Of a stretch of 35,051 nt of DNA, positions 1-35,051 are shown one piece after another. This stretch comes from Gammaproteobacteria bacterium (GTDB taxonomy: Bacteria; Pseudomonadota; Gammaproteobacteria; QZLD01). The stretch covers positions 1 through 35,051 of the forward strand of contig QZLD01000188.1 of the NCBI GenBank assembly GCA_004796385.1, given 5' to 3'. The position numbers and the translations under genes are program-made. The notes beneath the pieces were generated by a model. It had not been told where the DNA came from, did not search any database, and was given only the letters and a program-made list of their open reading frames with translations. How positions within the stretch are numbered: the first letter of the stretch is position 1; each line of letters starts with the position of its first letter.

Positions 1-45
1 ATTATGCGTTTCATTACTGGCTCGATTGGGTAACCCGGCCGCGCT

Positions 46-150
46 ATACCCGCGCAGGCCGGTATTCAGAAACAAAGGAAACGTCATTACCCGACTTGAG
101 CGGGTAATCCAGAAAGAAACAACGTCATACCGGCGAAGGCCGGTATCCAG
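46..150. repeat. Array of three degenerate hairpin repeats (GTCAT..stem-loop..ATCCAG type, dispersed REP-like element)
   Basis: Copy 1 46-65 ATACCCGC/GCCGGTAT (one mismatch in the stem); copy 2 86-93 ATTACCCG with 101-108 CGGGTAAT (perfect 8-bp stem); copy 3 127-134 ATACCGGC with 139-146 GCCGGTAT (perfect 8-bp stem). Copies 2 and 3 share flanks CGTCAT...ATCCAGAA. The antisense translation reads 'WIPAFAGMT', typical of this repeat class. Confidence 0.8.
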
Positions 151-165
151 AATAGAAAAAAGTAG

Positions 166-1044
166 ATGAACCAAAACGAACAAAACACAAGCATAGCAAC
201 AGATGACGAAATAGACCTAATAGAACTATTCAAAGTCTTCTGGGCACACAAGCTAATGATTGTAATCATCACAGCAATCTTTACAGCAGGTTCGGTTGCG
301 TACGCACTATATTTACCAAACATCTACACTGCAGAAGTTACCCTTGCACCAGTTAGTTCTGATGGTAATTCTTTATCTGGTGGGTTAGGTGCATTAGGAG
401 GGCTAGCTTCCCTAGCAGGTATCTCAACCTCAAGCGGAGGAGATACTGCTGCTAATATAGCAGTAATAAAATCCCGCCAATTCATAATGGAATTCATAAA
501 AGAAAATAATCTGTTGCCAATACTTTTTGCAGATGCATGGGATGCAGAAAATAAAAAGTGGTTTGTAGAAGATCAAAAACAGATCCCAACATTGCAAAAA
601 GGCTATGCCAAATTCTCAAATTATGTTTTAAGTATCTCTGAGAATAAAAAAACAGGATTAATGACCCTCAAAACAAGTTGGTATGATCCGGAGTTATCGG
701 CAAAGTGGGCTAATACAGTAGTCGAAAAGGCAAACTTATTTTTAAAGCAAAAAGCTATTGCTGAGGCAAACCAAAGTATTGCTTATCTAAAAGACCAAAT
801 AAATAATACAAGTGAAGTTGGTATTCAAGAATTGCTTTATAAGTTAATTGAAAAAGAACTGCAAACAACAAAACTTGCCAATGTTAGAAAGGAATATGCG
901 TTTAAAGTATTAGATCCTGCTCTAGTTCCAGAGTTAAAAAGTAAGCCGAAGAGGTTGTTGATTTGTGTGTTCGGTTCTATGTTGGGTTGCATTTTTTCTT
1001 GTATTTTAGTTTTGGTAGTAACTTTCAGAAAAAGATGCAGTTAA
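166..1044 (+). CDS. wzz: Wzz-type polysaccharide chain-length determinant protein
   Basis: N-terminal DDEIDLIELFKVFWAHK followed by a TM helix, then YTAEVTLAPV; C-terminal proline-rich segment and TM helix (VLDPALVPELKSKPKRLLICVFGSMLGCIFSC). Confidence 0.85.
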   Translation: MNQNEQNTSIATDDEIDLIELFKVFWAHKLMIVIITAIFTAGSVAYALYLPNIYTAEVTLAPVSSDGNSLSGGLGALGGLASLAGISTSSGGDTAANIAVIKSRQFIMEFIKENNLLPILFADAWDAENKKWFVEDQKQIPTLQKGYAKFSNYVLSISENKKTGLMTLKTSWYDPELSAKWANTVVEKANLFLKQKAIAEANQSIAYLKDQINNTSEVGIQELLYKLIEKELQTTKLANVRKEYAFKVLDPALVPELKSKPKRLLICVFGSMLGCIFSCILVLVVTFRKRCS

Positions 1045-1820
1045 AAAAATGGCTTTGGAAAGAATTATATTTTGATGGTGTTGATTTGAACGAATTTTGT
1101 TTGCAAGGTATGAATAGGTATATTCAACCGGATGTAGAATATGGAAATTCTATTGGTTTCTATTCCGCAAGTAAAGCAAAGGATTTGCCTTATTCAGCTC
1201 TGGTGAGCAAACCAAGTGGTTTTATTTGGAATGGGGCTTTAGAAAAGACATCCATATCGATAAAAGATAGTTTTTTTCTAAATAAAACAAAGCTTGATAG
1301 GAAATTGGAATTTAGTCTAAATGAAGAATCATTACTTTTTGATTTTGTAAGCCGATTTGTTGTAATAAGCAAAAATGAAAGGCCGGCTGAAATAGCAGGT
1401 CAGAAAGTCGAGCACAAAAGCAGCAATATATACCGTCAATATTCAGCATGTCATTCTGCAATAGTTCCAGTAGGAAATGATCTGTTATTGGAGTTTTCTA
1501 GCATTGGTGCAGAAATCCCTCCAGGGTTTGATGAGGTTTTTTATATAAGGGATGAATCTCAGAGAGCTGGCATATATCGTTGGATAGTTCATCATAGGCT
1601 AATTGTAAACCCGCTAAAGGCTAACTTAATTCTTCGTTGCTGCAACCCAAGATTTGAAGGTGTGGTGCCATGGCAGAAATTCATCCCAGGCCAGCTGAAG
1701 CGCCAATTATTTAGAATTAGAGAAAAGGCTTTGCCATCATTTCCATTTATGGTTGTCGGAGAAGTAAGCGTTTCTGCAGGTGCGGACGTGAAGCTCCATA
1801 CAAAAGTTGAAATTATATGA
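1035..1820 (+). CDS. Hypothetical protein, probably beta-rich; first gene of a three-gene module
   Basis: ORF listed from 963, but ATG at 1035 is the more likely start (10-bp overlap with wzz). No signal peptide seen. Contains DRKLEFSLNEESLLFDFVSRFVV, a beta-sandwich-like pattern. Confidence 0.6.
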   Translation: MQLKKWLWKELYFDGVDLNEFCLQGMNRYIQPDVEYGNSIGFYSASKAKDLPYSALVSKPSGFIWNGALEKTSISIKDSFFLNKTKLDRKLEFSLNEESLLFDFVSRFVVISKNERPAEIAGQKVEHKSSNIYRQYSACHSAIVPVGNDLLLEFSSIGAEIPPGFDEVFYIRDESQRAGIYRWIVHHRLIVNPLKANLILRCCNPRFEGVVPWQKFIPGQLKRQLFRIREKALPSFPFMVVGEVSVSAGADVKLHTKVEII

Positions 1821-2716
1821 GGTCATTAGAGTACAAAAAAAGCGCAAAGGAATTGCTGCAATATTTGAACTTTAAGTTGGATGCTATAGAGGGATTTCCT
1901 GATCAGCCAACGTGGGGTTATGCGTTTACATTGCTAGCAGCTTTACAATACGAAGCAGATTTGAATAAAAATGAATTAGCCCAAAAGGCTCTGGCGCTCT
2001 ATGAAAAGCAGTCAAAACCCCAAAAAATATTTTCATGGGAATTTACCACATTTGCAATTAATTTATCTGCTACTTTAACTAAGGAGCAAAGAATACTCGA
2101 TCTTTGTGCGTATAAAGCAAAAGGGACTAGAATGATTAACTGGGCGCTTTTGCGGCAGTTAAATAAGGTATATACAGGTAAAGATAGTATTGTTACGGGA
2201 TTTATATTAAGAATAATTAAGCTATTATTTACAACTTCAGATGGACAGATACTTGATGAGTTTTATACCAGGTCTTTACAATATCATGCCTTTTGCTTAT
2301 TTGTGCTAACGGAATTGGATAAAACCGGGCGATACCCTTGGGTTTCTGACTGGCTTATAAGAGGGTGTAGGTTTTCGAATAAGATGATATTAAATGATGG
2401 GACAGCACTTTATATTGGTAGGGGGCAAGAGCAGATATTTGGATATGGCGCGTTGATTTATGCTCTTGAATATGTTGATAAGCATTACAAGCAAAAGTTT
2501 GAGTCTTCAATTGAAAAGGTGTGGCATCATGTAAGTTCATTTCAACGAGAAGATGGGTCGTATCCTTTGGTTTTAAGGTCGTATCAGGCTGAACATGGCG
2601 ATATTTCATATGATTCTGATAAGCCGCATGGTTGGTATAGCTATAATACACTGTATGATTATCAGCCATTTTTGGCATATTGTTTGTTGATGGCGGCGAA
2701 TGAAAGTGAAAAATAA
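1817..2716 (+). CDS. Hypothetical protein, putative alpha/alpha-toroid fold (lyase/epimerase/glycosidase-like)
   Basis: ATGA overlap with the upstream gene. Helix-rich, with ILNDGTALYIGRGQEQIFGYGALIYALE, REDGSYPLVL and GWYSYNTLYDYQPFLAYCLL resembling toroid active-site repeats. No signal peptide. Confidence 0.6.
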   Translation: MRSLEYKKSAKELLQYLNFKLDAIEGFPDQPTWGYAFTLLAALQYEADLNKNELAQKALALYEKQSKPQKIFSWEFTTFAINLSATLTKEQRILDLCAYKAKGTRMINWALLRQLNKVYTGKDSIVTGFILRIIKLLFTTSDGQILDEFYTRSLQYHAFCLFVLTELDKTGRYPWVSDWLIRGCRFSNKMILNDGTALYIGRGQEQIFGYGALIYALEYVDKHYKQKFESSIEKVWHHVSSFQREDGSYPLVLRSYQAEHGDISYDSDKPHGWYSYNTLYDYQPFLAYCLLMAANESEK

Positions 2717-3383
2717 GCTAGCCCCGAATATTGTTCAGTTAGATTGTGGAGCTCAGGTTGTTTGGTGTACTCCTACAGGTGGATATGGTCACGTAGCTGA
2801 TGAGCAGCCAATGCCCTACATCCACTATAACGGACAACCTCTTACTCCTCGTTTTGGCGGAGAGGAGTCTGTGCGAAAATGCAGTAATATGTCGCTGCCC
2901 CTGCCTTATGGAAAACTTGCTAAGTGGCCAATAAGTCAAGAAATTTTCAATCTGCTGAGAAGAAGGGTGAATATTTATTGGCGAAATATAGTTAAGTCTT
3001 TCAACTCAAAAAAGCCATATTTTTTGTTTGCGGAACAGTTAAAATTCAAAAGAACAGAAAGTGGCTTTTCTGGCGAAAGTCCAATAATTAGTTTTGAAAG
3101 GCAATTTAGATATAATAAAACAGGCGTAGATGTTTATGATCGCATTGAATTTAAATGCTATTTAGAATTTAGCGAATTTTATTATGCCATGTGTCCAGAA
3201 ATTGTTACTCAATTGATAAGCTCACAAATTGAACTTTTACCAAGTGAATCTTCAAACTATAAGTTTAATATATCCGCATCAACAGGTGAAGCAGTGGTAA
3301 AATGTAAATTATTAAAGAGTATAAAATTTAAAGCAGGGGATATTTTGAAAGTTCATTATAATTACAGGATAAAAGGCGAGTAG
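2700..3383 (+). CDS. Hypothetical protein, beta-sandwich-like (heparinase II/III C-terminal-like pattern)
   Basis: 17-bp overlap with the upstream ORF. Contains ISFERQFRYNKTGVDVYDRIEFK. No signal peptide. Confidence 0.55.
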   Translation: MKVKNKLAPNIVQLDCGAQVVWCTPTGGYGHVADEQPMPYIHYNGQPLTPRFGGEESVRKCSNMSLPLPYGKLAKWPISQEIFNLLRRRVNIYWRNIVKSFNSKKPYFLFAEQLKFKRTESGFSGESPIISFERQFRYNKTGVDVYDRIEFKCYLEFSEFYYAMCPEIVTQLISSQIELLPSESSNYKFNISASTGEAVVKCKLLKSIKFKAGDILKVHYNYRIKGE

Positions 3384-3388
3384 TTAAG

Positions 3389-4651
3389 ATGAGTTTAAAA
3401 AAAGCCCTTAGCTACAGCGCGGTTGAATCGATTGGCTCGCGGGTATTTGATTTCATTACTCTATGGGTTGTATTGAATACATTGGAGACATCTGACCTTG
3501 CCAAGTTTGGATTGGCAACTTCAGCAATATTTATGTTTAATATGTTTCTTATGGCCCCTGAGACTGCGCTGTTTAAGTATCAAAAACAATGGGGGAAAAG
3601 CGGAGTATTAGAAAAATATTTAAGTGCGTTTGTTTCTTTTTCAGTATTTAAAATTTCGTTACATTACATTGCTGCTATTGTCGTTTTAATTGTAACGAAA
3701 GAGTTGAGCTGGGCATTTTATGCCGTAGTATTTTCTGCGATCACTCAGCAAATTCAGGCTGCCGAAATATCTCGGATATTTCATAGAATGGAGCTGAAAC
3801 AACGCAAGGTTGCTCATTTTGAAATAGTAAGCAAGGTAGCTTTAATGGCACTTTGCTTAGTTCTTTTTTTCAAAGCCTCTATAAAGATATATTTTGCAAT
3901 ATATTTTGGCTGGAGCTTTTTTGTTGCATTTTTATGGTTGTACAATCTAAATAGGACAAATGCATTTTCCATTGGTTTTTCATTGGAAAATGCAAGGCTT
4001 GTAAGGGATGCGTTATCTGGATATTCTTTTTGGACGCATATATCAGGGGTTATGACAGTATATATTTATAACGGTAGTCTATTATTTTTAGGCTGGCTGG
4101 GGACGCATGAAAATGACATAGCTTTATACACGGTAATAAATAAAGTTGCCAATCTGTTTTTCGTTATCCCAATGTTTTTTCAATCATTTGTGCCGGTTGT
4201 ATTAGCTAATTCTGGTATTGAATATCAAAGAAAATTCAATAAAGTGTTATTAGCCTCTGGCGCATTTTCTGTCGCTCAGTTCTTGTTTTTTCTTTTGTTT
4301 GGTCGTTTATTAGGACAGGTTTTTGGCTTAGAAACCCAAAGTGAAATTAATACTTTTTATGAATTGGGTTTGATAGCATCTTCAGGGATTCTAATATTAA
4401 ATGTGAGCAGACCTATTAGCACATATTTGTTAATTAAAAGCTCTCCTAAGCGGGTAATGTTATGCGTATTTATGCCTGCTGTACTTTTTGCAAGCCTTAT
4501 TTTTCCGGTCGCAATTAAAAAATGCGCCTTGATGGGCGCTGCATATGCTAGTGCATTTATTTATTTATTCGTGGCGGCTTTGCTGCTAATTCAATACATA
4601 CAAACCTTAAAGAAAAACCATGAAGATATCTGTTGTTATTCCAACGTATAA
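3389..4651 (+). CDS. Oligosaccharide flippase, Wzx-like (copy 1)
   Basis: About 420 aa with multiple hydrophobic helices and polysaccharide-transporter-like layout (MSLKKALSYSAVESIGSRVFDFITLWVVLNTL...). Confidence 0.75.
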   Translation: MSLKKALSYSAVESIGSRVFDFITLWVVLNTLETSDLAKFGLATSAIFMFNMFLMAPETALFKYQKQWGKSGVLEKYLSAFVSFSVFKISLHYIAAIVVLIVTKELSWAFYAVVFSAITQQIQAAEISRIFHRMELKQRKVAHFEIVSKVALMALCLVLFFKASIKIYFAIYFGWSFFVAFLWLYNLNRTNAFSIGFSLENARLVRDALSGYSFWTHISGVMTVYIYNGSLLFLGWLGTHENDIALYTVINKVANLFFVIPMFFQSFVPVVLANSGIEYQRKFNKVLLASGAFSVAQFLFFLLFGRLLGQVFGLETQSEINTFYELGLIASSGILILNVSRPISTYLLIKSSPKRVMLCVFMPAVLFASLIFPVAIKKCALMGAAYASAFIYLFVAALLLIQYIQTLKKNHEDICCYSNV

Positions 4652-5405
4652 ACGCCCAGATTTGTTAAATAGATTGTTAATTTCTATAAGGAAGCAAAGC
4701 TTGCAGCCTCAAGAGGTTGTAGTGGTTGATGACTGTTCTGGCATGAGCCAGGAATATAATGCTTGTATAGAGAAATTTTTGGATGAACAGTTTGCAGTAA
4801 AATATATTTGTTTAGAAAAAAATAGTGGTGCTCCGAAGGCAAGAAATACTGGTATATTGGCTGCAAAAAATGACTGGATAGCTTTGGTAGATGATGATGA
4901 TGAATGGATGCCGCAGAAACTTGAAAAACAAGCTTGTTTAGTTGACGCATCAAAAAATGAAAGGTTAGGCTTAGTATATACTTGGACGCATGCGAAGGGG
5001 GAAAAGGGTCAAGAATCATATGATAGCTGTATTTCAGTGAAAGGCAATGGGCGGCAAGCGTTATTGAAAACTAACTTTATTATGTCTGCCTCTGTGTTAG
5101 TGAAGAAAAAGGCTATTATTGAGGCGGGGTTGTTTGATTTACGTTTGCCAAGCTGCCAGGACTGGGATATGTGGACAAAAATAGCACTTACTGGATATGA
5201 GCTGGATGTGGTTGAGGAAATATTAACCATTTATCACCGGCATGGCGGAGAGTCTATCGGACTCTCTCCGAGAGCAAAACTGGGTTATCGTATGTTTTTA
5301 GAGGCCCATAAGTGGCAGATATTGAAAAATACAGGTCCACTGAATTGGATTAAGAAGTTTTGGTTGTATATAAATGTTTGGAGAGCAACTCAAGGTGTCA
5401 AATAA
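4620..5405 (+). CDS. Family 2 glycosyltransferase (GT-A)
   Basis: MKISVVIPTYKRPDLLNRLLISIRKQ, VVDDCS, NSGAPKARNTGI, ALVDDDDEW. Confidence 0.9.
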   Translation: MKISVVIPTYKRPDLLNRLLISIRKQSLQPQEVVVVDDCSGMSQEYNACIEKFLDEQFAVKYICLEKNSGAPKARNTGILAAKNDWIALVDDDDEWMPQKLEKQACLVDASKNERLGLVYTWTHAKGEKGQESYDSCISVKGNGRQALLKTNFIMSASVLVKKKAIIEAGLFDLRLPSCQDWDMWTKIALTGYELDVVEEILTIYHRHGGESIGLSPRAKLGYRMFLEAHKWQILKNTGPLNWIKKFWLYINVWRATQGVK

Positions 5406-5409
5406 GCAG

Positions 5410-6510
5410 ATGAAACTGTCGATTTTAACCAATATGGTAGCCCCTTATAGAGTTCCATTCTTCAAGGCTGTTGCAGGAAGCGATCAGGTATCCAAACTGG
5501 AAATACTAACCTGTGTTGGTCGGGAAGTTGACAGGCAATGGGATATTGAAAACGACAATAGTTATAAAGTGAAGAGGCTTGGGGGCATTACTCTTAATTT
5601 AAATAAGGGTACAGATGCAAAGCGTATATTACACTTTCGATTTGGTATTTTTATATCTTTGATTATTAGCCGTCCCGATATTTTGATTATTGGTGATGCT
5701 TCATGGACAAGTTTTCTTGGTGCATTAGCATGTAAATTGCTTGGTATTCGCTATGTGGTATGGAATGAGATTACTACCAGATCTAAAGTTTCTCATGGCA
5801 TTGCAGCTAAGTTAAGGCGGTGGATGTATAGAGGAGCTGCTAAATTAGTAGCATCCTGCCAGATGGCAAAAGACTTCTTGCTCGATAATGGAGTCCCAGA
5901 TTCAAAAATTGGTATTGTGAATAACGCCGTTGATAACGAGTATTATCTTGGAAAACGAGCTGAATTAGAGCCGCAAAGATCAAGATTACGAGATGACCTG
6001 GGTATAGGTGTGGATGCGTTTTGCTTTATTTATGTAGGGCAGTTAATATCCAGAAAAAGAGTGTTGGAAACGCTAGATTTAATTGCAAAAGTGTCTGAAC
6101 AAACGCCTGTTCATTTAATCGTAGCAGGAACCGGTCCGCTTGAAGGTGAGATGAAAAACAAAGCTAAAGAGGTAGGTTTTGAATCAATAAGTTTTTGTGG
6201 TTATGCTCAACCTGATCGTCTATGTGAGTTGTATGTAGCTAGTGATGCCTTGATTCTGTTATCCGAAGATGAGCCGTGGGGAATGGTGGTTAATGAGGCA
6301 CTGTTATTTGGTAAGCCATATCTTGTTAGTGATTCCGTTGCCGCAGGTGTTGAGTTGGTGGAAAAGTGCATTTCTTCATTGGTGATCAAAAGTGAAGGTC
6401 CGAATACATCTGATATACAGAAATTTATTGAGATGACTGCAGCTAAAGAAACTTCATTTGTACCTAACGGACCCATTCAAATGGCAGAAAATTTATTTCG
6501 TACTATATGA
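5410..6510 (+). CDS. Family 4 glycosyltransferase
   Basis: MKLSILTNMVAPYRVPFFKAV, FIYVGQLISRKRV, ALILLSEDEPWGMVVNEALLFGKP. ATG at 5410 preferred over the ORF start at 5374. Confidence 0.88.
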   Translation: MKLSILTNMVAPYRVPFFKAVAGSDQVSKLEILTCVGREVDRQWDIENDNSYKVKRLGGITLNLNKGTDAKRILHFRFGIFISLIISRPDILIIGDASWTSFLGALACKLLGIRYVVWNEITTRSKVSHGIAAKLRRWMYRGAAKLVASCQMAKDFLLDNGVPDSKIGIVNNAVDNEYYLGKRAELEPQRSRLRDDLGIGVDAFCFIYVGQLISRKRVLETLDLIAKVSEQTPVHLIVAGTGPLEGEMKNKAKEVGFESISFCGYAQPDRLCELYVASDALILLSEDEPWGMVVNEALLFGKPYLVSDSVAAGVELVEKCISSLVIKSEGPNTSDIQKFIEMTAAKETSFVPNGPIQMAENLFRTI

Positions 6511-7700
6511 GAATAGAAAGAACTGTAGGCTTTTTGGCTGCTTTTTTAATTTCAGGGGCAGTTGTTAATGATGCATTAATTGTTCCTTATAACACATTTG
6601 TAAGTTGGGCAAAGTTACTATTTTTACTTGCCTTTATGTTTTTAATGCTTGGTGTGTTCAAAGCTAAAAAGCTATCTTCTCCTGATGCTTTGGTGGCAAT
6701 TTATTCTTTTTTATTTGTTTTATTTACGGTGCTTATTTCAGGGGGGGGGGTTGGAGATAGATTTGTTAGTATTTCTACCTCATTTTTCATTGGGGTTGTA
6801 TTCTATTTTGTAATTACAAGAACATCTGTCAGATATTTAGACCTAAAGAAGGCTTTTCTATTTTGGGTTGCTTTGAGCGTGGCTTTGGGGGTGTTGCAAG
6901 CGGCAACCGGGAATTTCTTTTTTACAGATAGGGTGTTTATTTCTACAGTAATACCATCTTTATATAGAGCTTCTGGGATGATGGGTGATCCAAACTATTT
7001 TGCGCTAATATGTCTTTTGGGGGCTACTTTATCCATAGGTAGGTCAAAGCATATATATGTTGCTGTTCATGCAGTATGCTTACTAGGAATAATACTTTCT
7101 GGCTCCCGAAGTGGGCTGCTGTGTTATTTGCTGCTGTTGATTCTGAAACGTTTTGAGACCTTTTTTTCCATTAAAAAATTTATGGTAGGTTCGTTATTTA
7201 TTATCGCTTTCATTTTAACTATTTATATTTGCAAAGATTATTTGCCAAGCAGCATTGCTATGATTTTTGAATTGTCTTCTTATAGTGAAGAGGCAGGCAG
7301 AAATTCACTAAGTGATAGAATGAGCGCAATAACCGCAGGATATTATTCTTTCATTAAAAATCCTTTGTTTGGGTATGGTATCGGTAATTTGACTCAGCAT
7401 CCATTAAATAACCATGGGCAGATGTCTCATAATACAATAGTAGAAATATTAGCTGAAAATGGTTTAACAGGATTATTTTTATATCTTATATTAAATCTAT
7501 CAGTTCTCAGGCAGATTAATAAATACAAAGCATTAAAAAAAATAGAAACTAGATGCTTAATGCTTTTTGTTGTTGTATTTAATATTATGTCCCTTACTAT
7601 TGTAACGCATTATAGTCGGTTATTTTTCTTTGTGCTTGGGATGTCTATGTTAGCTTTGCAGTCTTTTGAGAAAGAAAGAAAAAATCATGAATTTCTGTAA
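6507..7700 (+). CDS. wzy: O-antigen polymerase / O-antigen ligase family membrane protein (Wzy-like)
   Basis: Polytopic membrane protein with GDPNYFALICLLGATLSIG, LSGSRSGLL and GYGIGNLTQHPLNNHGQMSHNTIVEILAENGLTGLFLYL (Wzy_C-like). Confidence 0.8.
   Translation: MRIERTVGFLAAFLISGAVVNDALIVPYNTFVSWAKLLFLLAFMFLMLGVFKAKKLSSPDALVAIYSFLFVLFTVLISGGGVGDRFVSISTSFFIGVVFYFVITRTSVRYLDLKKAFLFWVALSVALGVLQAATGNFFFTDRVFISTVIPSLYRASGMMGDPNYFALICLLGATLSIGRSKHIYVAVHAVCLLGIILSGSRSGLLCYLLLLILKRFETFFSIKKFMVGSLFIIAFILTIYICKDYLPSSIAMIFELSSYSEEAGRNSLSDRMSAITAGYYSFIKNPLFGYGIGNLTQHPLNNHGQMSHNTIVEILAENGLTGLFLYLILNLSVLRQINKYKALKKIETRCLMLFVVVFNIMSLTIVTHYSRLFFFVLGMSMLALQSFEKERKNHEFL
6741..6750 (+). repeat. Homopolymeric G10 tract inside the wzy-like ORF
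   Basis: Direct reading: ...ttatttca GGGGGGGGGG ttggagatag... Confidence 0.97.
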
Positions 7701-8685
7701 GCTATTGCTGTATAATTATTCTTCTGTGTTTGGTGGTCAAGAGCGATATGCAGAGCAACTGATTGAAAATCTGCCTAAAAAAGGGTTTGCGGTTTCGTTT
7801 GTTGGTTCCCCTTCTATTTTAGGTGAAAAAACTCAACCCATTGCTGACCAAAGCAATAAGAATAGGGTTGAATTACTTAATGGTAATAGGGCGTTGTATA
7901 AAAAGGCCCTGCGTTTTCCTAAAGCTGCATTCTGGGTTTATGTTCAGCACAGTAGTGTTAATGATGGGCAAGGCTCAAGCTGGAAGCGTATAGTGCGAAA
8001 ATGTCTGTTATGGTTGTTGCTTAACCGGGTGGATCTTGTTGTTCGGGTTTGTGACAATGCTTTGCCTGAGTATTATGCCTCTGGAAAAGTAAAAACCATT
8101 TATAACGGGGTTAAATTACCAGAATTCACTCCTTTTGTACCACCGCAAAAAAACATCAAATTGCTAATGGTTGGGGGAATAAATAGTAATAAAAATCAAC
8201 GCTTGGCTATCGAGACGTTAGTTCACTACAAACATGCTACTTTAACTATTGTAGGGAGCGGAGAACAACAAGAATACCTTGAACAATTAGCCGCATATCT
8301 GGGAGTGGCTGAACGGGTCAAATGGGTTGGGTTTGTAAATAATCCAGAATTATATTATAAAGATGCTGATCTTTTGTTGTTATTATCAAAGTTTGAGGCT
8401 TTTCCTTATGTTGTTCTTGAGGCGATGTCTTACTCGACCCCTGTTATTGCGAGCCCTGTGGGCGGTGTGCCTGAAATAATACAACACAACAAAAATGGTT
8501 GGCTATTTAATTCAAATAGCTCAGTTGTTTTGGCAACAATGATAAACGATATTCATAGGGATAATGAACATTTGGAGTTGGTTGGTAAAGAAGCTAGAGA
8601 AACAATTGAAGCTAAATTTACAGTTGATAATATGGTATCAAATTTGGTAGATGAGATTAATAATAGGATGGAACTTAGTGGATAA
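7687..8685 (+). CDS. Family 4 glycosyltransferase
   Basis: YNYSSVFGGQERYAEQLIENL, IYNGV, LLMVGGINSNKNQRLAIETL, EAFPYVVLEAMSYSTPVIASPVGGVPEII. ATG at 7687 preferred over TTG at 7666. Confidence 0.9.
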   Translation: MNFCKLLLYNYSSVFGGQERYAEQLIENLPKKGFAVSFVGSPSILGEKTQPIADQSNKNRVELLNGNRALYKKALRFPKAAFWVYVQHSSVNDGQGSSWKRIVRKCLLWLLLNRVDLVVRVCDNALPEYYASGKVKTIYNGVKLPEFTPFVPPQKNIKLLMVGGINSNKNQRLAIETLVHYKHATLTIVGSGEQQEYLEQLAAYLGVAERVKWVGFVNNPELYYKDADLLLLLSKFEAFPYVVLEAMSYSTPVIASPVGGVPEIIQHNKNGWLFNSNSSVVLATMINDIHRDNEHLELVGKEARETIEAKFTVDNMVSNLVDEINNRMELSG

Positions 8686-9760
8686 GTATGCAATTGATGT
8701 GCGCTGGATGATAGGGAATGTGCGTGGTATGGGGCGGTATGCACAGCAATTAATCGCACCTATTAAAGACAAGTGTATTGGGCTGGCCCCCAGAGGTATC
8801 CAGAAACAAGATTTGCCGACAATATCGCAAGGGAAATCCTTTTTCCCATATTGGGAGCAGATTGTAATGCCTAAGCTTGCTGTCGAACGAGCTGATGTGT
8901 TGATTTGCCCTTATAATACAGGACCACTTATTAAGCCAGAGGGGGTAAAATTAGTGGTTGTTGTTCACGATTTGATTTTTATGAGAACACTGAAAGAGCT
9001 GCCAGCCTCAGTTTCCTTATACCAAACGTTGGGACGTTTCTATCGTCGCCTAGTAGTTCCTAGAGTATTAAAACAGGCAGATATATTATTAACGGTTTCT
9101 GAATTTACTAAACGTGAAATACAAGAGCGCTATAATATAGGTAAGGATATTTGTGTTATACCTAATGCAATCTCATCTCATTGGTTAGAAGAAAAAAGGT
9201 TGCTTATAGCCGATAGAGGCAACTATATTTTTACAGTTGCCGGAGAGGCGCCAAGTAAGAACGTGGTTAGGTTGATTAAGGCATTTTCCTTAGCTAAAAA
9301 AAGTTTGCCGACAAATATGGCGTTGAAAATAGCTGGTATAAAGCCTGAACATCATGCTGGCTTTATAAAGGAAGCTATTGCATGTGGGGTTGAAAGCAGC
9401 ATTGATTTTTTGGGGTTTATTTCTGAAAGTGAGCTAAAAAAGCTATATCGTCAGGCTAGGCTATTTGTTTTTGCTTCGCTATTTGAAGGTTTTGGCATTC
9501 CATTGATTGAAGCTATGGCTTCAGGTACTCCTATTTGTTGTAGCAATTCGACATCTTTACCTGAAGTAATAGGTGAATGCGGTATTTTATTTGATCCTTT
9601 GAAAATCCATGAGATTGCAGAGGCAATGACTTGTTTGGCCCTCGATGATGATAAAAGTGAGAGACTAATAAATGAGGGAAGAAAGCGAGTGAAATTATAT
9701 ACAGAAGATAGAGTGAATAATTTATTCGCCCAGTTTTGGGAAGCTACGAATGCAAAATAA
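8651..9760 (+). CDS. Family 4 glycosyltransferase
   Basis: DVRWMIGNVRGMGRYAQQL, VVVHDLIFM, SEFTKREI, SLFEGFGIPLIEAMASGTPICCSNSTSLPEVIGECG. GTG at 8678 is an alternative start. Confidence 0.9.
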   Translation: MRLIIGWNLVDKYAIDVRWMIGNVRGMGRYAQQLIAPIKDKCIGLAPRGIQKQDLPTISQGKSFFPYWEQIVMPKLAVERADVLICPYNTGPLIKPEGVKLVVVVHDLIFMRTLKELPASVSLYQTLGRFYRRLVVPRVLKQADILLTVSEFTKREIQERYNIGKDICVIPNAISSHWLEEKRLLIADRGNYIFTVAGEAPSKNVVRLIKAFSLAKKSLPTNMALKIAGIKPEHHAGFIKEAIACGVESSIDFLGFISESELKKLYRQARLFVFASLFEGFGIPLIEAMASGTPICCSNSTSLPEVIGECGILFDPLKIHEIAEAMTCLALDDDKSERLINEGRKRVKLYTEDRVNNLFAQFWEATNAK

Positions 9761-10958
9761 GGAAAAATTTTTGGTGCTAACTCCGCGTTTTCCATTTCCT
9801 GTAATAGGAGGAGATAGATTAAGGATCTATTTCTTATGCAAAGAACTTAGTAAAGAATATGATTTAACCCTGTTAAGTTTATGTGAAACTCAAGAAGAAA
9901 TGGAGATGGATGTTTCATATGATAAGGTGTTTTCAAGGGTGGAGCGTGTTTTTCTGCCGAAATGGCGCTCTTATATTAACTGCCTATTATCATTGCCAAC
10001 AAAAAAACCGCTTCAGGTTGCTTATTATCACAGTATTCATTTTAAAAATAAAATTCATGAACTTTTGCCAGGGCATGCTGGGGGTTTAGCGCATTTGGTG
10101 CGCACAGGGGGTTATATTAAGAGTTTGGATATTCCAAAGTTCTTAGAGATGACCGATGCGATCTCTATGAATTATGAGCGGGTTGGCAAGGTTGCAAAAT
10201 CATCTGGTCTTAAGAATTTTGTTTATTCAATTGAGCAAAAGAGGCTTAAAGTCTATGAAGAACAAATTGCTAAAGATTTTGATTGCTCACTATTAGTTTC
10301 CCAAGTTGACAAGGATTACCTTTATAATCCTGGCAGCAGCGTATATTCAAAGGTTTTAGTTTGCTCAAATGGGGTTGATACTGATTCAATGATATATGAA
10401 TTACCGAAAAAGTCTAAGCAGCTAGTTTTTATTGGAAATTTATTTTCTGTTCAGAACCTTGATGCCGCTCTTTGGTTTTCAAATAATATAATGCCATTGT
10501 TGCGGCGTCATGGGGATTTTACTTTTAAGGTTATTGGTAGAATAAAAGATAAAGACAGGCAAAAATTTTCTGGTATAGATGGAGTGGTTTTGACTGGTGC
10601 TGTTGATTCGGTTGTTGCAGAAGCAAGAGATGCTTTGGCGGGTATTTGTTCTGTGCGATTAGGAGCTGGTGTGCAAAATAAGATATTAGAATATATGGCG
10701 CTGGGGCTGCCGGCTATTACTTCGTCTGTGGGGTTGGAGGGGCTAGAAGCTAAGCCTGATAAAGATATATTGGTTGCAAATGCCCCAGAAGAATACGTGG
10801 AAGTAATTTTAAGTTTGGCTAAGGATTACGAATTAACCAAAAAAATATCAACTAATGGTCGCAAATATGTTGAAACTTATCACTCTTGGCAAAGCCGAAT
10901 GGCTCCAGCAATAGACATGATAGGGAAAATATTAAAAGGTAAGAAGGAATTGAAATGA
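9750..10958 (+). CDS. GT-B glycosyltransferase resembling the TIGR03087 'EpsH1-associated' sugar transferase family
   Basis: [95 protein letters not shown]. Confidence 0.8.
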
Positions 10959-12121
10959 AAATTGCAGTTGCAGGTACCGGGTACGTTGGATTGTCGAATG
11001 CGGTCTTATTGGCTCAAAACAATGAAGTCGTTGCTGTTGACGTCATAGAAGAAAAAGTAAGATTAATCAATGATAGAAAATCTCCAATCGTAGATAAAGA
11101 AATCGAAGAGTTTCTGATAGAAAAGAGCCTTAATCTTAAAGCTACATTAAACATAGAAGAAGCTTACTCGGGAGCTGACTATACAATAATTGCCACACCA
11201 ACTGATTATGATCCTGAAACTAATTATTTTAATACATGCTCTGTCGAATCTGTTATAGGCGATGTATTAGATATCAACCCTAATGCTACAATGATTATTA
11301 AATCAACGGTACCCGTTGGGTATACAAAGCACGTAAAAGAGAAATTTAATTGTGAAAACATCATCTTTTCACCTGAATTTTTGCGTGAAGGCAAGGCTCT
11401 GTATGATAACTTATATCCTTCGCGCATAATTGTTGGAGAGAATTCTGAACGTGCAAGAGTTTTTGCAGACTTGCTTGCTGAAGGTGCAGTTAAAAAAGAC
11501 ATTCCCAAGCTATTCATAGAATCAACTGAAGCTGAAGCAGTTAAATTATTCTCTAATACCTATCTTGCAATGCGTGTTGCATATTTTAATGAGCTGGATA
11601 CCTATGCTGAAAAGCATGGCTTGGATACTCGTCAGATTATTGAGGGTGTTGGATTGGATCCCCGCATAGGCAACCACTACAACAACCCGTCGTTTGGGTA
11701 CGGTGGTTACTGTTTGCCTAAAGATACAAAACAGCTTTTAGCAAACTATCAAGAGGTTCCAAATAATATTATTCAGGCAATTGTGGATGCAAACACCACC
11801 AGAAAAGATCATATTGCCGATTCAATTATAGCCAAAAAACCTAAAGTGGTTGGTGTATACCGGCTGATAATGAAAGCGGGTTCTGATAACTTCCGAGCTT
11901 CCTCAATTCAGGGGATTATGAAGCGTGTTAAGGCAAAGGGGATAGAGGTTGTTGTATATGAGCCAGTTTTGCATGAGGAGGAGTTTTATAACTCGCGTGT
12001 AATTACTGATTTGGATGAGTTTAAACAGATTTCTGATGTTATTGTTTCAAATAGGCTTTCAGATGAAATAAAAGATGTGCAAGATAAAGTTTATACTCGT
12101 GATTTGTTTGGTAGTGATTAA
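10955..12121 (+). CDS. ugd: UDP-glucose 6-dehydrogenase-like nucleotide-sugar dehydrogenase
   Basis: [65 protein letters not shown]. Confidence 0.9.
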
Positions 12122-12155
12122 TTAGTAATGATGTTTAGTTTTCAAAGAGTAAGCT

Positions 12156-13520
12156 ATGAAAAAGTTAACCTGTTTTAAATCTTATGATATCAGAGGCAAG
12201 CTTGGAGAGGAGCTTGATTCTGATATTGCTTATCGTATTGGTCGAGCTTTTGCAGAGTACATTAAACCTAAAACTGTTGTGGTTGGTGGTGATGTACGTG
12301 CTACAAGTGAAGAGTTGAAATTGGCTCTTGCTGAAGGTTTGATGGATGCAGGGGTAGATGTAGTTGATATTGGTATGGTAGGTACTGAAGAGATCTATTT
12401 TGCCACTAAACATTTGCAAGTAGATGGCGGCATTGAGGTAACAGCTAGCCATAACCCCATTGATTACAATGGCATGAAGTTTGTGCGTGAAGACTCAAAA
12501 CCTATAAGTGGTGATACTGGGTTAAAAGAGATTCAGCGATTGGCAGAGGATAATCGTTTTTCTGCTAGCAGTGATAAGGGCAAATTAATAAAGCAATCAA
12601 CCTTAAAGGAATATGTTGATCATCTTTTGACATATATTGATGTTAAAGAATTGAAGCCGATGAAAGTTGTGGTGAATTCTGGTAACGGCGCTGCTGGACA
12701 TGTGATTGATGAGATCGAGGAACGCTTTAATGCTGCCAATATTCCTGTTGAATTTATAAAGGTTTTTCATGAGCCTGATCCGACTTTTCCTAATGGAATT
12801 CCTAATCCTATTCTTCCTGAAAATCGTAAGGCAACGGCAGATGCAGTGGTTACCAACAAGGCCGACTTAGGAATTGCCTGGGATGGAGATTTTGACCGTT
12901 GTTTTCTTTTTGATGAAAATGGAGAGTTTATTGAGGGTTATTATATTGTTGGTCTATTGGCGGAGTCATTTCTCAAGAAATCATCTGCTGAAAAGATAAT
13001 CTATGACCCGCGCCTTACGTGGAATACGGTTGATATTGTTGCTGAAGCAGGTGGTACACCTGTTATGTCTAAAACAGGTCATGCCTTTATTAAGGAGAGA
13101 ATGCGCAAAGAAAATGCAGTTTATGGTGGAGAGATGAGCGCTCATCACTATTTTCGTGATTTTGCATATTGCGACAGCGGTATGATTCCATGGCTATTAG
13201 TGATTGAGTTAATGTCAAAACAGCGAAAGAAATTGTCTGCAATGGTTGCAGAGCGAATTGAACTATTTCCATCATCTGGCGAGATTAATAGTAAGTTGGA
13301 GCAGCCTGAAGATGCTATACAGCGTGTATTGGAGTCGTATGAAAAAGATGCAATAAATATTGATTATACAGATGGTATCGCACTTGAATTTGCTGAATGG
13401 CGCTTTAATTTGCGCAGTTCAAATACTGAGCCTGTAGTTAGGCTTAATGTTGAATCTCGCGCTGACGAGAAGTTGATGCGGGCTAAGACGAAAGAGATTC
13501 TTGAAGCATTGCGAGCGTGA
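12156..13520 (+). CDS. manB: Phosphomannomutase (ManB/CpsG-like)
   Basis: [71 protein letters not shown]. Confidence 0.92.
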
Positions 13521-13626
13521 GTTATGTTGTTCTGGCTTGTGTTTTTGTAGGCTTGGCACGCACGAATGGATTTTAATTTCCCTAGATAGCAGTCAGGGAA
13601 CAAAGGTGGAATTTGCCTATAAACAG

Positions 13627-14661
13627 CTAAGTTTCTCCAGGTGCATAAATGGATGTGGCAGCAAAATATGCTACGAATAATAAAGCAAATGCAAGGAACA
13701 TAAGACTTTCGTTCAGATTGTAAATATGTCCTACTATGCCAATAAAAGCGCATGCCGTCGCTATGGTGTATATAGCTACAACGGATTTTCTTACGCTGAG
13801 CCCTTGGTCGATTAATATATGGTGAATATGGTCTCTTCCTGGGGTGAAGGGTGATGCGCCTCTTTTAATTCTGCGAATCATGGTTGAAAAAATATCAAGA
13901 AGTGGTACAGCAAATATCCATAGTGCGATTGCAGGGCGGATTATCTGGGTTTCTCCCTGAGTAAAAGATATCAGGAACCAGGCAATTATAAACCCAAGCA
14001 TCATGCTTCCAGAGTCACCTAGGAAAACAGATGCCCTTTTGTTCCAAGGAAATCTAAAGTTTAGCTGTAGAAAAGCAGCTACAGTACAGCTGAGAATTAT
14101 AATGAATGATAGTGGTGGGTCCATTTTGTTTATGTATGCAAGAATGCCTAAGCTGGAGAGCGTAATTAGTGTAAGCCCACCGGATAGGCCGTCGGCTCCA
14201 TCAGTCATGTTGTGAGCATTGATGCATCCACACACTGCGATTAAAGTAAGGGGGATGCTCAAGAAACCTAGGTCAATATCGCCTAAAAATAAGATGTCTC
14301 CAAATGAAGTTAATTTGTTATTCCCGAAGATGATCATAAGGAAACCAGCAAAAATCTGTATTGATAGCCTGTGCTTTACAGGTAGATTTTTTGCGTCGTC
14401 AATAGCTCCGACTAATAATAGCAGCCCTGATATTGTTACAAGTGGCAGGTAGTATTCAAATGATGAAGAACTATTTAGAGTAAATATAACAGTGCTAAAA
14501 AAAATGCCGAGTCCGCCAATAAGAGGGATGTCTCCCTGATGCCGCTTTCTGCCGCCGGGCGAATCAATTAAGCCAATATTTGAGGCAATTGGCTTTAGCA
14601 ACCATAGTAAGACTATAGTTGAAATAAAAGATGTAATGATTAGGGTGATATCTAGACCCAT
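13627..14661 (-). CDS. wecA: Polytopic phosphoglycosyl transferase, WecA/TagO-like (undecaprenyl-phosphate GlcNAc-1-phosphate transferase family)
   Basis: GLIDSPGGRKRHQGDIPLIGGLGIF, NAHNMTDGADGLSGGL, FLGDSGSMMLGF, GRDHIHHIL. CAT at 14659-14661 gives the likely start; the ORF extends to 14724. Confidence 0.88.
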   Translation of the reverse strand: MGLDITLIITSFISTIVLLWLLKPIASNIGLIDSPGGRKRHQGDIPLIGGLGIFFSTVIFTLNSSSSFEYYLPLVTISGLLLLVGAIDDAKNLPVKHRLSIQIFAGFLMIIFGNNKLTSFGDILFLGDIDLGFLSIPLTLIAVCGCINAHNMTDGADGLSGGLTLITLSSLGILAYINKMDPPLSFIIILSCTVAAFLQLNFRFPWNKRASVFLGDSGSMMLGFIIAWFLISFTQGETQIIRPAIALWIFAVPLLDIFSTMIRRIKRGASPFTPGRDHIHHILIDQGLSVRKSVVAIYTIATACAFIGIVGHIYNLNESLMFLAFALLFVAYFAATSIYAPGET

Positions 14662-14782
14662 ATTGCTAACGCCTTTCCTTTGCTGGAAGCTGTTCCCCAG
14701 TCCAAAATCACTAATATCTATCATGCCTGTAGCTACTAGCCAAGTAAGTATAGAATATTATTTGCGAATAATACATATTAAT

Positions 14783-14812
14783 TTGAAAAAACAGAAATAT
14801 TGAATTTAGAAT
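14783..14812 (+). promoter_or_regulatory. Possible sigma70-like promoter for run B
   Basis: TTGAAA (14783-14788), 18-bp spacer, TAGAAT (14807-14812), in the divergent intergenic region between wecA and legB. AT-rich context makes chance matches common. Confidence 0.3.
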
Positions 14813-14838
14813 TGTCGTTGTGTGTTAATAGAAGTGAA

Positions 14839-14897
14839 TGCAATATATTTTGCAGTTAATAATAATATAGCTGCTATTTCTAGTGTAATATATTGCA
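14839..14897. repeat. Perfect 11-bp inverted repeat in the divergent wecA/legB intergenic region
   Basis: TGCAATATATT (14839-14849) and AATATATTGCA (14887-14897), 37-bp spacer. Confidence 0.75.
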
Positions 14898-14963
14898 CAA
14901 AAGTGGTTTATAGAAATCAATTTGCAGTTTAAATAACTAGTTTTAAAGCTTGGGAATTAAAAT

Positions 14964-16154
14964 ATGACATCAACTTTGTCCCTGATAGGTAGAGAAAAAG
15001 AATTATTTACAGCAGATATAATCCAATGCGCGAAAGAGTTGCGTGAAATTATTGCGGAATCAAGTTTTCTAGTGCTTGGAGGTGCTGGGTCTATAGGTCA
15101 GGCTGTTACCAAAGAGATTTTTAAACGAAACCCTCAAAAATTACATGTCGTGGATATTAGTGAAAATAATTTAGTTGAATTGGTCAGGGATATAAGAAGC
15201 TCATTTGGGTATATAGGTGGTGATTTCCAAACTTTTGCATTGGACATAGGTTCTGTTGAATATGATGCTTTTTTTGAGGCAGATGGAGAATATGACTATG
15301 TTTTAAACCTATCTGCGTTGAAGCACGTTCGTAGTGAAAAAGACCCTTATACATTGATGCGAATGATTGATGTTAATGTTTTCAATACCGAGAAAACCGT
15401 TTTGCAGGCGGCCGCCAAAGGGGCAAGGAAATACTTTTGTGTTTCTACGGATAAGGCAGCTAATCCTGTTAATATGATGGGAGCCTCGAAGCGTATTATG
15501 GAGATGTTTTTGATGCGCTGCAGCTCTGAAATTGATATATCAACAGCAAGATTTGCAAATGTAGCTTTTTCTGACGGTTCATTATTACATGGATTTAATC
15601 AACGTATTCAAAAAAGGCAGCCAATTGTGGCGCCAAATGATGTTAAAAGGTATTTTGTGACTCCCCAGGAGTCTGGAGAGCTCTGTTTAATGTCGTGTAT
15701 ATTTGGTGAAAATGGTAACATTTTTTTCCCAAAGTTAAGCGAATCACTGCATCTAATCACTTTTTCTGAGATAGCAGAAAAGTACCTGCAGCAATTAGGA
15801 TATGAACCTTATATTTGCTGTTCAGAAGATGAGGCTCGTGAAATGGTGCGTGAGTTGCCAGATCAGGGTAAATGGCCTTGCCTATTCACTGAAAGTGATA
15901 CTACAGGTGAAAAGGATTTTGAAGAATTTTATACGGATTCAGAAACTTTGGATATGGAAAGGTTTGGTAACTTAGGGGTGATCGAAAAAGATCTGGATTT
16001 TAATAGTGAGTTGCTAAATTTGTTTGAGACAGAAATTAAGGGTATGAAGCAAGCAAAATCATGGAGTAAGAAACAGATAGTGGCTTTATTTAACAAGATG
16101 ATTCCCAATTTTGGGCATCTGGAAACTGGGAAATATCTTGATGGCAAGATGTAA
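14964..16154 (+). CDS. legB: NDP-GlcNAc 4,6-dehydratase, LegB-like (soluble FlaA1/PseB superfamily)
   Basis: FLVLGGAGSIGQAVTKEIFKRNPQKLHVVDISENNLVELVRDIRS, LNLSALKHVRSEKDPYTLMRMIDVN, STDKAANPVNMMGASKRIMEM. Cassette context. Confidence 0.85.
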   Translation: MTSTLSLIGREKELFTADIIQCAKELREIIAESSFLVLGGAGSIGQAVTKEIFKRNPQKLHVVDISENNLVELVRDIRSSFGYIGGDFQTFALDIGSVEYDAFFEADGEYDYVLNLSALKHVRSEKDPYTLMRMIDVNVFNTEKTVLQAAAKGARKYFCVSTDKAANPVNMMGASKRIMEMFLMRCSSEIDISTARFANVAFSDGSLLHGFNQRIQKRQPIVAPNDVKRYFVTPQESGELCLMSCIFGENGNIFFPKLSESLHLITFSEIAEKYLQQLGYEPYICCSEDEAREMVRELPDQGKWPCLFTESDTTGEKDFEEFYTDSETLDMERFGNLGVIEKDLDFNSELLNLFETEIKGMKQAKSWSKKQIVALFNKMIPNFGHLETGKYLDGKM

Positions 16155-16175
16155 TAGATATTTGAGTAATAGAGA

Positions 16176-17342
16176 ATGACTATGATCAAAGCATTTATTA
16201 ATTATGCTCAAGACTTGTATCAAACAAGGGAATTTATTCCTCTACATGCTCCTAGCTTTCAAGGGAATGAGAGATTTTATGTTGTTGATACTATTGATTC
16301 CACTTTTGTCTCAAGCGTTGGAAAGTATGTCGATCAGTTTGAGAGCAGTATTGAGGAATTTACATCTGCAAATAAAGCTGTTGCTACCGTAAATGGCACT
16401 GCTGCACTGCATGCGGCGCTTTTTATGGCAGGAGTTGGAGCTAGGGATTTGGTAATTACTCAGGCGCTCACTTTTGTAGCAACGTGTAATGCTATCAGCC
16501 ACCTCGGAGCTGAACCGCTATTTGTTGATATTTCAAAGAAAAGCCTTGGGTTGTGTCCTGAATCAACAGAGGCATTCTTGATTGAAAATGCCTTTATTAA
16601 TGATGATGGTTATTGCATCCACCGGCAAACAAACAGGCATATTCGCGCATTAGTTCCAATGCACACTTTTGGGCATCCTGTTGAGCTAGATGAAATTACG
16701 GAGCTATGTTCTCGTTGGAATATTATTCTCATTGAGGATTCAGCGGAAAGCCTTGGATCCTACTATAAGGGACAGCATACAGGAACATTTGGCAGGTTTG
16801 GAGTTCTTAGCTTTAATGGAAATAAGGTAATTACTACTGGCGGAGGAGGCATGATTCTTTGTCAGGATAATGCTGACGGTATTCATGCAAAACACATAAC
16901 TACTACAGCCAAAAAGCCTCATGCTTATGAATTCTTTCATGATGAACTTGGGTTTAACTACAGGATGCCAAATATCAATGCAGCCTTAGGTTGTGCGCAG
17001 ATGGAGAGTTTGCAGCTGTTTTTGGATAAAAAGCGGGAGCTGGCAGATTGCTACAGTCAGTTTTTTGCAGGGTCTGAATTTAAGTTTGTAGAAGAACCTG
17101 GTTATGCAAAATCAAATTATTGGTTAAATGCTGTTATATGTGAGAGCTCCAGAGCAAGGGATAATTTTTTAAAAGAGACGAATGAAAACGGAGTAATGAC
17201 CAGGCCTGTATGGCAGCTTATGAATCGTTTGCCAATGTTTAGTGGTTGTATAAAAAATGATTTGCCAGTTTCAGAATATATAGAAGGGACTTTGGTAAAT
17301 ATTCCAAGTAGCCCGATTATTAATGAGCCTGTTATTAAGTAA
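16176..17342 (+). CDS. legC: PLP-dependent NDP-sugar aminotransferase, LegC-like (DegT/DnrJ/EryC1)
   Basis: FVSSVGKYVDQFE, NGTAALHAAL, EDSAESLGSYYKGQHTGTFGRFGVLSFNGNKVITTGGGGMI. Confidence 0.88.
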   Translation: MTMIKAFINYAQDLYQTREFIPLHAPSFQGNERFYVVDTIDSTFVSSVGKYVDQFESSIEEFTSANKAVATVNGTAALHAALFMAGVGARDLVITQALTFVATCNAISHLGAEPLFVDISKKSLGLCPESTEAFLIENAFINDDGYCIHRQTNRHIRALVPMHTFGHPVELDEITELCSRWNIILIEDSAESLGSYYKGQHTGTFGRFGVLSFNGNKVITTGGGGMILCQDNADGIHAKHITTTAKKPHAYEFFHDELGFNYRMPNINAALGCAQMESLQLFLDKKRELADCYSQFFAGSEFKFVEEPGYAKSNYWLNAVICESSRARDNFLKETNENGVMTRPVWQLMNRLPMFSGCIKNDLPVSEYIEGTLVNIPSSPIINEPVIK

Positions 17343-17371
17343 GCTATAAAAGGGAAGAAAAAAGAGAGTAG

Positions 17372-18532
17372 ATGATGCGTAGGATAGCAGTTTTTACAGG
17401 GGCAAGGGCGGAATACGGATTGCTTTACTGGCTAATGAAAGATCTTCAGGCAGATCCGGATCTGGAGTTGCAACTTCTTGTGTCAGGAATGCATCTTTCA
17501 CCTGAGTTTGGAAATACATACGAAAAAATTCTGGACGATGGTTTTGTAATCAATGAAAAAGTTGAGATGCTGTTATCTTCTGACACTCCGCAAGGTATAG
17601 CAAAAAGTCTGGGCATAGGGGTGATTGGTTTTACAGATGCCCTAACAAGATTAGCTCCAGATTTGATCGTTATTTTAGGTGATCGGTTTGAAGCACTGGC
17701 GGTAGCTCAAACTGCTATGCTTTTGCGCATACCAATTGCTCATATTCATGGGGGTGAAATTACTGAGGGTGCTTATGATGATTCCATAAGGCACGCTATC
17801 ACTAAGTTAAGTTATCTGCACTTCACTTCAACAGAAGATTATCGCAAGCGTGTAATACAGCTTGGTGAGCATCCGGAAAGAGTTGTTAATGTTGGTGCTA
17901 TTGGTCTTGATGCTTTAACCAAAAGCCCGGTAATGTCTTTGGAAGAACTTTCTGGCTCATTAGATATTGAGTTATCTCGGCCATACTTTTTGGTAACTTA
18001 TCATCCTGTGACGTTGGCTGATGAAGATCCGGAAGAGTCATTTCAGGTTCTGCTTGATAGTTTAGATAAGTATAAGGACCACCAGGTGATAATAACCTAT
18101 CCAAATGCTGATGACGGTGGGCGTAAGATTATACCTATGTTAGAAAGCTATGCGGCAAAAGACCCGCAAAGAGTGCTAGCTATACCTTCTCTTGGACAGA
18201 AGCGCTACTTGAGTGCAGTTAAGCATGCAGCAGCTGTGGTAGGAAATTCATCTAGTGGAATTATTGAAGTTCCTGCATTTGGTGTTCCGACAGTTAATAT
18301 AGGTGATAGGCAAAAGGGGCGCCTTGCTGCCAAAAGTGTGATTAACTGTAGATCCAGTCAAGATTCAATCACATCTGCAATTTCTGCAGCCATTTCTGGC
18401 TCATATAGGGAAAGTGGTGAAACAATTACTAATCCCTATGGGCAAGGTAGTGCCAGTGAGCAGATTGTAAATGCTCTAAAAAATGCAAAGCTGGATGTGC
18501 TTAAGTCTTTTTATGATTTAAACCCGGATTGA
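17372..18532 (+). CDS. legG: Hydrolysing NDP-sugar 2-epimerase, LegG/NeuC-like (cassette 1)
   Basis: RIAVFTGARAEYGLLYWLMKDL, ILGDRFEALAVA, IAHIHGGEITEGAYDDSIRHAITKLSYLHF, GNSSSGIIEVP. Confidence 0.88.
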   Translation: MMRRIAVFTGARAEYGLLYWLMKDLQADPDLELQLLVSGMHLSPEFGNTYEKILDDGFVINEKVEMLLSSDTPQGIAKSLGIGVIGFTDALTRLAPDLIVILGDRFEALAVAQTAMLLRIPIAHIHGGEITEGAYDDSIRHAITKLSYLHFTSTEDYRKRVIQLGEHPERVVNVGAIGLDALTKSPVMSLEELSGSLDIELSRPYFLVTYHPVTLADEDPEESFQVLLDSLDKYKDHQVIITYPNADDGGRKIIPMLESYAAKDPQRVLAIPSLGQKRYLSAVKHAAAVVGNSSSGIIEVPAFGVPTVNIGDRQKGRLAAKSVINCRSSQDSITSAISAAISGSYRESGETITNPYGQGSASEQIVNALKNAKLDVLKSFYDLNPD

Positions 18533-18551
18533 TTGTATTTGGAGTTTATGG

Positions 18552-19625
18552 ATGACTGTAATTATTGCTGAGGTTGGGGTAAATCATAATGGTAGCGAGA
18601 AACTTGCTTTTGAATTGGTTGATGCGGCTTATGATGCAGGGGCTGATGTAGTTAAGTTCCAAACATTTAAAACTGAAAATATGGTTACCGTTAGTGCGCA
18701 GCAAGCTGAATATCAAATAGAAAATACTGGGCAAAAAGAATCTCAGTTGGCTATGTTAAAGCGGCTTGAGTTAAGTAAAGATACCTATCATAAGTTGACG
18801 GATTATTGTTCTAAGATAGGGATTGAGTTTCTATCCACCCCTTTTGATTCTGAAAGCCTCGATTTTCTAGTAAATCAGCTTGGTATAAAGACTCTAAAAT
18901 TACCCTCTGGAGAGATCACTAACTTTCCGCTAGCTCTTGAATATGCTCGAACTGGCTGTAATATGATTGTTTCAACTGGTATGTCGACATTGGCTGAGGT
19001 TGAGGGAGTTTTGGGGGTGATTGCGTTTGGATACACTGCCGATAGCAATCAAAAACCAGGGGTTAAAGCCTTTCAAAATGCATTGATGTCCGAAAAAGGA
19101 AGGGAGGCTTTGCAGAACAAGGTGACTTTGCTTCACTGTACTACTGAGTACCCAGCACCTGTAAATGAAATTAATCTTTTAGCTATGGATACTCTTAAAA
19201 GAGAGTTTCATCTTCCTGTTGGATATTCCGATCATAGCTCTGGTATTGTTATACCAATTGCTGCAGTTGCCCGTGGCGCTGCGGTAATCGAAAAACACCT
19301 TACTTTGGACAGAAATATGGAGGGGCCAGACCATAAGGCCTCCATTGAGCCTAATGAACTAAAAGATATGGTTAAGGCGATACGAGATATTGAAGTGGCT
19401 CTGGGAAACGGGGTGAAAGAGCCATCTGAGTCTGAAATCAAGAATAAGGGTGTTGCCCGAAAAAGCCTTGTGGCTAAGCAACAGATAAAAGCCGGGGATA
19501 GGTTTGATACAGAAAACCTTGGAGTTAAAAGGCCAGGTAATGGAATAAGTCCTGCAAAGTATTGGAGTGTGCTTGGGGGGACTGCTAAAAGAAATTATGA
19601 GAAAGACGAGGTTATAATTGACTAG
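18552..19625 (+). CDS. legI: Nonulosonic acid synthase, LegI/NeuB-like (cassette 1)
   Basis: VIIAEVGVNHNGS, FQTFKTE, LKLPSGEITNFPL, LLHCTTEYPAP, GYSDHSSGI, EKHLTLDRNMEGPDHKAS, C-terminal SAF-like domain (KSLVAKQQIKAGD). Confidence 0.92.
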   Translation: MTVIIAEVGVNHNGSEKLAFELVDAAYDAGADVVKFQTFKTENMVTVSAQQAEYQIENTGQKESQLAMLKRLELSKDTYHKLTDYCSKIGIEFLSTPFDSESLDFLVNQLGIKTLKLPSGEITNFPLALEYARTGCNMIVSTGMSTLAEVEGVLGVIAFGYTADSNQKPGVKAFQNALMSEKGREALQNKVTLLHCTTEYPAPVNEINLLAMDTLKREFHLPVGYSDHSSGIVIPIAAVARGAAVIEKHLTLDRNMEGPDHKASIEPNELKDMVKAIRDIEVALGNGVKEPSESEIKNKGVARKSLVAKQQIKAGDRFDTENLGVKRPGNGISPAKYWSVLGGTAKRNYEKDEVIID

Positions 19626-20265
19626 ACCTTTAATAATAATTGGTGCTGGAGGTCATGCCAGTGTTTTGGTAGATGTTTTACGGTTACAGCAACAGGAACT
19701 ATTGGCTATTGTCAGCCTGGATCGCATGCCTAAGCGTTTAGTGCTGGATGAAATAACTCAGTATTCAAATGATGATGATATTCTTGAGCATGATAAGAGC
19801 GAAGTTTTGCTTGTAAATGGTATTGGGTCAATGCCGGAGGGAAAAGCAAGATACGAAATTTTTAAAAAGTTTTGTTCTCTAGGTTATAAATTTGAAACCA
19901 TAGTTGCCCCCAGTGCGATTGTATCTCCATTTGCAAAGTTAGGGAGTGGTGTTCAAATTATGGCTGGAGCCATTGTTCAAGCCGGTGCCGTTATTGGTGA
20001 TAATACAATAATTAATACAGGGGCAATTATTGATCACGATTGTGTTATTGGGGCGAATAACCATATAGCTCCTGGAGTAACACTAAGTGGGCAGGTTAAA
20101 ACTGGCAATCATGTTCATATTGGCACAGGGGCATGTGTGATTAACTTGGTTAGCATTGGTGAATCTGCGGTTGTTGGTGTTGGTGCTATCATTAGTCAGG
20201 ATCTGCCTGCAGGGGAAACAGCCTATGGATATAGGGGCAAAAGTCAAAATGAATGGAGTAACTAA
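19618..20265 (+). CDS. Left-handed beta-helix acetyltransferase, NeuD/LegH-like
   Basis: LIIIGAGGHASVLVDVLR, hexapeptide repeats (SGVQIMAGAIVQAGAVIGDNTIINTGAIIDHDCVIG..NHIAPG), SAVVGVGAIISQDLP. TTG start overlapping legI. Confidence 0.87.
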   Translation: MTRPLIIIGAGGHASVLVDVLRLQQQELLAIVSLDRMPKRLVLDEITQYSNDDDILEHDKSEVLLVNGIGSMPEGKARYEIFKKFCSLGYKFETIVAPSAIVSPFAKLGSGVQIMAGAIVQAGAVIGDNTIINTGAIIDHDCVIGANNHIAPGVTLSGQVKTGNHVHIGTGACVINLVSIGESAVVGVGAIISQDLPAGETAYGYRGKSQNEWSN

Positions 20266-21326
20266 TGGCTTATAGTTGGAAAAATGTATTAATCAGCCCA
20301 CAAGACACTATTCGCCAGACACTTATATTGATAGATAGTGAATCACTGCGCGTTGCTTTAGTAGTTGATGAACAGCAGAAGCTGTTAGGTGTTGTTACTG
20401 ATGGGGATATTCGTAGAGGACTGCTCAATGACCTGTCCCTTGATTCAAATATTGAGCTGGTAATGAATAGATCTCCAATTATTGCTTCTGATTCGTTATC
20501 CAGATCAGCTGTGATGAAGCTAATGGAAGACAATAAGATTCTTTCTGTTCCGTTAGTTGATGATGACGGAATAGTTGTTGGTCTTGAGACCTTTCATGGT
20601 GCGTTATCCGGACCGCGCTTTGAGAATCCTGTTTTTTTAATGGCAGGTGGATTTGGTACTCGTTTACAGCCACTTACTGATAATTGCCCAAAACCTATGC
20701 TAAAAGTTGGGGGTAAACCCATACTGGAAACTATTATCGATAGTTTTATAGAGGCAGGTTTCGTTAATTTTTATATCTCGACGCACTATATGCCCGAGCA
20801 AATTGTTTCCTATTTTGGTGATGGAAGCAGTAAGAAAATCAATATTGCATATGTCCATGAAGAGACTCCACTTGGCACCGGTGGAGCACTAGGGTTGTTG
20901 CCTGATGATTTGCCAGACTGTCCACTGATTATGATGAATGGAGATGTGTTAACCAGGGTGGATTTTGAAAGATTGCTGGATTTTCATGACTCCAATAGTG
21001 CTGATGTTACCATGTGTGTGCGGGAGTACGACTACCAAATCCCATATGGCGTAATAAGTGGTGATGGAAATAAAATAGTAAGTATGGAAGAAAAGCCAAC
21101 CCAAAGATTTTTTGTTAATGCAGGTGTGTATGTAATTAATCAAAAAGTGGTTAAAAGCGTTCCAAAAGATCATGTTGTTGATATGCCATCATTGGTTGAA
21201 CAAGAGATTGCGGATGGTGGTGAAGCTTTGATGTTTCCAATCTATGAGTATTGGCTGGATATAGGTCGCATGGATGACCTGAATAGGGCGCAGGCAGATT
21301 TTAATGCCTTGGGAATTGGGAAATGA
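20265..21326 (+). CDS. ptmE: CBS-domain sugar-phosphate nucleotidyltransferase, PtmE-like (GlcN-1-P guanylyltransferase family)
   Basis: N-terminal CBS pair (LVVDEQQKLLGVVTDGDIRRGLL) followed by FLMAGGFGTRLQPLTDNCPKPMLKVGGKPILE. Confidence 0.82.
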   Translation: MAYSWKNVLISPQDTIRQTLILIDSESLRVALVVDEQQKLLGVVTDGDIRRGLLNDLSLDSNIELVMNRSPIIASDSLSRSAVMKLMEDNKILSVPLVDDDGIVVGLETFHGALSGPRFENPVFLMAGGFGTRLQPLTDNCPKPMLKVGGKPILETIIDSFIEAGFVNFYISTHYMPEQIVSYFGDGSSKKINIAYVHEETPLGTGGALGLLPDDLPDCPLIMMNGDVLTRVDFERLLDFHDSNSADVTMCVREYDYQIPYGVISGDGNKIVSMEEKPTQRFFVNAGVYVINQKVVKSVPKDHVVDMPSLVEQEIADGGEALMFPIYEYWLDIGRMDDLNRAQADFNALGIGK

Positions 21327-22306
21327 GTAAAATAGTTGGGGTCATTGGGCTCGGCAGTATTTCATTGCGCCATCGCAAGAACTTAAAAGAGTTATTCCCC
21401 AGTTATAAGGTGATAGCCGTCTCAGCCAGAGGTGGAATACCAAATGAGGATGTTGAAGATGCGGATCTTATAGTATCTGGTGTTCAGGAACTATTAGATC
21501 TTAAACCATACATGGTTATTATAGCTTCACCAGCAACTCTACATGCTGAACATGCAATCGCAATGATTAAGGCAGGTGTTCCTGTATTGATAGAGAAACC
21601 GTTGACGGCGAGTGCAAGTGATTCGCAGGCAATTGTTAATGCATCGGTAAAATTTAATACTCCTGCAGTGGCAGGATACTGCTTAAGGTATATGCCATCT
21701 TCTCAAAAAGTAAAAGAAATTTTGGGGCAGGAGGTGATAGGGAATATTTATAATGCAAGTGTAAATATTGGTCAGTTTCTTCCACAGTGGCGCCCCGATA
21801 AGAACTATCTGCACTCAGTTTCTGCACAGCCATCTTTGGGCGGGGGTGTATTGCTAGAATTAAGCCATGAGTTTGATTATGTCCAGTGGTTGCTGGGTGA
21901 TATGACATGTGAATATGCTCAATTACGCAACTCTTCGGAGCTTGATTTAGAGGTAGAAGAGCTGGCAGATGTTGTTCTTAGCTCAAAGCTAGGAGTAGTC
22001 TGTAGTATTCATCTTGATTTTCTCCAAAAGCAGCCGCAACGAGTCTGCAGTTTAATAGGCTCAAAAGGAAGGATTGAGTGGGATTTATTGGGCAATTCAA
22101 TTACGTTATATACAAAGGACGCAGTTGAGGTTTTATATTCTGAGCCTAAATGGGATAAGAACAAAATGTATCTTAATATGTTGCGTGATTTTGATTCTAT
22201 GATTAAAGGTGAAAGGCATCAATGCATTGATCTTATCCAGGCATCAAAAACTATAGTCTTGATAGAACAAATCAAACAAAGTGCTGTTTGGGGAGCTAAA
22301 CAATGA
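21323..22306 (+). CDS. Gfo/Idh/MocA-family oxidoreductase, PtmF-like
   Basis: GVIGLGSISLRHRKNLKELFP, IIASPATLHAEHAIAMIKAGVPVLIEKPLTAS, GGGVLLELSHEFDYVQWLLG. Confidence 0.82.
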   Translation: MSKIVGVIGLGSISLRHRKNLKELFPSYKVIAVSARGGIPNEDVEDADLIVSGVQELLDLKPYMVIIASPATLHAEHAIAMIKAGVPVLIEKPLTASASDSQAIVNASVKFNTPAVAGYCLRYMPSSQKVKEILGQEVIGNIYNASVNIGQFLPQWRPDKNYLHSVSAQPSLGGGVLLELSHEFDYVQWLLGDMTCEYAQLRNSSELDLEVEELADVVLSSKLGVVCSIHLDFLQKQPQRVCSLIGSKGRIEWDLLGNSITLYTKDAVEVLYSEPKWDKNKMYLNMLRDFDSMIKGERHQCIDLIQASKTIVLIEQIKQSAVWGAKQ

Positions 22307-23004
22307 TTTCACATGGGTTTGTTTTTGCACGTGGCGGGTCAAAAGGGCTGCCAGGTAAAAATATAAAACCATTGGCCGGTAAGCCGTTAATAGCGTACTC
22401 AATAGAAACTGCAAAACAGGTATCTGGTTTAGATAAGGTTTTTGTTTCCACTGATGATAAAGATATTGCGTCAATTGCGCTTGAATATGGTGCAGTTGTA
22501 ATTGAGCGTCCTGAAGAACTATCAGGTGATAATAGCCCGGAATGGTTAGCGTGGAGTCACGCGATAGATTGGGTAATTAGAAATTATGGGGTATTTAAAG
22601 GATTTGTTAGTTTGCCTGCAACAAGTCCTTTGCGTAGTGTCATCGATGTTGAGCTAGCAATGGATAGATTGGTAAAGATGAAAGGAGATATTTGTATTTC
22701 TGTTACCCCTGCAAATCGCAGCCCCTTCTTTAATATGGTTAAAAAGAACAGTGCAGGGTTTGTTGAGCTTGTAAACAAGCCGAATGTAGGTGTTTATCGT
22801 CGCCAGGATGCCCCCATAGTGTTTGATATTTCTACGGTAGTTTATGCTACAACCTGTGAGTTTATAAAAAATAATTCAGGTATTTTTGATGGTAATGTTG
22901 TCTGCATAGAAGTTCCAAAAGAGCGTGCGGTCGATATAGATGATATTTATGATTTCAAATTGGCAGAGGCAATTCTAACTGAGAATGGAACATCGCATGC
23001 TTGA
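22303..23004 (+). CDS. legF: CMP-nonulosonate synthetase, LegF/NeuA-like (cassette 1)
   Basis: FVFARGGSKGLPGKNIKPLAGKPLIAYSIETA, VFVSTDDKDIA, LPATSPLR. Confidence 0.88.
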   Translation: MISHGFVFARGGSKGLPGKNIKPLAGKPLIAYSIETAKQVSGLDKVFVSTDDKDIASIALEYGAVVIERPEELSGDNSPEWLAWSHAIDWVIRNYGVFKGFVSLPATSPLRSVIDVELAMDRLVKMKGDICISVTPANRSPFFNMVKKNSAGFVELVNKPNVGVYRRQDAPIVFDISTVVYATTCEFIKNNSGIFDGNVVCIEVPKERAVDIDDIYDFKLAEAILTENGTSHA

Positions 23005-23758
23005 AAATAAAAAAATAGCGGTATTAGGTGCTGGAGGGTTATTAGGGAAATCCATAGTGACTTCTGCTCTGCAAGAAGGTGCACAAGTAGTTGCTGCTGA
23101 TATTGATATTGATGCTATGAGACAAAAATTGGCTGATAGCGGTGTTGATATAAGTTGCGGTGCATTGTCTATGTGTAGTCTTGATGTTACTGAGGAAAAA
23201 GATGTTAAGAAATTCTTTTATGAGCAAGAGGGGTTAACCGGAGTAGTCAATAGTACATACCCCCGAAACAAGACATATGGTGCTCATTTTTTTGATGTTT
23301 CTCTCGATAGTTTTAATGAGAACTTATCTTTGCACCTAGGCTCAACGTTTCTATTAAATCAGCAGAGCGCAACTTATTTTCAGGAAAACCAGAGTGAATT
23401 TTCTTTGGTTAATATTTCATCGATCTATGGGGCTATAGCACCAAAGTTTGATGTTTATGACGGAACCGCAATGACCGTGCCGGTCGAATATGCAGCCATT
23501 AAATCAGCAATTATTCACTTGAATAAGTATGTTGCAGCTTATGTTAATGACAGCCGTTTTCGTGTTAATAGCATTAGTCCTGGTGGGATACTTGATAGTC
23601 AGCCGCAAGACTTTCTTAAGGCATATAAGAAACATACCTTGGGAAAAGGGATGTTGCAGGAGGACGATGTTGTTGGCTCTGTTCTGTTCCTTCTTTCAGA
23701 CCATTCTAGGTTTGTTAACGGGCAAAATATTGTCGTTGATGATGGTTTTTCACTTTGA
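22985..23758 (+). CDS. Short-chain dehydrogenase/reductase, PtmA-like
   Basis: KIAVLGAGGLLGKSIVTSALQEGAQVVAADID, NISSIYG, YAAIKSAIIHLNKY, GGILDSQ, VGSVLFLLSDHSRFVNGQNIVVDDGFSL. Confidence 0.85.
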   Translation: MEHRMLENKKIAVLGAGGLLGKSIVTSALQEGAQVVAADIDIDAMRQKLADSGVDISCGALSMCSLDVTEEKDVKKFFYEQEGLTGVVNSTYPRNKTYGAHFFDVSLDSFNENLSLHLGSTFLLNQQSATYFQENQSEFSLVNISSIYGAIAPKFDVYDGTAMTVPVEYAAIKSAIIHLNKYVAAYVNDSRFRVNSISPGGILDSQPQDFLKAYKKHTLGKGMLQEDDVVGSVLFLLSDHSRFVNGQNIVVDDGFSL

Positions 23759-23785
23759 TTTTCAAAGAAGTCTAGGAGCGGTAAA

Positions 23786-25141
23786 TTGCCAGCCTTAAAA
23801 AAAGTGGTTTTTTCTGCTCCACATAAGCCAGCACTGTCCGAAATGATAGCTATTGCCAAATACTTACCTGAACATATTGCACCTATTTTTTTATTGCCTT
23901 TTTACGATAAAGAGTTGGACGAAAAAATGAACGCTGAGGGGTGGAGGGTTTGTTATTTTTGTCCAATTCCTAAAAATGGGGGCGATCGGCAAATCCACAA
24001 AAAAGCAGGATTTGTAAAAGGTTTGTTAGATAATGGCTGGTTTGGGTGCTTTGCTCAGGCATACCTACTTAAAGGTGTTTTTAAAAATAAACTCCTTCTA
24101 AGGTTAAATAAAATATATGATCGAATTGGCTCTGAACTTTGTAACGAAGAAGAAATTATCAAGGTAGTTATCTCAAATGACAGAAGTGCTGGGCTTGAGG
24201 CTGCATTAAATAAGTGGGCAATGGAACAAGGCATTGGGGTAATTATCCCTCCGATAGCATATGCATCAGACTTTTCTGCAGCAATAAAATTAAGAAAAGC
24301 ACGCATTTATGGTTTTGTACGGTCAGATATTCCAAAGGTAACTATGGAATTCTCGCATGGCGCGGTTATTAAGTCATTTTACCGCCCTTTTGAAACTGAA
24401 GCCTTAAAAGAGTTTGGGGTTCTTTCCTCTAACCCTTGGGTACTAGGATCCGGTCATTGTGATTTTATGTTAGTTGAAAGCGAAAGGGAGAAAAGAAGGT
24501 TAATTGCACTAGGGGGAGATAAGGAGAAGATGGTTGTTACCGGGCATCTTTCGCATGATTCCATCTGGAATGCCTTGAGCAATAAAGACGCAATAAAAAA
24601 ATCAATTATTGCTAAGTATAAACTGTCTGAAGACAAACCTTTTGTGCTTTTAGCGGCTCCTCAATATTGGGAGCATGGTTTGTGTGATAAGAAAAGTCAT
24701 TTCGATATTATTGAGCAGCTGTGCCAATCTTTGGGAGCTGAAAATAATCTAATAATATCTCTGCACCCCAAGATGGATCGAGCTGATTACAGTTATCTAG
24801 AGGATAAATATAGAGTAAAAATTGTACATGAATCTCTTAGGGATGTAATTGTTATTTCTGACTTATTTGTGGCAACATATTCATCGACTATCGCATGGGC
24901 TTTGTTGTGTAATAAAAAGGTTATGATCGTAGATTTTATTGGACTGTCATATAGCTCTTTCTATGAAGAGTTTGAAATTGACAGAATATGTAATACAGAG
25001 CAGCTAAAGGTCGCAATGCAATTTTTTGATAAGGAAGATATAAATAGATCTAATAAGGATAAGGAAGATCTTTGTGGTTTGCTATCACCATTTGATGGGG
25101 CGTGTGCTTCAAGAATTATTGATAACATCGTGGCGGAATGA
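23786..25141 (+). CDS. GT-B-like protein, candidate nonulosonate transferase (unassigned)
   Basis: LIISLHPKMDRADYSYLEDKY (HP motif), VVISDLFVATYSSTIAWALLCNKKVMIVD (S-S/T motif) in the C-terminal half. TTG start. Confidence 0.6.
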   Translation: MPALKKVVFSAPHKPALSEMIAIAKYLPEHIAPIFLLPFYDKELDEKMNAEGWRVCYFCPIPKNGGDRQIHKKAGFVKGLLDNGWFGCFAQAYLLKGVFKNKLLLRLNKIYDRIGSELCNEEEIIKVVISNDRSAGLEAALNKWAMEQGIGVIIPPIAYASDFSAAIKLRKARIYGFVRSDIPKVTMEFSHGAVIKSFYRPFETEALKEFGVLSSNPWVLGSGHCDFMLVESEREKRRLIALGGDKEKMVVTGHLSHDSIWNALSNKDAIKKSIIAKYKLSEDKPFVLLAAPQYWEHGLCDKKSHFDIIEQLCQSLGAENNLIISLHPKMDRADYSYLEDKYRVKIVHESLRDVIVISDLFVATYSSTIAWALLCNKKVMIVDFIGLSYSSFYEEFEIDRICNTEQLKVAMQFFDKEDINRSNKDKEDLCGLLSPFDGACASRIIDNIVAE

Positions 25142-26577
25142 TGTTAGTTAAGAACTTATCAAGCTTTCTTGTTGTTGGCTTTTTGCCTTATGCCGTCAAC
25201 TTCTTTTTACTGCCACTATATGCCAAATATTTAGAGAGTGATGATTTCGGTATTATTGGAATGATCACTATGTACATTGCGCTTTTTGGAGCATGGGCTG
25301 CTTTTCAAATTCCCTCTTCGGTTGGAAGGTTGTATTTTGAATATGAAGGGGATGAAAAAAAATCATTGTTCACCACAATTTTTCTAGGGGTGATCGCTTC
25401 ATCGATCATTTTTGTCGCAATATATATCGCTAATGCTGAGTTGCTGTCTTCAATGATGTTTAATGCGGATGGCGATTTTAGCAAATACATAATTCTTGGT
25501 AGCATATCTATTTTTCTAACTGGAATAAACCAGCTATGTGAAAGATGGATGGTTGTTCAGCAGCGAGGACCTTTATTATTGTTAAGAAGTTTGTGGGCAC
25601 AAGTCATAAATGTATCGGCAGGAATAATCTTGGTTATATATTTCAAGATGGGGGTTGCAGGTTTTCTTCTTGCGATGATAGCTTCACAATTAGTTGTATC
25701 AATTGCCTCTGTTTGGGTGCTAAGGGAATTGTTAACGCGCAATGTGTCTTTTGCTTTGTTTAAAGAGTCTTTTTTATTTTCATACCCCCTGGTTTTTCAT
25801 GCCCTAGGTGGAATCGTGTTTATGTACTCAAGTGTCTTTATAGTTGAGAAATTTTTGCCCCTGAGTGTTTTGGGGGTGTTTGTTATTGCAGAAAAGTATT
25901 CGCAGGTAATTAAGGTTATTGTTAACCAAGTAAACAAAGTGGTTATGCCATTTTTTACGAAAGTGGCAAAGCAATCAGAGATTGGGGCTTTATCAAAGAT
26001 GCAAATAATTATCTCGGTTTGGATGCTGATTATTTTGATGACTGTATTTGCATATACCGCAATGTGTTATTTCTTTATCCCAAAGTTCATGGGGCAGGAA
26101 TACTCACAGGCTCCTGTATTGGTTGCAATTCTTGTTATTGGGTACATATTTAGAGGGTTTTATTGCTTTTCAAGCGCGACTTTGTTTTATCGTAAATTAA
26201 CTAATAAAATACCCAAAATTACAGTTGCGGCAGGGGTGTTTTCGATAATATCTAATGTGCTGATGATTCCTGTGTTTGGAGTTTATGGGGCAGCACTTTC
26301 AACCGTACTATCTTTCTTTATAACGTATCTGTTGGCGGATTATCTTGCACCAAAGGACTTTAAAATAGTGTATGACTGGATGGAGATGGGAAAAATTACA
26401 CTACTTCTATCTGGCGTTTATATTGTAATTTTTTGGGGAGCTACCTATTTGCCGCCAGTTGCTGCTATGATATCTGTTGCTATTACTAGCCTACTTATAT
26501 TTTATTGTATTTGGAGTTTTGGCATGTTTGATTTTAAGGAAAAGGTTGAAGTGTTGAGGAATGAATATGCCAAATGA
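25138..26577 (+). CDS. Oligosaccharide flippase, Wzx-like (copy 2)
   Basis: NLSSFLVVGFLPYAVNFFLLPLYAKYLESDDFGIIGMITMYIALFGAWAAFQIPSSVGRLYFEYEG; polytopic, MATE/PST-like. Confidence 0.85.
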   Translation: MMLVKNLSSFLVVGFLPYAVNFFLLPLYAKYLESDDFGIIGMITMYIALFGAWAAFQIPSSVGRLYFEYEGDEKKSLFTTIFLGVIASSIIFVAIYIANAELLSSMMFNADGDFSKYIILGSISIFLTGINQLCERWMVVQQRGPLLLLRSLWAQVINVSAGIILVIYFKMGVAGFLLAMIASQLVVSIASVWVLRELLTRNVSFALFKESFLFSYPLVFHALGGIVFMYSSVFIVEKFLPLSVLGVFVIAEKYSQVIKVIVNQVNKVVMPFFTKVAKQSEIGALSKMQIIISVWMLIILMTVFAYTAMCYFFIPKFMGQEYSQAPVLVAILVIGYIFRGFYCFSSATLFYRKLTNKIPKITVAAGVFSIISNVLMIPVFGVYGAALSTVLSFFITYLLADYLAPKDFKIVYDWMEMGKITLLLSGVYIVIFWGATYLPPVAAMISVAITSLLIFYCIWSFGMFDFKEKVEVLRNEYAK

Positions 26578-27577
26578 TCATGTGTATATAATTGCGGAAG
26601 TTGGGCAGGCTCATGATGGTAGTTTGGGTATTTTGCATTCATATATTGATGCGATAGCTCAAACAGGGGTCGATGCAATAAAATTCCAAACCCATATTGC
26701 TGAGGCAGAAAGCAGTGAGTATGAACCTTTCAGGGTTAACTTTTCCTATGAAGATAAAACCAGATTTGATTACTGGAAAAGAGTGTCTTTTGATAGAGGG
26801 CAGTGGCTCGAAATAAAGCAGCACTGTAATCAGGTTGGACTGGACTTTATTAGCTCCCCATTTTCTATTGCGGCCGTTGAGTTGTTAGAGGGGATTGGGA
26901 TTGATAAATATAAAATTGGTTCTGGTGAAGTTAGTAATATGTTGATGTTGGAATTAATTGCTGAGACCAAAAAACCAGTTATATTATCAAGTGGCATGAG
27001 CTCTTATGCAGAACTTGATGCTGCAGTTGATCTTTTTAATCTTGATGATGGACTGCTGACGTTATTACAATGTACAACAAAGTATCCATCTGGCCCTGAA
27101 GATGTTGGCCTTAATGTGATTCAGGAGATGCGACAAAGATACGGCATCCCGGTTGGATTGTCGGATCATTCAGGGACAATCTACCCCAGTCTTGCGGCAG
27201 CAGCCCAAGGGGCCAATGCCCTTGAAGCGCATGTTGTTTTTGATAAAAGGATGTTTGGGCCAGATAGCGCATCGTCACTAACCGTTGATGAATTTAAAAT
27301 GTTGTCGGATGGAGTTAGATCAATTGAGAAGATGCATTCCTCTCCAGTTGATAAAAACGATAATCAGCAGTTTGCCGGGTTAAAGAAAATATTTGAAAAG
27401 TCGCTGGCTATAAACTGTGATTTAGATGCAGGTGAAGAAGTTAAACGTTATCATTTAGAGGCAAAAAAGCCTGCTGAAAAAGGGATACCTGCTTCAGAGT
27501 TTTCAAAGGTATTAGGTAAAAGGCTTATAGCATCTAAGAAGCAGTGGGATTTTATTAATTGGAGTGATTTTGAATAA
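26561..27577 (+). CDS. Nonulosonic acid synthase, NeuB family, divergent (cassette 2)
   Basis: VYIIAEVGQAHDGS, KFQTHIAEAE, KIGSGEVSN, LLQCTTKYPSGP, GLSDHSGT, EAHVVFDKRMFGPDSASSLTVDEFK. Confidence 0.85.
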   Translation: MNMPNDHVYIIAEVGQAHDGSLGILHSYIDAIAQTGVDAIKFQTHIAEAESSEYEPFRVNFSYEDKTRFDYWKRVSFDRGQWLEIKQHCNQVGLDFISSPFSIAAVELLEGIGIDKYKIGSGEVSNMLMLELIAETKKPVILSSGMSSYAELDAAVDLFNLDDGLLTLLQCTTKYPSGPEDVGLNVIQEMRQRYGIPVGLSDHSGTIYPSLAAAAQGANALEAHVVFDKRMFGPDSASSLTVDEFKMLSDGVRSIEKMHSSPVDKNDNQQFAGLKKIFEKSLAINCDLDAGEEVKRYHLEAKKPAEKGIPASEFSKVLGKRLIASKKQWDFINWSDFE

Positions 27578-28725
27578 TGATTAAGGTTTGTGTTGTTGTT
27601 GCTAGCCGTGCAAATTATGGGCGTATCAAATATGTTATGAAAGCGCTCGATGAGTCTGATGAAATAGAACTTCAGTTGGTTGTTGGTGCATCAACGCTTC
27701 TTGATAGATTCGGAAAAGCAATAAATGTAATCAAAGAAGATGGATTTGAGCCAAATAAGGCAATTTATTATACAGTTGAAGGGGAAACACTCCTTACTCA
27801 GGCAAAGTCTACGGGTTTGGGAGTTATTGAATTAGCGACAGCATTTGATGAGCTAAAGCCTGATTATGTTGTGTCTGTTGCTGATAGGTTTGAAACTATG
27901 TCTACAGCAATTGCTGCAACATATTTAAATATCCCACTAATTCATTTGCAGGGTGGTGAGGTTAGTGGAAATATTGATGATAGGGTTCGTCATGCAATAA
28001 CTAAATTGGCAGACTTTCACTTTGTTGCAACTGAGCAAAGTAAGGAGCGTGTGATTAAGATGGGGGAGAATGAGAACTCTGTCTTTAACTTTGGTTGTCC
28101 TGCGATGGATGTGATAGCAAATGCAGATCTAAGTATTGATAACGATATTATGAGTAGATATGGTGGGGTAGGCGTTAGCATAGACTGGACAAAGCCGTAT
28201 ATATTAATGATTGAGCATCCCGTTACAACGAGTTACGGTGATGGGTTTATGCAAGTAAATGAGTTGCTGCAGGCTCTGCTTGAATTTAAAGATTACCAAA
28301 AGGTTGTGCTGTGGCCTAACGCAGATGCTGGCGGTGAGGATGTTTCTAAGGGGATAAGGGTTTTCCGGGAAAATAATATGTCGGAAAATTTCCATTTTTA
28401 TAAAAATTTCTCCCCTGAAGACTACATACGAGTATTGGCAAATGCATCGTGTGCTGTTGGAAACTCTTCATCATTTTTGCGGGAAGGGTCATTTTTAGGT
28501 ATGCCTGCTGTTGTTGTTGGTGATAGACAGAACAATAGGGAGCATGGTGAAAATGTCGCTTTTGCAAATTATGAAAGGACAGATATTATTTCCAAGCTTC
28601 AAGGCCAGCTAGGGCATGGAAAGCATGAACCAAGTGATCTATTTGGTAAGGGTAATGCCGGACAATTAATAGCTGAGATTATCCCTTCATTAAAGCCAAC
28701 TGTTTTGAAACCCATTACCTATTGA
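27577..28725 (+). CDS. Hydrolysing NDP-sugar 2-epimerase, NeuC family, divergent (cassette 2)
   Basis: VCVVVASRANYGRIKYVMKAL, VADRFETMSTAI, LIHLQGGEVSGNIDDRVRHAITKLADFHFVAT, VGNSSSFLREGSFLG. Confidence 0.85.
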   Translation: MIKVCVVVASRANYGRIKYVMKALDESDEIELQLVVGASTLLDRFGKAINVIKEDGFEPNKAIYYTVEGETLLTQAKSTGLGVIELATAFDELKPDYVVSVADRFETMSTAIAATYLNIPLIHLQGGEVSGNIDDRVRHAITKLADFHFVATEQSKERVIKMGENENSVFNFGCPAMDVIANADLSIDNDIMSRYGGVGVSIDWTKPYILMIEHPVTTSYGDGFMQVNELLQALLEFKDYQKVVLWPNADAGGEDVSKGIRVFRENNMSENFHFYKNFSPEDYIRVLANASCAVGNSSSFLREGSFLGMPAVVVGDRQNNREHGENVAFANYERTDIISKLQGQLGHGKHEPSDLFGKGNAGQLIAEIIPSLKPTVLKPITY

Positions 28726-29441
28726 TCGAGGGCTTTTACTTGAAAGCTAAAGCGCAAACTAAAGTTGCGGCCATTGTTCCTGCTAGGTCTGGATCAAAAG
28801 GATTTCCAGGCAAGAATATAGCCGAAATAAATGGCAAAACTCTGATTGAGTATGCCATTGAGAGCGGGGTGAGTTCGACAGCAGTTGATAAGGTATTTAT
28901 CTCAACGGACTCAAAACAGTATGAAGATATTGCCCAAAGAGCTGGTGCAGCTAGCTTAGGTTTAAGGCCAGAAGATCTTGCAAGTGATAGTGCTAAAACA
29001 GTAGATGTTATTCTTGAGATGCTAACGCATGATCAGATGTCTGATTTCACTCATGTAGTTCTTTTGCAGCCGACATCCCCAATTCGTCCCAAAGGTTTAA
29101 TTGATGAGGCAGTTTCACTTAGCCTGTCCTTTTCTGAATCAGTTGTTACGGTTGCAAAAGTCGAAGATCCTCACCCATATAAAATGAAGAGGATTGTTGA
29201 TGGTGTTCTGGAGCCATTTTTGCCTGATGGCATATCAGAGATTCCACGGCAGAAGCTCCCTATAGCTTATGAATTAACAGGAGCTATTTATGTTACACCT
29301 GTTTTATCTTTAGCTGAAAAGAGGTCTTTTTTTTCTGAGAATACTATTCCTTTGGTTTGCGAGGATTTTGTTAATATTGATTCAGAGAAAGACTTTCTGT
29401 TTTTGGAGTTTCTGGTTAAAAACGGGAAGGTTGAAGTTTAG
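28722..29441 (+). CDS. CMP-nonulosonate synthetase, NeuA family (cassette 2)
   Basis: AAIVPARSGSKGFPGKNIAEINGKTLIEYAIES, VFISTDSKQYEDIA, LLQPTSPIRPKG, RQKLPIAYELTGAIYVTP. TTG start. Confidence 0.88.
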   Translation: MIEGFYLKAKAQTKVAAIVPARSGSKGFPGKNIAEINGKTLIEYAIESGVSSTAVDKVFISTDSKQYEDIAQRAGAASLGLRPEDLASDSAKTVDVILEMLTHDQMSDFTHVVLLQPTSPIRPKGLIDEAVSLSLSFSESVVTVAKVEDPHPYKMKRIVDGVLEPFLPDGISEIPRQKLPIAYELTGAIYVTPVLSLAEKRSFFSENTIPLVCEDFVNIDSEKDFLFLEFLVKNGKVEV

Positions 29442-30653
29442 ATGAAAGTTGATTTTTTATTCTTGGTTGAGCATGAAGATCGAGAGCTATCGGTAGTAAA
29501 AGAAATATGCAAACTTTTGCGAAACAAAGGGTTTAGTTCAGTTGTCCTATCTGCAGAGTTTCATTGTCACCTATTCAGGTGTTATAAACCGCAGTGCGTT
29601 GTATTCCCGTATGCGACTGACTCAGATAATTGGCTCGTTAAATTTTTTTCCGCAAAAAAAGACTCCCCAGCATTTGTAACATTAAATTGGGAACAGCTTC
29701 TTAGCAATGCTAATAAGGCATTTAAAAGGCCAAGGGGTGAATTGATTCAAAAGCATTTTTATCACTTGGCATGGAGTGATGATTTTAAAAGTTTCTTGGT
29801 TGAGTCTGGTGTTGCAAAAGAAAATGTTGAAGTGCTTGGTAATCCTGCTGTTGAGCTACTCTATAGAGCTTGTCAGAACAATGAATATTGGAATGGCAAA
29901 TTAAGAGATAGCTATTATATTGCTAAAGATAAAAAGATAGTCTTTTTACCTATGAACTATGGGTGGGCTTTTTTTAGTGATGGTAAAATAAAAGCTAAAA
30001 TAGAAATGGGGTATGATAAAAATGTTGCCTGGGAGTATCGAGATTATTCTCAAAAGTGTCTTAAGGCCTTTGTTGGTTTTATACATGAAGTTTCAAAGAA
30101 TACCTCTTTGCACTTGGTGATAAGGCCCCACCCATCTATATCGATTGAGCAGTATTTTGAAATATTTGATAATCAAGGGCATGATATCAGGAAGGTAAAT
30201 AATATTACTCTAACCAAAGAATATACAATAAAAGAGTGGATAGCAGCTTCTGATGTAGTCGGTAGTTCCTGGAGCACTTCAGTTTGGGATGCAGTCTGCA
30301 TTGGCAAAAATGGTTTTCTTTATACCCCGTATGACCGTCCAAAGTGGTTGGAAACGAGTTGGAATAATAAAGTTCCAAATATCGATAAAGCAGAAGACGT
30401 TGAGCAAGTTATGAGCGCTTCCTTGGAGCCAGAAGTTGCTCCTGATACCATAATTGGGTTTATATCTGAATGGCTGGTAGACATATCTTTAAAAGGTGTA
30501 CATGCGGAATTAAAGTCTAAGAATGAAGCAAGGCTGATCGGATATTTGGTGAGGAGCAGGTTAAGGGATATATCGATGAAGTATCTTGGTGGGTATAAGA
30601 TACAAAAGGGGCTTCAAAGAGATTACTTTGAGCCAATTGAATATTTAAGTTAG
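29442..30653 (+). CDS. GT-B-like surface-carbohydrate protein, candidate nonulosonate transferase (unassigned)
   Basis: LHLVIRPHPSISIEQYFEIF (HP motif), WIAASDVVGSSWSTSVWDAVCIGKNGFLYTP (S-S/T motif); directly after the cassette-2 neuA. Confidence 0.6.
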   Translation: MKVDFLFLVEHEDRELSVVKEICKLLRNKGFSSVVLSAEFHCHLFRCYKPQCVVFPYATDSDNWLVKFFSAKKDSPAFVTLNWEQLLSNANKAFKRPRGELIQKHFYHLAWSDDFKSFLVESGVAKENVEVLGNPAVELLYRACQNNEYWNGKLRDSYYIAKDKKIVFLPMNYGWAFFSDGKIKAKIEMGYDKNVAWEYRDYSQKCLKAFVGFIHEVSKNTSLHLVIRPHPSISIEQYFEIFDNQGHDIRKVNNITLTKEYTIKEWIAASDVVGSSWSTSVWDAVCIGKNGFLYTPYDRPKWLETSWNNKVPNIDKAEDVEQVMSASLEPEVAPDTIIGFISEWLVDISLKGVHAELKSKNEARLIGYLVRSRLRDISMKYLGGYKIQKGLQRDYFEPIEYLS

Positions 30654-30697
30654 TGATAGATTGTTGGGTAGTCTAAATATTGAGAGTTGATAGCAGA

Positions 30698-31537
30698 ATG
30701 AATTTCACAGTATTGATGAGTGTATATTATCAAGAAGAGCCAAGGTTTCTTGATGAATCTTTGCAAAGTATATTTGATCAAACCCTTCCTCCTACCGAAG
30801 TAATTTTAATTGAAGATGGTCCTCTGACAAATGAGTTGGACAAAGTTGTCGATTCATGGTGTGAGAAAGAAAAATCTCTAAAGGTTGTTAAGCTTGATCA
30901 AAATAAAGGTCTGGGTGAAGCTCTTAGAATAGGAATGGGATATTGCTCCCATGCCATAATAGCTAGAATGGATAGTGACGATATTTCATGCAAGGATAGG
31001 TTTGAAAAGCAGATAAAGTTTTTACAAGATAATCCTGAGATCGATGTTGTTGGTAGTGATATTGCAGAGTTTAATAATGATCCGGCTGAAACTATTGCTG
31101 TTAGAAGAATGCCTTGTGAACACGGTCAAATTTCTGCAACAGCAAAAGTTCGCTGCCCTATGAATCATGTGTCAGTTATGTTTAGAAAGGAACAGGCTAT
31201 TTCTGCAGGAAGTTATGTGCTTATAACCGCAGGAGAAGATTATTATCTATGGGTAAGGATGATTCAGGCGGGGGCAAAATTTGCGAATATTCCTGAGTCA
31301 TTAGTGCATGTCAGAGTTGGTAGTGGGATGCTAGGCCGAAGAGTTGGTTTCAAATATTTGAAGGGAGAAATTAAGCTGCACACTATATTTTTTAAGACAG
31401 GTTTTTTGACGTTATTTGAGTATTTAAGAAATATTATGATTCGCGCAGTTATGAGATTTTTACCAGGCAAGTTGATGTCAAATTTTTATTCTTTTTTGCG
31501 TAATGATCGTATTCAGGGATTCTTGGCTGATAGATGA
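30698..31537 (+). CDS. Family 2 glycosyltransferase (GT-A)
   Basis: FTVLMSVYYQEEPRFLDESLQSIFDQTLPPTEVILIEDGPL, LDQNKGLGEALRIGM, ARMDSDDIS. ATG at 30698 preferred over TTG at 30680. Confidence 0.92.
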   Translation: MNFTVLMSVYYQEEPRFLDESLQSIFDQTLPPTEVILIEDGPLTNELDKVVDSWCEKEKSLKVVKLDQNKGLGEALRIGMGYCSHAIIARMDSDDISCKDRFEKQIKFLQDNPEIDVVGSDIAEFNNDPAETIAVRRMPCEHGQISATAKVRCPMNHVSVMFRKEQAISAGSYVLITAGEDYYLWVRMIQAGAKFANIPESLVHVRVGSGMLGRRVGFKYLKGEIKLHTIFFKTGFLTLFEYLRNIMIRAVMRFLPGKLMSNFYSFLRNDRIQGFLADR

Positions 31538-31567
31538 AATAAAATGCGTTGGCGAGTTTAAAGTGTA

Positions 31568-32128
31568 ATGAAAAGAATATTTGATTTAATCTTAGGCATA
31601 ATTATTGCAGGTATACTGTTTCTGCCTATGGTGCTTATTGCTTTTGCTGTCAAAGTTACATCAAAAGGCCCAGTTTTATATTGGTCTGACAGAGTAGGCT
31701 TGGATAATGTGATTTTCAAGATGCCAAAGTTTCGAAGCATGGTTATTGGAACCCCCGCAGTGGCAACGCACCTATTGGATCGTCCAGAGAGTGCGCTAAC
31801 CCCAATTGGGGGGTTCATTAGGAAGACCAGTCTTGATGAGCTTCCTCAGCTCTGGTGTGTTATTCGAGGTCAGATGAGTTTTGTGGGGCCACGGCCAGCG
31901 CTGTATAATCAAGAAGATTTAATATCTTTAAGGACCAAGAAAGGTGTGCATAGGTTTCTTCCAGGAATAACTGGTTGGGCCCAAGTGAATGGAAGAGATG
32001 AGCTGCCAATAGAAATAAAGGTTGATTATGATGCAGAATATGCCCTGAATTATGGCTTTTTGTTAGATATGAAAATATTATGGACCACTTTCATAAAGGT
32101 TCTTAAGCATGATGGTGTTTCTCATTAG
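31568..32128 (+). CDS. Monotopic phosphoglycosyl transferase, PglC/WbaP catalytic-domain type
   Basis: KRIFDLILGIIIAGILFLPMVLIAFAVKVTSKGPVLYWSDRVG, FKMPKFRSM, GGFIRKTSLDELPQLWCVIRGQMSFVGPRPAL, PGITGWAQVNGRD. Confidence 0.93.
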   Translation: MKRIFDLILGIIIAGILFLPMVLIAFAVKVTSKGPVLYWSDRVGLDNVIFKMPKFRSMVIGTPAVATHLLDRPESALTPIGGFIRKTSLDELPQLWCVIRGQMSFVGPRPALYNQEDLISLRTKKGVHRFLPGITGWAQVNGRDELPIEIKVDYDAEYALNYGFLLDMKILWTTFIKVLKHDGVSH

Positions 32129-32181
32129 ATTTGGTGTGTGAGGTTTAATTTGTGCTTAACAGTATTAAGGGGTAAAACAAA

Positions 32182-34164
32182 GTGAGGTTAAAAGTGCCTT
32201 TCACAAATTGGCTGTTAAGCTTGCCGCGCACATATAAAAGTTTGTTGTTTCTTGTGCATGATATTGTGTTGCTGCCTTCTGCTCTTTTTGTCGCATGCTT
32301 TCTTACGACCGGTGGTTTAGCTTTATCTCAAACCATCCCATGGCATATTTATTATTCCTTTCCTTTTGTGGCTAGCCTATTCTTTCTAAAGTTTGGTTTG
32401 TATAGAGCAGTTGTTCGTTATATAGGGTATAAGGCAATTGTTTCAATTGGCTCTGCTGTAACAATTGCGATAATTTGGCTATATGCAAGTACCATATTAT
32501 TCCACAATAACTTTATTCCAAAGCGTGTATTTGTGATTTCTTGGCTTCTTTCGATAGTTTTTGTTGGTGGAAGTAGGCTTCTGGCATGCCAGCTGATTGA
32601 GATGACAGAAGGATCATCAAAAACTAAAGGTGGCAAGGAGTCTATAAAACGCATAGCAATATTCGGTGCTGATTCAACAGGTGTTCGTCTTTGCCGGTAT
32701 ATTAGAAAGCTAAAAGATTATCGTCAGGTCGCTTTTTTTGATGAGGATAAAAAGCTTGTTGGCTGCTCAATTGACGGCATTCAGGTAATGTATCCAACAA
32801 ATCTGTCCGAAATTTGTGGCAGGCTAAAGTTAGATGAAGTATTCCTGGCTATGCCAAATATCGAAAAGCAAAAAAGGAAAAAGATACTTGAGCAATTGCT
32901 TGAGTGTGGGATTAGGGTCAAAACTGTTCCAGGCTTTGCCGGGATTATTTCTGGAGAAGCTAGAGTTGAAGAATTAAGAGAGATATCTGTAGATGATATA
33001 TTGGGAAGGGATACAGTTCTTCCTAGAAAAGAGTTGCTAAGCGGGTGCATACAAGCCAAGACAGTATTGGTTACTGGCGCAGGAGGGTCTATCGGCTCAG
33101 AACTATGTCGACAAATAGTCATGTTAGGACCCCAAAAGCTGATCCTATTTGAAATTTCTGAATTCGCTCTATATAAGATTGAATCCGAGCTCAGGTCAAT
33201 GGTGGAAAAAGAATATTCTATTGATATTGAGATAATTGCACTGCTTGGCTCAGTGCAGCAAAAAAAACGACTTGCTCAGGTTATGAAAGCATATAGGGTG
33301 CAGACGGTCTATCATGCCGCCGCCTACAAGCATGTTCCAATAGTTGAGCATAATCCGATCGAGGGAGTTAGAAATAATATTTTTGGGACTCTTAATGCAG
33401 TGGCTGCTGCTGATGAGGCAGAGGCAGAGACGTTTATTTTAGTTTCTACTGATAAGGCGGTGAGACCCCAAAATATTATGGGGGCAACAAAAAGATTTGC
33501 AGAGTTGATTTTGCAGGGTATTTCTCAGACTGGAACTAAGACTAAGTATTGCATGGTAAGGTTTGGCAATGTCCTTAATTCATCTGGTTCGGTTGTTCCT
33601 TTATTTAGTAAGCAAATTGAAAACAAAGAGCCTGTTACTGTTACTCACCCAGAGGTAACTCGATACTTTATGACTATTCCAGAGGCTGCGCAGTTGGTCT
33701 TGCAGGCTGGGTATATTGCTAAGGGTGGTGATGTTTGTGTATTGGATATGGGGGGACCGATTAAGATTCTTGATCTGGCTCGCAAGATGATTGCTCTAAG
33801 TGGTTATAAAGAGAAAACGACTGGTTCAGATGGTGATATTGAAATCAAAATTGTTGGTTTAAGACCTGGTGAAAAATTATACGAGGAACTTCTGATTGGT
33901 GAGAATGTGTCAGGTACTGAACACCCGCTAATTATGAGGGCTGAGGAATCATATGTTTCATGGGATGAGCTCCATAAAGTAATTGATGATTTAGATGTGT
34001 GCTGCCATAATACGGATGTTAAGGGGGTAAGGGATGTTTTGCTTTCAGTGGTTTCTGGTTATGAGCCTCAATGTGATATTCAGGATAGGTTGTGGCTAGA
34101 AGCAAATTCAAAAGAGCAAAATAAGATTATCCCGTTTGAAGTATCTTCATCAAGGGAAGTTTAG
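32182..34164 (+). CDS. Membrane-associated NDP-sugar 4,6-dehydratase, WbpM/PglF/FlaA1-like
   Basis: Four N-terminal hydrophobic helices, Rossmann-like IAIFGADSTGVRLCRYI, then VLVTGAGGSIGSELCRQIV, YHAAAYKHVPIVEHNPIEGVRNN, STDKAVRPQNIMGATKRFAE. GTG start. Confidence 0.93.
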   Translation: MRLKVPFTNWLLSLPRTYKSLLFLVHDIVLLPSALFVACFLTTGGLALSQTIPWHIYYSFPFVASLFFLKFGLYRAVVRYIGYKAIVSIGSAVTIAIIWLYASTILFHNNFIPKRVFVISWLLSIVFVGGSRLLACQLIEMTEGSSKTKGGKESIKRIAIFGADSTGVRLCRYIRKLKDYRQVAFFDEDKKLVGCSIDGIQVMYPTNLSEICGRLKLDEVFLAMPNIEKQKRKKILEQLLECGIRVKTVPGFAGIISGEARVEELREISVDDILGRDTVLPRKELLSGCIQAKTVLVTGAGGSIGSELCRQIVMLGPQKLILFEISEFALYKIESELRSMVEKEYSIDIEIIALLGSVQQKKRLAQVMKAYRVQTVYHAAAYKHVPIVEHNPIEGVRNNIFGTLNAVAAADEAEAETFILVSTDKAVRPQNIMGATKRFAELILQGISQTGTKTKYCMVRFGNVLNSSGSVVPLFSKQIENKEPVTVTHPEVTRYFMTIPEAAQLVLQAGYIAKGGDVCVLDMGGPIKILDLARKMIALSGYKEKTTGSDGDIEIKIVGLRPGEKLYEELLIGENVSGTEHPLIMRAEESYVSWDELHKVIDDLDVCCHNTDVKGVRDVLLSVVSGYEPQCDIQDRLWLEANSKEQNKIIPFEVSSSREV

Positions 34165-34165
34165 C

Positions 34166-35051
34166 ATGTTAATACCAACAATAATCTCAGGCGGAGCAGG
34201 AACGCGCCTTTGGCCAGTTTCTAGAGAAACAGACCCTAAACCATTTATGCAGTTGCCAGATAGTGAATCAATTATCGGCAAAACCTTTTCTCGCGCAGCT
34301 AATCTTTCTGCTGTTGAGTCAATTCTTGCAGTAACCAACCAAAACTATTTCTTTCGTACCCGTGAGGAGTTTGAAAAGCACTGTGATGGTGTTAAGCTGG
34401 ATTTTGTGCTGGAGCCTTTTGGGAAAAATACAGCCCCTGCTATAGCAGCTGCAGCTTTACGGGTAAAGGAACAGTTTGGTGATGGTGCGGTAATGCTGGT
34501 GTTACCAGCAGATCACCTTATCCCGCAGCAGGATATCTTTCAGCAGGCAGTTAATAGCGCGGTAGAGCTTGCTGAAAAGGATATGCTGGTTACCTTCGGT
34601 ATTGAGCCAACCCATCCAGAGACTGGGTTTGGGTATATTGAAAAGGGTTGCTCGATTTCAGAGGCTGGTTGCCAGGTATCTCGTTTTGTGGAAAAGCCAG
34701 ACCTGCAAAAGGCCCAGGAGTATCTAAATTCCGGTAAATTTGTCTGGAATTCCGGTATGTTCTGCTTTAAGGCAGATGCCTTTTTGGAAGCGTTGAAACA
34801 AAATTCACCTGAGATATTTGAGCAAATTAGCAGCTGTTGGGAACAGACAGATACAGATAACTCTCCGCTTGTTTTAGACCCAGAGTCACTAAAGCAGGTT
34901 GAGGGAGACTCTATTGATTATGCTGTCATGGAAAAAGCGGATAATGTTGCTGTGGTATCTGCTGCATTTGAGTGGAATGATATAGGCTCATGGACAGCTC
35001 TTGCTGAAGTGTTTGATGTAGATAGTAAAGGCAATGCAGTTGATGGTGATG
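34166..35051 (+). CDS. manC: Mannose-1-phosphate guanylyltransferase (ManC/CpsB-like), truncated by the window end
   Basis: My translation from ATG at 34166: MLIPTIISGGAGTRLWPVSRETDPKPFMQL..., EPFGKNTAPAIAAAAL, LPADHLI, FVEKPDLQKAQEYL, WNSGMFCF, FEWNDIGSW. Open to the end of the window; absent from the supplied ORF track. Confidence 0.93.
   Translation, partial: MLIPTIISGGAGTRLWPVSRETDPKPFMQLPDSESIIGKTFSRAANLSAVESILAVTNQNYFFRTREEFEKHCDGVKLDFVLEPFGKNTAPAIAAAALRVKEQFGDGAVMLVLPADHLIPQQDIFQQAVNSAVELAEKDMLVTFGIEPTHPETGFGYIEKGCSISEAGCQVSRFVEKPDLQKAQEYLNSGKFVWNSGMFCFKADAFLEALKQNSPEIFEQISSCWEQTDTDNSPLVLDPESLKQVEGDSIDYAVMEKADNVAVVSAAFEWNDIGSWTALAEVFDVDSKGNAVDGD

Follow-up and report, generated by a model that had tools for sequence, protein, structure and literature searches.

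What do three overlapping genes between a polysaccharide chain-length determinant and a flippase-like gene contribute to a bacterial polysaccharide pathway, given that their products resemble no annotated protein family? The question arises from a gammaproteobacterial contig (QZLD01000188.1, assembly GCA_004796385.1), of which we analyzed a stretch of 35,051 nucleotides, in the following referred to as the window. A first-pass annotation had read the three genes, here named A, B and C, as a heparinase-type enzyme of α-toroid and β-domain architecture divided over three proteins. In the following, we describe their conservation, the predicted fold of their products and their likely place in the pathway, and discuss which function is most compatible with these features.

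Gene layout and conservation in Gammaproteobacteria

Our reading of the open reading frames agrees with the first-pass annotation in the coordinates of the three genes and in both overlaps (Table 1), and the sequence motifs quoted there are found in the translations. The module is also tightly joined to the preceding gene, as the end of wzz (position 1044) and the start of A share 10 bp. On the 3' side, C is followed by genes for a flippase-like protein, a GT2 and a GT4 glycosyltransferase, a Wzy_C protein, three further GT4s, ugd and a PGM/PMM-type mutase.

Table 1. Coordinates of the module, its overlaps and selected neighboring genes in the window
Feature	Position	Strand	Description	Database match
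wzz	166..1044	+	Polysaccharide chain-length determinant; context	Pfam Wzz, 1.8e-17; GNVR
Gene A	1035..1820	+	261 aa, ATG start; predicted cytoplasmic, obligate partner of B-C	
A/B overlap	1817..1820	+	ATGA stop-start overlap; translational coupling	
Gene B	1817..2716	+	299 aa; predicted α-toroid half of a lyase/epimerase-fold enzyme	
B/C overlap	2700..2716	+	17 bp; junction that is fused in alphaproteobacterial homologs	
Gene C	2700..3383	+	227 aa; predicted antiparallel β half of the same enzyme as B	
Flippase-like gene	3389..4651	+	Wzx-like multi-TM protein; context	No Pfam match
GT2	4620..5405	+	Glycosyltransferase; context	PF00535, 9.7e-26
GT4	5374..6510	+	Glycosyltransferase, 'TNxxxPYR' type; context	
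ugd	10955..12121	+	UDP-glucose 6-dehydrogenase, 7.5 kb downstream; possible uronate source	PRK15057, 4e-212

The order wzz-A-B-C is also found in two gammaproteobacterial genomes (G076 and G203) from a family other than that of the window, with identities to the window proteins of 52-53% for B, 40-42% for A and 41-48% for C. The module region of G076 corresponds to locus L006 (WFXF01000049.1), part of a metagenome-assembled genome and the one relative that scans of genome contigs returned. There, the seven-gene order wzz-A-B-C-TM-GT2-GT4 is kept, including a protein 35% identical to the flippase-like protein of the window at the equivalent position and a neighbor 57% identical to its GT2. In G203, wzz-A-B-C-TM is kept with one additional gene between C and TM, and the contig ends soon after. 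An orthologous wzz lies 5' of A in both L006 and L063. Because all three genes recur open, in order and directly 3' of wzz in these two genomes, A, B and C are genuine genes rather than chance open reading frames, and the wzz-adjacent A-B-C arrangement is a real conserved module. It is rare in the samples searched, with three carriers among the 369 genomes of a class-wide sample, and searches of plasmids, phages and viral contigs found no relatives.

Fused BC homologs and their partner A in Alphaproteobacteria

The B profile also matched alphaproteobacterial proteins with open frames of 520-570 aa. At these loci, B and C form a single protein of about 500-540 aa, and A is a separate gene just 5' of it. 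B aligns to the N-terminal half of these fused BC homologs, and the C profile matches the C-terminal part of some of them (E about 1e-4), which confirms C as the missing half. Every one of the 29 species of a single-genus family, whose genus may be Thalassospira, encodes fused BC; in a second family, the fused protein occurs in all five species of one genus and in none of the 31 other members. In each of these 34 genomes, A overlaps BC from upstream, and the length of the overlap is constant, with 16 bp in all 29 species and 14 bp in all five of the other genus. In most of the 29 species, a Shine-Dalgarno-like GGAGGT lies within the end of A.

Strong matches to the A profile, two among 385 alphaproteobacterial genomes and two among 185 genomes of relatives, all come from genomes that also encode BC, i.e. 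A is an obligate partner of BC. Since A and BC are paired in this way, and A remains a gene of its own in all genomes read, the module consists of two components, the second of which is split in the lineage of the window. The three genes are thus co-conserved, as A, B and C in the gammaproteobacterial relatives and as A and BC in Alphaproteobacteria.

That B and C occur fused elsewhere could also suggest that the three reading frames of the window are the decayed remains of a single gene, a possibility that the first-pass annotation had raised in the form of frameshift remnants. Yet B and C have a clean, overlapping start and stop in three genomes from two families at about 52% identity (in L006 and L005 as a 4-bp ATGA overlap), and A is separate everywhere. 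A split shared over this distance is old and under selection rather than an artefact of sequencing or decay; we therefore reject the broken-gene explanation, to which we would assign a vanishingly small chance.

Predicted fold of BC

At the sequence level, the module proteins stand apart from known families. A, B and C have no weighty match in Pfam, PHROGs or the PDB sequences, and their scores against NCBIfam are at noise level, far below the cut-offs. Deep profiles of the module proteins, searched against the same four collections, returned nothing useful. Neither the Hepar_II_III models of Pfam (PF07940/PF16889) match A, B, C or fused BC, nor does the Glce-type C5-epim_C domain give a match. 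As for A, this obligate partner is described by no database family.

The high-confidence AF2 model is that of an alphaproteobacterial fused BC homolog rather than of B and C from the window. Built from 32 sequences, it reaches a pLDDT of 89.5 and a pTM of 0.92 and comprises about twelve helices (6-317), followed by an antiparallel β domain (333-534). The model of B from the window, which was built from three sequences, is weak (pLDDT 54.9) and all helical, and gave only insignificant matches in Foldseek. For fused BC, the best Foldseek matches in the PDB are PL33, PL8, PL35 and PL15 lyases and the epimerase DS-epi1 (6hzn), with E-values from 2e-9 to 5e-5; they include xanthan and hyaluronate lyases, a PL15 alginate lyase, GAGase VII (PL35, TMq 0.60) and, with an E-value of 2.1e-6, human DS-epi1 itself. 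Among viral models, the matches are ODV-E66 proteins. The global TM-scores, at 0.39-0.60 for most of the lyases matched, are modest, and sequence identity is about 10%.

Given these predictions, we are almost certain that A and BC are conserved as a unit and that BC has the lyase/DS-epimerase fold, and the best explanation for B and C is that they are two chains of one enzyme with a toroid and an antiparallel β domain. The comparison of AlphaFold models by Foldseek that the first-pass annotation had suggested, carried out on fused BC, bears out its assignment of B as an α-toroid. Its heparinase-type enzyme in three pieces holds for B and C, on account of the fused homologs, the AF2 model and the Foldseek matches, but not for A, which is separate everywhere and has no similarity to C. 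The β pattern that A and C had seemed to share was rejected by profile comparison (hhalign probability 1.2%, over 18 columns). Likewise, the supposed likeness to the D-glucuronyl C5-epimerase Glce has to be replaced by a DS-epi1/PL-like architecture: Glce runs from a β-hairpin through a β-sandwich to C-terminal helices, whereas in BC this order is reversed, with the toroid preceding the β domain. What Glce and the Bermanella glucuronyl C5-epimerase have in common with A-BC is the proposed chemistry only.

Conserved residues and a candidate active site

Lyases and the epimerase of this fold use an Asn (or His) and a Tyr of the toroid, 52-57 residues apart, together with a His of the β domain (PMC12088678, PMC11848413, PMC8006597). 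Among 29 B-domain sequences, the invariant residues include E75, F76, N108, W109, D147, Q155, Y156, H157, G201, R202, G203, Q206, F208, W273, Y276, N277, D281 and Y282; in C, they include a GGE motif (G53, E55), R134 and the hairpin FERQFRY..VDVYDRIEF. Comparison by hhalign with nine PF07940 proteins revealed weak local similarity only. In the best unprompted HMM-HMM alignment, which is weak and of low probability (P 0.014), TRSLQYHAF of B pairs with the Tyr motif RSTMYHAL of Hepar_II_III; in a separate, likewise weak alignment (P 0.006), the hairpin of C pairs with that of Hepar_II_III_C. On the basis of these alignments, Y156, invariant in 29 of 29 sequences, is probably the catalytic Tyr. 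N108 precedes it by 48 residues (50 in L061) and is placed by the model at the beginning of the preceding inner helix, which makes it a candidate neutralizer. As an alternative lyase Asn/Tyr pair, H157 and F208/Y210 were considered but discarded, since Y210 is conserved in only 8 of 29 sequences, while Y156 shows no variation and pairs with the Tyr of the MYH motif.

The third element of the lyase apparatus is absent: the alignment of homologs contains no conserved β-domain His, with no His column at or above 60% in the C half, although the invariant GGE with E55 of C is present. In A, a separate set of residues is invariant over 27 homologs (E35, F42, D103, V105, R107, H127, Y133, F165, Y170, R172, D173, W183, H186, R188, R201 and E230), and its Asp, Arg, His and Tyr residues make a composite active site possible.

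These features place BC among its structural relatives, yet apart from each of them. With the PL33, PL8, PL35 and PL15 lyases, it shares the predicted two-domain fold, a Tyr at a toroid helix start and conserved Asn, Arg and Trp residues in the toroid. Unlike them, it has no β-domain His and no sequence-level match, needs the partner A, is divided between two chains in the window, lacks a signal peptide and is encoded in a synthesis cluster. DS-epi1, which is of the same fold class, demonstrates that this fold can epimerize GlcA at C5 without cutting and has a His205-Tyr261-Tyr473 triad, a β-domain His and a Mn site (PMC8006597). BC offers a Tyr/His pair in the toroid (Y156/H157), but the β-domain His is not conserved and no counterpart of Tyr473 was located; conversely, DS-epi1 is luminal and a single chain, and has the metal site and no partner A. 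The Hepar_II_III proteins (PF07940), exemplified by L091:8424-10106 from the bacterial family of the window, resemble BC in being cytoplasmic-looking proteins with a toroid and a β domain, encoded in a polysaccharide cluster. Their RSxMYHA motif is similar to RSLQYHAF of B, as is their C-terminal hairpin to that of C, but they are single chains with a β-domain HAHAD, which BC lacks. Hepar_II_III proteins and A-B-C may fill the same niche.

Cellular location and pathway context

In a Kyte-Doolittle scan, in which the positive controls wzz, wzx and wzy scored clearly, neither A, B and C nor their homologs displayed a signal peptide or TM segment, which upholds the corresponding observation of the first-pass annotation. 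Furthermore, flippase-like, GT and Wzz genes surround the module in every locus read. Taken together, these two features lead to the natural inference that the module acts in the cytoplasm on the growing lipid-linked unit.

They also bear on a reading suggested by the nearest folds, in which A-BC would be a genuine lyase (or hydrolase) and remove incorrect or excess uronate-containing oligosaccharides in the cytoplasm. Polysaccharide lyases are characteristically secreted or periplasmic proteins with a signal peptide, a trait found in none of A, B, C and BC. Considering also the location in a synthesis cluster, where cutting would oppose assembly, and the lack of the β-domain His, we regard this reading as decidedly improbable.

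The pathways around the module seem to vary. At the one alphaproteobacterial A-BC locus tested, neither the flippase nor the GT2 has detectable similarity to its counterpart in the window, so that we reject a shared flippase or GT2; what the two loci have in common is A-BC and, loosely, a GT4: a relative of the window's 'TNxxxPYR'-type GT4 accompanies A-BC at most of the alphaproteobacterial loci that we examined. On these comparisons, A-BC appears to have been combined as a unit with different pathways. This matters for the view that A-BC is a non-catalytic pseudo-lyase for glycan binding or quality control, which recognizes the finished lipid-linked unit and passes it to the adjacent flippase. 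The incomplete lyase apparatus and the proximity of wzx-like, wzz and GT genes are in its favor. The dissimilar flippases, however, render a dedicated flippase adaptor less likely, and the numerous invariant charged and aromatic residues in A and BC, including a Tyr aligned to the lyase Tyr, speak for catalysis; on balance, we consider the view unlikely.

The first-pass annotation had further proposed ugd as the source of a uronate. In addition to ugd in the window, all 10 genomes tested from the first alphaproteobacterial genus carry a TviB-like nucleotide-sugar dehydrogenase no more than about 4 kb from BC, but no such gene was found close to the module in the five genomes of the second genus, in G076 or in G203. 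The linkage is therefore weak and not universal; we reject ugd as a required neighbor, and a uronate substrate is plausible only.

Proposed function

The reaction that we infer for the module is the modification of a uronate before flipping. With a probability of roughly 0.4, A and BC constitute a cytoplasmic, two-component enzyme of a new family, most plausibly a C5-epimerase. The A-BC complex would bind its oligosaccharide, still undecaprenyl-linked (or nascent), at the inner membrane face, ahead of the flippase, and act at C5 of an acidic sugar via Y156 of B, beside H157. N108 and R202, together with E55 of C or residues of A, might stand in for the usual β-domain His. Inversion at C5 (of the D- to L-uronate type) would be more plausible than cutting, as cleavage at this stage would destroy the repeat unit under construction. 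Against an epimerase stands the absence of the conserved His in the β half, by which BC differs from PL12, PL15, PL17, PL33 and DS-epi1. More speculatively, and in our estimate doubtful in this full form, the module could represent an undescribed two-component family that epimerizes lipid-linked uronates in the cytoplasm, in which A supplies part of the active site in trans and the toroid and β chains are separate in one lineage.

The invariant residues of A also allow for a different chemistry, for they have no counterpart in known PL enzymes, and the database families match none of the module proteins. A-BC could thus have reused the lyase fold for another modification of the lipid-linked unit, such as dehydration, isomerization or substituent transfer. 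No cofactor-binding motif was recognized, though, and we see little likelihood in this alternative.

For the preferred reading, a C5-epimerase acting before flipping, there is a precedent in Archaea. Agl32 is a D-glucuronyl C5-epimerase that acts on a lipid-linked N-glycan before its transfer across the membrane (PMC13308652), although it differs from BC in its predicted structure, a single α-helical domain without a β domain (PMC13308652). Bacterial polysaccharides are known to contain sugars of the L-iduronate type, although only one bacterial D-glucuronyl C5-epimerase had been identified according to the same 2026 paper (PMC13308652). A-BC is a concrete candidate for C5 epimerization in bacteria, or for another modification before flipping. 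It is a conserved, unannotated module of predicted cytoplasmic proteins with a lyase/DS-epimerase fold that is core to a whole alphaproteobacterial family, and B and C would exemplify how a two-domain enzyme can be run as two overlapping genes, with A as an additional, obligate partner.

As a side observation, the only other examined genome from the family of the window (G001, completeness 82%) is without A-B-C. In a polysaccharide cluster of its own, it encodes a Hepar_II_III protein of the classical type, and the same contig carries a wzz that closely resembles the one in the window.

Candidate replacement and neighbouring genes

The three overlapping genes A-B-C are absent from G001, a genome of the window's own family, which encodes within a polysaccharide cluster a classical Hepar_II_III protein in which an export signal is not obvious, and, on the same contig (L091), a wzz closely resembling that of the window. 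The Hepar_II_III protein is possibly a functional replacement for A-B-C. In the loci read, a GT4 glycosyltransferase with a characteristic initial motif is encoded close to A-BC (A with the fused B+C homologue, BC), and may form the glycosidic bond adjoining the modified sugar. Some BC proteins have a long Pro-rich insert, which in L053 and L054 separates the DG.LPL segment from GWYSYN, immediately N-terminal of the last toroid helix.

Features in the window and in comparison loci (L)
Feature	Location	Remark
Hepar_II_III protein	L091:8424-10106	
wzz	L091:13757-14653	
GT4	L058:4628-5791; L060:13402-14553; L049:5943-7079; window:5374-6510	'TNxxPPYR/VPPYR'-type motif at start
BC with insert	L053:9061-11004; L054:9201-11084	614-627 aa
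Tandem Asp/Gly-rich calcium-binding-type repeat protein	L058:12580-19083	2167 aa; adjoins A-BC locus
WecA-like GlcNAc-1-phosphate transferase	window:13627-14724	minus (opposite) strand; between two sugar clusters
NeuB-family gene	window:18552-19625	has a UDP-GlcNAc 2-epimerase-type gene and a cytidylyltransferase gene of its own (17372, 22303)
NeuB-family gene	window:26561-27577	likewise (27577, 28722)
ORF, nonulosonic acid region	window:29442-30653	403 aa; no Pfam match

The WecA-like transferase scores 310.7 bits, slightly below the NCBIfam WecA cut-off of 326 bits. Two nonulosonic acid pathways, one per NeuB-family gene, lie within this single window.
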